Assembly (NCBI RefSeq): GCF_026586625.1
Contig: NZ_JAODIW010000006.1
Coordinates: 506,927-570,926, forward strand
Direction: 5' to 3'
Origin: Halobium salinum
Lineage (GTDB): Archaea; Halobacteriota; Halobacteria; Halobacteriales; Haloferacaceae
DNA length: 64,000 nucleotides
Positions 1 through 64,000 of the stretch are shown here, one piece after another; position 1 is the first letter of the stretch, and every line of letters begins with the position of its first letter. The notes below the pieces were generated by a model. That model made no database searches. It saw only the letters and a list, made by a program, of their open reading frames with translations, and was not told the DNA's origin. The position numbers were made by a program, and so were the translations under genes.

Positions 1-51
1 GTCCGTCTCCGGGCCGGAGACGTCCGAGCTGGAGGGCAGTAGGTCGGCCAT
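1..51 (-). CDS. Partial gene, N-terminal 17 residues only
   Basis: An ATG on the minus strand at 51 opens a frame that runs off the left edge. The visible N-terminus is short, acidic and serine-rich (MADLLPSSSDVSG). It is divergent from the small membrane ORF at 169, so the roughly 117-nt gap between them should carry both promoters. Disordered N-termini of this kind occur in haloarchaeal winged-helix regulators, but 17 residues cannot support an assignment. Product unknown. Confidence 0.4.
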   Translation of the reverse strand, partial: MADLLPSSSDVSGPETD

Positions 52-168
52 CGTCTCCCGTCTCGACTCCGGGAGTATCAGTTTTCTCCCGCGCGGCGAA
101 CGGCGGTTTCGGGACTCTTCCCGTCGCCGGGGCGAAACGGCTTTGGGACCCCCGACGGAAGGGCGGGT

Positions 169-345
169 ATGTTCGGGACGCTGGCCGCACAGGGCGGCAT
201 CGTCGATTTCCTCCTCGGGCTCGACCCCGTGTTCGTCGGGCTCCTGGTCGTGATACTGGGGCTGGTCTTCTTCCTGTACCTGATGGCCCGCCGGACGCTG
301 CTCGGCCTCCGCGAGGGGTACGACCAGGGTCGCGGGGGTCGCTGA
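169..345 (+). CDS. Small single-pass membrane protein (58 aa)
   Basis: The frame starts at ATG 169 and stops at TGA 343-345. A hydrophobic segment at about residues 19-42 (VFVGLLVVILGLVFFLYLMA) is followed by a basic, glycine-rich tail (RRTLLGLREGYDQGRGGR), giving a one-TM protein with a probable cytoplasmic C-terminus. It lies 64 nt upstream of the phosphate permease on the same strand and may be cotranscribed with it. I do not recognise the family. The strong TM/tail partition and lack of a competing frame support coding; a partner role for the permease is inference. Confidence 0.6.
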   Translation: MFGTLAAQGGIVDFLLGLDPVFVGLLVVILGLVFFLYLMARRTLLGLREGYDQGRGGR

Positions 346-409
346 GCGGTGACCCCGTGGTGAAGTCCGTCGTCCAGTACGGGAGCGCCGCCAGCCGGGA
401 GGAGCCCCG

Positions 410-1612
410 ATGGTCGCCGTAACCACGGTCGCGGCGCTCGTCGTCGCCGCCGTCGCCAGCCTGTTCATGGCGTGGGCCATCGGCGCCGGCTCCTCGGGGT
501 CGACGCCGTTCGCGCCCGCCGTCGGCGCCAACGCCATCTCCGTGATGCGAGCGGGCTTCTTCGTCGGCATCCTCGGGTTCGCCGGCGCCGTCCTCCAAGG
601 GCAGGGGGTCACCGAGGCGGTCGGGACACAACTCATCGTCGGTCAGACGCTGACGACGACCGCGGCGGTCGTCGGCCTGCTCACCGCCGGCGGGCTGGTC
701 GCCGTCGGCGTCTTCGCCGGCTACCCCATCGCGACGGCGTTCACCGTCACCGGCGCCGTCGTCGGCGTCGGCCTCGCACTCGGGGGGGAACCGGCGTGGG
801 CGAAGTACCAGCAAATCGCCGCACTGTGGGTGCTCACCCCGTTCTTCGGCGGCGGCGTCGCCTACGCGACGGCCCGATTCCTCAGAGACGAGCGCGTCCC
901 CGAGTCCCTCGCCGTCCCCTTCCTCGCGGGACTCGTCGGCGCCATCGTCGCCAACGTCGAGTTCTCCCTCCTTCGGGTGGACGGCGAGCCGGCCTCCATC
1001 GCGGCCGCCGGCGCCGACGCGCTCGTTCTCCCCCGACTCGGCGGCGCCGGCGGGCTCGACCTCGGCGTCCTCCTCGTGACGCTCGCAGTGGCCGGACTCG
1101 TCACGCTGGCGCTCTGGCGGGACATCGCGGCCGACCAGGCCCGCGGCCAGCGCCACTTCCTGCTCGCGCTCGGCGCGCTGGTCGCCTTCTCCGCCGGCGG
1201 AAGCCAGGTCGGCCTCGCCATCGGCCCGCTCGTCCCCCTGCTCGACGAGGTGACGGTGCCCATCCTCGCGCTGCTCGTCGGCGGCGGCCTCGGCCTGCTC
1301 GCCGGGTCGTGGACCGGCGCCCCGCGGATGATCAAGGCGCTCGCACAGGACTACTCCTCGCTGGGCCCTCGCCGCTCCATCGCCGCGCTCATCCCCTCGT
1401 TCGCCATCGCCCAGACGGCCGTCGCCCTCGGCGTCCCGGTCTCGTTCAACGAGATAATCGTCTCGGCCATCGTCGGCAGCGGCTACGCCGCCGGCGGCGC
1501 CGGGGTCAGCCGGGAGAAGATGCTGTACACCGTCGCGGCGTGGGTCGGCTCGCTCGCGCTGGCGCTCGGCCTCGGCTACGGCGTGTTCACCGCGGTGGAC
1601 GCGGTGCTCTGA
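410..1612 (+). CDS. PiT-family inorganic phosphate transporter
   Basis: This is a 400-residue, almost entirely hydrophobic protein with about ten membrane segments in two homologous halves, as in PiT/Pho-4 permeases that take up phosphate with a cation. The N-terminal family signature is present as GANAISVMRAGFF near residues 38-50. The second-half counterpart lies near residues 340-370 (SFNEIIVSAIVGSGYAAGG), with the expected glycine and acidic or amide positions. Length is normal for archaeal PiT proteins. ATG 410 begins directly at the first hydrophobic segment. It converges with the sensor kinase at 1662. No phoU gene is visible in the window. Confidence 0.85.
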   Translation: MVAVTTVAALVVAAVASLFMAWAIGAGSSGSTPFAPAVGANAISVMRAGFFVGILGFAGAVLQGQGVTEAVGTQLIVGQTLTTTAAVVGLLTAGGLVAVGVFAGYPIATAFTVTGAVVGVGLALGGEPAWAKYQQIAALWVLTPFFGGGVAYATARFLRDERVPESLAVPFLAGLVGAIVANVEFSLLRVDGEPASIAAAGADALVLPRLGGAGGLDLGVLLVTLAVAGLVTLALWRDIAADQARGQRHFLLALGALVAFSAGGSQVGLAIGPLVPLLDEVTVPILALLVGGGLGLLAGSWTGAPRMIKALAQDYSSLGPRRSIAALIPSFAIAQTAVALGVPVSFNEIIVSAIVGSGYAAGGAGVSREKMLYTVAAWVGSLALALGLGYGVFTAVDAVL

Positions 1613-1661
1613 ACGTCGGCAGCCACCGCCGAGGAGGTGAGTCACCGCTCGTTCGGGGCGC

Positions 1662-3446
1662 TCACGCCCGCGGCACCGACAACGACACGACGCACCCTCG
1701 CGACCCGGCGTCCCGGATGTCGAGGGAGCCACCGGAGCGACTCACCGCCCACTTCACGAGCCAGAGGCCGAGGCCGTTCGAGTGCTCGAGCGCCGTCTCT
1801 CGGCCCGCCGTCAGAACGGTTCGCTCGTGGGGCGGGATTCCCGGCCCCTCGTCGCGCACCTCCACGGTGACGACGTCGGTGTCGTCGTCCACGGTGGCGG
1901 CGACCGCGACGGGTCCCTCGCCGTGACTGAGCGCGTTCTCCACCAGCTCGCGAAGCGCCTCCGGGAGCGACTCGTCGGCGCGGACGTACGTCCCTGGGGG
2001 AACGGCAGTCGTCACCGACGCGTCCGGGTGGGTGACACGGCAGTCGGCAACCGCGGCTCCGACCAGGTCGTCGAGGTCGAGGTCGCGGACCCGCGAACTC
2101 GTCAGGAGCCGTTCGACGTTCCGCGCCTTCTCGCTCTGGTCGACGACGTGAGCACCCTTCTCCCGGCTGACCTCGGCGGCCCGACGGTGCGCGGGGTCGT
2201 CGAGGTCGGTCGCGAGCCGGTCGAGGTGGCCCAGGACGACGTTCATGTCGTTGCGGACGGTGTGTCTGAGCACCCGGTTCTGCACCTCGAGGCGCTGTTC
2301 GCGAATCAACTGCTCCGTGACGTCGCGGAGGGTCACGAGCCGACCGATGGCTCGACCACCGTAGGCGTTGACGGGGGAGGACTCGACCCGGAGGTGTCGC
2401 CGCCGCCCGCCGACGTCGACGTTCACGACCCTGCCGCCGACCGCCGACGTGTCGACACCGCCGTCACCGCGCACGCTCCGGGTTCCCTCGCCGATGCGTG
2501 TCCCTTCGCCGACACGGTCGTAGGCACCGGCGTCGGGGCTGGCACCGGCACCGGCATCGGCGCCGGCGCCGACGTCGATACCGACTTCCGGGAGTACCGA
2601 ATCGAACGGTTCTCCGAGTAGTGACTCCCGCGAGCGACCGAGCAGCCCCACCGCGGCGGCGTTGGCGTCGACGACGTATCCGTGACTGTCGAGGATTATC
2701 GCGCCCGCCGTCATCCCTTCGAGCGCGGCGTCGCGGGCGAGCTCCCGGACGACCGGCATCGTATCGAGAAACCGAAGCCGACCCACGGCGACCGCAAAGG
2801 AGAGGCCAGTTCCGACGAAGGCGATGGGCGTGGGGTCGACCGGGGCCGTCGGCGACGCGTCGACGAGGTGGAGAACGTTCGCCACCCACGGCAGGGCCAG
2901 TCCGACGAGCAGCGCCGCGACCTGCCTCCGGTAGAGGTCTCGCCGGTAGAACGTCCAGAGGAGGACGAGGGTTCCCCCACCCAACAGGACGTACGAGTAC
3001 ACCGCATGAACCCAGAACAGAGGGCCGTACGTCGACTCCACCACGGAGAACCCGTCGACCGTCACGACGCTGGTCGCGGACCACAGCCGCTCGTGCCGGG
3101 CGTTGGTCGCCGCGAGCACGAGGAGGGCGACGGGTTCGACGACCAGCGCGGCGACCGACCACGTCGGGAGACGTTCGCTCACGCCGGCGTACGACAGCGC
3201 GAACGCGAACCACGAGGTGACCGTGAGGCCGACCCCGAGGTACTTCACCGTGTACCAGAACCGGGTCGCGACGGTGGTGTCGGCGACCAACTGCATCCCG
3301 ACGGCTCCCGCCCACAGCGTGACCCCGGCCATCAGCAGGGCGAACCAGCGGGTCCCCGGGACTCGACGGACTCGTAGCGCGACGGCCGTCAGTGCGCTCC
3401 CCACTACAGCGGCCCCGAACACGAGGACGGTGAGTGGTGAGATCAT
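1662..3446 (-). CDS. Membrane histidine kinase with 7TM N-terminus and PAS domain
   Basis: This is a 594-residue sensor kinase. Residues 1-225 hold about seven TM helices of the haloarchaeal 7TM histidine-kinase sensor type. A PAS domain follows (about 235-375), interrupted by a low-complexity Gly/Ala/Asp insert. The dimerisation motif is RVLRHTVRNDMNVVLGHL with the phosphoacceptor His near residue 390. The ATPase domain has the N-box (ELVENALSHG), G1 (DEGPGIP) and G2 (NGLGLWLV). I prefer ATG 3446 over the GTG at 3461 because it starts at the first TM segment. No receiver gene is adjacent, so the partner is unknown, as is usual for such orphan kinases. Phosphate sensing is only a guess from its neighbour. 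Confidence 0.85.
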   Translation of the reverse strand: MISPLTVLVFGAAVVGSALTAVALRVRRVPGTRWFALLMAGVTLWAGAVGMQLVADTTVATRFWYTVKYLGVGLTVTSWFAFALSYAGVSERLPTWSVAALVVEPVALLVLAATNARHERLWSATSVVTVDGFSVVESTYGPLFWVHAVYSYVLLGGGTLVLLWTFYRRDLYRRQVAALLVGLALPWVANVLHLVDASPTAPVDPTPIAFVGTGLSFAVAVGRLRFLDTMPVVRELARDAALEGMTAGAIILDSHGYVVDANAAAVGLLGRSRESLLGEPFDSVLPEVGIDVGAGADAGAGASPDAGAYDRVGEGTRIGEGTRSVRGDGGVDTSAVGGRVVNVDVGGRRRHLRVESSPVNAYGGRAIGRLVTLRDVTEQLIREQRLEVQNRVLRHTVRNDMNVVLGHLDRLATDLDDPAHRRAAEVSREKGAHVVDQSEKARNVERLLTSSRVRDLDLDDLVGAAVADCRVTHPDASVTTAVPPGTYVRADESLPEALRELVENALSHGEGPVAVAATVDDDTDVVTVEVRDEGPGIPPHERTVLTAGRETALEHSNGLGLWLVKWAVSRSGGSLDIRDAGSRGCVVSLSVPRA

Positions 3447-3639
3447 GGTAGGGTCCCGCACCGGCCGGCGCCGATACTCTGTCTAAACTGACATTCGTCC
3501 AGGAATAAGCGTTTCGCCCGCCGAACGGTGCGCCGCGGGATGCGGTGTCCCAGGGGGAGCGACGCGGGCAGTTTCGGGACCGAGCAACCGGGGGGCCGAG
3601 ACGGCTCGGTAGCCGAGGGACGGCGGTCCTACGGCAGCG

Positions 3640-5025
3640 TCACTCGTTCTGGACCTCGGCCGGTTCCTCTTCGTCGAGCTCGGCCGCCGTCGGCGTCTCG
3701 GGGATGGTGATGCGCGCCTTCATGATGCGCGTGTTGTCGACCTGTTCGATGCGGATGGTGACGCCCTCGTACTCGATCTCCTCACCCTCCTCGACGAGGC
3801 GGCCGGCGCGATTGAAGATGAAGCCGGCGAGCGTCTCGAACTCCTCGCCTTCCGGGAGCGTGAGTTCGAGCTCCTCGTTCACCTCGTCGATGTTCACCTC
3901 GCCGCGCACGAGGACGGTGCGGTCGTCGACGACTTCGAAGGGCTCCTCTTCGTCACCCTCGAGGATGTCGCCGACGATCTCCTCGACCATGTCCTCCAGC
4001 GTGATGAGCCCCTCCGTGGTGCCGAACTCGTCGATGACGATGACCATCTGGAGACGGTCCTCCTGAATTTCGGTGAGGAGTTCGTCGACGTTCTTCGACT
4101 CGGGGACGTGGAGGGTAGGCTGAACGAGCTCGCTCAGCACCGGCTGGCCCTCGCCGTACTCCTTCGCGCGGACGAGGTTGCGCACGTTGACGATGCCGAT
4201 GATGTTGTCGAGGTTGCCGTCGTACACCGGGATGCGCTCGTGGTCGGAGCGGACACACTCCTCGATGGCCTCCTCGACGGTGGCGTCCTTCGAGACGGCG
4301 GTCATGTCGAGGCGGGGGGTCATCACCTCCTTGGCGATGGTCCGGTTGAACCGGAAGATGCGGTCGAGCATCTCCCGTTCCTCCTCCTCGATGACCCCCT
4401 CGCGCTCCCCGGTCTGAATCATGTCCTGAATCTCGTCGCGGGTGACGTAGGAGGTCTCGATGGCCGCCCGGCCGCCCGTCACGCGGTTGATGAGCCGGGT
4501 GAGGTAGTCGAAGACGACGATGAGCGGGTAGAGGACCATCTCGCTGTACTGCAGCGGCTTCGCGATTCGCAGCGCCCACGACTCGGTGTTCTCGACGGCG
4601 TACGACTTCGGCGCGGACTCGCCGAACAGCAGGACGAGCGTCGTGATGCCGAACGTCGAGACCAGGACGGCGGTCCCCGGGTCGAAGTAGATGCCGACGA
4701 CTGCGGTCGCCAGCGAGGACATCGCGATGTTGGCGATGTTGTTGCCGACGAGGATGGTAACGAGCAGCTTGTGGGGGTCCTCCTTCAGTTCTTGAACGTA
4801 CAGCGACCCGGGAACTCCGTCCTCGACCAGCGCCTCCACCCGGTGTTTCGCGAGCGAGAACATCGCGATCTCCGAGGAGGAGAAGAACGCCGAGACGCCG
4901 ATGAGAACGGCGATGGCGATCGAGCCGGCGATCGTGACGGTGAGGTCGTTGATCGGAATCGGCCCCAGATTCGACTGGGCGGGAACGGAGGCGAGGATGG
5001 GTGACTCTGGCGACGACAAACCCAT
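3640..5025 (-). CDS. CNNM/CorC-type membrane protein with CBS pair (hemolysin C family)
   Basis: The 461-residue protein has the standard four-part architecture. A DUF21/CNNM transmembrane domain spans about residues 28-200 (starting GSIAIAVLIGVSAFFSSSEIA, with the FSSSEIA motif). Two CBS domains lie at about 215-345 (MTPRLDMTAVS..., then IVIDEFGTTEGLITLED). A CorC_HlyC FAD-like domain lies at about 360-440. Family members are implicated in Mg2+/Co2+ efflux or homeostasis; 'hemolysin' is a legacy name. Cargo cannot be read from sequence. The acidic C-terminal tail is typical of haloarchaea. It is monocistronic and divergent from the glutaredoxin gene. Confidence 0.88.
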   Translation of the reverse strand: MGLSSPESPILASVPAQSNLGPIPINDLTVTIAGSIAIAVLIGVSAFFSSSEIAMFSLAKHRVEALVEDGVPGSLYVQELKEDPHKLLVTILVGNNIANIAMSSLATAVVGIYFDPGTAVLVSTFGITTLVLLFGESAPKSYAVENTESWALRIAKPLQYSEMVLYPLIVVFDYLTRLINRVTGGRAAIETSYVTRDEIQDMIQTGEREGVIEEEEREMLDRIFRFNRTIAKEVMTPRLDMTAVSKDATVEEAIEECVRSDHERIPVYDGNLDNIIGIVNVRNLVRAKEYGEGQPVLSELVQPTLHVPESKNVDELLTEIQEDRLQMVIVIDEFGTTEGLITLEDMVEEIVGDILEGDEEEPFEVVDDRTVLVRGEVNIDEVNEELELTLPEGEEFETLAGFIFNRAGRLVEEGEEIEYEGVTIRIEQVDNTRIMKARITIPETPTAAELDEEEPAEVQNE

Positions 5026-5130
5026 GTAACACCCGAGATTGAGCCGGCCCGGAATTAAGCGTTGTCCTCTCCCCCGGGCGGCGTCGCCGGGAGCGAAGGG
5101 CTTAGGCCCGAAACGCTCGAACGTCGGGGT

Positions 5131-5418
5131 ATGTCAGACGACGGGCCCGCCATCACGCTGTATCGCCTGCAGGCCTGCCCGTTCTGTGAACGGGTCGTCC
5201 GCAAGCTGCAGGAGTACGACCTCGACTACCGCTCCCGGTTCGTCGAACCGATGCACGCCGACCGAAACGTCGTCAAGCGCATCAGCGGGAAGCGAACCGT
5301 CCCCGCCATCGTCGACGACGACACGGGCATGACGATGTCCGAGTCCGCGAACATCGTCGAGTATCTGGAGAAGACCTACGGGGAGGACCGCGCGTCGACC
5401 GACGGGGGTGCCGCCTGA
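5131..5418 (+). CDS. Glutaredoxin / GST N-terminal-like thioredoxin-fold protein
   Basis: The 95-residue thioredoxin-fold protein has an N-terminal active site CPFC (Cys16, Cys19), a TVPAIV cis-proline loop near residue 57 and an SESANIVEYL helix, as in glutaredoxins and GST N-terminal domains. Haloarchaea generally use gamma-glutamylcysteine or other thiols rather than glutathione, so the reducing partner is uncertain. ATG 5131 starts just before the first beta strand; an earlier in-frame ATG at 5062 would add a 23-residue non-conserved extension. Its stop codon overlaps the next start by one base (TGATG), indicating translational coupling to the redoxin gene. Confidence 0.85.
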   Translation: MSDDGPAITLYRLQACPFCERVVRKLQEYDLDYRSRFVEPMHADRNVVKRISGKRTVPAIVDDDTGMTMSESANIVEYLEKTYGEDRASTDGGAA

Positions 5419-5927
5419 TGGTCGACTTCGAGGTCGTCGACCTCCCCGAGGCCGACTACCCGGAGGCGGGCGAGACCGCGCCCGACTTCACCCGCCCGCT
5501 CGTCAACGCGGAGTACTGGGAGGACGTCTCGCTCTCGTCGCTCACCGACCAGGGGCCGGTCCTGCTCGTCTTCTACCCGATGGACGGCGCGTTCCCGGCG
5601 ACGTACATGTGGAACGAGATGCGCGACCGGGCGTGGGGCGACCGACTCACGGTCGTCGGCTGTTCGGTTTCGACCCCCTACGAGCACAAGACGCTCATCG
5701 AGGAGCGAGCGATGGACTACCGCCTCTTTTCGGACCCGCAGAACGGCGTCGCCCGCGAGTACGGCGTCGAGAACCCGCTCGACGGGATGGCCGGGGTCGA
5801 GGAAGCTCGGCCCGCCGTCTTCCTGCTCGACGGCGACCGCACCGTGGAGTACGCGTGGGTCGCGAGCGAGTGGCCCGACTTCCCCGACTACGACGAGGTC
5901 CAGGACGCCATCGACGCGCTGGTCTGA
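5418..5927 (+). CDS. AhpC/TSA-like redoxin domain protein lacking the peroxidatic cysteine
   Basis: The 169-residue protein has a redoxin fold. It opens with GETAPDF, has the strand LLVFYPMDGAFP, and ends with a conserved strand before the final helix. In peroxiredoxins a Thr-x-x-Cys follows the first strand. Here that position reads FPATYMWNE with no cysteine, and the only visible Cys is in the next strand (VVGCSVST). Peroxidase activity by the usual route is therefore doubtful; a binding, chaperone or regulatory role is possible. It is coupled by a one-base overlap to the glutaredoxin gene, so the two probably act together in thiol redox chemistry. Confidence 0.75.
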   Translation: MVDFEVVDLPEADYPEAGETAPDFTRPLVNAEYWEDVSLSSLTDQGPVLLVFYPMDGAFPATYMWNEMRDRAWGDRLTVVGCSVSTPYEHKTLIEERAMDYRLFSDPQNGVAREYGVENPLDGMAGVEEARPAVFLLDGDRTVEYAWVASEWPDFPDYDEVQDAIDALV

Positions 5928-6047
5928 GTCCGCGACGCGGCGTCCCGGCCCGGGCGTGTCGTTCGCCGGCCGCCCGACGGCGGCGACCGTGTGACGTCGA
6001 AACACCCCGGCGTCACGCTTTTCTCCGCCCCTACCCGAGAGTCGACC

Positions 6048-6668
6048 ATGCCCGCAGACGACGCTCTCGACTCCACCCTTCGGGACGCCGTCGTGTCGGC
6101 CGCGTCGGCCGTCCACGAGGGGGAGGCGGTCGTCTATCCGACGGAGACGGTGTACGGTCTCGGTGCGGACGCGCTCTCGACGGCGGCGGTCGAACGCGTC
6201 TTCGAAATCAAGGGGCGTGACCGTGACAAACCGCTGTCGCTCGCGGCGCCCAGCGTCGACGCCGCCCTCGAGTACGTCCGCCCCACGGAGCGCGAGGAAC
6301 GGTTCATGCGCGCGTTCCTCCCCGGCCCCGTCACCGTCGTCGTCGAGCGCGGCGATTCGGTCCCGGACGCCCTCACCGCCGGTCGCGACCGCGTCGGCGT
6401 CCGGGTCCCGGACCACCCGGTCGCGCTCGCCCTGCTGCGCGAGGCCGCACCGACACCCGTGACCGCCACCAGCGCCAACCTCAGTGGCGCGCCGAGCGTC
6501 ACCGACCCGGCCGACCTCGACCCGTCGCTCCGAGAGCGGGTCGCGGCCGTCGTCGACGGCGGGGTCACCCCCGGCACCGAGAGCACGGTCGTCGACCCGG
6601 GCGCCGGCGTCATCCATCGGCGCGGCGCCCTCGGCGACGAGATTCGAGAGTGGCTGGCGTCGAACTGA
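6048..6668 (+). CDS. Sua5/YciO/YrdC-family L-threonylcarbamoyladenylate synthase
   Basis: The 206-residue YrdC-domain protein is predicted to make threonylcarbamoyl-AMP from Thr, bicarbonate and ATP for the t6A37 modification of ANN-decoding tRNAs. Motifs seen are YPTETVYGLG (KxR/SxN fold entry), IKGRDRDKPLSL, the basic residues around them, and TATSANLSG with the conserved SAN. It lacks the separate C-terminal Sua5 domain, so it is the short YrdC/YciO form. ATG 6048 is preceded by a typical gap, while an upstream in-frame ATG at 5991 adds unrelated sequence. It faces the Cas4-like gene with a 3-nt gap between stops. Another Sua5 paralog may exist elsewhere, so the exact role is moderately certain. 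Confidence 0.82.
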   Translation: MPADDALDSTLRDAVVSAASAVHEGEAVVYPTETVYGLGADALSTAAVERVFEIKGRDRDKPLSLAAPSVDAALEYVRPTEREERFMRAFLPGPVTVVVERGDSVPDALTAGRDRVGVRVPDHPVALALLREAAPTPVTATSANLSGAPSVTDPADLDPSLRERVAAVVDGGVTPGTESTVVDPGAGVIHRRGALGDEIREWLASN

Positions 6669-6671
6669 GTG

Positions 6672-7352
6672 TCAGAGCCCCAGCAGCGACCGCAACGACC
6701 GCGTCTTCACCCCACACTCCGTGACGTACTCGCAGGTCTCACATTTCGCGCTGTTTCGCAGCCGAGACGGTGGCCCGTCGAGGGAGCGGACCGCCCGCAG
6801 CGTCCGTCGGTAGGCGGCCTTCCGCCGGGTCGTCAGGCGCACCTCGCGGACGACGGCGTGAGCCGGGTACTCGACGAGCGCGCGGTCGACGCGCTCCCGA
6901 CGCTCCCACGCGAGCGCCTTCGCCGCGGCGACGGCCTTCACCGTCTGCGGTTCCCAGACACCCTGCTCCGGCGGTGCCCCCGGTGAGACGAGCGTCGGGA
7001 ACGGCCCTCCTGCCGTCTCGTCCGCGTCCGACCCCTCAACCAACACCTTGCTCGCGATTCCCCGGCAGTCCTTCCCGTCGAGCAGCACCTCCCGTGCCTC
7101 GGGGTCGACGAGGCCCTCCCAGTAGTCGCGCGCCGCCACCCGCGCCAGCGCCCGTCGGTACTCCTCGGGGGAGCGTTCGACCGGCAGTTCCCGGAGGGTC
7201 GGGTCGTCGGCGTCGAGAAGTTCGGGGTACCGGAACGCGAGCGACTTCGTCTCGGCCACCTCCGCCGGCGGTCCCCGGTCCTCGTCGCGGCGCGCGTAGT
7301 ACAGTTGTCGGGGGCAGTACGCCGCCCGCGAGAGGTCGCTGAACGTCGGCAC
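6672..7352 (-). CDS. Stand-alone Cas4/Dna2-like Fe-S protein, nuclease residues apparently lost
   Basis: The 226-residue protein resembles the Cas4/DUF83 family. Tyr-Cys at residues 12-13 (SRAAYCPRQLYYAR) and a C-terminal Cys triad (C204, C207, C213 in KCETCEYVTECG) form the four-Cys Fe-S site. The middle region, where PD-(D/E)XK members carry GxxD and an ExK motif, reads GIASKVLV and, further on, PTLVSPGA, without the expected acidic/lysine set. No CRISPR repeats or cas genes are in the window. It may be a structural Fe-S or DNA-binding relative rather than a nuclease. It is monocistronic, with its start facing the structured element at 7525-7653. Confidence 0.7.
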   Translation of the reverse strand: MPTFSDLSRAAYCPRQLYYARRDEDRGPPAEVAETKSLAFRYPELLDADDPTLRELPVERSPEEYRRALARVAARDYWEGLVDPEAREVLLDGKDCRGIASKVLVEGSDADETAGGPFPTLVSPGAPPEQGVWEPQTVKAVAAAKALAWERRERVDRALVEYPAHAVVREVRLTTRRKAAYRRTLRAVRSLDGPPSRLRNSAKCETCEYVTECGVKTRSLRSLLGL

Positions 7353-7657
7353 GGCGACGGTGGTTCCGTCCTCATATTTGAACGTTCGCCACGGGGTGGC
7401 GGTAGTGATTGCCGGTGTGTCGGCGGTGGCGGGGCGATGGCGATGCGGTGGCGGTGCTGAGGCGGGGCGGTGCTGGAGCCGGTCCGCTTCACGCCGCGAG
7501 CGAGGCCGAAGGTCGAGCGAGTGGCCTTTTTTGTCGCCAGAAACCGGAGGTTTCTGGCTGGATAGCCAGAACGCGTCGCGTTCTGGCGATGGTCGAGATT
7601 TTTTGGCCGGGGTCGAGGTGGCCGAGGGCCACCGAGGCCCCGGTGAAAAAAGGTCGA
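7353..7657. other. 305-nt intergenic region with dispersed-repeat module and hairpins
   Basis: There is no credible gene here. Besides the structured element at 7525-7653 it contains, at 7491-7518, the near-palindromic module GCGAGCGAGGCCGAAGG + T + CGAGCGAGTG. This recurs in reverse orientation at 54531-54560 upstream of srp54 with about one mismatch. The region lies downstream of the Cmi4-like gene and upstream of the Cas4-like gene, both on the minus strand. Confidence 0.6.
7525..7653 (-). other. Multi-hairpin structured element downstream of the Cmi4-like gene
   Basis: Complementary outer arms CCTTTTTT (7525-7532) and AAAAAAGG (7646-7653) enclose three perfect internal hairpins. They are GCCAGAAACC/GGTTTCTGGC (7536-7545, 7549-7558), GCCAGAACGCG/CGCGTTCTGGC (7565-7575, 7577-7587) and GGTGGCC/GGCCACC (7617-7623, 7627-7633), the last nested in CCGGGG/CCCCGG. 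It begins 4 nt after the Cmi4-like stop in transcription order. It could be a compound terminator, a 3'UTR stability element or a non-coding RNA fold. The fold is read directly from complementarity; function is inferred. Confidence 0.5.
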
Positions 7658-8254
7658 TTAGAAGGAAACGTCGGTCTCGATGTCCTCGGCGGCCTCCCGA
7701 AGGCCGTCCTCGTGGGCGCCCTTGGCGTAGGAGTCGGAGAGGTCCGAGTCGGTGAGTAGCTCCGCGAACTCGTCTCGGAAGCGGTCGTTGGCGCGGGTCG
7801 ACCGGCGGTCGGCGTGGACGACGGCGGTGTAGTGAGCGAGCTCCGCTTCGGAGACCGAGAGCGCCGCGGCCCGCTCCTCCTCGGGGACGTCTTCGACGAC
7901 CATGGTCCGGAGCCGCGAGAGCTCGAACGGGGCGTCGCGGTCCGTCTCGCGGACGAGGTGGAGGTCCATCCGCGCGTCGAACACGGTCGCCGCGTCGAGG
8001 TCCATGGCGGCGGCGATGGCGTCGTCGTCCTCGCCGTCGTGGTAGCGGCGGACCACTTCGACGAGCGCCGCGTCGTCGAGACCCGAGACGAACGCGTACT
8101 CCTCGCGCATGAGGGCGACGAGCTCTTCGACGCGCTCGCTCGGGTCCCGCTCGTCTGCGAGCGACCCCCGGGACTCCTCCTGTCGCTCCGTCACCGTGTC
8201 ACCACCGGTGGTGTCGATGAAGATGTCGCGTAGCTCCTCGGTCTTCTCGTCCAT
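7658..8254 (-). CDS. Conditioned medium-induced protein 4 (Cmi4)-like haloarchaeal protein
   Basis: The 198-residue, very acidic, soluble protein is rich in helix-forming Glu/Asp/Ala/Arg. It has no signal peptide or TM segment. The central part (about residues 45-110) looks helix-turn-helix-like (LVEVVRRYHDGEDDDAIAAA followed by a short second helix pair), so a DNA-binding or RNA-polymerase-associated role is possible. I recall haloarchaeal proteins of this size and composition annotated as conditioned medium-induced protein 4, but cannot verify this. ATG 8254 is the only sensible start. It is divergent from bioY, and its 3' end abuts the structured element. Confidence 0.65.
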   Translation of the reverse strand: MDEKTEELRDIFIDTTGGDTVTERQEESRGSLADERDPSERVEELVALMREEYAFVSGLDDAALVEVVRRYHDGEDDDAIAAAMDLDAATVFDARMDLHLVRETDRDAPFELSRLRTMVVEDVPEEERAAALSVSEAELAHYTAVVHADRRSTRANDRFRDEFAELLTDSDLSDSYAKGAHEDGLREAAEDIETDVSF

Positions 8255-8378
8255 GAGTGCCCCTTAGAAACCGCCACGCTACTAAAAGTTGGTGGGGGTG
8301 TGCGTCCGTCGGTCCCACCGCTCGCCGGTACCCGCCGGCGTCGTCCGTCCTCCGGCGCCGTTCCGGCGCGCGTCAACC

Positions 8379-8397
8379 AAACCGTTGAAGAGGGTTT
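8379..8397 (+). promoter_or_regulatory. Candidate operator/promoter of the biotin transporter operon
   Basis: An inverted repeat AAACC (8379-8383) - N9 - GGTTT (8393-8397) lies 17 nt before the bioY ATG and overlaps the only T/A-rich stretch there (GTTTACG), where the TATA region would be. Archaeal BirA-type repressors bind dyads with AACC/GGTT-like arms upstream of biotin genes, so this may be a biotin-responsive operator. The assignment rests on position and symmetry only. Confidence 0.35.
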
Positions 8398-8413
8398 ACG
8401 AGGCAGTCGGTGT

Positions 8414-8998
8414 ATGGCAACTTCCACCGACTCGGTCGAACTCGTCGGCGACGAGGTGACGCGCAATCTCGCCCGCGCGGCGCTGTTCGCCGCCTTGATG
8501 GGCGCGTTCGCGTACGTCTCGTTCCCGAACCCGCTGTCGCCCGGCATCCCGGTCACCCTGCAGGTGCTCGGCGTGTTCCTCGCCGGAATCTTCCTCGGCC
8601 CCATCTGGGGCGGCTTCGCGATGGTGCTGTACCTGCTCGCGGGCGCGCTCGGACTCCCCGTCTTCTCCGGCGGGAGCGCGGGCTTCGGCGCGCTCGTCAG
8701 TCAGACCGGCGGCTACCTCGTCTCGTACCCGTTCGCCGCGGCCGTCGTCGGCCTCGGCGTCCACGGCGTCGGCGACCTCGCCGACCCTCGACTCGTCTCG
8801 GTCGGTCGACTCGTCGCGGCGATGGTCGCCGGGACCGTCGTCATCTACACGCTCGGCATCCTCGGGTTCTGGTACGTCGGCGACGTGGGCATCGTCACGG
8901 CCGTCGTCGGCGCAGCGGTCGCGTTCGTTCCGGTCGAGGCGCTGAAAATCGCCGCCGCCGTCGGCATCGTCCGCTCCGAGGCGGTCGCGGCGCGGTAG
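8414..8998 (+). CDS. bioY: BioY biotin-binding S component of an ECF transporter
   Basis: The 194-residue membrane protein has about six TM helices. After a short acidic N-terminus it has the BioY hallmark region (residues about 25-75), including SPGIPVTLQVLGVFLAGIFLG, followed by a Gly-rich loop (VFSGGSAGFGALVSQTGGYL) that in BioY lines the biotin site. It is predicted to capture biotin and hand it to the EcfA/EcfT energising module encoded directly downstream. ATG 8414 is favoured over upstream starts, which lie in non-conserved basic sequence. The spacing to the ATPase gene is 11 nt, consistent with a three-gene operon. Confidence 0.92.
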   Translation: MATSTDSVELVGDEVTRNLARAALFAALMGAFAYVSFPNPLSPGIPVTLQVLGVFLAGIFLGPIWGGFAMVLYLLAGALGLPVFSGGSAGFGALVSQTGGYLVSYPFAAAVVGLGVHGVGDLADPRLVSVGRLVAAMVAGTVVIYTLGILGFWYVGDVGIVTAVVGAAVAFVPVEALKIAAAVGIVRSEAVAAR

Positions 8999-9009
8999 TC
9001 GGAGAACGA

Positions 9010-9783
9010 ATGACCATCGAGACGACCGGGCTCGTCTACCGCTACGGCGCCGGGGAGGCGGAGGCGACCGCCCTCGACGGCGTCGACCTCGCGCTCGCGG
9101 ACGGCGAGTTCGTCGTCGTCGCCGGCGCGAACGGCTCCGGCAAGACCACGCTCGTCCGGCAGTTCAACGGCCTGCTCTCGCCAGACGAAGGCGAGGTCCG
9201 CGTCGACGGCGTCCCCGTCTCCGAGGACCCCGTCGCCGCCCGCACCCGCGTGGGGATGGTGTTCCAGGACCCCCGCGACGCGTTCGTGGCGGCCACCGTC
9301 GGCGCCGACGTGGCGTTCGGCCCAGAGAACCTCGGGCTCTCCCGGAGCGACATCGACCGCCGGGTCGAGGCCGCACTCGACGCAGTCAACATGGGCGGCC
9401 GCGAGGACGAGCGCCTCGACGCCCTCTCCGGCGGGGAGCAGGAGCGCGTCGCCATCGCGGGCGCGCTCGCCATGGAGCCGGCCCACCTCGTCCTCGACGA
9501 GCCGTTCACCGGGCTCGACGAACCGGCTCGGCGCTCCGTGCTCGGTCGGCTCCGGGCGCTCCACCGCGACGGGACCGGCGTCGTCGTCGTCACCCACGAC
9601 CTGCGTGACGTGTTCCCCCTCGCGGACCGCGTCGTCGCGCTCGCGGACGGGCGGGTCGCCGTCGACGCGCCGCCCGGCGAGGCGGTCGAGGCGTTGGCGG
9701 CGCTGGACGTGCGCGTGCCCGACCGGGTGGAGAGGGACGTGACGGACGTGGCCACCGCCACGCCCGACTCGGACCCGTGCTGA
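9010..9783 (+). CDS. Energy-coupling factor ABC ATPase (EcfA/CbiO type)
   Basis: The 257-residue ABC ATPase has Walker A GANGSGKTT (about residue 40), the Q-loop region VFQDPRDAF, the signature LSGGEQERVAIAGAL, Walker B HLVLDEPF and the switch His in VVTHD. The VFQDP motif with a following acidic segment is characteristic of CbiO/EcfA proteins. As the only ATPase in the operon it presumably homodimerises to power biotin uptake through BioY and EcfT. The acidic Thr/Pro-rich C-terminal tail is not conserved. Its 3' end overlaps the GTG start of ecfT by 7 nt. Confidence 0.9.
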   Translation: MTIETTGLVYRYGAGEAEATALDGVDLALADGEFVVVAGANGSGKTTLVRQFNGLLSPDEGEVRVDGVPVSEDPVAARTRVGMVFQDPRDAFVAATVGADVAFGPENLGLSRSDIDRRVEAALDAVNMGGREDERLDALSGGEQERVAIAGALAMEPAHLVLDEPFTGLDEPARRSVLGRLRALHRDGTGVVVVTHDLRDVFPLADRVVALADGRVAVDAPPGEAVEALAALDVRVPDRVERDVTDVATATPDSDPC

Positions 9784-10481
9784 GCTACGTCCCGGGCGAC
9801 TCGCTCGCCCACCGACTCGACCCGCGGACGAAGCTGTTCGTCCAGGTCGCGTTCGTGCTCGCGGCGTTCGCACACACGACCGTCCCCGGACTCGCCGTCC
9901 TGACGGTCGTCGCGCTCGGCTGTCTCGCCCTCGCCGGCGGGTCGGTCCGGCGGACGCTGTGGAGCTACCGCTACTTCCTCCCCTTCCTCCTCGCCGGGCC
10001 GCTGTTGGAGGCGCTCACCTGGGGAGTGCCGTGGGTCGTCCTCGGGGACGCGGTCGACCCCCTGTTGGCGAGCTACCGGGTCCTGCTCGTCTTTCTCGTC
10101 AGCGGAGCGTACGTCCGCTCGACCCCGGTCCGGGACTCCCGTGCGGCGATTCAGCGGCTCGTCCCCGGGAAACCCGGGCGACTGCTCGGCGTCGGCCTCT
10201 CGCTCGTCTTCCGCTTTCTCCCCGTCCTCAAGCGGGACCTGTTCGCCAGCCGGGATGCCATGCGGGCGCGGCTGGGCGAGGAGCGGCCGGTCCACGAGCG
10301 GATGCGAATCGTCGCGACGGCGGGGCTGAACCGCGCGTTCGGCCGGGCCGACCGCCTCTCGGTGGCGCTTCGGGCGCGCTGTTTCGCGTGGAACCCGACG
10401 CTCCCAGACCTGCGGTTCTCCCGGGCAGACGCGCCGGCCGGGACCGTGGGACTCCTGCTCGTCGTCTGGGCGCTGGTCTGA
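9777..10481 (+). CDS. ecfT: EcfT/CbiQ transmembrane coupling protein
   Basis: The 234-residue protein starts at a GTG (9777) overlapping the ATPase gene. It has the CbiQ/EcfT N-terminal signature (DSLAHRLDPRTKLF), four to five TM helices, and the two cytoplasmic coupling motifs as AIQRLVPGKPGR and, later, an Ala-Arg-Gly-type helix near SRDAMRARLGEER, which contact the ATPases. The gene completes a dedicated BioY-EcfA-EcfT module, so it is most likely group-I biotin-specific rather than shared. The last TM segment ends at the C-terminus (VGLLLVVWALV). Confidence 0.88.
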   Translation: MLSYVPGDSLAHRLDPRTKLFVQVAFVLAAFAHTTVPGLAVLTVVALGCLALAGGSVRRTLWSYRYFLPFLLAGPLLEALTWGVPWVVLGDAVDPLLASYRVLLVFLVSGAYVRSTPVRDSRAAIQRLVPGKPGRLLGVGLSLVFRFLPVLKRDLFASRDAMRARLGEERPVHERMRIVATAGLNRAFGRADRLSVALRARCFAWNPTLPDLRFSRADAPAGTVGLLLVVWALV

Positions 10482-10570
10482 GGGCATCGGCGAGGGACGG
10501 AGCGAGAAGAGTCGCGGACGGCGACGAGAAGGTGGCAAGATTTAACCCCCGCTCACCCCGGTGATTTTGT

Positions 10571-12736
10571 ATGACAGTCCTGCAGACGCGCGAGGTGTTC
10601 TGGACCATCTCGCCGGTGGGGAAGGGGCTCTTCTACGGGCTCGCGGCCATGTCGGTGGTGCTCTTCCTCTACGGCGTGTACGCCCGCTTCGCCCGCTACA
10701 CCCGGGCCGCCGAGGAGCCCATCCCCCGCCTCGACGAGCTCCCCGCCCGCGTCTCGTCGTCGGCGACGACGGTGCTCTCGAACGCGAAACTGTTCGACCG
10801 GGACCGCTACGGCGGCGTGATGCACGCGTTCATCATGTGGGGCTTTCTGACCCTGCTCATCGGGACTACGATTCTGGGCATCGACATCGACCTCTACCGA
10901 CCTCTCACCGGCGAGTCCTTCTTCGTCGGCGACTTCTACCTCTCGTACTCACTGGTGATGGACGCCCTCGGCTTCCTGTTCGTCGTCGGTATCGGCATGG
11001 CGCTGTACCGCCGGTACGCCGCCCGCAACTGGCGCCTGCACGGTCGGCACACCTCACTGGAGGACGACGCGTTCGTCTGGACGCTGTTCGCCCTCGGCGT
11101 CGGCGGCTACGTCATCGAAGGGCTGCGCATCCTTGAGGCCGGCTTCCCCGACCACGAGACGGTGAGCTTCGTCGGCTACTTCGTCGGGCTCGTCCTCGCC
11201 ACCCTCGGCGTCGGCCCCGAACTCGCGGAGTCGCTCTACTGGTGGGGCTGGTGGTCCCACGCCATCCTCGCCCTCGGCTTCGTCGCGCTCGTCCCCTACG
11301 CCAAGCCGTTCCACATGATCTCCTCGTTCGCCAACGTCGTCACCCACGACGAGCAGGCCGGCAAGCGCCTCCCGAGCGTCCCCGCCGACCTCGACCACGT
11401 GAACGCCGAGTCAATCGACGACTTCACCTGGAAGGAACAGCTCGACCAGGACGCCTGCACGAAGTGCGGCCGCTGTTCGGCGGTCTGTCCCGCCAAAGCC
11501 TCGGGTCGGCCGCTCGACCCGCGGGACGTCATCCTCGACCTCAAATCGTACCGGGAGAACCTCGACGCCGGCAACACCGAAGAGAAGCCGATTATCGCCG
11601 ACGGCGGTGACTCCGTCATCGCCGCGGAGACGATGGAGTCCTGCATGGCCTGCATGGCCTGCATGGACGCCTGTCCAGTCGACATCGAGCACCTCAACTC
11701 CTTCACGAAGATGAACCGTCAGCTCACCGACGAGGGGGCCGTCCGTCCGCAGATGCAGGACGTGTTCGGCAACCTCATGCAGAAGGGGAACACGTTCGGT
11801 GACTCGCCGCGCAAGCGCGCCGACTGGGCCGACGACCTCGACTTCGAGGTCGCGGACGCCCGCGAGGAGGACGTGGAGTTCCTCTGGTACGTCGGCGACT
11901 ACCCCTCCTACGACGACCGCAACAAGAAGGTCGCCCGCGCGCTGGCCCGCATCTTCGAGGAGTCGGGCGTCTCCGTCGGCATCCTCTACGAGGACGAGAA
12001 GTACGACGGCAACGACATCCGCCGCGTGGGCGAGGAGTTCCTCTTCCTCGAACTCGCCGGCCACCACGTCGAGTCCTTCGAGGACTGCGACTTCGAGAAG
12101 ATCGTCTGCACCGACCCGCACTCGTTCAACACGATGAAAAACGAGTATCCGGAGGTCGACTTCGGCGAGTTCGCCGACGACCCCGTGATGCCGTTCGAGT
12201 ACGACGGCCACTGGAACGAGGACGGCGAGATTCCCGTCTATCACTACACGCAGGTCGTCGAGGAACTCGTCGAGTCGGGGCGCCTCGGCCTCGACGGCAC
12301 CGAACTCGACTACACCGTCACCTACCACGACCCGTGTCACCTCGGCCGGTACAACGACGTGTACGACGCGCCCCGCGAGATTATCCGCGCGACGGGGGTC
12401 ACGCTGGACGAGATGCCCCGCAACCGCGAGGACTCGTTCTGTTGTGGCGGCGGCGGCGGCGGCCTCTGGATGGAGTTCGAGGAGGAGCCCAAACCGAGCG
12501 AGGAACGCCTGCGGGAGGCCTTGGAGGACACCGACTCGGGGCCGCAGGTCGAGAAGTTCGTCGTCGCCTGCCCGATGTGCATGACGATGTACGAGGACGG
12601 CCGCAAGACCGGCGGCTACGAGGACGACCTCGAAATCGTCGACATCACCGAACTGCTCGTCGAAGCGCTCGACGCGAAAGCGGGTGTCGGTGCGGGCGCC
12701 GGGGGGACGGAGTCACGACCGTCCACGGCCGACTGA
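10571..12736 (+). CDS. HdrDE-like membrane iron-sulfur protein (probable EtfD-type quinone reductase)
   Basis: The 721-residue fusion has an N-terminal half with about six TM helices resembling the HdrE/NarI b-type cytochrome subunit. Two 4Fe-4S motifs follow (CTKCGRCSAVCP near residue 297 and CMACMACMDACP near 358), then a CCG-type region with DPCHLGRYND (586), FCCGGGGGG (622) and CPMC (666). The first CCG repeat is degenerate. Proteins of this layout pass electrons from electron-transfer flavoprotein to the quinone pool in beta-oxidation, or act as heterodisulfide-reductase relatives. A methanogen-type role is excluded by the organism. Functional linkage to the acyl-CoA dehydrogenase at 17729 is plausible. 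A T/A-rich promoter (AGATTTAACC) lies about 30 nt upstream. Confidence 0.8.
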   Translation: MTVLQTREVFWTISPVGKGLFYGLAAMSVVLFLYGVYARFARYTRAAEEPIPRLDELPARVSSSATTVLSNAKLFDRDRYGGVMHAFIMWGFLTLLIGTTILGIDIDLYRPLTGESFFVGDFYLSYSLVMDALGFLFVVGIGMALYRRYAARNWRLHGRHTSLEDDAFVWTLFALGVGGYVIEGLRILEAGFPDHETVSFVGYFVGLVLATLGVGPELAESLYWWGWWSHAILALGFVALVPYAKPFHMISSFANVVTHDEQAGKRLPSVPADLDHVNAESIDDFTWKEQLDQDACTKCGRCSAVCPAKASGRPLDPRDVILDLKSYRENLDAGNTEEKPIIADGGDSVIAAETMESCMACMACMDACPVDIEHLNSFTKMNRQLTDEGAVRPQMQDVFGNLMQKGNTFGDSPRKRADWADDLDFEVADAREEDVEFLWYVGDYPSYDDRNKKVARALARIFEESGVSVGILYEDEKYDGNDIRRVGEEFLFLELAGHHVESFEDCDFEKIVCTDPHSFNTMKNEYPEVDFGEFADDPVMPFEYDGHWNEDGEIPVYHYTQVVEELVESGRLGLDGTELDYTVTYHDPCHLGRYNDVYDAPREIIRATGVTLDEMPRNREDSFCCGGGGGGLWMEFEEEPKPSEERLREALEDTDSGPQVEKFVVACPMCMTMYEDGRKTGGYEDDLEIVDITELLVEALDAKAGVGAGAGGTESRPSTAD

Positions 12737-12798
12737 ACCTCCTACCGTCACTTCCGCCCCGGCCCGTCGACTGGTTCGTCCGGGGACGACGCTCGGGT

Positions 12799-12830
12799 CG
12801 CCTCACTCCTGGGTCGTCTCACTCCTGGTT
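12799..12830. repeat. 16-bp tandem duplication spanning the VOC stop codon
   Basis: TCGCCTCACTCCTGGG (12799-12814) is followed immediately by TCGTCTCACTCCTGGT (12815-12830), 14 of 16 identical. The second unit contains the VOC gene's stop (TCA at 12819-12821 on the plus strand) and its last codons. The first unit is a copy placed downstream of the gene in transcription order. Confidence 0.75.
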
Positions 12831-13298
12831 GCTGTACGTCTGCTCGTACCCGTGGGTGTATATCTCGACGAGGTTCCCCCACGGGTCCTTGCAGTAGGTC
12901 ATCCGATACTCCTGGTCCGGGAAGAGTCGCCAGACGTCGGTGTGGTGTTCGCCGCCGGCGTCTTCGATTTCGGCCGCGAGCGCCTCGATGTCGGGGTCGA
13001 CCACGCAGAGGTGGAAGAAGCCCGCCTCGTGCGGGTCGGGGTCGTGCTCGACGGTCTCCTCGAACTCGAAGAACTCGACGCCGGCGCCGTTGCCGCTCGC
13101 CGTGTGCGCGATACGTACCGTGTCGAACTCGCCGAGTACGTCCCGACAGAGCCGCGCCATCTGCGAGTCGTCGTCGGAGTCGACGGGCATCGGGCCGAGT
13201 AGCCGTTCGAAGTCCAGCACGTCCTCGTACCACTCGAGGGCCGCGTCGATGTCCGGAACGGTCACGCCGACGTGCGCGATGGGTCGTGGCTGAGCCAT
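12819..13298 (-). CDS. VOC (glyoxalase/bleomycin-resistance) superfamily protein
   Basis: The 159-residue single vicinal-oxygen-chelate domain starts IAHVGVTVPDIDAALEWYEDVL and ends with the conserved KDPWGNLVEIY strand. Metal-ligand candidates are His9 of the first strand, His in FFHLCVVD and Glu in NLVEIY, fitting a methylmalonyl-CoA epimerase or glyoxalase-like fold. The substrate is not deducible. ATG 13298 is the only start giving the intact first beta strand. It is in tandem with the aldo/keto reductase upstream (80-nt gap), so both may share a promoter. Its last codons are duplicated just past the stop. Confidence 0.83.
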   Translation of the reverse strand: MAQPRPIAHVGVTVPDIDAALEWYEDVLDFERLLGPMPVDSDDDSQMARLCRDVLGEFDTVRIAHTASGNGAGVEFFEFEETVEHDPDPHEAGFFHLCVVDPDIEALAAEIEDAGGEHHTDVWRLFPDQEYRMTYCKDPWGNLVEIYTHGYEQTYSNQE

Positions 13299-13378
13299 CA
13301 CGGGACGGTTCGTCCCCCGTTCGGCTAAGCGGTGGGGCCGGTACGACCGACGTGGCGCCGTGTGGCAGCTTCCGGACG

Positions 13379-14227
13379 CTACTGCGAGATGCCGTACACG
13401 TCGCTCGACCAGTCGCGGGCGGGGTGGTCGTACACGGGAGCGTCGCGGTCGGCGTCGTCGAGGCGTTCGCGGTCCGCCTCGTCGAGTTCCCAGTCGAACA
13501 GGTCGGCGTTCTCCCGGACGTGCGCCGGCGACGACGACTTCGGGACGACCACCACGTCGCGCTCGACCGCCCAGCGGAGGACGACCTGCGCGGGCGAGCG
13601 GCCGTGCTTCTCGGCGAGTTCCTGCACCGTCTCGTCCCCGAAGATTTCGGTCCTGGCGAGCGGGGCGGCGGCCTCGACGACCGTCTCCGACTCGCGACAG
13701 TAGTCGACGAGGTCCGGCCGCTGGAGCCACGGGTGGAACTCGATCTGGTTGACGGCGACAGGGACGTCGGAGACGTGGTTCGCGGCGCTCAGCTGGTACG
13801 CGCTGAAGTTCGAGACGCCGACGTTCCGTACCAGCCCCTCCTCGTGCAACCGTGCCATCGCGTCCATGGTCTCCCGGAGCGAGATGGCCGGGTTCGGCCA
13901 GTGAATCAGGTAGAGGTCGAGGTAGTCGGTATCGAGCCTGTCGAGGGAGTCCCGACAGGCCCGCAAGACGGACTCGTAGCCGAGGTTCTTCGGGAGCACC
14001 TTCGAGGTGAGAAAGAGGTCGTCGCGGTCGTACTCGGCGAGCGTCTCGCCGATTTCGGCTTCGTTCATGTACCCCTCGGCGGTGTCGACGTGGGTGTACC
14101 CGGCGTCGAGCGCGGCGCGAACCGACTCGCGGACGGTCTCGCCTTCCAGGTCCCAGGTTCCGACGCCGACCATCGGCATCTCGTCGCCGCTCGGCAACGA
14201 TACGTTCGGTATGGTCACAGTCCACAT
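13379..14227 (-). CDS. Aldo/keto reductase
   Basis: The 282-residue NAD(P)H-dependent oxidoreductase is a TIM barrel. The catalytic tetrad is visible: Asp and Tyr in HVDTAEGYMNE, Lys in FLTSKVLP and His in YLIHWPNP. The cofactor-binding C-terminal segment VVVPKSSSPAHVRENADLF is also present. It reduces a carbonyl compound, but substrate is unknown. The N-terminus could begin at ATG 14227 or at a GTG three codons later; both keep the first strand. It lies directly upstream of the VOC gene on the same strand, suggesting joint detoxification of a reactive carbonyl such as methylglyoxal (inference). Confidence 0.87.
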   Translation of the reverse strand: MWTVTIPNVSLPSGDEMPMVGVGTWDLEGETVRESVRAALDAGYTHVDTAEGYMNEAEIGETLAEYDRDDLFLTSKVLPKNLGYESVLRACRDSLDRLDTDYLDLYLIHWPNPAISLRETMDAMARLHEEGLVRNVGVSNFSAYQLSAANHVSDVPVAVNQIEFHPWLQRPDLVDYCRESETVVEAAAPLARTEIFGDETVQELAEKHGRSPAQVVLRWAVERDVVVVPKSSSPAHVRENADLFDWELDEADRERLDDADRDAPVYDHPARDWSSDVYGISQ

Positions 14228-14359
14228 CCCTCGCGGCGGAGGGAAGGCGTTACGGCTTCAGGAGAAGTTCGCGGGGTCGGCGAGGACGTCTCGTCGCCCG
14301 GCGGGCGGGTCGACGGAAGCGGCGTCACGGCGGCCCTCGGGGACCGCCTCGACGCCGAC

Positions 14360-14815
14360 TCAGTCCTTCTTGAACTCCTTGCGGAAGCCGCGGAACTCGG
14401 TCCGGTGGGCCTCCTCGTCGGCCAACAGTGTCACGGCGAGGTCTTCGGTGACGGGGTCGTTGTTCTCCTCCGCCTTCTCGATGAGGTCGCGGTAGGTCTG
14501 GATGGCGTCCTCCTCCGCGTCGAGCACGCCCTCGATGACCTCGAGGACGTTCGTGGAGTCCTCCGGCGGCTGGAGGGAGTGCTGGTTCGCCTCGAACTCC
14601 GCGGAGCCGGGCGGCGTCTCGTCGAGCTGTTTCAGGCGCTGGCCGATCTGCTCGGCGTGGCCGAGCTCCTCCTGTACGTCCGCCTGGAGAGACTCCTTGA
14701 CCTCCTCGGCGCTGAGCCCGTCGAGGACGATGGAGTTCGTCATGTAGTTCATCACGGTCTCGAGTTCGTCCTGGTAGGCGCGCTTCAGCAGGTCGGTGAC
14801 TTCCTGAGAGGTCAT
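14360..14815 (-). CDS. Ferritin-like four-helix di-iron protein
   Basis: The 151-residue, highly acidic, all-helical protein has two ferritin half-site motifs. One is Glu-rich helix A (AYQDELETVMNYM) with ELGHAEQ in helix B, and the other is EEDAIQTYRDL with ADEEAHRTEFR in helix D. Together these give the E...ExxH / E...ExxH ligand pattern of ferritin-like and bacterioferritin-like proteins. It probably handles iron or peroxide in the cytoplasm. No Dps-type N-terminal tail is present. ATG 14815 is well placed. It is monocistronic. Confidence 0.82.
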   Translation of the reverse strand: MTSQEVTDLLKRAYQDELETVMNYMTNSIVLDGLSAEEVKESLQADVQEELGHAEQIGQRLKQLDETPPGSAEFEANQHSLQPPEDSTNVLEVIEGVLDAEEDAIQTYRDLIEKAEENNDPVTEDLAVTLLADEEAHRTEFRGFRKEFKKD

Positions 14816-14946
14816 GTGCGCGCAATTCTACGGACGCTGGGCCTATAGTTCATCTGGCGGCGGCGGTTCCGGCCCGCACCGACACGTCCTTGCTTCCCGA
14901 CGAACGGCCGAAAGAAGGGTATCGCTCCACGTACAACCAGTGCCCG

Positions 14947-15258
14947 ATGAGCGAGAGCGTTCCGGTGCGATACGTCGCCCTCGCGCTGACCGCCGTCGGC
15001 GTGCTCGTCGTCGTCCTGAGTCTCCCGGCGAGCGGCGGCTCCTGCAGTGGCGTCGAGTCTATCGACCCGAGCGGCGCCTACCGACTGCTGTGGTTCGACC
15101 CCGGGACGCTCCAGGTCCACTACACCCCGAACGGCGGCCTCAGCCAGTGTTACGTCGGCGTCGGCGCGCTCACGCTCCCGATAGGTGTCGGCGCCGCCGG
15201 GCTCGGCACGGTCGCCGCCGGCGCCGGGTTCGTCGCGTCGCTGTTGACTCGCCGATGA
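14947..15258 (+). CDS. Hypothetical two-pass membrane protein
   Basis: The 103-residue protein has a TM helix at about residues 9-26 (VALALTAVGVLVVVLSL), an extracellular-type loop with two cysteines and a YRLLWFDPG segment, and a second TM helix at about 75-98. The two loop cysteines (GSCSGVE and SQCYVG) could form a disulfide. The family is not recognised. ATG 14947 precedes the first TM directly. Confidence 0.6.
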   Translation: MSESVPVRYVALALTAVGVLVVVLSLPASGGSCSGVESIDPSGAYRLLWFDPGTLQVHYTPNGGLSQCYVGVGALTLPIGVGAAGLGTVAAGAGFVASLLTRR

Positions 15259-15277
15259 CGGACGGTCGAGGGGCCGT

Positions 15278-15469
15278 TCAGCGACTCCGTCGGTCGGCGA
15301 TATTGGTGTCGAAGCTGGTCGGGAGCACCTGCCCGGCGGCGGCCCTCCGGAAAAAGTACCCGAACGGGGTGGCGATAACGACGAGTCCGAACGCCGACAA
15401 CATCTCCGTGACTCGGACGAGCGTCACGCCCCAGAGGAGGTTGGCGAGAATCAGCCAGCCGCCCCACAC
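15278..15469 (-). CDS. Small membrane protein with uncertain or damaged N-terminus
   Basis: A 63-residue frame from GTG 15469 encodes a TM segment pair (LILANLLWGVTLV and AFGLVVIATPFGYFF). The same frame stays open upstream to 15553 and encodes further hydrophobic residues (YLLFAVALFGVVWGG) that would complete the first TM helix, but no ATG/GTG/TTG occurs there before the stop. Either the gene starts within the TM helix, uses an unusual start, or has lost its 5' end. Family unknown; convergent with the ORF at 14947. Confidence 0.4.
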   Translation of the reverse strand: MWGGWLILANLLWGVTLVRVTEMLSAFGLVVIATPFGYFFRRAAAGQVLPTSFDTNIADRRSR

Positions 15470-15701
15470 AACACCGAAGAGGGCGACGGCGAACAGCAGG
15501 TAGCTGCGGCACCGCCGAGTGTCGATTTCAGGGTCATCGTCGACAGTCTTTCTTCAACCGATAACTTTCTTCTGTACACGTCCCGAACTTTCGAAACCTT
15601 CTGTGGCTCCGTCCCCGCCTTCCGGTCACCGATGGGGCGGTCGCTCGAGTCACCGGCGCGTCGACGCCCGGAGTTATCACCCGATAGCCTCTACACCAGT
15701 C

Positions 15702-16184
15702 ATGGGCCCCGTCAACGAGTCCAACCTCGACTGGAGCGACACCGACCGCGGCGAGACCCGCTTCCGTCGCAAGCGACTCGCCGCGGCCGCCGGCGGCGAC
15801 GACCTCGGCTGCAGCCTCTACGAACTTCCGGCGGGCGGGAAGTCCTGGCCCTACCACTACCACACCGGCAACGAGGAGGCGTTGTACGTCCTCACGGGTG
15901 AGGGGTTCCTCCGGGCCGACGACGGCGAGCATCGGCTCCGAGCGGGCGACTACGCGGCGCTCTCGGCCGGCGAGTCGGGCGCTCACTGCGTCGTCAACGA
16001 CGGCGAGGTGCCCCTGCGCTACCTGCTGCTGTCGACCATGCGCGAGCCGGACGTCTCCGTCTACCCGGACTCGGGGAAGATCGGTATCTTCGCCGGCTCT
16101 CCACCGGGAAGCGACGAACCGCGGACCGTGGAGGGGTACTACCGCCGCGAGGACACCGTCGACTACTGGCTCGACGAGGTGTAG
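15702..16184 (+). CDS. Cupin-domain protein
   Basis: The 160-residue protein contains one cupin barrel. Motif 1 is YHYHTGNEEALYVLTGEG (ligands His, His, Glu), and motif 2 is weaker (GAHCVVNDGEVPLRYL, with His). The barrel is preceded by a short N-terminal strand and followed by a C-terminal segment PDSGKIGIFAG found in many sugar- or aldehyde-handling cupins. The substrate is unknown. It lies 78 nt upstream of a second, unrelated cupin on the same strand. Confidence 0.82.
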   Translation: MGPVNESNLDWSDTDRGETRFRRKRLAAAAGGDDLGCSLYELPAGGKSWPYHYHTGNEEALYVLTGEGFLRADDGEHRLRAGDYAALSAGESGAHCVVNDGEVPLRYLLLSTMREPDVSVYPDSGKIGIFAGSPPGSDEPRTVEGYYRREDTVDYWLDEV

Positions 16185-16262
16185 GGGTGAGGCCCCCGCC
16201 GTGGTCACGCGGCGCCGACACGAAGCCGACAGCGCTTTTCGCGACCCGGCCCACCCTCCGCC

Positions 16263-16730
16263 ATGCGAAGACAGGTCCTCGACGAGATGGAGTCCCGGAT
16301 GGGCCCGGCGTCGGTCGTCCGCCCCCTCACCGACGCGCTCGGGCTGACGGACGTGGCGCTCAACTACTACGAACTCGACCCCGAGGAGAGCTTCGCGTAC
16401 GGTTTCCACGCCCACGCGGAGCAGGAGGAGGCGTTCTACGTCACCCAGGGGACGGTCACCTTCGAGACGGAGGCCGGCGAGGTCGAGGTCGGGCCGGGCG
16501 AACTCGTCAGCTTCGCCCCCGGCGAGTTCCAGCGCGGCGTCAACCGCGGCGAGGAACGGGTCCACGCCCTCGCCATCGGCGCCCCGCAGGAGACCGGCGG
16601 GAGCGTCGTCATCCGCGAGTGCCCGACCTGCGGGGAGGGGACCGAGCAGTCCATCGCGCTGACCGACCAGCAGGACGCCGTCGTCGCGGTCTGTGAGGAG
16701 TGCGGCACCGAGACGGGGCGGTTCGACTGA
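16263..16730 (+). CDS. Cupin fused to a C-terminal zinc ribbon
   Basis: The 155-residue protein has a cupin barrel (FHAHAEQEEAFYVTQGTVTF; GELVSFAPGEFQRGVN, lacking the second-motif His) followed from about residue 119 by a four-cysteine zinc-ribbon-like module (CPTCGEG...CEECGTE). The combination suggests a small-molecule-binding barrel tethered to a protein or nucleic-acid interaction module. The stop overlaps the next ATG by one base (TGATG), coupling it to the DCC-family protein. Confidence 0.8.
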   Translation: MRRQVLDEMESRMGPASVVRPLTDALGLTDVALNYYELDPEESFAYGFHAHAEQEEAFYVTQGTVTFETEAGEVEVGPGELVSFAPGEFQRGVNRGEERVHALAIGAPQETGGSVVIRECPTCGEGTEQSIALTDQQDAVVAVCEECGTETGRFD

Positions 16731-17170
16731 TGACCGACCGCCAGTCGGACCCACGGCCGGGGTCGGAATCGGAATCAGCGCCGTCGTCGCCCGCTTCGCG
16801 CACCGGCGTCCCCACGCTCGTCTACGACGACGACTGCGGGTTCTGTACGTGGTGTGCGGACTTCGCCGGCCGACACGGAACGTTCGACCTCGTGGGCTTC
16901 GACGAGCTCACCGACGACCAGCGCGAGCGACTCCCCGAGAACTGGGAGGACTGTGCGCACCTTCTCGTCGACGGCGAGGTCCACTCCTGCGGGAAAGCTA
17001 TCGAACTCGCTCTCGCCTGGGCGTTCCCGTCGACGAAGCCGCTGTTCGGGCTGGCGCGACAGCTCCCGGGGTACGAGCGGTTCAGAGAGCGTCTGTACCG
17101 GTGGGGCGCCGACCGGCGCGCCGTCTGGGGAAAGCTGGTCAGTCGCGACGACGTTCGACGCCGCGACTGA
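16730..17170 (+). CDS. DCC-family (DUF393) thiol-disulfide oxidoreductase-like protein
   Basis: The 146-residue protein has the family's namesake motif near its start: LVYDDDCGFCTWCADF, i.e. Asp-Cys plus the CxxC pair. After a Ser/Pro-rich disordered N-terminus of about 27 residues, a HLLVDGEVHSCGKAIELAL segment and a C-terminal YRWGADRR helix follow, as in DUF393 proteins. These are thought to be redox-active with a thioredoxin-like fold; substrate unknown. Translationally coupled to the cupin-zinc-ribbon gene. Confidence 0.82.
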   Translation: MTDRQSDPRPGSESESAPSSPASRTGVPTLVYDDDCGFCTWCADFAGRHGTFDLVGFDELTDDQRERLPENWEDCAHLLVDGEVHSCGKAIELALAWAFPSTKPLFGLARQLPGYERFRERLYRWGADRRAVWGKLVSRDDVRRRD

Positions 17171-17198
17171 GCGGGTGCGGAGGACGGTCGAGGCGGGT

Positions 17199-17486
17199 TC
17201 AGGCGAGCGCGGCGTCGATGGTCCCGAGCACCGCCCGCCCCGTCACCACGTCCCGGTCCGGAGCGTCGTCCAGATAGGCGACGACGGCGTCACGGAGTGT
17301 TCTGAGGGCACCGGGGTCGACCGGCTCGTCGCGTTCGAGCGCCGAGAGGAGCGCCCGTTCCCGGACGGGCTTCTCGCCCTCGTCGAGCTGTCGGTCGATC
17401 TCGCGGGTGAGCGCGACGTGGGCGACCCACGCCTCCTCGCGCGAGAGGTCGAGCACCACCTGACGGTCCGACGTAGATTCACTCAT
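17199..17486 (-). CDS. Small acidic haloarchaeal hypothetical protein
   Basis: The 95-residue soluble protein is predicted mostly helical (VVLDLSREEAWVAHVALTRE, LDEGEKPVRERALLSALE, LRTLRDAVVAYLDDAP). Spacing of the helices and length resemble small haloarchaeal DUF proteins of unknown role. No catalytic motif is seen. ATG 17486 is followed by a disordered hexapeptide before the first strand. It is convergent with the DCC gene. Confidence 0.65.
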   Translation of the reverse strand: MSESTSDRQVVLDLSREEAWVAHVALTREIDRQLDEGEKPVRERALLSALERDEPVDPGALRTLRDAVVAYLDDAPDRDVVTGRAVLGTIDAALA

Positions 17487-17609
17487 TCGGTCACCACTTC
17501 GTGGTCACGCTACGACCGCACCCATATAAACTCTTGTGACTTGTTGCCACACGTCACACGCGTGTCGGACGTGTGGCCGACGCCGCCGCGAGGTGCGGTA
17601 CGGTGAGCT

Positions 17610-17752
17610 CTCGACCTAACCCCGCGAACGCCGCAATCCCGACTACTGACTGGGATTGCAGGTACGCTCGACCTACCCCTCGAACGCTGCAATCCCGGTT
17701 GCTCACGGGGATTGCAGGGATTCTCGACCTACCCCTCGAACGCTGCAATCCC
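17610..17752. repeat. Three tail repeats (56-57 nt period) at the acyl-CoA dehydrogenase 3' end
   Basis: Units begin at 17610, 17667 and 17723 with CTCGACCT. The unit at 17723 is the natural gene end: stop TAG at 17729-17731 plus the last seven codons, GIAAFEG. The unit at 17667 repeats 30 nt identically (17667-17696 versus 17723-17752), so GIAAFEG-stop is re-encoded downstream. The unit at 17610 is diverged (GIAAFAG, stop destroyed). Between units lie hairpins CTGCAATCCC/GGGATTGCAG (17687-17696, 17708-17717) and GCAATCCC/GGGATTGC (17633-17640, 17652-17659), each with an 11-nt loop. Confidence 0.85.
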
Positions 17753-18901
17753 CGTGAGGTCCTGCCCGAGCACGAGCGTGTGGATGTCGTGGGTTCCCTC
17801 GTAGGTGTACACCGTCTCGAGGTTCGACATGTGGCGCATCGGCGAGTAGTCGGTGGTGATGCCGTTGCCACCGAGCATCTCTCGGGCGATTCGGGCCTGG
17901 TCGCGGGCCATCCGGACGTTGTTACGCTTGGCCATCGACACGTGCTGCGGGCGGAGGTCGCCGCGCTCCTTCAGCTCGGCGAGGCGGTAGGCGAGCAGTT
18001 GGGCGGTCGTAATCTGCGTCGCCATCTCGGCGAGCTTCTGCTGTTGAATCTGGAAGCGGGCGATGGGGCCGCCGAACTGCTCGCGGTCGGTCGCGTACTG
18101 GCGGGCGGTCTCGAAGCAGTCGCGGGCGGCGCCGACGGCACCCCAGGCGATGCCGAACCGCGCCTGCGTGAGACAGGAGAGCGGCCCCTTCATCCCCTCG
18201 ACGCCGGGGAGGACGTTCTCCTCGGGTACCGTCACGTTCGAGAGGCCGATTTCGCCGGTGACGGAGGCGCGCATCGACAGTTTGTCGTCGATTTTGTTGG
18301 TCGACACGCCGTCCCGGTCGGTCTCGACGAGGAAGCCGCGCACGGGGTTGTCCTCGGCGGAGGTGTCCCGTCCCCAGACGACCGCCACGTCGGCGATGGG
18401 GGAGTTGGTAATCCACGTCTTCGACCCGTTGAGCACGTACTCGTCGCCGTCGCGCTCGGCACGGGTCTCCATCGCCGACGGGTTCGAGCCGTGTTCCGGC
18501 TCCGTGAGCCCGAAGCAGCCCACGGCCTCACCGCGGGCGAGCCGGGGGAGCCACTCCGCCTTCTGGTCGTCGCTCCCGAACGCGTGGATGGGGTACATCA
18601 CCAGCGCGCCCTGGACGCTCGCCATCGACCGGATGCCGGCGTCACCGGCCTCCAGTTCCTGCATCAGCAGGCCGTACGCCGTCTCGCTCACGCCGAGGAG
18701 GTCGTACTCCTCACCCTCCAGGTTCGGCGCGTAGAAGCCCAGCTCGCCCATCTCGGGGATGAGCTCCTCGGGGAACGTGCCGGCCTCGTAGTGCTCGCCG
18801 ATGTCGGGTTTGATGCGCTCCTCGACGAACTCGCGGGCAGTGTCACGAATCATCCGCTCCTCCTCGTCGAGGTCGGCCTCGAGACTCACGTAATCGAGCA
18901 T
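17729..18901 (-). CDS. Acyl-CoA dehydrogenase, glutaryl-CoA dehydrogenase-like
   Basis: The 390-residue FAD enzyme oxidises an acyl-CoA at the alpha-beta position and passes electrons to ETF. Seen are the FAD/substrate motif CFGLTEPEHGSNPSAMET, the strand KTWITNSPIADVAVVWGRD, the central DREQFGGPIARFQIQQQKLAEM, and a C-terminal YTYEGTHDIHTLVLGQDLTG with the catalytic Glu. The YEGTHDIH...LTGIAAF ending and the SMASVQGALVMYPI segment resemble glutaryl-CoA dehydrogenases more than medium- or short-chain enzymes. The membrane HdrDE-like protein at 10571 is a candidate electron acceptor branch. The C-terminal codons are repeated twice beyond the stop. An HTH_10 regulator lies 85 nt upstream, same strand. 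Confidence 0.88.
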   Translation of the reverse strand: MLDYVSLEADLDEEERMIRDTAREFVEERIKPDIGEHYEAGTFPEELIPEMGELGFYAPNLEGEEYDLLGVSETAYGLLMQELEAGDAGIRSMASVQGALVMYPIHAFGSDDQKAEWLPRLARGEAVGCFGLTEPEHGSNPSAMETRAERDGDEYVLNGSKTWITNSPIADVAVVWGRDTSAEDNPVRGFLVETDRDGVSTNKIDDKLSMRASVTGEIGLSNVTVPEENVLPGVEGMKGPLSCLTQARFGIAWGAVGAARDCFETARQYATDREQFGGPIARFQIQQQKLAEMATQITTAQLLAYRLAELKERGDLRPQHVSMAKRNNVRMARDQARIAREMLGGNGITTDYSPMRHMSNLETVYTYEGTHDIHTLVLGQDLTGIAAFEG

Positions 18902-18986
18902 GATGGTTCTCGGAGCGGTCGGGTGAAAAGCGATTCGTTCGGGCGGGGTCGCGGATGCCGAAGGTGAGAGAAGGTACCGGAGCGGC

Positions 18987-19646
18987 TCAGGCAGGTCGGT
19001 CCTGGACTGGGACCACGGCCTCCTCCGCCAGATGCCGAATCGCGCGCCGGAGTCGCTCGGTCACCGCCTGGTCCGAGATGCCGAGTTCCGAGGCGAGGTC
19101 CACCGTCGTGCAGTCCCGCGGGATGGCGTAGTACCCGCGGTCGAGTGCGAGCGTCAACGCCTCGCGCTGGGGCTCCGTCAGCCCGAACGCCGGTCGCGTC
19201 TGCTCCCCCTCGGCGCCGTACACCCGACGGACCTCGAAGTCGATTCCGGAGTCCGTACAGTAGCTCTGGAACGAGGAGAGCCGGTCGTGGGAGGGAAACC
19301 GGAGCTTGAACACCCACGACTGGGCTCGTCCGCTCGCGGTGAGAATCTGTGCCTCGACGGCGGCGAGCCCATCGAAGAATCGGTCCTCGCCGGGGTCCCA
19401 CTCCAGCGCGAACAGGCGGCGGTCCTCGTACTCGTCGACGACGGCGAGATTGTTGACCGAGTCGTGTCGACGCACCTGTCGCTGAAAGGGCTCGGACTCC
19501 TCGTCGAACACCCAGAAGAACGGAACGGTCTTCCCCCCGACGGGGACCATCGTCTCCAGTTCGATGGTCTTCGAACCGTCCAGCTCCAACATCCGGCCCA
19601 GTTCGAACCCCCTCGGGTGAATTTCGAGTTCCGCGATGACGCTCAT
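18987..19646 (-). CDS. Bacterio-opsin activator-type HTH_10 regulator
   Basis: The 219-residue regulator has an N-terminal bat-type sensing domain (residues about 1-155) and a C-terminal HTH_10 (FGLTEPQREALTLALDRGYYAIPRD, then VDLASELGISDQAVTERLRR). The family binds DNA to control metabolic genes in haloarchaea. It sits immediately upstream of the acyl-CoA dehydrogenase on the same strand and is the obvious candidate to regulate it (inference). ATG 19646 starts the first beta strand (MSVIAELEI). Confidence 0.85.
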   Translation of the reverse strand: MSVIAELEIHPRGFELGRMLELDGSKTIELETMVPVGGKTVPFFWVFDEESEPFQRQVRRHDSVNNLAVVDEYEDRRLFALEWDPGEDRFFDGLAAVEAQILTASGRAQSWVFKLRFPSHDRLSSFQSYCTDSGIDFEVRRVYGAEGEQTRPAFGLTEPQREALTLALDRGYYAIPRDCTTVDLASELGISDQAVTERLRRAIRHLAEEAVVPVQDRPA

Positions 19647-19936
19647 TAGTCGTTACCGGACGTGGATACGTCGCGAGGACGATAAAGGAGATTGGCCTGG
19701 TATACCATGTGACGGACGCGGCGTCGGTCGACTCTTCTCCCTTGGTAGACCAGGGACAACGGGTAAATCGTCCCCCGCCGAACGCTCCGATGCGGTTCGC
19801 ACTCATACGCGGACCGCTGGCATTCCGGCACGGACGAGTGGGTCCCGGGGTTCCGGGGCCACACGGTCCGTCTCGTCGCGTCCTCACATCCGGAGCGACT
19901 GCCACATGACCGTCCCCGACCGTCCGGCCTCGCCGT

Positions 19937-20740
19937 TCAGGCGGTCACGCCGGCGTCGGTGTCGGGGCCCGCGTCGGTCCGGACCCGCTCCACGTAGTCG
20001 ACGAAGTTCTCGAACAGCCGCTTCGCCTCGCAGGCCGCCGCGTAGTTCTCGTCGGTGACGCCCGCGAGTACCGACTCGACGCGCTCGGTGCCGAGGCGCT
20101 CTTCCTTCCCGCGGGTCACCGCACGAGCGGTCTCGGGGTCGTACTCGGGGTGGAACTGAACGCCGAAGGCGTGGCCCACCCGGAACCCGTGGACGCCGTA
20201 CTCGTTTTCCGCGAGAACCTGCGCACCCGGCGGGAGGTCGACGACGCTGTCGCCGTGCGTGGTGAACACCGTGAAGCGGTCGTCGATGCCGGCGAACAGG
20301 GGGTCGTCGCCGTCGCCGGGTCGGGCGCCGTCGTCGTCGGGTTGGACGCCCCCGTCTGCGTCGCTCCCTTCCACGGCGCCGCCGACGCGGCGAACCTCGC
20401 GGTAGCCGATTTCGAACTCCTCCATCGCCTCGACGTGCCCGCCGAGCGCCTCCGCGACGACCTGGTGGCCGAAACAGACGCCGAGCACGGGGAGGCCCGA
20501 CTCGGCGGCGCCGTCGACCCACTCGACCAGCGGCCGAATCCACGGCTCGTCCCAGTACACCGACGCCCGGGAGCCGGTGACGACGACGCCGTCGTACTCG
20601 TCGTACCCGCCCGTCGGCGGGAGCTCCCCCTCGCTCGCGGCGAACTCCACGAGGTCGGCGTCGAGCTCCCGCCGGAAGTTCCGGCGAGTGTTCGAGTCCC
20701 CGTGTGAGGCGTCGAGTAGCGCAAGTCGCGGTCGACTCAT
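19937..20740 (-). CDS. Class I glutamine amidotransferase-like protein (GMP synthase-type domain)
   Basis: The 267-residue protein has a GATase1 fold. The nucleophile elbow is VLGVCFGHQVVAEALGG (Cys), and the catalytic His-Glu pair is GVQFHPEYD. No synthetase domain is attached, and the closest layout is the stand-alone YLR126C/GuaA-N-like amidotransferase family acting on small amides such as gamma-glutamyl compounds. An Asp/Gly-rich insert of about 25 residues (near residues 125-150) is a halophilic addition. The true start is ATG 20740 (MSRPRLALLDAS); upstream in-frame sequence is non-conserved. Confidence 0.83.
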   Translation of the reverse strand: MSRPRLALLDASHGDSNTRRNFRRELDADLVEFAASEGELPPTGGYDEYDGVVVTGSRASVYWDEPWIRPLVEWVDGAAESGLPVLGVCFGHQVVAEALGGHVEAMEEFEIGYREVRRVGGAVEGSDADGGVQPDDDGARPGDGDDPLFAGIDDRFTVFTTHGDSVVDLPPGAQVLAENEYGVHGFRVGHAFGVQFHPEYDPETARAVTRGKEERLGTERVESVLAGVTDENYAAACEAKRLFENFVDYVERVRTDAGPDTDAGVTA

Positions 20741-20885
20741 TGGGCGTTGGTTCTCCGCCCGGGCTGAAGTGGCTTGCGTACGGACGGAGTCTCGGCGCGG
20801 CGTCCGAGCCGCCGGCGACGCCGACGACCGCCCCGCCGCGCGAGCGCTTATCGTCACAGCCGACCAACGTATCACGGGTGTTTCC

Positions 20886-21554
20886 GTGTCCGAAACAAAG
20901 GGAGGACCGTCCGAACCGCGGGCGGACGGTGAACGCGAGGAACCGACCGCAACCGAGACGACGCGGGAGGTGACGCCACCGGCCGACGGGTCGCCGCCGA
21001 ACGTGCAGTCGACCACTCACGACGGGACGAACACGTCGACGGACGACGCCGAACGCACGGCCGACGAACCGTCGGGAACCACCGAGTCGTCGAAACCCGA
21101 CGAACCGCCGGGAACCGGCGAACTGCCGAGAGTCACCGAACCGTCGACGACTGCGGAGGCGACGGGGACCGCGCCGACCGGGACGACCGGCACGACGTGG
21201 CGGTTCTCTCCACGCGTCCGGAAGGTTGGCGGCGCCCTGTTCGTCCTCACCGGCCTCGCGAACGTCCTGCTCGGGGCGGGCCTGCTCGGCTTCTCCCTGC
21301 TCGGCGGGTTCGCGGGCGTCCCGCCGGCGACCGTCGCGGTCGCGGCGCTCCCCATCCTCGGCGTCGGGCTCCTGCAGGCCGCCGGCGGCGTCCTCGGCTA
21401 CCTCGGCCGGTTCTGGCCGGTCGTCGTCGGTATCGGTGTGATTGCGCTCGTCGGCAGCCCGCTTCCCGTCCTGATTCCGGTGAAACTGTTCGCGCTGGTG
21501 GCGCTGACGCTGACGGAGGACCAGTTCCGGCGTCGGGGCGGCGCCCGACGGTAG
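20886..21554 (+). CDS. Hypothetical membrane protein with long Thr/Pro/Glu-rich N-terminus
   Basis: From GTG 20886 the 222-residue protein has about 100 disordered residues rich in Thr, Glu, Pro and Ser. Three to four TM helices follow, at about 110-215 (ALFVLTGLANVLLGAGLLGF, TVAVAALPILGVGLLQAAGG, and VVVGIGVIALVGSPLPVLI), then a short charged tail. It resembles haloarchaeal multi-TM proteins of unknown function. The start is uncertain because the disordered region gives no landmark. It is divergent from the amidotransferase gene. Confidence 0.55.
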   Translation: MSETKGGPSEPRADGEREEPTATETTREVTPPADGSPPNVQSTTHDGTNTSTDDAERTADEPSGTTESSKPDEPPGTGELPRVTEPSTTAEATGTAPTGTTGTTWRFSPRVRKVGGALFVLTGLANVLLGAGLLGFSLLGGFAGVPPATVAVAALPILGVGLLQAAGGVLGYLGRFWPVVVGIGVIALVGSPLPVLIPVKLFALVALTLTEDQFRRRGGARR

Positions 21555-21622
21555 TCCGACCGTGGCTCGTTCCTCGCCGTAGACGTGGCCGTTATGTCGT
21601 CGGAGCCCTACCTCCCGACCGT

Positions 21623-21814
21623 ATGGAATTCACGCTTCCCGTCGCGCTCGGCGCGCTGCTGGCGGTCGTGGTCGTCGGCGTCGTCGGCCTCGTCGTGAGC
21701 GGCGTGATGCCGCTCGCCGTCACGCTGATGATGGTCGCCCCGTCGATGCTCGTCTTCGGCCTGCTCGCGTTCGGGCTGGGGGTCAAACACGGCGAGTTCC
21801 GCGGGAGCGTCTGA
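21623..21814 (+). CDS. Small two-pass membrane protein (63 aa)
   Basis: The frame from ATG 21623 has two TM helices (LGALLAVVVVGVVGLVVSG and VTLMMVAPSMLVFGLLAFGLG) and a short polar tail (KHGEFRGSV). The N-terminal MEFTLP begins directly at the membrane. Tail motif and size fit a conserved haloarchaeal small membrane family, but I cannot name it. It is convergent with the lipoprotein gene, 20 nt apart. Confidence 0.6.
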   Translation: MEFTLPVALGALLAVVVVGVVGLVVSGVMPLAVTLMMVAPSMLVFGLLAFGLGVKHGEFRGSV

Positions 21815-21834
21815 ACACAGTTCGTACCGCTCGG

Positions 21835-23355
21835 TCACCCTCCGACGCCCGGTCGAATCTCCCCGAGCGCGGCCACGTCGGGGGCGTTGACGACCGTCAC
21901 CCGCGACCCGTCGCGCTCGACGGCGAAGGCGTCGGCGAACGGTCGGTCCTCGGGGACGACCCACGTTCCGGGGCGGTCGCCCTCCGTCGCCCCGTGGTGG
22001 ACGAGTAGGCGCTCGTACCCGTCGACGAACGCGGCGGCGTCCTCGTCGGTGTCGAACGCGAGCGCCCAGACGTAGCCCGTCTCTCCGTCCCCGTTCCGAT
22101 AGGCGACCAGCCGGTCGCCGCCCCAGCCGTCCGAGTACGGACTGGTGTGGTCGAACGGGTCCCACTCGGTCAGGTCGCCCGACTCGGTGAGGTTCCGGTA
22201 GGCTTCGAGCGGGACGAACTCGACTTCGCCGTCCGTCTCGTAGGCGGGCCAGAGGAACATCGCAAACAGCCCGAGTTCGCCCAGGGTCTCCGTGTTGGGC
22301 TCGCCGAGGAGTCGAATCGGGCTCCAGGCGTCCGTGCTCTCGTCGTCCACGCGTACCGGGATGGGCCGGTCCTCGGGGTACTTCTCCGGGTGGATTATCT
22401 GCTCGGTGCTCTCCGGCGGCGCCCGGTAGAGGTCGTTCACGGCCGCCCAGTCGCCCGCCTCGCGCGCCTCGCGGACGAACACCGGGCCGTCGCTGTAGGG
22501 CTGGTACGTGATGGTGAAGACGCCGCGGTTCGCCAGCGTCCGGTTCCCGCTCGACCGCTCCTCGCGGTCGGGGAGCAGGCAGTCACCCCACTCCGCGGCA
22601 CACCGCCGCTCGTACAGGTACTCGACGTAGTTGGCGTCGCCCTCGACTAACCCCCGGTATGCGTTACCCGCGTCCTCGCCGCGGGGGTCGTAGTCGAGCG
22701 CGTCGAAGCGCTGGTCCTGCAGGGCGTGGACGAACTCGTGGGCGAGCACCCCCTCGCTGAACACGGGGTGGGGCACCTCGGGGACGACCATCACGACCGT
22801 CTCGGTCGCGGCGGAGTAGTACGCCGCCACGCTCGTCCCGCGGTTCTCCCGCTGGACCTGCGTGGCGTCGGTCGCCTCGTCGACCAGGAAGAGGGCCTCG
22901 TACTTCACGTTCTGGAGCGCGACGTAGTCGCGGTGTGGGGAGCCACTCGGGAGGTCGGCGACGAACGCCTCCCGGGAGACGACCTCGACGCGCGGCGTCT
23001 CCGTGAACTCCAGTTCGCGGACGAGTTCGACGCGGGCCATCGTGCGGGCGACGAGCCGCTCCAACTCGGTGCAGGTGAGTCCGTCCGTCGTGTCGAGGGC
23101 GATTTCGTCGTCGTGCCAAACCCCGGCCTCCCAGCCGAGCGGGTCCGCCTCGCCCGCCGGGTTGGCTCGGCCCTCCGGTCCGAGGCTCGGAACCGGGAAC
23201 TGCAGGAGACACGGTGCGACCACCTTGTCGCGACCCGACAGTACGTCGTCGGGGTCGACGGTGCTCAGACAGCCGGCGAGGACGAGGAGGACGGCGAGCG
23301 AGAGCGCCGGGAGCGCCCGACGCACGGCGACCCGGCGATGCGACTCGCGACTCAT
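21835..23355 (-). CDS. Hvo_1808-type surface lipoprotein with HExxH metalloprotease-like site
   Basis: The 506-residue exported lipoprotein has a basic N-terminus, a hydrophobic core and a lipobox LVLAGC (Cys at about residue 28). Residues about 170-235 contain VLAHEFVHALQDQRF, an HExxH zinc site, followed by GLVEGDANYVEYLY, where the downstream Glu can be the third ligand. The rest forms conserved globular segments of the Hvo_1808 family (my recollection). It probably faces the outside, anchored by lipid. Proteolytic activity is plausible from the motif but unproven for the family. Confidence 0.8.
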   Translation of the reverse strand: MSRESHRRVAVRRALPALSLAVLLVLAGCLSTVDPDDVLSGRDKVVAPCLLQFPVPSLGPEGRANPAGEADPLGWEAGVWHDDEIALDTTDGLTCTELERLVARTMARVELVRELEFTETPRVEVVSREAFVADLPSGSPHRDYVALQNVKYEALFLVDEATDATQVQRENRGTSVAAYYSAATETVVMVVPEVPHPVFSEGVLAHEFVHALQDQRFDALDYDPRGEDAGNAYRGLVEGDANYVEYLYERRCAAEWGDCLLPDREERSSGNRTLANRGVFTITYQPYSDGPVFVREAREAGDWAAVNDLYRAPPESTEQIIHPEKYPEDRPIPVRVDDESTDAWSPIRLLGEPNTETLGELGLFAMFLWPAYETDGEVEFVPLEAYRNLTESGDLTEWDPFDHTSPYSDGWGGDRLVAYRNGDGETGYVWALAFDTDEDAAAFVDGYERLLVHHGATEGDRPGTWVVPEDRPFADAFAVERDGSRVTVVNAPDVAALGEIRPGVGG

Positions 23356-23430
23356 GCCATAGAGACGCGCCCGACCTACTTGGCTTCGCGCCCGCGGGCC
23401 GACAGGACCGTGGCGGTGCGGGCTCGGAGA

Positions 23431-24228
23431 CTACCCGTCGTCGTCCGTGACTCGGTCCAGGAAGCCGAGCAGGTGGTCGTTGACGACCCGGGAGTGCTCG
23501 ACGTGCGCGAGGTGGCCGGCGCCCTCGACGCCGACGAACTCCCCGCGGGGCAGGTCTTCCGCCAGTTCCCGGCCGCGCTCGGCCGGCCAGACGGCGTCGG
23601 CGGTGCCGTGGAGGACCAGGGTCGGCTGGGTCACCTCGACCAGCCAGTCCGAGGCGTCGAAGGCGTCGACGGCGGCGGCCTGAGCCTCCCACGCGGCCCG
23701 CTCTGCGTCCTCCGCGGCGCGCCACGCGAGAATCCGTTCCACCGCGCCGGCTTGCTCTCGGAAGAACGTCGCCGACAGCGCGGGGTCGAGCGACCCCCGA
23801 AGGCCGTCCTCGTCGCTCGGGTCGGCGTAGAGGCTCCCGAGGTCGATGCCGTCGCCGGTGGCGGCGCTCCCGACGAGGACGAGGCTTCGGATTCGCGAGG
23901 CGGAGGGCGAGGACGACCGGGCCGCCTCCAGTGCGACCATCCCACCCAGTCCGGCGCCGACGACGTGAGCGCCACCGACGCCGGCGTCGGCGAGAATCGC
24001 GTCGAGGTCGCCGGCGAGGTCCGGAACCGAGTAGGGGCCGGGCGGGGCGTCGGAGCGGCCGGTTCCCCGTAACTCGGTCACGAGGCTCTCGTAGGGGCCG
24101 GCGACGGCACCGTGTTGCCACCCCCACTGCCAGGCCCCGTAGCCGGTGTCCCCGACGAAGACGACCGGGTCGCCGTCGCCCTCGCGGTCGTAGAAGAGCG
24201 ATACGTCGCCGTGTCGCGCGGTGGGCAT
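23431..24228 (-). CDS. Alpha/beta hydrolase-fold protein with Gly at the nucleophile position
   Basis: The 265-residue alpha/beta hydrolase has an oxyanion-hole strand VVFVGDTGYGAWQW, cap region and acid (LVLHGTADAVWP) and His (EGAGHLAHVEHS) motifs all in place. However, the nucleophile elbow, normally G-x-S-x-G-G, reads VVGAGLGGM, with Gly93 where the Ser should be. Classical ester, amide or carbon-carbon bond hydrolysis would be lost. It might act as a binding protein, use a different nucleophile, or be a recently damaged gene. Otherwise the frame is intact and well conserved. Confidence 0.78.
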   Translation of the reverse strand: MPTARHGDVSLFYDREGDGDPVVFVGDTGYGAWQWGWQHGAVAGPYESLVTELRGTGRSDAPPGPYSVPDLAGDLDAILADAGVGGAHVVGAGLGGMVALEAARSSSPSASRIRSLVLVGSAATGDGIDLGSLYADPSDEDGLRGSLDPALSATFFREQAGAVERILAWRAAEDAERAAWEAQAAAVDAFDASDWLVEVTQPTLVLHGTADAVWPAERGRELAEDLPRGEFVGVEGAGHLAHVEHSRVVNDHLLGFLDRVTDDDG

Positions 24229-24450
24229 ACCTCGACGTCTCGGGGCGAGCCGATTCAGCGTTCCGACTTCCCCGGCTTCGAGGGCGGTATCGTGAGGCGC
24301 GCTCTTCGACGCTCCCGGCGCGTCGCGATGGCCTCGTCCGGTGGCAGTCGCTCGGTCGTCGCCGTTCGTCCGGGCGTCGCCGTCGGTGTCGGAGTTCGAG
24401 AAACGTCACAAAAGGGGGCGATACGTGAGAGCGAGCCGGGTCGGACCGGC

Positions 24451-24981
24451 TCAGCCGAGGAGGTACCGGAGCGCGGGGCGCTGCCGGACGAACTCGGTCG
24501 CTTCGAGCATCGCGTCGAGGCCGAAGATACGGCCCGCGGCGAACACCCCGACGACCACGAACATGAGCAGACCGAAGAGGTCGCCGTTGACGTAGCCGTG
24601 CGCCCAGTCGGCGTTCCCCAGGTAGAAGAACACCATCAGGACGCCGCCGAAGAACGCCGCGAGGCGGACCAGGGCGCCGACGATGAGTCCCAGACCGATG
24701 AGGAACTCGCCGGTCGGGATGGCGAAGTTCGTGAACTCCAGCATCCAGGGGGTCTGACCCGCCCAGGCGAGGAAGCCGTGGATGGGCGAGGCGGCCGTGG
24801 CGTTCACGAGCCAGCCCGACGCGTCGAAGCTTCCGAACTTCGTGTAGCCGGCGTGGAGGAACCAGTAGCCGGTGACGAGTCGGAGGAGCACGACGGTGTA
24901 GGCCGCGACCGAGTCAGCGTAGTCGAAGTCGACGGTGCGTCCGAACCAGGTCGCCTGACGGGTGGTGGTGTTCGTGGTCAT
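24451..24981 (-). CDS. DoxX-family membrane protein
   Basis: The 176-residue protein has four TM helices. It shows the DoxX/DoxD signature region LLRLVTGYWFLHAGYTKFG (residues about 32-50), a loop with FLAWAGQTPWMLEFTNFAIP, and TM helices GEFLIGLGLIVGALVRLAAFFG and LFGLLMFVVVGVFAAGRIFG. The family is variously linked to quinol/thiosulfate oxidation or thiol redox at the membrane; specific function is unknown. ATG 24981 gives a Thr-rich cytoplasmic start. It has its own promoter region facing the ABM-like gene's 3' end. Confidence 0.85.
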   Translation of the reverse strand: MTTNTTTRQATWFGRTVDFDYADSVAAYTVVLLRLVTGYWFLHAGYTKFGSFDASGWLVNATAASPIHGFLAWAGQTPWMLEFTNFAIPTGEFLIGLGLIVGALVRLAAFFGGVLMVFFYLGNADWAHGYVNGDLFGLLMFVVVGVFAAGRIFGLDAMLEATEFVRQRPALRYLLG

Positions 24982-25130
24982 CGTAGTTCACCTTACATCC
25001 TATCCTTCGGCCGACACGAGCATATAAAGGGGGTGTGGTTCTCCGGAACTGAGAACGGTTCTCGGCTGGTGGAAAACGGGCTCTGCGGTGGATTCCGGCC
25101 GGCGGTGGTCGATAGACGGCCCGAAGTGGT

Positions 25131-25436
25131 TCAGACGGCCTCGGGCGACCGCCTCGTCTCTAGCGTCTCCTCGTGGTCGAGGAAACTGAACTCCGGACGC
25201 CCCTCGACGCCGGCCTCCTTCATCTTCAGCCGGAGGTCCTCGGACTCGACGAACTCCCGGGCGCGGTCGGCGTCGTCGAACTCGAACAGGAGCGTGAGTT
25301 CGTTCGGGTCGCCGACCGACCGGAACAGTCGGTGGCTCTGCTCGGTGAACCGCTTTCGCATCCCCATGTGGTCGTCGAACACGGCCTTCCACGCCTCGAA
25401 GTCCTCCACACGGTGTCGAACGAGTAGGTGTACCAT
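25131..25436 (-). CDS. Dimeric alpha-beta barrel (ABM-like) small protein
   Basis: The 101-residue protein has the ferredoxin-like alpha-beta pattern of antibiotic-biosynthesis-monooxygenase/cyclase-type dimeric barrels. It begins HLLVRHRVEDFEAWKAVFDDH, then has a strand ELTLLFEFDDADRAREFVESED and a C-terminal EFSFLDHEET. ATG 25436 is chosen over 25445 because MVHLLVRH begins the first strand. Substrate unknown. Possibly cofactor-independent. Confidence 0.72.
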   Translation of the reverse strand: MVHLLVRHRVEDFEAWKAVFDDHMGMRKRFTEQSHRLFRSVGDPNELTLLFEFDDADRAREFVESEDLRLKMKEAGVEGRPEFSFLDHEETLETRRSPEAV

Positions 25437-25530
25437 CTCTCTCACCCAGTCCAGGTAGGCGGTGCTGACACAAAACGAGCGTTTACGGGGCGGTGACAGG
25501 ACCGGAACGGTCGATGGTGTCGACGAATCA

Positions 25531-25710
25531 CCACGACGACCCGTCGTGGCTGGCCGTTTCAGGTCTTCACTTCCGCGGTGGCGTGTACTCGCGCCAGAGG
25601 CGCTCGCGACGCGACCGACTCAGGCCTTCAACACTTCCGCGCCGGCACGAGGCGGACCGCCCGTCGGTCCGCCGTGTGCTGGCGCTTCAGGCCTTCAACA
25701 CTTCTCGCAG
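25531..25710. repeat. Three alaS tail copies each followed by a hairpin
   Basis: The alaS stop (TCA at 25687-25689, plus strand) begins an 18-nt stretch TCAGGCCTTCAACACTTC that recurs identically at 25620-25637. It recurs again, with a 3-nt deletion and one substitution, from 25559 (TCAGGTCTTCACTTC). Read in the gene's direction, each copy is followed within 9-16 nt by a different hairpin. These are GGCGGACCG/CGGTCCGCC (25651-25659, 25665-25673), GCGCC/GGCGC (25591-25595, 25599-25603) and CCACGACG/CGTCGTGG (25531-25538, 25542-25549). Confidence 0.85.
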
Positions 25711-28461
25711 CACGTCCGGCGCCTCCTCCAGCGCCTCGTCGAGCGCGTCCGTGTCGGGACCGCCGCCCTGTGCGAAGTCCGGCGGACCGCCGCCGCCGCC
25801 GCCGACCTTCGCGGCGAGTTCGCTGACGACCTCGCCGGCGTTGATGGGCACGTCGTCGGGGACGCCGACGACGAACTGGGCGCTCCCGCCGGCCGTGGAG
25901 CCGAGGACGGCGACCTTTCCCTCCGTGACGAGGGCGTTTGCGGTGGCGCGGAGTTCGTCGGAGTCGGCGTCGAGGCGCTGGACGACGACGGCGGTTCCCT
26001 CGACCTCTATCTCGTCGGCGCCGGCTTTGGCGCGCACCTCGGCGAGTTCGCTCTTCAGGCGGTCGACGGTCTTGCCGCGCTCCTTCCACTCGCGGAAGAA
26101 GCGGGCGGCCGTGTCGGGCACCTCCTGCGGGCTCACGTCGAGCGTCTCGGCGGCCTCGTAGAGGGCGTCCTCCGTGCGCTGGGTGGCGCGAACCGCGGCG
26201 TCGCCGGCGGCGAACACGATGCGCTCGACGCCGTCCTGCACCGGTTCGGTGGTGAGTATCTTGACCGCGCCGATGTCCCCCGTCCGGCGGACGTGCGTGC
26301 CACCGCAGGCCTGCACGTCCTCGGCGACCTGGATGAGCCGTATCTTCTCGCCCGGCGGAATCCCTCCCTGGTAGAGGTCGAAGCCGTGTTTCTCCTCGGC
26401 CTCGTGGCGGTCTGGCCACTCCTGCTTGACCGCGATGTTGTCCATCACGAGTTCGTTGGCGACGCGCTCTATCTCCTTGACCTCCTCGCGCGTGATGCGC
26501 TCGTAGTGGGTCACGTCGAAGCGGGAGCTGTCGACGCCCTTCTGGGCGCCGGCCTGCCGGACGTGGTCGCCGAGCACCTCGCGGGCGGCGAAGCCGACGA
26601 GGTGGGTGGCGGTGTGGTGACGCATCAGGGAACGGCGGCGCTCGGCGTCCAGCTGGCCGCGGACGAACTCGCCCTTCCCGGGGTCCTCGTCGGTTCGATG
26701 GAGGATGACGTCGTCGTGGAGTTGGACGTCGGTCACCTCGGCGGTCACGTCGTCGGCGATGATGACGCCGTGGTCGGCGGGCTGGCCGCCGCCCTCGGGG
26801 TAGAACATCGTCTGGTCGAGCACGACGTCGTAGCCGTCCTCGCGCTCGAACACGTCGAGGACGACCGCCTCGAACTCCGTGCGCTCCTGGTCCTCGTAGT
26901 AGAGGCGCTCCGTGGCGGGGAGGTCCGCGAGGCGCTCGTCGTGGCGCTCCTCCTGGGCCTTCCGCGCTGCGGTGTCGGTGTCGTGGCGGGCGGCGACCTG
27001 CCCGTAGAAGTCGTCGGGAATCTCCACCGACGCGCCGGCGTCCGCGGCGATCTCCCGGACCATGTCCGGCTGGATGCCGTGGGAGTCGTACAGCTCGAGG
27101 AGTTCGGAGACCGGGATGGAATCGCCGCGCTCGGCGTACTCCTCGGCGAGCTGACTGACGCGGCGGGAACCCCGTTCGAGCGTCTCGCGGTACTTCGCCT
27201 CCTCGGTGCGGACGATGTCGCGGATGCCGTCGCGGTTCTCGTAGCCCAGTCTTCGAGCTTGCATGTCGACGAGCTCGTCGAGCGGGGCGTCGACGCCGAC
27301 GCCGTCGACGAGGCGTTTCGTCCGGCGCAGCACCATCCGGGCGAGGTAGCCGGTGCCGACGTTCGAGGGGACGATGCCGTCGCCGAACATGTACGCCAGC
27401 GCGCGGCAGTGGTCGGCGATGGCGTAGATGTCCTCGAGCGGCGTCACGAGGGCTTCGAGTTCGTCGCGGTCGACGTCGAGGCGCTCGGCTATCTCCCCTC
27501 TCGCCGTGAGCATGTCCTCGGCCTCGTCGATGTCCATGTGGCCGGCCAGTTTGGCGGCGCGGTGGACGAGTTCCTCCTCGTCCGCCGTGAGGTCGATGCC
27601 GGCGTTCTCCTTGAGGAAATCGATCATCTCGGGGTAGACGGCCTCGTACACCGTCGGCGTCCCCTGACTCATCCACGTCCACCGCTCCAGGCCGTAGCCG
27701 GTGTCGACGATGTACGTGTCCATCGGCGAGTAGCGGTTGCCGTCTTTGAGTTCGTACTCGCCGTCGTCGTCCTGTTCCATCGACATGAAGACGAGCGTCG
27801 CGAGTTCGGCGCCCTTGTAGATGACCTCGATGGCGGGGCCGGCGTTGCCGCCGCCCACCCACGGGTCCTCGATGTACGTAATCTCGGAGATGTCGGCGCC
27901 CATCGACTCGAACAGGGTGTCACAGAGTTCGACGGTCTCGTCCTTCCAGTACACCTCGCCGGAGTAGGCGTACTCGTCGCCGACCTCCTCGCGGGCGTTG
28001 AACGCGTGGTGGGCCATCATCTCGAAGGCCATCGTGTGCCGGCCGGTCTTCCCGACGTTGTCGATGTCCTGCATCCGGATGCAGGGCTGGGAGATACAGA
28101 GGGGGTTCGCCGGCGGCGGCGTCTCGCCGGAGGTGACCAGCGGCTGGAAGTCGTAGATGGACGCCTGCGTCAGCAGTACGTCGTCGCGCCAGCGGTTGGC
28201 GGCGACGGGGTAGGGGTCGATGCGTTCGTGGCCGTGTTCCTCGAAGAAGGAGAGGAACGCCTCGCGCATCTCCTCCATCGTATACGGCTCGTCGAAGCCG
28301 GGGTCGTCGATGAAGCTGTAGTCCTCGCAGGGGGGCTCCCCGCAGAGCTCCCGGTCGTGGTCGCGCGTCCAGAAGTGCGCCCCACACGACGTACACTCCC
28401 GTCGGACGAAGTCGTTCGTCTCGAAGTACTCGAGACGGTACTCCGATTCGAGGTCGCTCAT
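25687..28461 (-). CDS. alaS: Alanyl-tRNA synthetase (archaeal type)
   Basis: The 924-residue enzyme charges tRNA-Ala. It has the archaeal N-terminal extension with a zinc-type motif (CTSCGAHFW...CGEPPCEDY), the class II catalytic core with motif 1 to 3 regions ([37 protein letters not shown]), and an editing domain with the zinc ligands HHTATHLV and [11 protein letters not shown]. The C-terminal DHHA1/oligomerisation domain ends [18 protein letters not shown] 28461 ([13 protein letters not shown]) is favoured because upstream in-frame sequence is not conserved. The stop region is triplicated downstream. It is a single gene with a short gap to tspO, which is divergent. Confidence 0.95.
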
Positions 28462-28597
28462 TGCTTCTACTGTCGCCGACGGCGGGGTAAAACAGTTCCG
28501 CAAGCCTCCGACCGGCGGGTTTCCGGGGTTTGAGCGGGCGACGGGCCCCCGTGACTCGACGGGAAACCCTCACGGTTTCGCCGGTCGTCTATCGCGC

Positions 28598-29098
28598 ATG
28601 GACCTCTCACTGTCCCGACGGACTCCGCCCGTCCGCGACCTGCTGACGGCGCTCGGCTTCGTCGTCCTCGTCAACCTCGTCGGCGCCGCGCCGGCCCTGC
28701 TGGCCGGTCCCGACTCGGCGTGGTTCGCCAGCCTGGAGAAACCGGCGCTCTACCCGCCGCCCGCGACGTTCGGAATCGTCTGGACGACGCTGTTCACGCT
28801 CTCGGGGGTCGCGCTGTGGCTCGTCTGGTCGGCGCCGGCGTCGTCGGCACGACGGACCGCGCTCGTCGCCTTCGTCGCCCAGTTCGCGCTCAATCTCGCG
28901 TGGACGCCGACGTTCTTCGCCGCCCAGCAGTTGCTCGCCGGCCTGGCCGTCATCGTCGCCCTCGCGGTCGTCCTCGCGCTCACCATCGTCGCGTTCGCCA
29001 GGGTCGACCGTCGGGCCGCGTTGTTGCTCGTCCCGTACCTCGCCTGGGTCTGTTTCGCCGCCCTGCTGAACTACCGATTCCTCGTGCTGAACGGCTGA
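28598..29098 (+). CDS. tspO: TspO/MBR-family membrane protein
   Basis: The 166-residue protein has five TM helices and the TspO signature, including WFASLEKPALYPPPATFGIVWTTL (the W-x-x-L-x-K-P-x-x-x-P-P core), LNLAWTPTFF and VPYLAWVCFAALLNY. Family members bind porphyrins or tetrapyrroles and respond to light or oxygen in some archaea and bacteria. ATG 28598 gives a short basic cytoplasmic N-terminus. It is divergent from alaS with a 136-nt shared upstream region. Confidence 0.9.
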   Translation: MDLSLSRRTPPVRDLLTALGFVVLVNLVGAAPALLAGPDSAWFASLEKPALYPPPATFGIVWTTLFTLSGVALWLVWSAPASSARRTALVAFVAQFALNLAWTPTFFAAQQLLAGLAVIVALAVVLALTIVAFARVDRRAALLLVPYLAWVCFAALLNYRFLVLNG

Positions 29099-29272
29099 GT
29101 CGGCGGCGGCCCCGGAGGTTCAAGTACGAGACCGGAACCACCTCGTCCCGTCACGTAGTCCGAACCGCGCGACGGGAGCGGCCGTCCGGCACGTCGTCGT
29201 GCGGGCGGTGGCGGGGAGAAACCGATGCCGGCTGTTCGCTTCGTCTCGCTCGGAGTGCCGACCTCGGCCGGT

Positions 29273-30343
29273 CTACGCCATCTCGGAGACGACCGGCCCG
29301 ACCCGGTCGATTGCCGTCTCCACGTCCGCCTCGTCCACGTCGAGGTGGGTGCAGAACCGGACGGTGTAGGCGCCGAACGTCGACGCGCCCACGTCGCGCT
29401 CGGCGCAGGCCGCGACGAACTCGTCGGCTGGCACGTCGACGCCGGCCGTGTCGACGAGGACGATGTTCGTGTCCGGTTCGGGGACCGAGAGCCCGGTCAG
29501 TGCGTCGAGCCCTTCGGCGAGTCGCCCGGCGTTCGCGTGGTCCTCGGCGAGGCGGTCGACGTTCTCCAGGGCGAGTAGCCCCGGCGCCGCAATCATCCCG
29601 GCCTGACGCATCCCGCCACCCAGCAGTTTGCGCGTGCGGCGGGCTTCCTCGACGAACTCCTCGGGGCCGACGAGCATCGACCCGACCGGCGCGCCGAGCC
29701 CCTTCGAGAGACAGAACATCACGGTGTCGACGGAGTCGACCAATCGGGCCGGGTCGACGTCCTGTGCGACCGCCGCGTTGCAGACGCGGGCGCCGTCGAG
29801 GTGGACCGGCACGTCGTGGTCGTGGGCGACCTCCGCCGCGGCGTCGACTGCTTCTGGCGCGACGGCGACGCCGCCGCGGCTGTTGTGGCTGTTCTCCAGA
29901 CAGAGCAGGCCGGTGCCGGCGACGTGGAGCGCGGATTCGGTGACGGTCTCGCGGACCTGTTCGGGCGTCGGCACCGCCTCGGGGCCGTAGTCGAGGGGGC
30001 GAACCTGCAGTTCGGAGAGCTGTGCGAGGCCGCCGACTTCCCACTTGTAGACGTGGCCCTCGGTGTCGACGATGGCCTCCTCGCCGCGCTCGGTGTGGAC
30101 GCGGGCGGCGATCTGGTTGCCCATCGTCCCGCTGGGGACGTAGAGGCCGGCCTCCTTCCCCATGAGGTCGGCCGCGCGCGCTTCGAGTTCGTTGACCGTC
30201 GGGTCCTCGCGCTTCACGTCGTCGCCGACTTCGGCGTTCGCGGCGGCCTCGCGCATCGCGTCGCTCGGGGTGGTGACGGTGTCGCTTCGGAAGTCGAGGA
30301 GGTTTTCGTTTCTGGGGTCGTGTTCGGTGAGTTCGACGGGCAT
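29273..30343 (-). CDS. ltaE: Low-specificity L-threonine aldolase-type PLP enzyme
   Basis: The 356-residue fold-type I PLP enzyme is predicted to cleave L-threonine or allo-threonine to glycine and acetaldehyde. Seen are [17 protein letters not shown] at the N-terminus, the cofactor-stacking region (GTMGNQIA), the [13 protein letters not shown] motif with the PLP-binding Asp, and [15 protein letters not shown] with the Schiff-base Lys. Length is standard. ATG 30343 is followed by the conserved N-terminal strand. Its downstream region runs into the tspO 3' side; its upstream region holds the large hairpin at 30461. Confidence 0.88.
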
Positions 30344-30791
30344 GGGCTCTGGGTGGGAGTGTCGGTGGGTGTGTGGTTAACTGGTGTGGGTTTCGTGCTT
30401 CGGCGGTTCGTTTCTTGTCGCGCGGAGGGGACGGCGCTCGGCCGAGGAACCGGCATGAGTGGGGCTTTCGTGAGTCGCTATTGCCGTAAGCCCGTAGCGA
30501 CTACTCACGGAAGCCCCCGCAGGCTGACTCGCGCGGCTCGCTGCGCGCTTTGCTCCCTCACTTTGTTCGGTCGCTGTAGTGCTTGCGTCGCCGTGCTTCG
30601 TTCAGCCCACGGCCCCTTTCGAAGTCCCACCCACAGCACCGCGCCACACCCTCCCCAGCCGATTCGCTCGTTCCCTCCGGTCACTCGCTCATCCCTCGCG
30701 TGACCGCGCCGCGGACAGAGCCGCGGCGGCACGCGCCAGAGCAGTTGCTCGGTATCAGCGAACCTCGAACACCCCAAAAGAGCCCGAAAAA
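30344..30791. other. Gene-free 448-nt region with large hairpin and dispersed repeats
   Basis: It lies between the starts of ltaE and the 3' end of the radical SAM gene. It contains the inverted repeat at 30461-30517 and, at 30610-30640, a segment (CGGCCCCTTTCGAAGTCCC onward) closely matching 41568-41598. It also has CCGCGG-flanked short palindromes near 30710. No frame looks coding. Confidence 0.6.
30461..30517. repeat. Long inverted repeat (about 20-bp arms, 14-nt loop)
   Basis: The left arm GGGGCTTTCGTGAGTCGCTA (30461-30480) is nearly fully complementary to TAGCGACTACTCACGGAAGC plus CCC (30495-30517), with one 2-nt bulge and one G-T/mismatch. The loop is 30481-30494. It may be a terminator for the divergent flanking transcripts, a cruciform, or the remnant of a MITE-like element. 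No terminal duplications are evident. Confidence 0.65.
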
Positions 30792-31787
30792 TCAGGCCAG
30801 CGGCGTGCGCTCGACCACGGTCCCGTCGACGGTCGGGTACTGCTCGACGATTTCGCCCTCCTCCACGTCGCCGTCGCCGACCATCTCCTCCAGCAGCCAC
30901 CAGGCGATTTCGACGTGCTCCGACTTGACGGTGTAGAACTCCTCGGGAACGCCGAGGTCGTCCAGGCGCTGTTCGGTCACCCAGGTCTTCCCGTAGACGA
31001 TGGTGCCGTCGTCGGTTATCTCGTCGAACTCCCGGCGGATGTTGCGGGCCATGCGTTTGAGGCGGCGGCGGTGCTGGGCGGCGTCCTTGAACACGCTCGT
31101 ACAGAAGTAGACACGGTCGTGGTCGCCCATCGTCTCGAGGATGGCGTCGCGGGAGCCCTCGACGGCGCTCATGTGGCCCTCTTTGAGTTCGAACCCCTCC
31201 TCCTGCATCCGGCGGTAGTTGCCGTCGCTCATCTCGAACTCGTTGATGTTACAGAAGTCGGCGGCACCCTCGTCGAGAAAGTCGAGGAACTCGGGTTCGG
31301 GCCGGATGCCCGGAATCTCGAAGGCGGGAGTCAGCCCCTCCTCGCGAGCGATGTAGAGAATCTCCTCCCACTCGGTGCCGTGCATGTCGCCCCAGAGTTC
31401 GAGCGGCGGGTGGAACCGAATCTCGTCGAGGCCGGCCTCCGAGAGGCGGCGCATGTTCTCGCGGCCGCCGGTGATGCCGGTGTAGAGGTGGGTGTGGTGG
31501 TCCTCGCCGAACTCCTCTTTGAGCAGCGAAAGGTACCGACACGTCTTGTCCATCGCCTCCTGTGGCTCTCCCCCGGTGATGGAGGTGCCGAGTGCGTCCA
31601 TGCGCTTGGCCTCGCGGATGATGTCCTCGTCCTCCTCGACGAGGCGCTCGTTGGCGTACACGTCGGTGACGTTCTTGCGGTTCTCCCCGAGCGGGCAGTA
31701 GAAACAGTCCCGCTCGTCGCAGTAGCCGTAGACGAACAGCACCATCTTGCCCCCCTTGGCGCACTGTTCACAGCCCTTCGAAATCAT
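30792..31787 (-). CDS. Radical SAM protein with unusual CX4CX2C cluster motif
   Basis: The 331-residue protein belongs with archaeal uncharacterised radical SAM enzymes related to pyruvate-formate-lyase-activating enzyme (COG2108-like). The cluster motif is GYCDERDCFYCPLGE: Cys23, Cys28, Cys31, i.e. CX4CX2C rather than CX3CX2C. An additional N-terminal Cys pair (Cys6, Cys9) precedes it. SAM-binding TSITGGEPQEAM is present. The remainder is a TIM barrel with a helical C-terminus ending in a tail PLA. The substrate is unknown, possibly tRNA or cofactor chemistry. ATG 31787 is the only plausible start. Confidence 0.82.
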   Translation of the reverse strand: MISKGCEQCAKGGKMVLFVYGYCDERDCFYCPLGENRKNVTDVYANERLVEEDEDIIREAKRMDALGTSITGGEPQEAMDKTCRYLSLLKEEFGEDHHTHLYTGITGGRENMRRLSEAGLDEIRFHPPLELWGDMHGTEWEEILYIAREEGLTPAFEIPGIRPEPEFLDFLDEGAADFCNINEFEMSDGNYRRMQEEGFELKEGHMSAVEGSRDAILETMGDHDRVYFCTSVFKDAAQHRRRLKRMARNIRREFDEITDDGTIVYGKTWVTEQRLDDLGVPEEFYTVKSEHVEIAWWLLEEMVGDGDVEEGEIVEQYPTVDGTVVERTPLA

Positions 31788-31924
31788 TCGTTACACCCGG
31801 ATTGCCCGTCGAGCGGGAAAAAGCGTGCGTTCCGTCGGTGCCGACGGCCGGTCACCTGCGCCGGGCGTCGACCCGCGACCCCCACGGCGACTGGTATTTC
31901 CGGTTCCGCCACCTTCTCTCACCC

Positions 31925-32608
31925 ATGTCATCACACGACCGTGCCGCGTCCCGTCCCACGACCAGGCGGACGCTCCTCGGTGCCTGCGGCCTCGCGCTCG
32001 CGACCGGCCTCGCCGGCTGTTCCGGCCGGGTCGTCACCGGCGGCGACGTCGCCTTCGAGGCCGCGCCGGCGGGCGTCGCGAGCGCGACCCTCGACAACAC
32101 CGGCTACGAGCGCTACGACCGCGCCGAGGAGGTCGTCACCCGCGAGTACACCGTCGCCGGGGTCACCCGCGAGGTCCGGGTCACGAACGTCGTCACGTCC
32201 TACGACCGGGCGCTCGACCTCGGCGCCCTCGGCCGATACCGGGCGGGCGTGTTCACCGTCGTCTCCTCGCCGCAGGTCCGCTTCCTCTGGGAGACGTTCA
32301 ACCCGCTCGGCGAGATGTCGACCGACGAGGTCGCCGCGAGGGTCGACGACCGCTACGAGAGCGTCCGGAACGTGAGTCGAGACCGGACGTATCAGGTGCC
32401 GATACTCGGCGAGGAGCGGACCGTGACACGCTACACCGCGGAGGCGGTGCTCGTCGACGGGCAGGTCGCCGTCGAAATCTACCTCTACGTCACCGACGTG
32501 GCTCGGGCCGGCGAGGACTTCGTCGTCGCCGTCGGTGCCCATCCCAGAGTACTCGACGGCAGCGGGGCGATGCTCGCCCTCGCCGAAGCGCTCGAACACG
32601 GGGCGTAG
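31925..32608 (+). CDS. DUF6517-type Tat-exported lipoprotein
   Basis: The 227-residue protein has a twin-arginine signal with lipobox: PTTRRTLLGACGLALATGLAGC, Cys near residue 35. The mature part is a beta-rich domain typical of haloarchaeal DUF6517 (TREYTVAGVTREVRVTNVVTSY..., and a C-terminal FVVAVGAHPRVLDGSG strand). Export is predicted to be by the Tat pathway followed by lipid anchoring outside. ATG 31925 gives the twin-arginine signal a normal n-region; the frame extends upstream without conservation. Function unknown. Confidence 0.78.
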   Translation: MSSHDRAASRPTTRRTLLGACGLALATGLAGCSGRVVTGGDVAFEAAPAGVASATLDNTGYERYDRAEEVVTREYTVAGVTREVRVTNVVTSYDRALDLGALGRYRAGVFTVVSSPQVRFLWETFNPLGEMSTDEVAARVDDRYESVRNVSRDRTYQVPILGEERTVTRYTAEAVLVDGQVAVEIYLYVTDVARAGEDFVVAVGAHPRVLDGSGAMLALAEALEHGA

Positions 32609-32692
32609 CCGCCCGACCACGCTCCCGTCCCTCGGTCGCATCCCCGGTCCGCTCCCGAAAGCAAATATAGCCCGCCGTCCAAGCACCGCCAG

Positions 32693-33841
32693 ATGCTGCT
32701 GGTCCTCTGTGTCGACCTCGACGACGACCTCGGCCGCAAGACGGGGCGGCGCACCCCCGTCGTCGGTCGGGACGAGGTCGAGTCGGCCGCCGTCGCTCTC
32801 GCGACCGTCGACCCCGAGGACTCGGACGTGAACGTGCTCTTTCAGGGGGTTCACGCGTACGACGAACTGTCCAGCGAGGGCGGCGAGGAGGTCGAGGTCG
32901 CGGCCGTCACCGGCACTAACGGCAGCGACGTGAAGGCCAACCGCGCCGTCGGCGAGGAGGTCGACACCGTGCTCGCCTCGCTGTCGACGGGCGAGAACGT
33001 CCGCGCCATCGTCATCACCGACGGCGCACAGGACGAGTCCGTCCTCCCGGTCATCCGCTCGCGGGTGCCCATCGACGGCGTCCGTCGGGTGGTCGTCCGG
33101 CAGGCACAGGACCTGGAGTCGATGTACTACACCATCAAGCAGGTGCTCGCCGACCCGGAGACGAGAGGCACCATCCTCGTCCCGCTCGGCATCCTGCTCC
33201 TGGTGTACCCGTTCGTCGTCATCGCCGGTATCTTCGGCGTCGGCGGTGCGACGGTGCTCGGACTCACCTCGGCCCTGCTCGGCCTGTACACCCTCTTTCG
33301 CGGGCTGGGCCTGGAGCGCGTCGTCGACGACGCCGTCACCCACCTGCGGAACGTCCTCTACGCCGGCCGGGTGACGCTCATCACCTACATCGTCGCCGCC
33401 GCGCTGCTCGTGGTCGGCGGCGTACAGGGCGTGGAGACGCTCGACGCCGTCGGCGACGCGGTCGACGGGGCGCTCCCGCCTGCGGCGGTCCTCGCGGCGG
33501 TCGTCCACGGCGCCGTCCAGTGGTTCGCCGCCGCCGGCGTCACGTCGAGTCTGGGGCAGGTGACCGACGAGTACCTCGCGGACCGCTTCAAGTGGCGCTA
33601 CCTCAACGCGCCGTTCTACGTGGCCGCCATCGCGGTCGTCCTGTTCGCCGTCTCGGGGTTCTTCCTCTCCAGTTTCCTCTACCCCGGACTGGACCTTGCC
33701 GCGGTCGCCGGCGTCTGGCCGTTCTCGCTCACCGACCTCGCCGTGGCGCTCGTCGTCGGCACACTGCTCGGCGTCCTGAGCACGCTGACGTTCGCCATCG
33801 CCGAGTCCCGGTACCCGACCGGCGCGGAACAGCCGGCGTGA
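32693..33841 (+). CDS. DUF373 membrane protein
   Basis: The 382-residue protein has an N-terminal cytoplasmic domain (about residues 1-155) beginning LLVLCVDLDDDLGRKTG. It contains a phosphatase/kinase-like Asp cluster and GENVRAIVITDGAQDESVLP. Five to six TM helices follow from about residue 160 to the C-terminus. This is the DUF373 layout, widespread in archaea and of unknown function. The soluble domain with DxDD and a DGxxDE stretch suggests phosphate or nucleotide chemistry coupled to the membrane, which is speculative. ATG 32693 begins exactly at the first strand. Confidence 0.82.
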   Translation: MLLVLCVDLDDDLGRKTGRRTPVVGRDEVESAAVALATVDPEDSDVNVLFQGVHAYDELSSEGGEEVEVAAVTGTNGSDVKANRAVGEEVDTVLASLSTGENVRAIVITDGAQDESVLPVIRSRVPIDGVRRVVVRQAQDLESMYYTIKQVLADPETRGTILVPLGILLLVYPFVVIAGIFGVGGATVLGLTSALLGLYTLFRGLGLERVVDDAVTHLRNVLYAGRVTLITYIVAAALLVVGGVQGVETLDAVGDAVDGALPPAAVLAAVVHGAVQWFAAAGVTSSLGQVTDEYLADRFKWRYLNAPFYVAAIAVVLFAVSGFFLSSFLYPGLDLAAVAGVWPFSLTDLAVALVVGTLLGVLSTLTFAIAESRYPTGAEQPA

Positions 33842-34017
33842 GCCGGTGGCTGACGCATCGGGCTCGCACGGGAACGGCGATACCCGACCACCCGGCATGG
33901 GTGGGGCCCCTTCCGAGGGACGTAACCACCTCTCGGAACCGAGCGGTCCGAACATCCGAAACCCTCGAACCCTCGCCGAAACCCTCATACGCCGTCCGGA
34001 AAATCAGAAGGATAGAG
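33842..34017. other. Upstream region of the trpS leader
   Basis: It holds a dispersed-repeat segment (33893-33919; ATGGGTGGGGCCCCTTCCG core, related to 40891-40917). Further downstream a candidate promoter lies at 33977-33990: CGAAAC as BRE and CTCATAC as a TATA-like box. This would place transcription start near 34011-34018, at or just before the leader ATG. No protein gene is visible before 34018. Confidence 0.4.
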
Positions 34018-34095
34018 ATGCAGTCCGCTCCCTGGCGCTGGCGCTCGCACGCCTCCGGAGCGGACAGTCCCGTCGCCGTCGTCGCCGCGGCCTAA
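34018..34095 (+). CDS. Candidate Trp leader peptide (25 codons, W-R-W)
   Basis: ATG 34018 opens a 25-codon frame ending at TAA 34093-34095. The peptide begins MQSAPWRWRSH and ends in Ala/Val-rich VAVVAAA; Trp codons are at 34033-34035 and 34039-34041. Two tryptophans in 25 residues, just upstream of tryptophanyl-tRNA synthetase and inside hairpin-forming sequence, is the layout of an attenuator leader peptide. The start codon is at or near the predicted 5' end of the transcript. Translation would stall here when charged Trp-tRNA is low. The ORF's reality is inferred from context; it is too short to be conserved by family. Confidence 0.6.
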   Translation: MQSAPWRWRSHASGADSPVAVVAAA

Positions 34096-34158
34096 CCCGA
34101 CGCCGACGCGCCGGGCGCTCACTCGCTCCGTTCCTCGAACCGACCGACGAGCGCCAGC
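34023..34158 (+). promoter_or_regulatory. Alternative RNA structures of the trpS leader (attenuator-like)
   Basis: Stem 1: GTCCGCTCC (34023-34031) pairs perfectly with GGAGCGGAC (34057-34065) and holds the Trp codons in its 25-nt loop. Stem 2: GCTGGCGCTCG (34037-34047, inside that loop and overlapping the second Trp codon) pairs perfectly over 11 bp with CGAGCGCCAGC (34148-34158), ending 21 nt before the trpS ATG. A third helix, CGTCGCCGTCG/CGACGCCGACG (34071-34081, 34098-34108, one mismatch), brackets the leader stop codon. Stems 1 and 2 compete or form a pseudoknot, so ribosome position on the leader could switch trpS translation or transcription. Confidence 0.55.
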
Positions 34159-34179
34159 GACGCAGCTAACTCGACACTG

Positions 34180-35403
34180 ATGCAGAATCACGACGACACG
34201 ACGACAGCACCACCCGAGCACACCGAGAACGCAGCTACGGACCCCACGGACGACTTCACCGTCACCCCCTACGATATCGAGGGCGAGGTGGACTACAACC
34301 GCCTCCTCGACCGATTCGGCGCCGACCGACTCACGCCCGAGCAGGTCGCCCGGTTCTCCGCCCCGCCACACCGGCTCCTGCGCCGGGAGCGAATCTTCGC
34401 CGGGCGCGACGTGGACCGCTTTCTCGACGCCGCCGCGGCCGGCGAGGAGGTGTCGGTGGTCACCGGTATCGGCCCCTCCGGACCGATGCACGTCGGCCAC
34501 CTCTCGCAGTTCTACTTCGCGAAGCACCTGCAGGACGAGTTCGGCGCGCGCGTCTACATCCCGCTCTCGGACGACGAGAAACACCTGCTGAAGGACCTCA
34601 CGCTCGACGAGACGGCGACGCACCTCCGCGACAACCTGCGGGACCTGCTCGCGGTCGGCTTCGACCCCGAGTTGACCCGTATCGTCGTCGACACTGCCGA
34701 CGCCGACGCGCTGTACCCGACCGCAGTCAGGTTGGCGAAGGGGTTGACGCCCGCGACGGTCGAGGCGGTCTACGGCGACCCGGCGAACGTCGGCGTCGGC
34801 TTCTACCCGGCGATGCAGGCGACGCACCTTCTCCTGCCCCAGTTGGTCCACGGCGCCCACCCGACGGCGGTGCCCGTGGCGGTCGACCAGGACCCGCACG
34901 TTCGGGTGTGTCGAGACCTCGCCGCGAAGGCGCGCTTCGACGTGGAGAAGCCCGGCGCGCTGCTCTCGAAGTTCCTCCCCCGGCTCGGCGGCGGTGGCGG
35001 GAAGATGAGTTCGAGCGAGGACGTCCCGGGGATTCTCCTCTCCGACGACCGCGAGACGGTCCACGAGAAGGTACAGCGACACGCCTTCTCCGGCGGACAG
35101 GACGACTTGGAGGCCCACCGGGAACTGGGCGGGAACCCCGAGGTCGACGTGGCCTACCAGCTTCTGTACGCCTTCTTCGAGACGGACGACGCGGTGCTGG
35201 AGCGCCTCGCCCGCGAGTACCGCGCCGGCGACCTCCTCTCGGGGGAGTTGAAGACCTACGCGGCCGACCGGATTTCGGACTTCCTCGAAGCCCACCGGGA
35301 GCGCCGACCAGCGGACGGCCGCGACGAGCTTCGCGAGGCGGTCGCGTCGTACCGACTGCGCGAGGACGAACGCCGGCGTCTGCGACACGACCCGCTCTCC
35401 TGA
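34180..35403 (+). CDS. trpS: Tryptophanyl-tRNA synthetase
   Basis: The 407-residue class I synthetase attaches tryptophan to tRNA-Trp. Catalytic signatures are GPSGPMHVGHL (HIGH-type) near residue 105 and GGGGKMSSSED (KMSKS-type) near residue 282. The archaeal/eukaryotic N-terminal extension is present (DFTVTPYDIEGEVDYNRLLDRFGADRL). It starts at ATG 34180, preceded by a 20-residue disordered Thr/Asp/Glu segment in the protein. A leader with a Trp-containing ORF and competing hairpins lies upstream, so expression is probably tied to tryptophan charging. Haloarchaea commonly carry two trpS paralogs; which one this is cannot be told here. Confidence 0.92.
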   Translation: MQNHDDTTTAPPEHTENAATDPTDDFTVTPYDIEGEVDYNRLLDRFGADRLTPEQVARFSAPPHRLLRRERIFAGRDVDRFLDAAAAGEEVSVVTGIGPSGPMHVGHLSQFYFAKHLQDEFGARVYIPLSDDEKHLLKDLTLDETATHLRDNLRDLLAVGFDPELTRIVVDTADADALYPTAVRLAKGLTPATVEAVYGDPANVGVGFYPAMQATHLLLPQLVHGAHPTAVPVAVDQDPHVRVCRDLAAKARFDVEKPGALLSKFLPRLGGGGGKMSSSEDVPGILLSDDRETVHEKVQRHAFSGGQDDLEAHRELGGNPEVDVAYQLLYAFFETDDAVLERLAREYRAGDLLSGELKTYAADRISDFLEAHRERRPADGRDELREAVASYRLREDERRRLRHDPLS

Positions 35404-35465
35404 GGGCGGTCGGAGCGTAGAAACCGGTGCGTTCATCACCCGCCATCCACTACCGTTGTGGCGGT

Positions 35466-36569
35466 ATGGAGAACCTCAGAACCGGCCTGTCCTACGGGGA
35501 CGTGCTGCTGGTGCCACAGCGCTCGCCGGTCGACAGCCGGAGCGACGTGGACCTCTCGACGCGGCTGACGCCGTCCGTCGAGTTGGAGACGCCACTGTTG
35601 AGCGCCGCGATGGACACCGTCACCGAGGCGGAGATGGCGACGGCGCTCTCGGCGGCGGGCGGGCTCGGGACGCTCCATCGCTTTCTGACCGTCGAGGAGC
35701 AGGCGGCGGCCGTCCGCGAGGTCGTCGGAGCGGGCGAGCAGGTCGCCGCCGCGGTCGGCATCAACGAGGATTATCTCGACCGGGCCGAAGCCGTCGTCGA
35801 CGCCGGCGTCGACGTCCTCGTCGTCGACGTCGCCCACGGCCACATGGAGCGCACGCTCGACGCCGTCGCGGCCATCCGCGACGCCTTCCCCGACACCGAC
35901 CTCGTCGCCGGCAACGTCGCCACGAAGGCGGGCGTCGCCGACCTCGCCGCGGCCGGCGCCGACTGCGTGAAGGTCGGCATCGGCCCCGGCTCGCACTGCA
36001 CGACCCGGAAGGTCGCCGGCGCGGGCGTGCCACAGCTCACCGCCGTCGACGACTGTGCCGAGGCCGCCCACGAGCACGGTGTGACGACGGTCGCGGACGG
36101 CGGCATCCGCACCTCCGGCGACGCGGTGAAGGCGCTCGTCGCGGGCGCGGACGCCGTGATGATGGGCCGACTGTTCGCCGGCTGTGAGGAGGCCCCGGGC
36201 GAGATACTCGAGGTCGAGGGCGTCCGCTACAAGGCCTCCCGCGGGATGGCGACGACCGCCGCCGCACGGGAACGCTCGGATAAGGCCGAGAACGTCCGCG
36301 CCGACGAGGGCGTCGAGGGGATGACGCCGTACAAGGGTCCCGTCGCCGACGTGGTCGCCGAGTTCGCCGCCGGCATCCAGTCCGGCCTCTCGTACTGTGG
36401 GGGCCACACCATCGCCGAGGCCCGCGAGAAGGCCGAGTTCATCCGGGTCGCCCCGAGCGCGAAGGAACGCGAGGGCGCCCACGCGGACCACGAGTGGGAG
36501 TCCGTCCACGTCGACAGCGTCGGCGAGGCGGCGACGGGGGCGGAAGCGGACGGCGGCGAGGCGGAGTAG
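35466..36569 (+). CDS. guaB: IMP dehydrogenase/GMP reductase-family protein without CBS domains
   Basis: The 367-residue TIM-barrel enzyme has the nucleotide-phosphate loop and catalytic Cys in [20 protein letters not shown], flap sequence [11 protein letters not shown], the active-site [14 protein letters not shown], and [15 protein letters not shown] (Bateman) domains are absent, as in archaeal IMPDH-like 'guaB2' proteins and in GMP reductases. The GVPQLTAV stretch and the [11 protein letters not shown] segment look more like IMPDH, but the reaction cannot be assigned with certainty. ATG 35466 starts at the conserved [11 protein letters not shown]. The C-terminus has an acidic halophilic tail. 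Confidence 0.82.
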
Positions 36570-36593
36570 CGCCGCGACTCCGTCGTCGGCCGG

Positions 36594-36631
36594 CGACACA
36601 CCGGTTCAGACCGGACACACCGGCTCAGACC
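36594..36631. repeat. 19-bp tandem repeat spanning the DM13 stop codon
   Basis: GACACACCGGTTCAGACCG (36594-36612) is followed directly by GACACACCGGCTCAGACCG (36613-36631), 18 of 19 identical. The second unit contains the DM13 stop (TCA at 36625-36627). Each unit plus the next G also forms a small hairpin, CCGGT-TCAG-ACCGG in the first. Confidence 0.8.
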
Positions 36632-37110
36632 GGAGTCAGCGTCGCCGCGCCGAAGGGGACGGCGAACCGGTCGCACCAGATACTCACGCCCATGTACTCG
36701 GACGGGTCGACGCCGGCGGGAAGCCGCTGGGTGAACGTCCCCTCCTTGGTACTCTCGCCCCCGTCGGCCCCGCCGTCGACGAGTATCTTCACCCCGGCGT
36801 CGACCTCGCTCGTCGTGTCCGGGTCGGGCGCCGGCGTCAGGTAGACGAACACGTCCGGCCCCTGCGTCTGTTCGTACTCCTCGAACCGGAGGGCGACCCC
36901 CTCGCCGTCCTCGTAGAGGGTCACGGTTCCCGAGACCCGGTGATTCGCCTTCCCGACGAACACCCCCCGTTTCAGGGCCATCCCGGTCGGACCTGCCGCC
37001 TCCGCGACCATCGTCGACCGCTCGGGGGCGAACAGTTCCCAGCCGACCACTCCGGCGACCCCCAGTCCCGTCACCGCTCCGACCCCCGCCAGTATCTGAC
37101 GCCGTTTCAT
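36625..37110 (-). CDS. Exported DM13-domain protein
   Basis: The 161-residue protein has a short TM/signal anchor (MKRRQILAGVGAVTGLGVAGVVGWELFAP) with a basic start, so it is probably membrane-anchored and outside. Residues about 45-160 form a DM13 domain: GVFVGKANHRVSGTVTLYED, a central PDVFVYLTPAPDPDT strand and a conserved YMGVSIWCDRFAVPFG ending with a Cys. DM13 domains are thought to bind heme-like or redox cofactors in electron transfer; exact role unknown. ATG 37110 is the natural start. The stop is duplicated in a 19-bp tandem repeat. Confidence 0.82.
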   Translation of the reverse strand: MKRRQILAGVGAVTGLGVAGVVGWELFAPERSTMVAEAAGPTGMALKRGVFVGKANHRVSGTVTLYEDGEGVALRFEEYEQTQGPDVFVYLTPAPDPDTTSEVDAGVKILVDGGADGGESTKEGTFTQRLPAGVDPSEYMGVSIWCDRFAVPFGAATLTPV

Positions 37111-37598
37111 CGTGGATGGGAGAACGTGAGGTGTCGGATTCAACGTGTAGCGGTCGTGCGCGGTCGACTCCTCGCTGACACAGGTACTTAGCCGACCGCC
37201 TCGGCGAGGAGCGGGGTTGCGAGGAGCGGGGTTCCGTCGGACGCGAGGGCCGGCGCCGGCGCGCCGAGACGGCGAATCTACGGTGTGGCGGCGCACGCAG
37301 GCGGCCCTCCCTCGGCCGCCGTGCGTGTGAGGGGCGACTGAGCGAGTGAACGAAGTGCGGGAGCGACGGAGACGGTTGGAGGCTCGAAGCGTCCCGGCTA
37401 TCGCGGGTCGGTGCTGTCCTTTTACATTGCCGTCCTCTCGCGACGCTGTCCCCTCACGAGACGCCTCTACGCGCCTCGACAGACCCGATTTCCCCGGCCA
37501 CGACACGAAACCGAACCACCTCTGAGACACGCTCACGCCCCCCGAACCGGCACACAGGGGAATCGCTTAAACCGCTCGGACGGGTATTCGGACCTATA
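37111..37598. other. Gene-free 488-nt region upstream of the KH-domain gene
   Basis: It holds a perfect 15-bp tandem repeat GCGAGGAGCGGGGTT (37204-37218, 37219-37233). A T/A-rich CTTAAACCG element near 37566-37574, about 25-33 nt before the KH start, suggests a leaderless promoter. Otherwise nothing coding is evident. Confidence 0.5.
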
Positions 37599-38138
37599 AT
37601 GCAACACGTGAAGGTTCCGCAGGACCGCATCGGTGTCCTCATCGGTGACGGTGGCGAGACCATGCGTGCCATCGAGGACCGGGCCGATGTCCGCCTCGAC
37701 ATCGACTCCGAGACGGGGTCGGTCGCCATCGACGCCGTCGGCGACCCCGTCTCCGGGATGGTCGCACCGGACATCGTCCAGGCCATCGGGCGGGGGTTCT
37801 CGCCCGAGTCGGCCCTCTCGCTGCTCGACGGCGAGATGCGGATGTTCGAGCTCATCGACATCGACGAGGCATCGCGCAACAAGAACGACCTGCAGCGACA
37901 CAAGGGCCGCCTCATCGGCGAGAACGGGCGCACTCGCGAGCTGATGGAGGAGCTGTCGGGCGCCGAGGTCGTCATCTACGGCACGACGCTGGGCATCATC
38001 GGCTCCCCCGAGGAGGTCGAGGTCGTCCGCCGCGCCGTCGGGATGCTCCTCGACGGGGCGCCCCACGGCGCCGTCTACTCCTTCCTCGAACGGAAGCACA
38101 ACGAACTCACGCAGGGGTTCGACGTGAACCAGGCCTGA
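37599..38138 (+). CDS. KH-domain RNA-binding protein (archaeal Dim2/Pno1-like)
   Basis: The 179-residue protein has two KH-like modules, the first with VLIGDGGETMRAIE and the second with GRLIGENGRTRELMEELSGAEVVIYG (GxxG loop GENG). Archaeal Dim2/Pno1 helps ribosomal small-subunit biogenesis and can stimulate methylation by Dim1, based on family knowledge. ATG 37599 follows the promoter region noted upstream. A short copy of the stop context (CCTGAGCGGAC, 38134-38144) reappears as CCTGAGCGAAC at 38180-38190. Confidence 0.88.
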   Translation: MQHVKVPQDRIGVLIGDGGETMRAIEDRADVRLDIDSETGSVAIDAVGDPVSGMVAPDIVQAIGRGFSPESALSLLDGEMRMFELIDIDEASRNKNDLQRHKGRLIGENGRTRELMEELSGAEVVIYGTTLGIIGSPEEVEVVRRAVGMLLDGAPHGAVYSFLERKHNELTQGFDVNQA

Positions 38139-38216
38139 GCGGACCACGGCCCCACCGACTTCGGAGCGCCTCCTTATGCCCTGAGCGAACGTATCGACCC
38201 GGGATTCGCGAGAATC

Positions 38217-38852
38217 GTGTTCACCGTGACCGCCACCGACGCTTCGCCCCTCACCCGCCAGCCGACCGCCGACGACCCGTCCTCGGCGACGGGTAGCCGG
38301 CCGGGAACCCTCCTGACGCTCCTCACGGCGGGGAGCGTCGGACTGTTCGCCGCGGTGTGGGCGACGTTCGCGCTCGTCCCCGACCCGTCGGCGACCGTCC
38401 GGGTCGCGCTCCTCGCCCTCGGCGCGTCGAGCCTCTGGACGCTCGCCGCCGGGGTCGTCGCGCTCTGGCGGACGCACCTGCGCGGCGACGGCTTCGTGGG
38501 TGCCGTCGGCGCGGCGGTGACCACTCTCGGCGTCGCCTGTGGCGCCCTCGGTGTCACCGTCGTCGCCCTCGTCTCCGCGTCGCCGCCACAGGGGATGTTC
38601 GTGTTCCCCGTGCTCGCCGTCGGGGTCGGAATCGTCGCCGCGCTCGCGGGGTCGCTCCCCCTCGGAATCGCCCTCTGGCGCGACGGCGACGCGTCGCGGT
38701 TCGGCGCGGCGCTCCTCGCCGGGTCGCTCCCGTTCGGCCTCGGAGCCGCGGGGGTGCTCACGCTGCTCTACGGTGGCGGCGGGTTCGTCGGACTGCTCGC
38801 GGGGGTGCTCGCCTTCGCACTCGGAATCGTCGTCCTCGGCCTCGTCCGGTAG
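38217..38852 (+). CDS. Hypothetical multi-pass membrane protein
   Basis: The 211-residue protein is mostly hydrophobic with about six TM helices. It starts at GTG 38217 (a second GTG at 38226 is equally possible). Notable segments are [58 protein letters not shown] and a C-terminal [19 protein letters not shown]. There are no recognisable motifs or charged TM residues suggesting transport. It is separate from the KH and thermosome genes by normal spacing. Confidence 0.6.
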
Positions 38853-38958
38853 TCCCGACCCCGACCCGCTCCCAGAGACCACACTTGAATGCGGACGATG
38901 TGAGACAGTCTCACGACCGGCGCCCCCATCCCGTGCGGCGATTCTCTTCAACGCGTTC

Positions 38959-38973
38959 CGAAGGCTTTTTATA
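38959..38973 (+). promoter_or_regulatory. Thermosome promoter (BRE and TATA box)
   Basis: CGAAGGCTTTTTATA (38959-38973) holds the haloarchaeal BRE-like CGAA and a TATA box TTTTTATA ending 27 nt before the ATG at 39001. Transcription would therefore begin at or within a few bases of the start codon (leaderless). CGAA-TTTATA layouts are known for heat-inducible cct promoters in haloarchaea, and heat control here is inferred by analogy. Confidence 0.7.
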
Positions 38974-39000
38974 GAACCACAGACAATCCTGGCGTGTCTC

Positions 39001-40692
39001 ATGGCTCAGCGACAGCGTATGGGCAACCAGCCCATGATCGTACTCTCGGAGGACAGCCAGCGCACGTCCGGACGTGACGCGCAGTCGATGAACATCACGG
39101 CCGGCAAGGCCGTCGCGGAGTCCGTTCGGACCACACTCGGTCCGAAAGGGATGGACAAGATGCTCGTCGACTCCTCGGGCGGCGTCGTCGTCACGAACGA
39201 CGGCGTGACCATCCTGAAGGAGATGGACATCGACCACCCGGCGGCCAACATGATCGTCGAGGTCAGCGAGACCCAGGAGGACGAGGTCGGCGACGGCACC
39301 ACGACCGCCGTCGTCATCGCCGGCGAACTCCTCGACCAGGCCGAGGAGCTCATCGACTCGGACGTCCACGCGACGACCATCGCGCAGGGGTACCGACAGG
39401 CCTCGGAGAAGGCCAAGGAGCTCCTCGAGGAGAAGGCCATCGACGTCTCCGCCGAGGACCGCGAGACGCTCGTCAAAATCGCCGCCACGGCGATGACCGG
39501 CAAGGGCGCGGAGAACGCGAAGGACAAGCTCGCTGAGCTCGTCGTCGACGCCGTGCTCGCCGTGCGCGACGACGACGGCGTCGACACCGACAACGTCAGC
39601 GTCGAGAAGGTCGTCGGCGGCTCCATTGACAACTCGGAGCTCGTCGAGGGCGTCATCGTCGACAAGGAGCGCGTCGACGAGAACATGCCCTACATGGTCG
39701 AGGACGCCAACGTCGCCGTGTTCGACGGCGCCCTCGAGGTGAAGGAGACCGAAATCGACGCCGAGGTCAACGTCACCGACCCCGACCAGCTCCAGCAGTT
39801 CCTCGACCAGGAGGAGGAGCAGCTCAAGGAGATGGTCGACCAGCTGAAGGCGGTCGGCACCGACGTCGTCTTCGTCGGCGACGGCATCGACGACATGGCC
39901 CAGCACTACCTCGCGAAGGAGGGTATCCTCGCCGTGCGCCGCACGAAGAGCGGCGACCTCAAGCGGCTGGCCCGCTCGACGGGCGCCCGCGTCGTCTCCA
40001 ACCTCGACGACCTCGAGGACGACGACCTCGGCTTCGCCGGCAGCGTCGCCCAGAAAGACATCGGCGGCGACGAGCGCATCTTCGTCGAGGACGTCGAGGA
40101 GGCCAAGTCCGTCACGCTCATCCTCCGCGGCGGCACCGAGCACGTCGTCGACGAGGTCGAGCGCGCCATCGAGGACTCCCTCGGCGTCGTGCGCACGACG
40201 CTCAACGACGGGAAGGTGCTGCCCGGCGGCGGCGCCCCCGAGACGGAGCTCGCCCTCGAACTGCGTGACTTTGCCGACTCCGTCGGCGGCCGCGAGCAGC
40301 TCGCCATCGAGGCGTTCGCGGACGCACTCGAGGTCATCCCGCGCACCCTCGCCGAGAACGCGGGTCTCGACCCCATCGACTCCCTCGTCGACCTCCGCTC
40401 CCGTCACGACGGCGGCGAGTTCGGCGCCGGTCTCGACGCCTACACCGGCGACGTCATCGACATGGAAGGGGAGGGCGTCGTGGAGCCCCTCCGCGTCAAG
40501 ACACAGGCCATCGAGTCCGCCACCGAGGCGGCCGTCATGATCCTCCGCATCGACGACGTCATCGCCGCGGGCGACCTGAAGGGCGGCAAGGTCGGCGACG
40601 ACGACGGCGACGACGAGATGCCCCCCGGCGGCGGCATGGGCGGCGGCATGGGTGGCATGGGCGGCATGGGCGGTATGGGCGGCGCAATGTGA
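39001..40692 (+). CDS. thsA: Thermosome (group II chaperonin) subunit
   Basis: The 563-residue group II chaperonin subunit forms part of a double-ring folding machine. It has the N-terminal [20 protein letters not shown], the ATP-binding [12 protein letters not shown] and catalytic GDGTTTAVV (about residue 96), and [10 protein letters not shown]. The C-terminal tail is Gly/Met repeats ([16 protein letters not shown]), as in haloarchaeal alpha subunits. ATG 39001 follows a strong promoter. Haloarchaea have two or three paralogs; the sequence near the N-terminus fits the alpha (cct1/thsA) type best. Single gene, no operon. Confidence 0.95.
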
Positions 40693-40971
40693 AGTCGGCC
40701 CCGTAGGCCACCTTCACACCCGCTCCGACCGACCACCGCACCGCTCACCGACCACACTCGACACGGTTTCACTTCTTTCGCGCTCACGGCGGGGAGCGGC
40801 GGCGCTGCTCTCGACGTGAGCACTCCGGAGATGGACCTCTCTCGACAGAGCGTCTCATCGAGCAGAAGGGGCCTCGACCGGCCGAACAGCCGGCGATGGG
40901 TGAGGTCCCTTCCGTGGATTCTCTGACCGTTACAAAACGGTCCGAAACCCCATCGAGGGGTCATCTGACCG

Positions 40972-41121
40972 CTACCAGCTCATGAAGTACAGCAACACGC
41001 CCAGCGCCATCAGGAACACCCCGAGCGTCGACGTCGCCGGCTCCGGGAAGAGAAACAGCACCAGTCCGATGACGAACAGCGTCGTCGCCGATATCGTCGT
41101 TCCGCCGATTTCTCGTGCCAT
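40972..41121 (-). CDS. Small FPEPxTS-motif membrane protein, copy 1 (49 aa)
   Basis: The 49-residue protein starts MAREIGGTTISATTLF and continues VIGLVLFLFPEPATSTLG, then a second TM helix (FLMALGVLLYFMSW). The motif F-P-E-P-x-T-S between two TM helices is shared with the proteins at 41203 and 41687. The short N-terminus lacks the acidic tail of the other two. It is the first of three tandem minus-strand copies. Function unknown. Confidence 0.75.
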   Translation of the reverse strand: MAREIGGTTISATTLFVIGLVLFLFPEPATSTLGVFLMALGVLLYFMSW

Positions 41122-41202
41122 ACGCCGCGCTTCGGAAGTTCGGCACTAATCGGTTCCGGCCGTCGTCGGACTCGGTGTCGACACGACAGCGGCGTCGACC
41201 GC

Positions 41203-41445
41203 TCAGCCGAGCGCGAACCGCGTCAGCCACGCCAGCGCCCCGACGACGACGAGCGTCGCGCCGACCCACGACGTGACCGGTTCGGGGAACACGAACAGTC
41301 CGGCGCCGACCAGAATCAGCAGCGCCGCGACGCCGGGGCCGTCGTCGGTCGTACTCCCGTCCTCGCCGGTCGCGCTCTCGTCCGCCGTCGTCTCGTCGAC
41401 ACCGGTGTCGAAGGGGTCGTCGGTGTCGCCGCGTGGGGTGTCCAT
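41203..41445 (-). CDS. Small FPEPxTS-motif membrane protein, copy 2 (80 aa)
   Basis: The 80-residue paralog has an acidic, Asp/Thr-rich disordered N-terminus of about 37 residues. Two TM helices then enclose LFVFPEPVTSWVG. Helix 1 is VAALLILVGAGLFVF and helix 2 is ATLVVVGALAWLTRFALG. Relative to copies 1 and 3 the hairpin core is well conserved, so the FPEPxTS turn is the likely functional element. Function unknown. Confidence 0.75.
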   Translation of the reverse strand: MDTPRGDTDDPFDTGVDETTADESATGEDGSTTDDGPGVAALLILVGAGLFVFPEPVTSWVGATLVVVGALAWLTRFALG

Positions 41446-41686
41446 ACCCCGACCGTACGGCAGGCGACGCCTAAACGTTCGGGATGGGTCGAGCGGCGAT
41501 GTTTAGTTGAGAGGGGTTGAGTCGGTAGACGTGTTGTGTCGGTAGTTCACGGAAGGGGCCGCGAGCGCGGCCCCTCCCGAAGTCCCTCCCAACACCGGCT
41601 GTTCGGCCGGTTGTTACCCGTCTCTGCTCGGTGGGTCGCGCAACTAAACACGACCGGGTCGAGCCGCTCTCGACGAAGAGAGCCGC

Positions 41687-41869
41687 TCAGAGGAACCGAT
41701 CGGCGAGGAACACGACGGCGCCGACGAGCACGAGCGCGGCCCCGACCGCCGAGGTCACCGGTTCTGGGAAGACGAACAGTGCCGCCCCGACGACGATGAA
41801 CAGCGCCGCGAGGGCCTCCTGTGACCGCTCCTCGTCGTGGATGCTCCCCGTGTCGTCTGTCTCTGACAT
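41687..41869 (-). CDS. Small FPEPxTS-motif membrane protein, copy 3 (60 aa)
   Basis: The 60-residue paralog has a short acidic N-terminus (MSETDDTGSIHDEERS) and the two-TM hairpin ALFIVVGAALFVFPEPVTSAVG followed by AALVLVGAVVFLADRFL. The LFVFPEPVTS core is identical to copy 2. It is the first copy downstream of the Bat-type regulator (same strand, about 100 nt apart), which may influence it, though that is inference. Confidence 0.75.
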   Translation of the reverse strand: MSETDDTGSIHDEERSQEALAALFIVVGAALFVFPEPVTSAVGAALVLVGAVVFLADRFL

Positions 41870-41967
41870 ACCTCCGAATCGACGACGGCGGCGGGTAAGC
41901 GTTCGGGTCGATGTGCCGTCGACGAACCTCATCATCCCTCGCAGCCGTGTCAGAGCGTTCGATACGG

Positions 41968-44490
41968 CTACTCCCCGCCACCCTCGTCGCCGAACAGGAG
42001 GCCGAAGAGCTTGCGTTCGCCGGCGCGGATGTGGCGGTTCACGGTCGGCTGTGACACGCCGAGAGCGTCGGCCAGCTCCTGTCCGGTCGTCCGCCGCGGC
42101 CACTCGAAGAAGCCGCTGAAGTACGCCGTCCGAAGCACCTCGGCCTGACGCTCGGTGAGTCGCTCGGTGAACGCCGACTCGAACTCGGTGCGGGTCATCA
42201 CCGGGTCGTCGCGCTCGCGACGGGCGACCAGCTCCGCGCCGTCGTAGGCGCCCGCCACCGACCGGGACAGCCCGCGCACGTCGGCGTCGACGGGGGCTCG
42301 GAGGGTGAGCCGCGCGTGTCCGGGCGTCGAGACCAGGTCGCGGACCACCACGCCGCGGTCGAGCAGCGACTCGAAGAACGAGCCGTAGCCGAGCGTACAC
42401 TCGAACAGCTGTTCCCGTCCGTCGTCGACCGTGGTGATGTGCCGGAGCGCCGTCACCTCGGGGGAGTCCCCGGCGGCCGCCTCGACGGTCGACACGTCCA
42501 CGTCCCGGGCCGTGAAGTAGAGGTGGAGGCGTCCGTCCGTCCGCTGGACGAGCGCCTCGAACTCGAACTCCCCGGAGTCGACGAGCGTCCGGAGCGGGCC
42601 GTCGCGCCCCTCGATTTCGTACTCCAGTTCGACCGACTGCCTCCCGACGAACGCCTGCTTACGTTCGAGCGCTCCGACGGCGTAGCCGATGGTCTCGCCC
42701 AACTCGGCGAGCACCTGCCGTTCCGTGCGGTCGAACGCCTCCGACTCGCTCGCGTAGAGGTTCAACACGCCGTAGAGCCGGTCGTGGTAGACGACCGGCA
42801 CCGCGGCGCTCGACCGATACCCGCGTCGGAGGGCGGGCTCCCGCCACGGCTCGAACGGTGGGTCGGCCCGGATGTCGTCCTGTACCTGGACGCGGCGGGT
42901 TCTGGCGGCCACACCCGTCGGTCCCTGTCCGTGCTCGTCGTCGGGGTCGACGCTGACGGTGAGCGCGTCGAGGTAGTCCTGGCCGACGCCCGCCGCGGCG
43001 ACCGGTTCGACCCGCTGGGTCACCTCGTCTACCCTGCCGAACCACGCGAACCGATACAGGTCGGCTCCGACGAGACGGGTGCAGACGGTTCGTTCGACCT
43101 CCTCGCGCGACGTCGCCTCGGTGAGCCCCCGAACGACCGCCCGGACGACGCGATTGATCCGTTCGAGCCGTTCGAGGCGCTCGTTCCGGCTACGGAGCGC
43201 GTCACGCTGCTCGCGCAAGGAGCGCTCTCGTTCCGCCCGGTCGAGCGAGGACACCGCCGCCGCCCGGAGGATGTCGGTCAGATGCGTCTCCTCGTCACCG
43301 ACCGCCGCCGTCGTGTGGGCGCCGAGGACCAGGACCCCGTGGCGCCCCAGCGGAAGCACGGAGAGCGTATCCGGCTCGTCGCCGGACTCCCCGCCCGCGA
43401 CCCGTCGTCGTGACCCATCGAGCGCGCTCTCGAACCGCCGCGTCTCGCCCGTCGAGAACGCCGTCCACGCGTGGTCGGCGCCGCCGTCCGAGAGGACGTC
43501 CTCGAGCGTCGATTCCTCGCGGCTCCCACCGACCGGACGCAGGTGGCCGATCTCGGCGTCGTACAGCGCTACGAGCGCCGTCCGACACCCGAGCGGGTCC
43601 GTCGCGGCCGCTCGGAGGAGTTCACACACCTCCGCCGCCGTCTCCGCCCCGGTCATCGACTCCATCGCCCGGTTGAGCGCCGCCAACCGGTCCGTTCGCC
43701 GACGCTGTGCCGTCACGTCGCGGACGACGCCGGCGAAGTAACGCTCCCCGCGGTGTCCGTACTCGGCGAAGGAGACGCCCAGTGGGACCTCGTGGCCGTC
43801 GCTGTGGCGACCCGGCAGTTCGACGTACTCCCAGTCGACCCGGCGCTCGCCGGTCTCGAGGTAGCGGGCCATCCCCGCCTCGTGGCGTCGGGCGACCTCG
43901 TCGCTCATCAGCCGCGTCAGCGGTTCGCCGACGAGGTCGGCCGGTCGGTAGCCGAGCACGTCTTCGACCGCCGGGTTGACGAACTGGACGACCCCTGCCC
44001 GGTCGACGCCGACGACGACGTCCGAGGCCGCCGCCGCGATGGCCTCGAGTTGTGCCGCCCGCTCGCTATCGTCGCCGGCGCCCACTGCTCCGTCGTCGCT
44101 CGTGCTCCCGTCGTTCCCCGGAGTCCGACCGTCGAGGACACGCCGGACTCGGGCGGCGAGTCGCCGATTCGCACCCTCGGTCGTCGCGTCGACGTAGTCG
44201 AGCGCCCCCGCCTCGATAGCGGCGACGACCGCCGAGTCGTCCGCGGACTTCCCGAAGAGGAGCACCGGGACCGTCGGCGCCGCTCGCCCGACCGTCTCGA
44301 CGAGCCCGACCCCGCCGTCGCCGACGACGAGGGCCACTCCGTCTCCCGCGTGGTCCTCTCGGAGCAGTTCGGCCACGTCCGCCGTCTCGTCGGCCCGCGA
44401 GAGGGCCACCCCTCGGTCCGACGGGAGGGTGTCGACCAGCCGCGCGTGGAGGGCGTCGGGAAGGACCGAAACGACGTGCACGTCGGTCAC
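41968..44490 (-). CDS. Large bacterio-opsin activator-type regulator with PAS and GAF domains
   Basis: The 840-residue regulator has an N-terminal receiver-like domain (HVVSVLPDALHARLVDTL, ending GALDYVDATTE) and a PAS domain (ASDVVVGVDRAGVVQFVN). Two GAF domains (LVALYDAEIGHLRPVGG; RRGYRSSAAVPVVYHDR) and a bat domain (RQSVELEYEIEGRD) follow. A C-terminal HTH_10 (ERQAEVLRTAYFSGFFEWPRR, ELADALGVSQPTVNRHIR) ends it. GTG 44490 is preferred: a TATA-like TTTTATG sits over an ATG at 44562, and GGAGGCGG precedes the GTG. It likely senses light, oxygen or a ligand and controls neighbouring genes. Confidence 0.82.
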   Translation of the reverse strand: MTDVHVVSVLPDALHARLVDTLPSDRGVALSRADETADVAELLREDHAGDGVALVVGDGGVGLVETVGRAAPTVPVLLFGKSADDSAVVAAIEAGALDYVDATTEGANRRLAARVRRVLDGRTPGNDGSTSDDGAVGAGDDSERAAQLEAIAAAASDVVVGVDRAGVVQFVNPAVEDVLGYRPADLVGEPLTRLMSDEVARRHEAGMARYLETGERRVDWEYVELPGRHSDGHEVPLGVSFAEYGHRGERYFAGVVRDVTAQRRRTDRLAALNRAMESMTGAETAAEVCELLRAAATDPLGCRTALVALYDAEIGHLRPVGGSREESTLEDVLSDGGADHAWTAFSTGETRRFESALDGSRRRVAGGESGDEPDTLSVLPLGRHGVLVLGAHTTAAVGDEETHLTDILRAAAVSSLDRAERERSLREQRDALRSRNERLERLERINRVVRAVVRGLTEATSREEVERTVCTRLVGADLYRFAWFGRVDEVTQRVEPVAAAGVGQDYLDALTVSVDPDDEHGQGPTGVAARTRRVQVQDDIRADPPFEPWREPALRRGYRSSAAVPVVYHDRLYGVLNLYASESEAFDRTERQVLAELGETIGYAVGALERKQAFVGRQSVELEYEIEGRDGPLRTLVDSGEFEFEALVQRTDGRLHLYFTARDVDVSTVEAAAGDSPEVTALRHITTVDDGREQLFECTLGYGSFFESLLDRGVVVRDLVSTPGHARLTLRAPVDADVRGLSRSVAGAYDGAELVARRERDDPVMTRTEFESAFTERLTERQAEVLRTAYFSGFFEWPRRTTGQELADALGVSQPTVNRHIRAGERKLFGLLFGDEGGGE

Positions 44491-44635
44491 CGAACTGGCA
44501 CCGCCGCCTCCGGATGTCTCTCCCCAGTCATGTATCTTGCAGCTAGTCCGGGTCAGAAACATAAAAGTCCGTTGGCCCGTCGACGGCGCCTCGGTTCGCC
44601 GCCACACCGACACTCGCGGCCAACCCGTTGCCGTT

Positions 44636-44785
44636 CTACTCGGTGGTCTCCTCACCGTCCGCCGCCCGCCCGCCGTCACCCGTCTCGCGCCGGAGCTGTC
44701 GGCGAAGCTCGACGGCGAGGGCGACGCTTCCGATGGCCAGCGCGCTCAGTGCGAGCACCCACGGTCCCGCCGGTTCGTCGGTCAT
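44636..44785 (-). CDS. Small single-pass membrane protein (49 aa)
   Basis: The 49-residue frame has MTDEPAGPWVLALSALAIGSV, one TM helix, then a basic-acidic cytoplasmic tail (ELRRQLRRETGDGGR...). The TM-plus-charged-tail layout and intact frame support coding, though no family is recognised. It is upstream of and on the same strand as the Bat regulator, so they may be cotranscribed. Confidence 0.55.
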   Translation of the reverse strand: MTDEPAGPWVLALSALAIGSVALAVELRRQLRRETGDGGRAADGEETTE

Positions 44786-44856
44786 GGCCGACGGTACGCC
44801 GGCCTCGGACATGAAGCGTCCGGCGGTGACTCCCGGCTGTCGGACGAAGCGTGCGA

Positions 44857-44878
44857 CGGGCGCGGTGGGATTCGAACC
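44857..44878 (-). repeat. tRNA 3'-end fragment, degenerate att-like copy
   Basis: CGGGCGCGGTGGGATTCGAA onward matches the tRNA-Arg 3' end less exactly than the copy at 44960. It contains the T-arm complement (GGGATTCGAACC) and a short acceptor arm. It lies 103 nt left of the first att copy and may mark an older integration or a second tRNA-derived att. Confidence 0.5.
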
Positions 44879-44959
44879 TCAGTCACTCCGCTCGCCGTCG
44901 CCGCTTTGTTCCCTGCTTCGAATCCCGAGCACCGCTGCTGCTCATTGTCGTTTGCAGAC

Positions 44960-44982
44960 AGCGGGCACGATGGGATTCGAAC
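44960..44982 (-). repeat. Left attachment site (attL), tRNA-Arg 3' fragment
   Basis: A 23-nt stretch starting AGCGGGCACGATGGGATT is identical to 47135-47157 inside the intact tRNA-Arg gene (same orientation). It begins at the discriminator side of the tRNA and includes the T-loop TTCGAA. This is the usual footprint of tyrosine-integrase insertion into a tRNA 3' end. Confidence 0.8.
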
Positions 44983-45051
44983 AGCGCCTCACGGCGCCAC
45001 CGCGCCCTCACCACCCACATCGTCCCACCATCGTCCCCCGCCGGGCAACAC

Positions 45052-45336
45052 TATGCCAAGCTCGAACCCATCAGTCCGCAAGAAGCCAAAGACTGGTTCA
45101 TCAACTCCAGAAAAACTGAACTCACCGACAGCACCGTACAAGCCTACAAGTACAGACTCTCCCCCTTCGTCCGCTTCTGCGACGAACAGGGCATCAACAC
45201 CCTCGACCGGCTCGAGGTCCGATACTTCCCCCAGCGGGAGATACTCCAACGAACCAGCGAGGCTGAGAGAGGTCTTAGAATTGACCTGGAAACCATCCAC
45301 GTTAGACGGCACAGACGCCAGCTGTCAGACGAGTGA
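45052..45336 (+). pseudogene. Tyrosine recombinase (XerC/D-type integrase) fragment
   Basis: In frame from about 45052: LEPISPQEAKDWFINSRKTE, then LTDSTVQAYKYRLSPFVRFCDEQG (residues about 4-45) match the N-terminal SAM-like core-binding domain of haloarchaeal phage-type integrases. The match fades after INTLDRLE, and no catalytic domain (R...HxxR...Y) follows; the frame ends at 45336. There is no proper start codon in this frame; it runs back into the att copy, as if the original 5' end was lost in recombination. Non-functional. Confidence 0.65.
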
Positions 45337-46138
45337 TTTCGGTGATTCTCCAAGAATCCGGAGGAACGCCATCCACAGAGGGCCAGACAAGGCCACCCCC
45401 GAGTTACTGGCACTTCAGAGCGGTCGCTTCTGCTCCTGCTAACTCCTCCGAGAATCGCTCCTGGCTGTGGCTGAACTGTGTCGGCGTTTCCCTCCAGATA
45501 ACCGAGAAGCGTAGCGCGGACCGATTGGAGAGCGACTCAGCTGACACACCACTTCTCTCCTGACGTGGACATCGGGGAGTGGAAACCCCGGATTCCACGT
45601 TGCCTATGAAGACTCACCGGGAACAAGGCTTGTCAGAGGCGATGGGGTGATTGGGGCCGGGTGGGCGCGGACCTCAGTTCCCTCTTCCTCCCGATGGGCA
45701 ACCCAGACTTTCTTGCCACTATCATTAGCTGTCTCGGCTGCCCTACGAAGGCACTTAAGCCAGTTCCTCTCCACCACCGAAATGTCTTATCATGGAGTAT
45801 GATGGTTGATTGCGACGTAATTCCCCGTTCAACCCTTACCTAATGGACTGATATCACATACCGCTGTCCTCGGGATTGGCCTCTTCTATTGAATCAGCTG
45901 ATATCACAATCTCAATACACTATCGGAGTTGCGTTCAATATTTTCAGTACAAAATTTCGATATCTCCGGAGATTGACTTTTGCTAGAGCTCCGTTTATTA
46001 CCAAATCCGTCCACTAACCAGCTTAAGCACAACGCTTCCACTGAACCATTGAATCATACATTATCTTACTATAGACCATCATACTCGCCATCGGATTTAT
46101 ATCGACTCGATGGAAGATACTGCATGGGAGGTAAATGT
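45337..46138. other. About 800-nt lower-GC gene-free part of the element
   Basis: No credible coding frame. It contains remnants: a hairpin at 45563-45600, CTGATATCACA direct repeats 50 nt apart (45848, 45898), and A/T-rich stretches (such as 45935-45965) unlike the rest of the window. The promoter of the HTH_10 gene is at its right end (TTTATAT, 46095-46101). Confidence 0.5.
45563..45600. repeat. Two-tier hairpin in the element
   Basis: ACGTGGA (45563-45569) pairs with TCCACGT (45594-45600) and CGGGG (45573-45577) with CCCCG (45586-45590), separated by 3-nt internal loops. It could be a subterminal palindrome of an IS200/IS605-like end or a terminator. No transposase is recognisable next to it. 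Confidence 0.55.
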
Positions 46139-46792
46139 GTGAAATCAACGATGCTTTCGTTTCGAGTCGCATCGGAGGCCACTCTCCTCGGCCGCGCACT
46201 CGCTCTGCCGCCCGACGCCCAAGCGTCGGCTGAGACCATCGTCCCGGCGAACGGTCGGTTCGTTCCGTATCTCTGGGTGGAGGCGGAGGCCGAATTAAGC
46301 GCGGACGAGCTCGTGGGAGACTCAACGCCGCTTGGAGAGCTAACAGAGTTACTGACGGAGGGAAATGCCCAACTCTTCCAGCTTACTTGGCGAGATGTTA
46401 GTGACCGGCTCTTCGAGGCGATTCGCGCCGAGGACGGAGCAATCACCTCACTCCAAGGGAACGCTGAGAATTGGGACTTTCACGTCCGATTTCCGTCCGA
46501 ACCCGCTATCTCGGCGTTCCACAAGCGTTGTCGCGAGGAGGAAATTCGTATCGACGTTACCCGCTTGTCGCAGCCCCTGATGCGAGGTGGTGGCTCAGAT
46601 GCGACAACACCTCAACAAGAGGCCCTACAAGCGGCGCTCGAACGCGGTTATTACGACGTTCCCAGACGTGTAACTCTCAACGAACTCGCAGAAGAATTCG
46701 GCATCTCCGATAGTGCTTTCTCGCAGTTGCTCCGGAGGGGGAACAGGAATATACTGCACGAGGAATTTAGGGAGATGCAAGACCGTACATGA
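46139..46792 (+). CDS. HTH_10 bacterio-opsin activator-like regulator of the element
   Basis: The 217-residue protein has an N-terminal bat-like domain (STMLSFRVASEATLLGRALA) and a C-terminal HTH_10 (ATTPQQEALQAALERGYYDVPRR, LNELAEEFGISDSAFSQLLRR). GTG 46139 is chosen because GGAGGT (46127-46132) sits at ideal spacing. ATG 46124, ATG 46151 and an upstream TATA (TTTATAT, 46095) are alternatives. Base composition is lower in GC than its paralogs at 18987 and 63600, consistent with arrival on the element. It is the only complete gene left inside the att-bounded region. Confidence 0.8.
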   Translation: MKSTMLSFRVASEATLLGRALALPPDAQASAETIVPANGRFVPYLWVEAEAELSADELVGDSTPLGELTELLTEGNAQLFQLTWRDVSDRLFEAIRAEDGAITSLQGNAENWDFHVRFPSEPAISAFHKRCREEEIRIDVTRLSQPLMRGGGSDATTPQQEALQAALERGYYDVPRRVTLNELAEEFGISDSAFSQLLRRGNRNILHEEFREMQDRT

Positions 46793-47136
46793 GTTGACTG
46801 CAGAATCTGTTGTAGTTGGTTGTGGTAATCGATACTGCCTGATTTCCCGTAAGTGCATGCGATGTTTGGGAGGAACGCCCGCCTCAGCCACATCCCAGCC
46901 GACGCTGTTAGGTTGTAGCACCTTCTTTCGTGCACGAAATGCCGGATAGCGGTAGCTATCTCTATCGAGTTGTGTGGTGTGACGTAGGATAACCGGCAGA
47001 TGGGGCGGAGTCAGCGCTACGGTGGGGTGGACTCTATCTCGGTTCTACTCGATGTGTCTCTCAATAGAAGTTTACTCGGGAGGCAGATGGCGTGAATTGG
47101 GCGAATCGGCTTGACACGTGAGACTCCTGAAGGGAG
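46793..47136. other. Gene-free 344-nt region before the tRNA
   Basis: It holds the right end of the element. No frame with coding character is seen, and no clear repeat is found. GC rises back to genome level before the tRNA gene. Confidence 0.5.
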
Positions 47137-47211
47137 CGGGCACGATGGGATTCGAACCCACGACCACCGGATTAGAAGTCCGACGCTCTGTCCGGACTGA
47201 GCTACGTGCCC
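47137..47211 (-). tRNA. tRNA-Arg (anticodon UCU)
   Basis: On the minus strand the acceptor arms GGGCACG (47211-47205) and CGTGCCC (47144-47138) pair fully, with discriminator G at 47137. The D-arm (GCTCAGTCCGGACAGAGC), the anticodon stem with loop TTCTAAT (anticodon TCT) and the T arm with GGTTCGAATCCC complete a canonical cloverleaf. There is no intron and no encoded CCA. It decodes AGA. The 3' half serves as the attachment site for the element on its left; the intact gene is at the attR side. Confidence 0.95.
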
Positions 47212-47433
47212 TCGGTCACGACAAACGGCGGGGTGGTAAAAAGCCGTACGGGTCGCGTCCGAGGGTTCATCCCGGATGGCGCGACCACGACCGGACGTGT
47301 ACTGAACACGACGTGGGACGGTTCGTGGCCGCCTCCGGCGGTCGTCGACCGGCAGTTCCGGTCCGAAGCGTGCGGCACCCCGTCTCACGACCGCCGTCGC
47401 CGCCTGCTCGCCACTCGCCCACTTACCCGGTGT

Positions 47434-47811
47434 TCACCCGTCGAAACGGTACAGCGACGTGACGTACGGGAGCCGGTTGAACATCCAGTAGGCGACCGGT
47501 AGTCCGACGACCGTCACCGCGAGGAAGGCGGCGACGTTCGCCCAGAGCCACGACAGCCACCAGCCGACGAGCACGAGGTAGGCGGCTCTAACGAGCAGGG
47601 AGTGCTGTCCACGAGCCGCCTCCGGCGCCGCTCGGGAACGAGGCTCCTTCAGCGAGAGCACGGTCGGCACGAGATTGGTCAGCTTGATGCCGACCGGCGC
47701 GAAGACGACCGTCACGACGAGCAACCACGCGACGTTGACGACGGCCGGCGTGGCCCACCACCCGACGAGGACGAACCAGAGGGCACGAACGAGAAGCGAA
47801 CGGTCTCCCAT
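47434..47811 (-). CDS. YccF-domain membrane protein, two repeats
   Basis: The 125-residue protein is an internal duplication of a YccF-type unit. SLLVRALWFVLVGWWATPAV, then LVVTVVFAPVGIKLTNLVP, recur as SLLVRAAYLVLVGWWLSWLW with LAVTVVGLPVAYWMFNRLP. Four TM helices are expected. It starts at ATG 47811; upstream in-frame sequence is not conserved. Function of YccF proteins is unknown, though membrane placement is clear. Confidence 0.78.
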   Translation of the reverse strand: MGDRSLLVRALWFVLVGWWATPAVVNVAWLLVVTVVFAPVGIKLTNLVPTVLSLKEPRSRAAPEAARGQHSLLVRAAYLVLVGWWLSWLWANVAAFLAVTVVGLPVAYWMFNRLPYVTSLYRFDG

Positions 47812-47978
47812 ACCGGAGAGAGGCGAGCGTCGCGGATAGCGATGCCGCCGAGTGGGGGCCGTCAGTTCGGCCGCTCGGCCACCTTTCGCCACCGTCGACG
47901 CCTCTGTTGCCTTCGCCGTCTCCGCCCCCGACGGCGGCAGTCACAGCGTTTAACCGGGGCTCCCGAGTAGGACGCGTG

Positions 47979-48596
47979 ATGACCGTCATCGGAACCGTCG
48001 GACTGCCCGGCAGTGGGAAGGGCGAAGCCGCGGCCGTCGCCGAGGAGGAGGGGATTCCGGTCGTCACGATGGGCGACGTGATTCGACAGGAGTGCCGGGA
48101 CCGAGGGCTCGACCCCGCCGAGGCCCACGGCGAGGTCGCGACGGCGCTGCGCGAGGAGAACGGCCCCGCCGCCATCGCCGAGCGCTCGCTCCCGCTCGTC
48201 CGGGAGCGACTGGCGGACCACGACACGGTGCTCGTCGACGGCCTCCGCTCCGGAGTCGAACTCGACCGCTTCGAGGCGGCCTTCGGCGACGAGTTCGTCC
48301 TGCTCAGCATCGAGGCGCCCGCGTCGGTCCGACGCGACCGCGTCGAGAGCCGCGGCCGCGACAAGGGCGCCGACGAGGGCGGCGAGAGCCTCGACGCGCG
48401 CGACGAGCGCGAACTCGGCTTCGGGATGGGCGACGCGATGGAGCGCGCCGACGTGGTCGTCGACAACGTCGACACGCTGGAGGCGTTCCGCCGCCGGGTC
48501 CGGAGGCTCCTCCGGGAGGGTCCCGAGGCGCTCGACGGCGAGGACTCCGTCGAACTGCGCGTCGACGCCGAAGAACGGCCGGAGGCGGAGCGATGA
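47979..48596 (+). CDS. UPF0200-type nucleotide kinase (dephospho-CoA kinase-like)
   Basis: The 205-residue P-loop protein has GTVGLPGSGKGEAA (Walker A), a MGDVIRQECRDRG motif, and a LID-like region with DKGADEGGESLDARDERELG. The archaeal family is annotated UPF0200/COG0237-like, and the fold resembles dephospho-CoA or adenylate kinases. Substrate is unproven. The next gene overlaps its stop by 4 nt (ATGA at 48593-48596) and is the UPF0201 protein commonly found beside it, so they likely work as a unit. Confidence 0.85.
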   Translation: MTVIGTVGLPGSGKGEAAAVAEEEGIPVVTMGDVIRQECRDRGLDPAEAHGEVATALREENGPAAIAERSLPLVRERLADHDTVLVDGLRSGVELDRFEAAFGDEFVLLSIEAPASVRRDRVESRGRDKGADEGGESLDARDERELGFGMGDAMERADVVVDNVDTLEAFRRRVRRLLREGPEALDGEDSVELRVDAEERPEAER

Positions 48597-49018
48597 TCTA
48601 CAGCATCGACGTGGAGGTCGTCGTTCCGGTCCGGGACACCGAGGTCACCGACCGCGTCGCCGATGCCGTCCGCAACCTCTTCCCGAACGCCGAGGTCTCC
48701 CACGAGGCCGGCCGCCTCGTCGCCGAGACCCACTCGCTCGACCACTTCTCCGACCTGCTCCACCGACAGGAGATTCTCGACACCGCCCGCCGCGAGTTCG
48801 AGCGTTCGAGCGACGGGGAGTCGTTCTCCTTCTCCCTGAAGAAACAGGCGGCGTTCAAGGGGGTCGTCAACTTCGCCGTCGGCAACCCCGACGAACTCGG
48901 CGACCTCGACGTCGTCGTCACCGTCCGGAACCCGTCGGTCGACGAGTTCGTCGACCACGTCGCCCCGCCGACGAAAGACGGGAAGCCCGTCGACCCTTCG
49001 CGCGACGACCGCCGTTGA
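48593..49018 (+). CDS. UPF0201 (RNA-binding-like) protein
   Basis: The 141-residue protein begins MIYSIDVEVVVPVRDTEV and continues with two ferredoxin-like strands and DELGDLDVVVTVRNPSVDEF, in the archaeal UPF0201/PF01877 family. It has been described as nucleic-acid binding; role in CoA or RNA metabolism is unproven. The SD-like GGAGGCGGAG precedes ATG 48593, which overlaps the kinase stop (ATGA), so translation is coupled. Its acidic tail (DPSRDDRR) is halophilic. Confidence 0.85.
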   Translation: MIYSIDVEVVVPVRDTEVTDRVADAVRNLFPNAEVSHEAGRLVAETHSLDHFSDLLHRQEILDTARREFERSSDGESFSFSLKKQAAFKGVVNFAVGNPDELGDLDVVVTVRNPSVDEFVDHVAPPTKDGKPVDPSRDDRR

Positions 49019-49063
49019 ACCCGGACCGCCGAGCACAGGTCGGCCCCTCGCGACTCTAACCCC

Positions 49064-49468
49064 CTACACCGCTATCCACGAACTCACCGACACCGACGGG
49101 TCGCTTCCGGCGGGACAGGCCACGGTCCCCTGTCGGGTTCCGTCCGCCGGAACGTGCCTGAACTGTAACTGTCTCGTCGTCTCGCCGCAGTCGACGTCTA
49201 CCGTCACCGACGAGAGCCCGATGTCGCCAGGGTTCGACAGGGCGACCGTCGTTCGGACGCCGTCCGCGCTCGCGTCCGTCGAGACGACACTCGCCGTCGG
49301 GTTCGCGCCGTCCGGCGTCGCCAGCGCGTGTGCGCCGACGTAGCCGAACAGCAGGAGCGTGACGGCGACCCCGACCACGAGGACGACGGTCTCGACGGTG
49401 GGTGCGGCACCGGGTCCGTCGTCGACCTCCCCGGCCTCCTCGCGCTCCTCCCGTCGCTCGCCGCTCAT
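49064..49468 (-). CDS. TIGR02588-type single-pass membrane protein
   Basis: The 134-residue protein has a charged N-terminus (MSGERREEREEAGEVDDG), one TM helix at about residues 25-47 (VETVVLVVGVAVTLLLFGYVG), and a beta-rich extracellular-type domain (VRTTVALSNPGDIGLSSVTV) with two cysteines. It is the usual companion of TIGR02587/DUF2391 proteins, and its start overlaps that gene's stop by 4 nt (49465-49468), so the pair is translated together. Function unknown. Confidence 0.78.
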   Translation of the reverse strand: MSGERREEREEAGEVDDGPGAAPTVETVVLVVGVAVTLLLFGYVGAHALATPDGANPTASVVSTDASADGVRTTVALSNPGDIGLSSVTVDVDCGETTRQLQFRHVPADGTRQGTVACPAGSDPSVSVSSWIAV

Positions 49469-50427
49469 CCGAGCACCACCTCGGCGCCGCTGGCGCCGAG
49501 CGTCGCCGCGAAGCTGAGAACCACCGTCTGACTCACGCGCACGGAGACCGGCAGTTCGGTGAACGCCCCGAACCCGGCGAGCAGGAGCGCGGAGACGACG
49601 AGACAGACGACGTAGACGACGCAGGTCGCTCCGACCCGCCAGCGGCGGCTGTGGCCCTTCTCGCGCTTCCCCTGACCCCGGAACTCCAGCAGGTAGAGGA
49701 CCAGATACGTGGTCAGCAGGCTCATCGCGAGCACGAGCAACAGCCGACTCCACCCCATCGAGGTCGCGATAACCTCGACCTCCTCGGTCGGCGCGATGGG
49801 GTACGCGAAGAAGAACGCTCCGAAGGCGTAGACGCCGAGTTGGCGCACGACGGACTCCCCTTCGAGGGCGACGCCGTCGCCGACACCGAAATCGGTCTCC
49901 GAACCGCTCACACCGGCGTCCTCGCGGCCGTCTTCGGCACTACCGCTTTCGGTCTCGTCGTCCCCGTTGCCGTCGTGCGTCCCTCTCCTGTCGCTCCCGT
50001 CACCGCCGCCCTCCTCACTGAGGACGGTGTTCGCGAGCGCGGCGCCGAAGGCGAAGGGCACCACGTAGAACAGCCCCATGCGGGCCATCGTGACCGGCGG
50101 GTCCGACAGTCGGAGCGTCCCGAACACGAGCAGGACGAGGTAGCTGGCGACGAGACTCTGGACGACGATTTCGACGAAGTCGGTTAGCTGGCCCAGCCCG
50201 AACGGACGGGGGTGGTCCTCGTGCTCCTCTCGGAAGCCGATGTGGCGGGAGACGACGTAGACGAGCGCGAGGCCGCCGACCGCGTACCCGAGGAGATAGC
50301 GGGTCGGCAGCGTAGCGGCGAACTCCCACACCTCCTGGGTGTACACCGCGGAGACGCCGAGGACGAGTAGGGCGCCGGTGACACCTCGGCCCTGCTCGCG
50401 GAACTCCTCGGCGAGCGTGTCGTGCAT
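49465..50427 (-). CDS. TIGR02587/DUF2391 multi-pass membrane protein
   Basis: The 320-residue protein has about seven TM helices. The family region VTGALLVLGVSAVYTQEVW, then TRYLLGYAVGGLALVYVVS, is at the N-terminus. A central Asp/Gly-rich cytoplasmic insert (residues about 140-190) is a haloarchaeal addition. The C-terminal helices end LSFAATLGASGAEVVLG. ATG 50427 is preferred over 50454 because it starts MHDTLAEEFREQGRG. It is the first gene of a two-gene unit with TIGR02588. No function is established. Confidence 0.8.
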   Translation of the reverse strand: MHDTLAEEFREQGRGVTGALLVLGVSAVYTQEVWEFAATLPTRYLLGYAVGGLALVYVVSRHIGFREEHEDHPRPFGLGQLTDFVEIVVQSLVASYLVLLVFGTLRLSDPPVTMARMGLFYVVPFAFGAALANTVLSEEGGGDGSDRRGTHDGNGDDETESGSAEDGREDAGVSGSETDFGVGDGVALEGESVVRQLGVYAFGAFFFAYPIAPTEEVEVIATSMGWSRLLLVLAMSLLTTYLVLYLLEFRGQGKREKGHSRRWRVGATCVVYVVCLVVSALLLAGFGAFTELPVSVRVSQTVVLSFAATLGASGAEVVLG

Positions 50428-50507
50428 AGCGCCCGCTTCGACCACCGGGGGCATAACCGAGGCGGTCGCGGTCGGGTCCGCACGCCGTGCCGGGAGCGGT
50501 GCCGACG

Positions 50508-51065
50508 CTATACGAACACCCGCACCGACGCGAACAGTACCAGCACGCCGAGTACGTCACAGAGGTTCGTCACGACGGGGATGACCACGTCGTCGGGGTC
50601 GAGTCCGAACCGGTAGGCGCCGTAGGTGGCCGCGAGGGCGACGGCGACGGCGAGGACGGCGAGCGAGACGCCGCTCGCGAGCGCGACGAGAAACACCGTC
50701 AGGAGGGGTAACTGCGTCCCGCCGAGCCCCGCCGTCAGGACCCACGCACCGACGCCGACGGCGGGGAACACCGTCATCGCGAGCGCCACCGTCGCGAGCG
50801 CGTTGCCGACGAGTTCCTCGTCCCCGGGGTCGAACGAGAGCGTCCCGAGGTGAAACGCCGTCGACAGCCGCGAGGCGAGGATGCTGCCGAGGTTGCCCGC
50901 CGTCCCGATGGTCACCGGGACCAGCACGAGCAGGGAGGGGTACTGCAGGAGCACGTCCTCGAAGGTGCCGAGCACGAGGCCGCTCGCGATTTCGACCATC
51001 GTCAGCGCGAGCAGAATCGGGAGCATCGCCCTGGTGATGGCCCGGACGGTCCACTCCGTCGGCAC
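50508..51065 (-). CDS. MgtE-type magnesium transporter half (SLC41-like), copy B
   Basis: The 185-residue protein has five TM helices and only the membrane domain of MgtE: the pore-signature region LVLVPVTIGTAGNLGSILASRLSTAF and FPAVGVGAWVLTAGLGG. N-terminal cytoplasmic N/CBS domains are absent, as in archaeal SLC41/MgtE-like minimal forms. It lies 3 nt downstream of copy A; the two probably assemble as a heteromer for Mg2+ or related cation transport, which is inferred. Confidence 0.83.
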   Translation of the reverse strand: MPTEWTVRAITRAMLPILLALTMVEIASGLVLGTFEDVLLQYPSLLVLVPVTIGTAGNLGSILASRLSTAFHLGTLSFDPGDEELVGNALATVALAMTVFPAVGVGAWVLTAGLGGTQLPLLTVFLVALASGVSLAVLAVAVALAATYGAYRFGLDPDDVVIPVVTNLCDVLGVLVLFASVRVFV

Positions 51066-51068
51066 CGC

Positions 51069-51656
51069 TCACCCACCCCCGCCGAGGCCGAGTGCGAGGA
51101 CGGTACGGACCGCCACGAGGAGAAACAGCGTTCCGAACACGTCCCCCGTGGTGGTGACGAGCGGGCCGACGAGCGTGTCCGGGTTGCGCCCCCGGCGGTA
51201 GCCGGCGAAGACGACGGTGACGACGACCACCGTCAGCGCGGTTCCGGAGAGGAGGCCGGCGACGAGCGCGACGCCGACGAGCGCTCGGAGCGGCGCGACT
51301 GGCTCGCCGAGCACCGAGAGGGCGGCGAAGGCGACGACCGACGCGAACAGGCTGGCGAGCACGCCGTTCGCCAGGGCCGCGACAACCGCCCCGCGGAGCC
51401 GCTCGTCGCCGCCGCGGACCCGCGGTTCGACGAGCCCCTGGTGCAACCCCGTGGCGATGCGAGCGCCGAGGCTACTGTACACGTTGCCGCGGGTGGCGAG
51501 GAGGGCGGGGACGAGCACGAGGAGGCCCGGAAGGGCACGCAACTCGGCGCGCATCCCGCCGAGGACGACGCCGGCCAGGAGCCCCCCGACCAGGCTCGCA
51601 CCGAGGGCGGGCAGCGCCTCCCGATACGCGTCCACGAGCACCTCCCTGACTCCCAT
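51069..51656 (-). CDS. MgtE-type magnesium transporter half (SLC41-like), copy A
   Basis: The 195-residue protein has five TM helices. It carries the signature PGLLVLVPALLATRGNVYSSLGARIATGL and an ending GPLVTTTGDVFGTLFLLVAV, again without CBS/N domains. It is the upstream partner of copy B. Two complementary half-transporters adjacent to each other suggest a heterodimeric membrane channel in place of the homodimeric bacterial MgtE. No M-box-like riboswitch is visible upstream. Confidence 0.83.
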   Translation of the reverse strand: MGVREVLVDAYREALPALGASLVGGLLAGVVLGGMRAELRALPGLLVLVPALLATRGNVYSSLGARIATGLHQGLVEPRVRGGDERLRGAVVAALANGVLASLFASVVAFAALSVLGEPVAPLRALVGVALVAGLLSGTALTVVVVTVVFAGYRRGRNPDTLVGPLVTTTGDVFGTLFLLVAVRTVLALGLGGGG

Positions 51657-51707
51657 CGTCGGCTCCGTCGCGCGCCGACGATAAAAAGCCGGGCGACGGC
51701 GCGAGGG

Positions 51708-52997
51708 TTACGACGACGGTCCGCGTCGCGACCGTTCCCGCGGCCGAACGAGCAGCAGCGCCGCGACGGCGGCCGCCCCGGCGATGGCGACGAACAGCAG
51801 CGAGAACGCGGCACCGAAGTCGACCGCGTCGGAGACGACACCGACGACCGCCGGCGCGAGGGCGCCCGCACCCATCAGAAGCGTCCGGACGATGCCGAGC
51901 GTCCCGCCCGCCACGTCGTCGGGGATGACGTCCGTCAGGTACGCTCCACGGACCGGCCGGAAGCCGTGGCTCCCCACCCCGAAGAGGACCACGACGGCGG
52001 CGACGACGAGGGGGTCACGCACGACGAGCGACGCGCCGAGGCCGGCCGCCGAGAGCGAGAGCGTCGCGACGATCATCGGGAGCTTCCCCACCCGGTCGCT
52101 CAGGTCGCCGGTGACGGTCTGGACGAGGCTGACGAGAAAGAGCGCGGCGTAGACGAGGTTGGCGACCGAGGGCGACAGTCCGACCGCCCGGGTGAGGTAC
52201 AGCGGGAGAAAGGCGACCGCGCCGTTGTACGCGATGGAGAACAGCACGGTGACGAGGACGAACAGGAGGAACCGGCGCTCGCGGAACAACGGCGCGTACG
52301 TCCCGAGGGCGAGGGTTCCGGTGCCACCGCGTTCGTCCTCGCCCTCCACCCGGCCCGGAACGCGCCACGCGAACAGGCCGGCGAGGAGGACGCCGGCGCC
52401 GGCGCCGACGAGGAACACCGACCGCCAGTCGTAGCCCGCGGCGACCCCGCCGAGGACGCTCCCGAGACCGGCCGCGGCGACGAGTCCGGTTCCTGCCCCG
52501 ACTCCGACGACGACCACCGCCGCCGGAGCGACCACCCCACCGAAGGCGCCGAGCGTGTCGAGCACGCCCAGCGCCCGACCGGTGCGGGCCGGATACACCT
52601 TCGACAGCAGGCCGATGGCGACGGTCTTGTGCGCGCCGGTTCCGAGCCCGACGAGCAACATCCCGCCGACCAGCACCGGGAACGGGCCGGCGACGGCGAC
52701 GACGGCGGCCCCGGCGGCGGCGACGAGCGCCCCGGCGACGACGACGCGGACCGAGCCGACCCGGTCCGCCAGCGCGCCCGAGGGGAACTGCATCGCCGCG
52801 TAGGCGAGCATCAGCCCCGTGAACGCCGCGCCGACCGTCGCGTTCGAGACGCCGTAGCTCTCCTGGAGCGTCGCGAACAACGGCGGGAACAGGTACCGGA
52901 GAAACTTCGCGAGCAACCACAGGAGGGAGGTGAGGAGGAGGGCGTCGAGGCCCACGACCCGGGCGCGAAGCGAGTCGGGGTTGAGGCGGGTGCTCAC
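51708..52997 (-). CDS. Major facilitator superfamily permease
   Basis: The 429-residue protein has 12 TM helices in two halves. Motif A between TM2 and TM3 is present as FPSGALADRVGSVRVVV, and the second-half equivalent is VTGDLSDRVGKLPM. The acidic central loop (RVPGRVEGEDERGGTGTL) is cytoplasmic. Substrate is not deducible; the family includes drug, sugar and organic-anion carriers. ATG 52997 precedes a 25-residue N-terminal tail before TM1. It is monocistronic. Confidence 0.85.
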   Translation of the reverse strand: MSTRLNPDSLRARVVGLDALLLTSLLWLLAKFLRYLFPPLFATLQESYGVSNATVGAAFTGLMLAYAAMQFPSGALADRVGSVRVVVAGALVAAAGAAVVAVAGPFPVLVGGMLLVGLGTGAHKTVAIGLLSKVYPARTGRALGVLDTLGAFGGVVAPAAVVVVGVGAGTGLVAAAGLGSVLGGVAAGYDWRSVFLVGAGAGVLLAGLFAWRVPGRVEGEDERGGTGTLALGTYAPLFRERRFLLFVLVTVLFSIAYNGAVAFLPLYLTRAVGLSPSVANLVYAALFLVSLVQTVTGDLSDRVGKLPMIVATLSLSAAGLGASLVVRDPLVVAAVVVLFGVGSHGFRPVRGAYLTDVIPDDVAGGTLGIVRTLLMGAGALAPAVVGVVSDAVDFGAAFSLLFVAIAGAAAVAALLLVRPRERSRRGPSS

Positions 52998-53089
52998 GGC
53001 GTACCCACAGCGACGTGCGACGGCTGATTAAGCGGTACGGCTCGCGGCGAAACGTGCCGGGATACACGAGGACGTGTCTGGGCGCGGGG

Positions 53090-54478
53090 TCAGTCGCCGA
53101 ACGGCCCCATCCCGCCCATCCCGCCGCCGCCCTCGCCCTCGAGTTTCTTCATCATCCGCTTCATGTCGCCGTCGCCCATCCCCTTGAACTGCTTCAGGGT
53201 GCGCTCCATCATCTTGTGCTGCTGGAGCAGTTCCTTGACCGTCTCCTCGTCGGTGCCGGAGCCGCGGGCGATGCGCCGAATCTGCGAGGCGCCGATGGCG
53301 CGGGGCTCCTCCATCTCCATGTCGGTCATGGAGTCCATGATAATCTCGAACTTCCGCATCCGGTCCTGGGTCACGTCCATCGCGTCGTCCGGCAGTTGGT
53401 CCATCAGTCCGCCGCCGAGGCCCGGAATCATGTCCATAATCTGGTCCAGCGGCCCCATCCGGTTCATGGCGTCCATCTGACGCTTCATGTCCTTCAGGGT
53501 GAACTGGCCCTTCATGATGTCCTCGGGCTCCCAGTCGTCCTCGCCGGCCTCCTGTTGCTCCATCATGGCGCGCTCGACGCGCTCGGAGAGCTGTTTGAGG
53601 TCGCCCATGCCCAGCAGCCGGGAGATGAACCCGTTGGGCTCGAAGCGCTCGATGTCTTGGACGGTCTCGCCGGTGCCGAGGAAGGCGATGGAGGAGTCGG
53701 TCTCGTTGACCGCAGTGAGGGCGCCGCCACCCTTCGCGGTCCCGTCGAGTTTCGTGATGACGACGCCGCCGATGCCGATGGACGAGTCGAACTCGCGGGC
53801 CTGCTCCTTCGCCCCCTGTCCGATTGCCGCGTCGAGCACGAGGAGGTTCAGGTCCGGGTTCACTTCGGCTTCGATCTCCTCGATTTCGTCGATGAGGTCC
53901 GCCTCGAGGGCGTGGCGACCGGCGGTGTCGACGATGTGCACGTCGGCGTCCTCGGTGGCCTCCATCCCCTCGCGGGCGATCTGCACCGGGTCGCCGCCGT
54001 CGGGGTCGCCGTAGAAGTCGACCTCGGCACGCTCACACATCTGCTTCGCCTGGTCGTACGCGCCGGGCCGGAAGGTGTCGGTCTGGATGACCGCCGGACG
54101 GAGGCCCTTCTTCGAGAACCACCACGCCATCTTCGCGGCGGTCGTCGTCTTCCCCGACCCCTGCAGGCCGGCGAGCATGATGGTCTGGGGTTCGAGCGGA
54201 ATCTCCGTCGACTCCCCGACGATCTCGACCATCTCCTCGTAGACGATTTTGAGGATGTGGTCGCGGGCCGTGGTGCCCCCCGGCGGCTCCTCCTCCAGTG
54301 CACGCTCCTTGATGTTCTCCGAGAGCTCCATCACCAGCGCGACTTCCACGTCGGCCTGGAGGAGCGAGCGCTGAATCTCGCGGACGATCTCCTGGACGTC
54401 CTCTTTCGACAGCCGGGACTTCCCCCGCAGCTTGTCCATCGTGCCGCGGAGCGAGGAGCCGAGGTCGTCGAGTACCAT
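53090..54478 (-). CDS. srp54: Signal recognition particle 54 kDa protein (SRP54)
   Basis: The 462-residue SRP GTPase is the targeting subunit that binds signal sequences and 7S RNA. The N domain starts [16 protein letters not shown], the G domain has [13 protein letters not shown] (G1), [11 protein letters not shown] (G3) and [11 protein letters not shown] (G4), and the Met-rich M domain ends [21 protein letters not shown] 54478 starts the conserved N domain; upstream in-frame sequence is a repeat-bearing intergenic region. FtsY is encoded 2.4 kb to the right, the other half of the targeting pathway. Confidence 0.95.
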
Positions 54479-54518
54479 TTGGCGAGGGTACGAGACGGAG
54501 CCCGTAAAGGCTTCCTCT

Positions 54519-54572
54519 CGACCTTTTGCTGCACTCGCTCGGCCTTCGGCCTCGCTCGCTGGCAAAAGGTCG
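54519..54572. repeat. Inverted repeat upstream of srp54 with shared dispersed module
   Basis: CGACCTTTTGC (54519-54529) pairs perfectly with GCAAAAGGTCG (54562-54572), enclosing the palindrome-rich module CACTCGCTCGGCCTTCGG + CCTCGCTCGC. Reversed, that module occurs at 7491-7518 with about one mismatch, beside a similar CCTTTTTT/AAAAAAGG pair. It forms a strong hairpin between srp54's start and the lysE-like promoter and could be a terminator or a regulatory 5' element. Confidence 0.65.
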
Positions 54573-54753
54573 ATCAAAACCGCGGCTCGGGGGCTTCGCC
54601 CCGCTCGCCGCGTCCGCTCGCTCCCTTCGGTCGCTCGCGGCACGAGACGGAGTGATACCGCTCCGTACCGCTCCGCTCCGCTCCGCACCACACCGTTCCG
54701 CCTCGCCCCGCACCGTCCGGACGTTTATCACCGATGCCGAACCACCTCCCCCC

Positions 54754-55464
54754 GTGTCAATCCTCCCCGACCTCGCGACCCTCGCCGTCTACCTCGGGGC
54801 CGCGGTCGCGCTCATCCTCGCACCCGGTCCCGACACGCTGTACGTCCTCGCGCGGGGCGCACAGAGTCGCTCACGAGGGGTTCGGTCGGCGCTCGGCGTC
54901 GCCACCGGCGTGTTGCTCCACACCCTCGCGGCGGCGCTCGGGCTCGCCGCACTCCTCCGAGCGGCGCCGGTCGCCTACTCCCTCGTCACGTACCTCGGCG
55001 CGGCCTACCTCGTCTACCTCGGGGTGCAGACGCTCCGAGGGGAGGGCGCGGCCGTCGACGAGGGGACCCCGGCCGCGGGCGACGCCGCCACGGGCGACGG
55101 CGTTGCCGTCGGAGACGACGTAGCCGGGAGCGACGCCGCGGCTCCCGCTCCCGACGGCGGTGACGTCCCCGACCGCTCCTACCTCCGCGGTGTCGCCGTC
55201 AACGTCCTCAACCCGAAGGTGGCGCTGTTCTTCCTCGCTTTCCTCCCGCAGTTCGCCGGGTCGGGACCGGACGCGACCGCCCGGATGATTCTGCTCGGTG
55301 GACTCTACTCCCTGTTGACGGCGGTCTACCTCTCGGCCGTCGCACTCGCGTCACACCGGGCGCGTCGACTCGTCGGTGGCGACCGCGCCGGCGGCGTCCT
55401 CCGCTGGGGCGCCGGGGCCACGTTCGTCGCGCTCGGCGCCTCGGTGGCGCTCGGTGGGAGGTGA
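54754..55464 (+). CDS. LysE/RhtB-family amino-acid exporter
   Basis: The 236-residue protein has six TM helices with the LysE N-terminal signature LAPGPDTLYVLARGAQSRSRG (residues about 20-40). Between TM helices is an Asp/Ala-rich cytoplasmic insert of about 40 residues (TPAAGDAATGDG...), then the conserved LRGVAVNVLNPKVALFFLAFLPQF. It probably exports an amino acid or homoserine-like compound. GTG 54754 begins the protein (MSILPDLA); a TATA-like TTTATC lies about 30 nt upstream. Confidence 0.85.
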   Translation: MSILPDLATLAVYLGAAVALILAPGPDTLYVLARGAQSRSRGVRSALGVATGVLLHTLAAALGLAALLRAAPVAYSLVTYLGAAYLVYLGVQTLRGEGAAVDEGTPAAGDAATGDGVAVGDDVAGSDAAAPAPDGGDVPDRSYLRGVAVNVLNPKVALFFLAFLPQFAGSGPDATARMILLGGLYSLLTAVYLSAVALASHRARRLVGGDRAGGVLRWGAGATFVALGASVALGGR

Positions 55465-55530
55465 ACGGGGCCGACGCGCCGTCGTACGCTGGCCACGGAA
55501 TCTATGCCCTGGCCGTGCGTACGGTCGACT

Positions 55531-55734
55531 ATGGTAGACCACGACGGTGCCGCGCGCATGGAGCTCACCCCGGAGGAGATTCGCGAGGAGGACGGAAGCT
55601 ACTTGGTCGAGTGTCCCGCCTGTGGCACGCCGACGACGCTGATGAAGGTGATGGAGTCGGGTCACTGCGCCGGAGCCGACGACGACGTGGGCTGTACCGC
55701 GGAGCTCGCACTGGAACTCGTCTGGTCGGAGTGA
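55531..55734 (+). CDS. Small zinc-ribbon-type protein (67 aa)
   Basis: The 67-residue protein has an N-terminal acidic helix (TPEEIREEDG) followed by VECPACGTPTTLMKVMESGHC and a later Cys in VGCTAELA, a four-Cys metal-binding knuckle, and a C-terminal hydrophobic strand (LALELVW). Such small zinc proteins are common in haloarchaea; many act in protein or nucleic-acid contacts, but this one is not assigned. ATG 55531 (MVDHDG) is preferred over ATG 55504. Confidence 0.7.
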   Translation: MVDHDGAARMELTPEEIREEDGSYLVECPACGTPTTLMKVMESGHCAGADDDVGCTAELALELVWSE

Positions 55735-55762
55735 GAGGGCTGCCGGCCCCCGTCCCCCGGAT

Positions 55763-56296
55763 TCACTCCTCGCTCGCCAGGCGGAACACGTCGACGTCCT
55801 CCCCCGTCTCGCTGTCGCGCTCGGCGACGGCCGCCATAATCTCGCGCGCCTCGGCCTCGGCCTCGTCGAGCGACGCGTCGACGTCGACGCCTTCCAGCCC
55901 ACCGTAGGCGACCTCTGCCCCGGAGCCGAGGGCGGCGGTCGGGTCGTCCAACGCGGCGCCGTCGCCGCCGACGGCGCGTAATCGGGCGTCGCCGCTGTCG
56001 TCCCTCCCGGCGAGAAGTACCTCGACGCCCAACTCGGCGGCGAGGTCGCTCGCGACCCGCTCGAGCGGGTCGATTCCCAGTTCGTCCCCGTCGAGTTCGT
56101 ACTCCCGGCGCTCCTTCTCGAGTCGACGCTCGAACTCGTCGATGCCGCCCGCGTCGCCGACGACCGCGGCGCCGACCGAGCCGAAGTCGAACACGCGCTT
56201 CTTCGACTTGCTCGCCACCGACCCACCGCGGGTCAGGGTTCGGTCGCCGGCCAACACGACGCCGCCGGTACACTCGATGCCGATGACGGTGCTCAT
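55763..56296 (-). CDS. Proteasome-like Ntn-hydrolase subunit
   Basis: The 177-residue protein has the N-terminal proteasome beta-fold: STVIGIECTGGVVLAGDRT with Thr3, the conserved Asp (AGDRT) and, in order, SKSKKRVFDFG with a Lys at the Lys33-like position. The N-terminal Met-Ser would have to be removed to free Thr3. The middle part is acidic and short relative to true beta-subunits (about 200-220 residues). It may be an HslV-like or archaeal 'proteasome subunit-like' protein; activity is uncertain. ATG 56296. Confidence 0.72.
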   Translation of the reverse strand: MSTVIGIECTGGVVLAGDRTLTRGGSVASKSKKRVFDFGSVGAAVVGDAGGIDEFERRLEKERREYELDGDELGIDPLERVASDLAAELGVEVLLAGRDDSGDARLRAVGGDGAALDDPTAALGSGAEVAYGGLEGVDVDASLDEAEAEAREIMAAVAERDSETGEDVDVFRLASEE

Positions 56297-56431
56297 ACCC
56301 CCGTTTCGACCCGGAGCGGAAAGAACGCTGTTGCCGTCTCGGCCGACTCCGCCGCATCGTTCGTCTTCGTCGAACGATTCGACGGACCGGTCAGAACCCT
56401 TTTTCGCGCGCACACCGTGTGTTGCGTTATC

Positions 56432-56818
56432 ATGGAAACGACCAACGTGACCCCGTCGACCCGCCCCACGGAACGCCTCCTGGACGGCCCGGCCGAGCGA
56501 GTCGTCCCACCGCGTTCGGTCGGTACCGACGGCGACGCGCACGTCTTCGCCGGATTCCTCAAGTTCGCCGACGGGGACGACACCTGCTGGCTCCGTCGGA
56601 GCATCACGGTGGTCCCCACGCTCACCCGTGGCAGTCGACTCGACCTCACCGTCGAGGAGGCCTACCGGGACGCCGGGGTCGGGCGCATCGTCCCGCTCAC
56701 CAGCTACGCCGACAGCTGTGCCTGGGACGGGGACGGCTCCTTCGAGGGCGTCCAACGTGCGGTGACGGCGTGGCACGACACCCACCGCACGCTGGGGCCC
56801 GGTGTGTTCGAGAAGTGA
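56432..56818 (+). CDS. Haloarchaeal hypothetical protein (128 aa)
   Basis: The 128-residue soluble protein has mixed alpha/beta character: VFAGFLKFADGDDTCWLRR, ITVVPTLTRGSRLDLTVEEAYRD, and a C-terminal region with SYADSCAWDGDG. Two cysteines are present. No motif or family is recognised. A T-rich element (CCCTTTTTCGC, near 56398) lies about 30 nt upstream of ATG 56432, and the frame is clean. It is divergent from the proteasome-like gene. Confidence 0.6.
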   Translation: METTNVTPSTRPTERLLDGPAERVVPPRSVGTDGDAHVFAGFLKFADGDDTCWLRRSITVVPTLTRGSRLDLTVEEAYRDAGVGRIVPLTSYADSCAWDGDGSFEGVQRAVTAWHDTHRTLGPGVFEK

Positions 56819-56833
56819 GTCGGCCGCGGAAAA

Positions 56834-56926
56834 GACGGCGGCCGTCGTGGCGCTCGGTCCTCTCAGACCACCGCGTCAGCGAGAGGAACGCGCCTGAACG
56901 CGCGCTCGCCGTGGCGCTCAGTCCTC
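56834..56926. repeat. FtsY tail repeat with hairpins (64-nt period)
   Basis: GTGGCGCTCAGTCCTC (56911-56926), holding the ftsY stop (TCA at 56918-56920), reappears as GTGGCGCTCGGTCCTC (56847-56862), 15 of 16 identical, with the stop changed to TCG. In the gene's direction each copy is followed by a hairpin: CGCGC/GCGCG (56889-56893, 56900-56904) after the real end, and GACGG/CCGTC (56834-56838, 56842-56846) after the copy. TCCTCTC/GAGAGGA (56858-56864, 56881-56887) also pair. The architecture matches the alaS and acyl-CoA dehydrogenase tails. Confidence 0.7.
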
Positions 56927-58387
56927 GCCGAGCAGGCTCGCGACGAGCTCCTCCGGCTCGAACTTCTGGAGGTCGTCGTACCCCTGGCCCGTCCCGAGGA
57001 AGAGAATCGGCTTCCCGGTGACGTAGGCGATGGAGATGGCCGCGCCGCCCTGCGAGTCGGCGTCGGCCTTCGTCAGGATGGCGCCGTCGATTTCGGCGGC
57101 CTCGTTGAACTTCTTGGCGCGCTGGACGGCGTCCTGACCCGCGACCGCCTCGTCGACGAACAGCGTCATGTCGGGGTCGACGACGCGGTCGATCTTCTCC
57201 AGCTGGGACATCAGGTCGTTCGAGGTGTGGAGCCGACCGGCCGTGTCGCCGAGCACGACGTCCACGTCGTGGGCCTCGGCGTACTCCACGCCGTCGTACA
57301 GCACGGCGGCGGGGTCGCCGCCCTGCTCGTGGCTGATGAGCTTTCGGTCGAGATTCTCCGCGTGCTTGCGAATCTGCTCGTTGGCGCCGGCGCGGTAGGT
57401 GTCGCCGTTCGCGAGCACCGTCGAGAGCCCCTGCTTCTCCAGGTACTCCGACATCTTCGCGATGCTCGTCGTCTTCCCGACGCCGTTGACGCCGGTGAAG
57501 ATGATGGTGACCGGCTTCTCCGCGTTCCGGACGCGCTCCTCGAAGTCGAACTGCCCGACGCTGATGACCTCGAGCAGCGCGTCGTGGAGCGCCTCCTGGA
57601 CGAGCTGGGCCGTCGTGTCGACCTGCTTGCGGGACTCGCCGACCATCTTCTCGCGGATGGTGTCGAGCATCCGCTCGGCGACGTTCATCTCCACGTCGCT
57701 CTCGAGCAGCGCCATCTCGAGCTCCCAGAGGGGCTGTTCTAAGTCCTCCTCCTCGATGATGATGCGCCCGGTGGCCATCGACTTCATCTGCTGCCACCGG
57801 CTCGTCGAGGACTCCGCCGCCTCGCTCTCGCCGTCGGCGGAAGCGGAGGAGCGGCGCCGAGCGAACTCCGGAATCTCGCTCTCGGTGTCGTCCGCGTCGG
57901 CGTCGGCTTCGTCGTCGGCCACCTCGGCCTCCGTGTCTGCACTCTCGCTCTCGGCCGCTACAGGCTCGGCGCCGCTCGCACCGTTCGAGACGGCGGCTTC
58001 GTCCGCCGTCTCGGGCTCGTCGGTCGAGGACTCGGTCGACGGCGACGCCGCTTCCGCGGGTTCGGCCGCCGTCTCGGGCTTCTCGGGGTCGTCCTCGTCG
58101 ACGAGTGTCTCCGTCGAGGCGGCGGCGTCGCTCCCGGCGCCCGCGCCGTCCTCGACCTCGGCCGTGTCCGGGTCGGTCGTCGAGGTGGCCGCCGGCTCCG
58201 TCGCGGCGGCGTCGGTGGAGGCGGCGTCCGCGGAGGTGGCGTCGGCTGCGCCGGTCGTACCCCGGTCGGCGTCGTCGACCGGCTCCTCGACCTGCTCGCC
58301 TTCCGCCGCCTCCTCGGCCTTCTCCTCGGCCGTCTCCTCGACGTCCTTCCGGAACTTGCCGAGTTTCTTCTTCAGTCCGTCGAACAT
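56918..58387 (-). CDS. ftsY: Signal recognition particle receptor FtsY
   Basis: The 489-residue SRP receptor has a highly acidic, disordered N-terminal half (about residues 1-185) after a basic MFDGLKKKLGKFRKD start that may bind the membrane. The NG domain follows: FTGVNGVGKTTSIAKM (G1), VLGDTAGRLHTSNDLM (G3) and AILTKADADSQGGAA (G4), ending FLGTGQGYDDLQKFEPEEL. It is the last gene of the L18Ae-prefoldin-FtsY unit. Its stop region is repeated 64 nt downstream with hairpins between. Confidence 0.95.
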   Translation of the reverse strand: MFDGLKKKLGKFRKDVEETAEEKAEEAAEGEQVEEPVDDADRGTTGAADATSADAASTDAAATEPAATSTTDPDTAEVEDGAGAGSDAAASTETLVDEDDPEKPETAAEPAEAASPSTESSTDEPETADEAAVSNGASGAEPVAAESESADTEAEVADDEADADADDTESEIPEFARRRSSASADGESEAAESSTSRWQQMKSMATGRIIIEEEDLEQPLWELEMALLESDVEMNVAERMLDTIREKMVGESRKQVDTTAQLVQEALHDALLEVISVGQFDFEERVRNAEKPVTIIFTGVNGVGKTTSIAKMSEYLEKQGLSTVLANGDTYRAGANEQIRKHAENLDRKLISHEQGGDPAAVLYDGVEYAEAHDVDVVLGDTAGRLHTSNDLMSQLEKIDRVVDPDMTLFVDEAVAGQDAVQRAKKFNEAAEIDGAILTKADADSQGGAAISIAYVTGKPILFLGTGQGYDDLQKFEPEELVASLLGED

Positions 58388-58393
58388 GGGCGG

Positions 58394-58870
58394 TTACTCG
58401 TCCTCGCCCTCGTCACCCTCGCCGGAGAACTGGTCCTGCATCTGCTGCATCTGCTGCTGCTGCATCTGCTGTTGCATCTGCTGGGCCTGCTGTTCGAGCT
58501 CCTGGCTCTCCTCTTCGAGCCCCTCGACCTCGCCGCGGAGCTCGGCGATCTGCTCGTCGAGCAGGTCCTGCCGTCGCTGGAGCGCCTCGATGGCGTCGCC
58601 CTGCTCCTGCTCGGCCGCGTAGCCGCCGCCGAGCGAGACGATGACCTCGTCGATGTCCTGGACCTCGGCGCGGAGGTACGCGCCGCCGCCGAGGGGCACC
58701 TGCACCGTCGAGCCCGTCTCGAGGGTCTCGATGGCCTCGATGGCCTCGTCGACTTCGCCCTTCTCGGTCTCCAGCTCGTCGATTTCGCCCTCGACCTCCT
58801 CGATCTCCTCGTCGAGCGCCTGCAGCTCCTGGGAGAGCTGCTGCAGCTGCTGCTGGCCACCGCCCATCAT
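58394..58870 (-). CDS. pfdA: Prefoldin subunit alpha
   Basis: The 158-residue protein is a helical hairpin chaperone subunit. An N-terminal coiled coil (LQQLSQELQALDEEIEEVEG) leads to the beta-hairpin segments VQVPLGGGAYLRAEV and VIVSLGGGYAAEQ, then a C-terminal coiled coil ending in a Gln/Met-rich tail. Prefoldin hands nascent proteins to the thermosome, whose gene is at 39001. Its start overlaps the L18Ae stop by 4 nt (58867-58870), and ftsY follows 6 nt later, so the three genes form an operon. Confidence 0.93.
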   Translation of the reverse strand: MMGGGQQQLQQLSQELQALDEEIEEVEGEIDELETEKGEVDEAIEAIETLETGSTVQVPLGGGAYLRAEVQDIDEVIVSLGGGYAAEQEQGDAIEALQRRQDLLDEQIAELRGEVEGLEEESQELEQQAQQMQQQMQQQQMQQMQDQFSGEGDEGEDE

Positions 58871-59040
58871 GCTGCCACCTCCTCGATTTCGACCTGCGTG
58901 CGCTTGAGGTTGTGCTGACTCCCGAACTGCGCGAGGATGTGCTCGCGGGCGACGTTCTCGTTCTCGGCGTCGATCGACTTCTCGAAGTCCTCCCAGCCGT
59001 CACGGGACTGGAAGCGACCGCTGACCGTAAATTGACTCAT
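58867..59040 (-). CDS. rpl18a: Ribosomal protein L18Ae (LX)
   Basis: The 57-residue large-subunit protein is read as SQFTVSGRFQSRDGWEDF, then SIDAENENVAREHILAQFGSQH and LKRTQVEIEEV. This is the typical short archaeal LX form. ATG 59040. It is the first gene of the operon rpl18a-pfdA-ftsY, with a 4-nt overlap into pfdA. Confidence 0.92.
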   Translation of the reverse strand: MSQFTVSGRFQSRDGWEDFEKSIDAENENVAREHILAQFGSQHNLKRTQVEIEEVAA

Positions 59041-59129
59041 GGGTGCAGGTGGACGGGGCAGCGGGAAGTATCTTCCGTGTCGGGACGCTCTCGTGGGGCA
59101 CTCACCGGGTCGAGTCGGCTGGTCGGGGT

Positions 59130-59816
59130 TCAGGTTCCTGCCTCGCGACGGACCGCCGGCCGCAGGTCGACCAACGCACAGACGGCGACGACCAGCAGAC
59201 ACCCGACGACCGTCGCGTCGACACCGGCGGGCGCGAACAGGCCGGCCCAGTCGGCGACCGCCCAGAGTCCGCCGGTGTGGAGCGCCCCTCGGACCGCCGT
59301 CCCCCGACGACCGTGCCCGGCGAGGACGGGGAGGCTCCCGACGACGAGGGCGGCGACGACCGCGGCGACGAGCGCCACGGCGACCGCCGACCCGCCGCCG
59401 TCGGCGACGACGAGTCCACAGAACACCGCCAACCCCACCGCGGCCGAGAACGACGCGACCCGTCCGACCAGCTCCCGGTACCCGTCGCCGACGCCGAGCC
59501 GGCGTGCCGTGACGGTCGGCCAAGGTGGCCCGGCGTCGACCCGTCCGTCGCGTAGCGTCCCGACGACCACGGCCGCGACGAGACAGCCGACCACCGCCGC
59601 CGTCCGCACGGTGCCCGCGTCGGCCGTCGTCCGGTAGACGACCCAGACGAGCGGGGTCGAGAGCACGACTACCTGTGAGAACCCGTAGTGGACGACCTGC
59701 GTGAGCCACCCGTCCCGGTCGCTCCCCGCTTCCGGCCGGTGGGCGCCCCGCCTCGCTCGACGGCGCCGGCTTCCCTCCTCTCGCCGACCCTCGCGACGTG
59801 GCCCGTCCGACGGCAT
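59130..59816 (-). CDS. Hypothetical membrane protein upstream of rpl18a
   Basis: The 228-residue protein begins with a very basic stretch (RREGRREEGSRRRRARRG) and has five to six TM helices: VVHYGFSQVVVLSTPLVWVV, TAAVVGCLVAAVVVGTLRD, a loop with WPTVTARRLGVGDGY, and VALVAAVVAALVVGSLPVL plus the last VVGCLLVVAVCALVD. It is on the same strand as and directly upstream of the L18Ae gene. No function is suggested by motifs. ATG 59816 or 59819 are equivalent starts. Confidence 0.6.
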   Translation of the reverse strand: MPSDGPRREGRREEGSRRRRARRGAHRPEAGSDRDGWLTQVVHYGFSQVVVLSTPLVWVVYRTTADAGTVRTAAVVGCLVAAVVVGTLRDGRVDAGPPWPTVTARRLGVGDGYRELVGRVASFSAAVGLAVFCGLVVADGGGSAVAVALVAAVVAALVVGSLPVLAGHGRRGTAVRGALHTGGLWAVADWAGLFAPAGVDATVVGCLLVVAVCALVDLRPAVRREAGT

Positions 59817-59918
59817 CATCGAGGGGTTCGGCCGGTCGGTGAAAAGTCCTCCGTGCCGAGTAGCCGCTCCGGGTCAAAAGCTTCAATACTATTAACTGAC
59901 ACGTGAGGCTGACTCTCC

Positions 59919-62057
59919 GTGGTCGCTCAGCTCATCCCGTACACGCCGCTGTTCGTCCTCGCCGCGGCCGTCGCCGCGGCGCTCGCCGTGTTCGGACTGC
60001 GGGTTCGCTCCGACGCCGGCACCGACTGGTTCGTACTGATGGCCGGTGCGGCGGCGGGGTGGTCGCTGGCCCACGCACTCGAACTTACGGTCCCCACGCT
60101 CGAAGCGTCGCTGTTCTGGAACCGGATGGCGTGGCTCCCCTACGAACTCGTGCTCGTCGGTCTCCTCCTGTTCACGCTCGAACTCACCGGACACGAGCGG
60201 TGGGTCACCCGCCGGACCCTCCCCCTGCTGTTGGCCTGGCCGGCGCTGACCGTCCTCCTCGCGCTCACCTCCGGCTGGCACGGACTCCTCTTCAGCGACC
60301 CCCGGCTCGTGGCGGTCGGGAGGGGTGCCGTCGACTACGGAACGTTCGGTCCGTGGTACTGGGCGGAGACCGCGTACGGCTTCACCGTCGCGCTGGTGTC
60401 CGCCGGGCTGTTCGTCCGGCAGGCGGTCGCCAGAACCGGCCTCTACCGCAAGCAGGCGCTGGTGATGCTGGCGGGGGTCGCCTCGGTTCTCGCCGTCGCC
60501 GTAGTGGACATCGTCTACGCCCCGACGCCGGTGCGACTCACGCCGATATCGTTCGTGCCGGTCGGTGCCCTCTTCGCGTGGGGGCTGGTCCGATACCGCG
60601 TGCTCGACGTCGTCCCGCTCGCTCGCGACTTGGCGGTCGAACACATGTCCGACGCCGTCGTCGTCCTCGACGTCGACGACCGGCTCGTCGACTTCAACCC
60701 CGCCGCAGCGGGCCGATTCGGCTTCGACGACCGGGACCTCGGGGCGCCCGTGGCGTCGGTGCTCGACACCGGACCCGATCCCGGTGAGGACCCGTCTCGG
60801 CAGGCACAGGTCGACCGCCCGCTCGCCGACGGTGCGGAGTTCGTCTTCGACGTCGGAACCGAGCGACGCTACTTCGAGGTCGACAGCGTCACCGTCCGGG
60901 ACGGACGCGACGACCCCAGGGGACGACTCTGCCTGCTCCACGACGTGAGCGAACGGCGGAACCGGGAGCGCTGGCTCCGGACGCTCACCGAGAACGCCTC
61001 TGACGTGATACTCGTCGTCGGCGAGGACGGCCGCGTCCGCTACGCCGGCCAGTCCGTCGAGTCCACGCTCGGGTACGACGTCGTCGACGTGGTCGGTCGC
61101 GACGTTCGCTCGCTGGTCGACCCGGCCGACCGCGACCGAGTACGCGAGTCGTTCACGGAGCTGGTCGGGGAGCCCGACGGGACGCGCCGGGAGGAGTGTC
61201 GAGTCCGTCACGCGGACGGCTCGTACCGGACGTTCGACGTCCACGCGACGAACCTCCTCGCCGACCCGGTCGTCGATGGCGTCGTGGTGAACGCCCACGA
61301 CGTGACCGAGCGCAAGGCTCGCGAACGCCGGCTGCGCCGACAGAACGAACAGCTCGACGCCTTCGCGAGCGTCGTCTCGCACGACCTCCGGAACCCGCTG
61401 AACGTCGCCTCGGGCTTTCTGGAGCTCGCACGCGACTCGGGCGACCCGGAGCACTTCGACCGGGTCGCCGGCGCCCACGACCGCATGGAGGAGATCGTCA
61501 CCGACGTGCTGGCGCTCGCGCGGGCCGGCCGCGACCTCGGCGACACCGAGCCGGTGTCGCTCCGGGCTGTCGCGACTGCGGCGTGGGGCCACGTCGACAC
61601 CGCGTCCGGCTCGCTCACCGTCGTCGACGACGCCACCGTCGAGGCCGACCGGACGACCCTGCTCCAGCTGTTCGAGAACCTGTTTCGGAACGCGGTCGAG
61701 CACGGCTCGACCCGCTCACCGTCGGTTCGGGTCGGAACGCTCCGGTCAGCCGCTGGAACGGGCGGCGTACGTGGCTTCTTCGTCGAAGACGACGGACCGG
61801 GAGTCGACGCCGACGACCCCGAGTCGCTGTTCGAGTTCGGGACGACCAGCTCCGAGACGGGCACCGGCATCGGCCTCGCGGTCGTCCGCTCGGTCGCCGA
61901 AGCCCACAGCTGGTCGGTGTCGGTCGAAGACGCGGGAGAAGGAACGGGTGCCCGGTTCGTCGTCGTCTTCGAGCCGGACGGTGACGCGGGCGACGACAGG
62001 CGGACCGCCCTCGGGTCGGGCGACGGTCTCGAGTCGGGCGAGAGTCAGTCGATGTAG
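59919..62057 (+). CDS. Membrane histidine kinase with 7TM, two PAS domains
   Basis: The 712-residue sensor kinase has an N-terminal 7TM histidine-kinase-type sensor (residues about 1-225, starting [20 protein letters not shown]), PAS1 ([21 protein letters not shown]), PAS2 ([21 protein letters not shown]), HisKA with [20 protein letters not shown] (His near 487), and an ATPase domain with [20 protein letters not shown] and [12 protein letters not shown] 59919 starts it; an AT-rich element ATACTATTAA (59886-59895) lies about 25 nt upstream. Its 3' end overlaps the eIF6 gene's 3' end by 13 nt on the other strand. No receiver is adjacent. Confidence 0.88.
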
Positions 62058-62710
62058 CCGAGGGCGTCCTCGATGCGTCCCAGCTCCGGCCCGGTGGTGT
62101 CCTCGCCGACGACGTACCCTTCGTCGTTGGCGACGAGCCCCGAGCCGACGAGCGGGCCGCCGTAGTTGATGGTCCCGATGTCCGCGTGGACGTCGAGGTG
62201 CTCCTCGAGCGCCTCCAGCTCCTCCTCGCGGGACTTCGGGTGACAGAGGACCCCCCGGTTGTTGGCGACGGCGGCGGTGCCGACGGTGCGGACGCCGCCG
62301 AGGTCGCCGCGCTCGACGGGAACGTCGAGTGCTTCCTTCACCGCGGCCACGCCCTCGTCCCCCATGTCGGGGTGGGCCCACGCGCCGTAGTCGTTCGCGA
62401 GGACGACGTTGCCGGCGGCGTTGATGCGCCCGGGGAGTCTGACGACCGGGAGGGAGACGGCCTCCTCGATGCGCTCGATTTCCAGGTCGGTCGCCCGACC
62501 CGAGACGAGCACGCCGTTCTCGTTACCAGTCGCCAGCGCGCCGACCGTGCCGGAGCCGCCGACGGTCGTCGTCACGGCGGTCACGTCGAACTCCTCGGCC
62601 ATGTCGTCGACGAGTTCGTCCTCGGCGTCGGGCCGCACGAGCAGCAGGTCGTCCGTCGCTCGGGCGAAAACGCCGACGTACGACGAACCGGCGAAGGAAG
62701 CGCGTAGCAC
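62045..62710 (-). CDS. eif6: Translation initiation factor 6 (eIF6)
   Basis: The 221-residue protein has the five-repeat pentein-fold pattern of eIF6: [37 protein letters not shown], a repeat [20 protein letters not shown], and [18 protein letters not shown]. It prevents premature joining of ribosomal subunits during large-subunit biogenesis. It starts at GTG 62710 (start codon as CAC on the plus strand), 3 nt past the L31e stop, so the L39e-L31e-eIF6 unit is transcribed together. The 3' end overlaps the opposing histidine kinase gene by 13 nt. Confidence 0.95.
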
Positions 62711-62713
62711 AGC

Positions 62714-62992
62714 TTACTCGGCGGGCTCGGCCTCGACGGTGACCTCGCCGTCCTCGTCGAAGCGGGCCGCGCGGACGCGCAGCTTGCTCGGCGGGTTCTG
62801 CCGGCCGCCGTCCCACAGCGCCTCGTTGAGCGAGGGGTCGACGCGCACGTTGTCCTCGTCGACCTTGAAGTGCTTCGCGAGGTGTTCGCGGACGAGCCGC
62901 ATCGCGCGGTCGGCGCGCTCCTGGGTCGGTGCCTGCTTCGCGTCGCGGAGCGGGACGGTGACCACGCGCTCCTCGAAGTCTCCGGCGCTCAT
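62714..62992 (-). CDS. rpl31e: Ribosomal protein L31e
   Basis: The 92-residue large-subunit protein is read as [20 protein letters not shown], with the [19 protein letters not shown] helix and [20 protein letters not shown] matching archaeal L31e, then an acidic tail. Its start overlaps the L39e stop by 4 nt (62989-62992), indicating coupling. Confidence 0.95.
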
Positions 62993-63141
62993 TCGTCCGT
63001 GTCACTCCGGCGCCAGTTGCGGCGCTTCGGGTTGCGCTGGACGTCCATGTCGGTCTTCAGCATGACCCACGCGGGGACGCGACTGTTCTGTCGCTCGAGC
63101 TTGGCCAGGCGCTTCTTCTTGGCCTTCGATTTCTTTCCCAT
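62989..63141 (-). CDS. rpl39e: Ribosomal protein L39e
   Basis: The 50-residue, very basic protein is read as [20 protein letters not shown] and [10 protein letters not shown], then [11 protein letters not shown], the classical L39e sequence that sits in the exit tunnel region. ATG 63141. It is the first gene of the rpl39e-rpl31e-eif6 operon. Confidence 0.95.
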
Positions 63142-63599
63142 AGTGGAGGGAGTTCCGTTGCGCGCCATAAAATCGTGTTGCTTTGCCCCGGTGCCCGTGC
63201 TGGCGTCGGAGGCGGGTACGGCGGCGCCTCGGGAGTCGACCACGGCGTCTCTCGGAACGGACTCGGGAGTCGGACCGACGGACGGAGTCGAGCCGACGGA
63301 CGGAGTCGAGAACGAGGGGAGGGCGGACGATCCGCCGCTCACGTGTGCATTCCGGCGGGTGACACGGCACCGAGTCGTCTCCCCTCGGTGGACCGCGTCG
63401 GGGCCGTGTCAGTAGACGACGCGGTCCGGACCGTCGGGTCACCCCGGGGCGACCCGGACGTCGTCGTTACGTCCTAGCGGTTCCAACCGCCTATACCCGC
63501 GCCTTGTTCGTATCCACCGTTTATCCGTGACGGCCGACCGGCGCTCGCCGCCGACCCCGGGAAGCAGACGTGTCTGGGTCGGCGTCCGACTCGTTACGC
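63142..63599. other. Gene-free 458-nt region before an HTH_10 gene
   Basis: It contains a perfect 18-bp tandem repeat CCGACGGACGGAGTCGAG (63275-63292, 63293-63310). It also has a T/A-rich stretch near 63490-63525. The promoter of rpl39e should be in the first 60 nt (near 63142-63175). No coding frame with acceptable composition is seen. Confidence 0.5.
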
Positions 63600-64000
63600 T
63601 CAGTCCTCGACGGACGGCGGCTCGGACCGCGCCCGTTCGGGCTCACGACCGCTCCCGTCGTCACCGCCCTCGGCCTCCGCCGGCGAACTGATGACCAGCG
63701 TGTTCTCGACGAGCGTCCCGTGAGCGCGTCGGAGCCGCTGGGAGAGCGCCTGCTGGGTGACCCCCAGTTCGGCGGCCAGGTCGCTCATCGTCAGCTCCCG
63801 CGGGACGGCGTAGTACCCCCGTTCGAGCGCGCCGACGAGACTGCGGCGCTGCTTCGGCGTCAGTCCGAATCGCCCGCCCGCCATCGGCTCCTCGGGCCGG
63901 TACAGCCGCTCCAGCTCGAAGGGGAGCCCGTGCTCGCGACAGTAGTCGTCGAAGCGCCCGAGCGACTCGTCGTCGTCGAAGCGCATCCGGAGTCGCCACG
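63600..64000 (-). CDS. HTH_10 bacterio-opsin activator-like regulator, 5' end off window
   Basis: The C-terminal 133 residues are visible. The bat domain end reads LERLYRPEEPMAGGRFG, and HTH_10 has LTPKQRRSLVGALERGYYAVPRE and DLAAELGVTQQALSQRLRR. A disordered Glu/Ser-rich tail follows. The coding frame continues past 64000 (WRLRMRFDDDES), so the start is not seen. It is the third HTH_10 regulator of this general size in the window. Confidence 0.82.
   Translation of the reverse strand, partial: WRLRMRFDDDESLGRFDDYCREHGLPFELERLYRPEEPMAGGRFGLTPKQRRSLVGALERGYYAVPRELTMSDLAAELGVTQQALSQRLRRAHGTLVENTLVISSPAEAEGGDDGSGREPERARSEPPSVED

Follow-up and report, generated by a model that had tools for sequence, protein, structure and literature searches.

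Does a short open reading frame with two Trp codons, lying just ahead of a tryptophanyl-tRNA synthetase (TrpRS) gene in the haloarchaeon Halobium salinum, control this gene in the manner of a bacterial leader peptide? Leader-peptide attenuation is textbook bacterial regulation and needs coupled transcription and translation, a coupling that is thought to occur in archaea. The window analysed here is the whole stretch of 64,000 nucleotides to which all positions refer, and an archaeal Trp leader-peptide attenuator had been proposed in it as a candidate ahead of trpS. The ORF on which the original prediction rests, with 25 codons, two of them Trp, at the predicted 5' end of the transcript, was found with all its elements in place. 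It occupies positions 34018–34095 of the forward strand, encodes MQSAPWRWRSHASGADSPVAVVAAA, ends with TAA, and carries the putative regulatory codons Trp-Arg-Trp (TGG CGC TGG) at 34033–34041, with the Trp codons at 34033–34035 and 34039–34041. The gene that follows (34180–35403, forward strand) encodes a tryptophan--tRNA ligase (NCBIfam NF008927.0, 505.5 bits for a cut-off of 478; Pfam PF00579). The source genome (14 contigs) encodes another TrpRS (G000:C11:19706-21325), which is 35% identical to this one. In Haloferax volcanii, the gene immediately after endA, which encodes the splicing endonuclease, is trpS1 (PMC7714728); hence, we take the gene at 34180–35403 to be the second enzyme, trpS2.

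We compared this region with that of other haloarchaea. The comparison proposed at the outset, for a conserved W-x-W ORF and covarying stems, returned both, in 31 of 31 orthologues and in a class-wide covariance model. All 31 orthologues have a leader of 15–30 codons with a W-x-W core ahead of trpS. Two hairpins accompany it on the forward strand, both anticipated, one as a 9-bp stem whose loop contains the Trp codons, the other as a stem around the leader stop. P1 (34023–34065) pairs 34023–34031 with 34057–34065 over 9 bp, enclosing the Trp codons in the loop. P2 (34066–34119) follows directly, and the leader stop codon is close to its apex. The covariance model was built from 30 of the 31 orthologue sequences, and its alignment was used instead of a plain MAFFT alignment, on which RNAalifold gave no useful structure and the P1 arms were misaligned. 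Changes on both sides occur in 7 of 10 family pairs of P1 (94.6% of cells paired) and in 9 of 11 pairs of the P2 main helix (88% of cells paired). Taking P1 and P2 together in the model-based alignment, 91.9% of the cells are paired, against 38–44% when the partners are slid, and both sides changed in 17 of 23 pairs. The pairing figure comes from an alignment itself fitted to the structure, and the independent test is the comparison of own with mismatched arms: among 56 non-redundant sequences, own arms beat the mismatched arms of other species both at P1 (z −12) and at P2 (z −13). Judged by these comparisons, P1 and P2 both covary. The folding energy of the source-genome stretch alone is unremarkable and not below that of shuffles (z −0.23), as one would expect if a chance short ORF had met GC-rich hairpins without function. 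This possibility is already contradicted by class-wide conservation and covariation, and we consider it practically excluded. The support for the element is thus comparative and not drawn from the folding energy of the source sequence, and on that support the element is far from chance.

Several patterns indicate that the leader is a coding sequence. Among 95 leaders, 82 have W-x-W, 86 have at least two Trp codons and all have at least one, the absence of Trp-free leaders being partly by construction, since our leader-picking script demanded a Trp. TGG triplets fall mostly in the leader frame (200/37/9 per reading frame). The distance between the P1 arms equals 2 modulo 3 in 85 of 95 sequences, and the reading frame is preserved through the P1 3' arm in 86. 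The loop lengths spread mostly over 20–41 nt and are dominated by 20, 23, 26, 29, 32, 35, 38 and 41. Because they change in steps of three, we conclude from this signature of coding selection that the leader ORF is translated. For annotators, this means that a short coding gene precedes these trpS genes. The leader stop codon lies inside P2 in most species and before P2 in a few; hence, an effect of the ribosome on P2 cannot be universal. At six loci (L183, L185, L071, L073, L096 and L100), the stop codon comes immediately behind the Trp codons, within the P1 loop, so that the ribosome would never get to P2.

The promoter places this ORF at the very start of the transcript. Base composition of the aligned leaders points to a BRE-like CGAAA (33977–33981) and a TATA-like TCATAC (33985–33990), i.e. 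a promoter at 33977–33990 of the forward strand. Across the family, BRE and TATA boxes are conserved 26–37 nt ahead of the leader start. When 94 leaders are aligned on their start, A peaks at −36 to −34 (BRE-like) and AT at −30 to −26 (TATA-like), where it reaches up to 88% against a background of about 35%. The boxes of the source genome are about 3 nt further upstream than these family positions. Since the boxes are conserved just before the leader start, the transcript is expected to open with the leader, its first nucleotide at or close to the ATG, which would make the leader ORF itself leaderless; this start is predicted from sequence alone. A start downstream of 34065 would have refuted the original prediction, and the predicted one is at the leader ATG instead.

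The distribution of the element links it to TrpRS. The covariance model had a single match in the source genome, this element (E 2.1e-21), and matches in 164 of the 391 genomes of the class (158 without six weak matches). Weak second matches near E 1e-4 were dismissed as coding-region noise. The element is found in 131 of the 136 genomes of the class with trpS2 (Fisher p 5e-69). The other five include three leaderless genes, one fragment and one case whose upstream stretch was not interpretable. At L178, L179 and L181, trpS2 lacks a leader and the promoter is apparently directly before the gene. Twenty-seven further genomes have the element without trpS2. In the genomes that we fetched, it then mostly precedes the other TrpRS type (31–35% identical), which was the only TrpRS found in the checked genomes with the element but no trpS2. 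Because the element also stands before this other, sole TrpRS type, it tracks the TrpRS function and not one gene. No other aminoacyl-tRNA synthetase was behind the element among the class-wide matches inspected, no match was listed among 393 genomes of the phylum outside the class, and the viral contigs searched held no relative of trpS2.

An element that follows TrpRS genes and displays UGG in a hairpin loop, where it could pair with the CCA anticodon, might also be a structured RNA that binds tRNA-Trp directly, as a T-box does, or the TrpRS protein in an autoregulatory loop, the ORF being incidental. The likeness to the T-box riboswitch of Firmicutes is that tRNA charging is sensed ahead of a synthetase gene. 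However, the T-box reads tRNA directly without an ORF, while the haloarchaeal leader is under coding selection; this speaks against a mechanism based on RNA reading alone. The start codon falls at the predicted transcription start, the Trp codons are in frame, the loop changes its length by threes and most leaders have at least two Trp codons, all of which is also at odds with direct binding. No Rfam family matched the element: the Trp_leader model gave nothing even at E up to 1, and the T-box model did not match either. We regard direct binding as very unlikely. Sensing of Trp by a translating ribosome, in general terms, is in our view highly probable.

How could a stalled ribosome change the output? 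Behind P2 there is a pyrimidine/T-rich, terminator-like tract (34120–34138, forward strand). In the family, T makes up 42% of it and A 2%, whereas the upstream background has 18% T; at least five T in 10 nt occur in 78% of the tracts, against 10% of the background. Several include T5C, a motif that ended 95% of the transcripts in a Haloferax reporter (PMC7237163). By its composition, the tract resembles Haloferax terminators; it is poor in T in the source genome, where the longest run is of two, and there are no termination data. The tract can pair with the 3' arm of P1 in an alternative helix, P3 (34056–34130, forward strand; 34056–34063 with 34123–34130), which excludes P1. Competing pairings had been proposed between the Trp-codon region and a segment close to trpS; a competing helix with family-wide support is indeed predicted, but its partners are the P1 3' arm and the tract. 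Own P3 pairs are better than mismatched ones (p 0.002, 56 non-redundant sequences), whereas for most other candidate alternative pairings they are not. Tracts with A for G occur only where the P1 3' arm has T for C (4 of 29 such arms versus 0 of 58 others, p 0.011). This swap rests on four sequences, two of which have near-identical elements and probably represent one event, and the p-values are not corrected for shared ancestry. A pairing like the 2:3 antiterminator of E. coli, between the P1 3' arm and the P2 5' half, was rejected (z +0.68).

We then folded 54 non-redundant sequences up to the tract. The free RNA forms on average 7.9 bp of P1 and 0.7 bp of P3, leaving 68% of the tract open. 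Without the part that a ribosome at the first Trp codon would cover, P3 reaches 8.2 bp and the tract is 40% open. Exposure of the tract is lower in this stalled RNA in 51 of the 54 sequences, and P3 is predicted in 52 of them once the ribosome on the Trp codons blocks P1. The first Trp codon is a median of 20 nt ahead of the P1 3' arm, which would thus stay free of the stalled ribosome. Real tracts beat shuffled ones for P3 (8.2 versus 6.9 bp, p 2.5e-9). Shuffled pyrimidine-rich tracts pair with the arm too, so P3 is partly a matter of composition. For example, the free RNA of Haloferax elongans has an 11-bp P1 and a T5C tract outside the main helices, while in its stalled RNA the tract is taken up by a P3 of 12 bp that stacks on P2 (z about −4.5 in both states). 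The P1 and P3 states are also the minimum-energy folds of the free and stalled RNA in the source genome; once the trpS-proximal region is transcribed, a third fold is about 2 kcal/mol better than P2 with P3. Computation thus depicts P1 and P3 as mutually exclusive helices, with the choice set by the position of the ribosome; P1 covaries strongly and P3 moderately.

These elements fit together in the following mechanism. Transcripts would begin at the leader ATG or beside it, so that ribosomes enter the leader ORF directly at the 5' end. With ample Trp-tRNA, the ribosome would clear the Trp codons and leave, P1 would form and occupy its 3' arm, and the tract behind P2 would remain single-stranded, so that transcription would end there, before trpS. 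When Trp-tRNA is scarce, the ribosome would stall at the Trp codons in the P1 loop and hold the P1 5' arm. The freed 3' arm would then form P3 with the tract, which would lengthen P2 and make the tract inaccessible to RNA polymerase with aCPSF1/FttA; trpS would be made, and starvation would raise TrpRS expression. We put the probability of this full statement (a tRNA-Trp-sensing attenuator with a P1/P3 toggle, a hidden tract and increased TrpRS) at about 0.68. Comparison shows the place of the promoter, selection on the leader as a coding sequence, the helices P1 and P2 and the association with TrpRS genes, and the exclusivity of P1 and P3 is supported by computation. Without transcript, ribosome-profiling, reporter or other cell data, it is an inference that transcription terminates at the tract, that control runs in this direction, that aCPSF1 takes part and that expression responds to Trp. 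The central claim of the original prediction is supported, as neither of the two conditions set to refute it applies: ORF and stems are conserved and covary, and the start is predicted at the leader ATG.

We prefer hiding of the tract over breaking of a terminator hairpin because archaeal termination relies on U-rich RNA with aCPSF1/FttA and needs no hairpin (PMC8716108, PMC8116511). Pairing cannot hide a T run inside the polymerase, so that the only possible target of P3 is a factor binding to emerged RNA. The output stage could nevertheless be the opposite: P2, or P2 extended by P3, would be the terminator, and P1 or a ribosome at the leader stop would prevent it. P2 is indeed a strong, GC-rich hairpin a few bases ahead of a T-rich tract, a structured terminator worked at 59% in Haloferax (PMC7237163), and in most species P2 would be opened by a ribosome sitting on the leader stop codon. 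Yet starvation would then lower TrpRS, which is wrong for homeostasis unless further steps intervene; moreover, a hairpin is not required for archaeal termination (PMC8716108) and some leaders end ahead of P2. This inverted output seems unlikely to us, without being negligible.

The region next to trpS raises a further alternative. The segment at 34148–34159 (forward strand) is complementary to the Trp-codon region at 34036–34047. This is the long-range helix of the original prediction: it is present and ends 21 nt before the trpS ATG (34180), with 12 perfect base pairs instead of 11. It is not conserved family-wide. The helix (P4) reaches at least 7 bp in 16 of 93 sequences against 13% of mismatched pairs, and the own-versus-cross energy is marginal (p 0.037); these complement-length and energy tests led us to reject P4 as a family feature and demote it to a lineage feature. 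The P2 3' half and the trpS-proximal region also score as a pair (p 0.0008), for which we have no explanation. An AGYGAC element occurs before trpS (34139–34179 and relatives) in 25 of 94 sequences for 2.6 expected, and is complementary to the TCRCT of the tract. Such pairings of the trpS-proximal segment with the Trp codons or the end of P2, together with the excess of AGYGAC, would suit a translational or RNA-stability control, in which stalling refolds the leader and changes trpS initiation or mRNA decay without any termination. But the trpS-proximal pairings are lineage-limited. The 20 nt ahead of trpS are A/C-rich and have a Shine-Dalgarno-like motif in only 2 of 95 sequences, which makes sequestration of the start site unlikely. 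We consider control at these levels quite improbable.

Tract hiding by a stalled ribosome, our preferred reading, has relatives in bacteria. As in attenuation of the trp operon (E. coli trpL type), there is a short leader ORF at the 5' end, with adjacent Trp codons, competing helices and, by inference, a Trp-related gene under control. In contrast, the haloarchaeal element would use archaeal machinery and a leaderless leader ORF, has no sequence relationship to trpL (no Rfam match), and its alternative helix would hide a T-rich tract, whereas trpL breaks a terminator hairpin. In Streptomyces coelicolor, an attenuator precedes trpRS1, an auxiliary TrpRS gene. Streptomyces avermitilis trpS2 also has a candidate attenuator upstream (PMC1262725). 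These Streptomyces attenuators share a Trp leader peptide and a second TrpRS gene with the element described here, but have a bacterial terminator/antiterminator layout and an unrelated leader. Our literature search did not find a leader-peptide attenuator in archaea, and a review of archaeal coupling does not mention one (PMC8116511); most subscription journals were outside the coverage, and this absence is not proof. We read the kind of mechanism as already known from bacteria, including candidates before auxiliary trpS in Streptomyces, and the archaeal case as apparently new. About 40% of the haloarchaeal genomes sampled contain this conserved element with its covarying stems, among them that of Haloferax mediterranei, a tractable species. 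If the mechanism is true, archaeal coupling and factor-dependent termination become directly testable. It remains an even bet that this is a widespread class of archaeal attenuators, independent of bacteria, in which a stalled ribosome shields a T-rich tract from the termination factor, which was recruited to GNAT and ABC exporter genes, and beside which a second, unrelated Trp leader arose before a third TrpRS of Haladaptatus.

Some occurrences lie in other contexts. On the megaplasmid pHME505 of Haloferax mediterranei (L193:2823-2953), leader and trpS2 are beside an integrase and a transposase, and the leader ORF is absent from the listed annotation. The P1/P2 element is found ahead of GNAT acetyltransferase genes at L166:1501-1620, L168:1501-1620 and L150:1501-1625; the leaders of the first two, MSAPNASAGRSRERTVRSAA and MSALSTFAVTSRERTVRSAA, have no Trp. 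At L165:1501-1629, the element has a one-Trp leader (MMSATGLGPVLWHGSTVADSALA) and the gene behind it encodes an ABC exporter; the genome has leader and trpS2 as well. Finally, Haladaptatus plasmids and genome G123 (L195:2424-2530, L196:1383-1490 and L197) encode a third TrpRS, which has its own unrelated, conserved leader of 17 amino acids (MFAATTAGGRFWPTTAH, MYPSATAGGRFWPTTAH and MYPSATAGGRFWPTAAQ). One Trp codon of this leader sits in the loop of a hairpin, and at L195 a GNAT gene comes directly after this third trpS.
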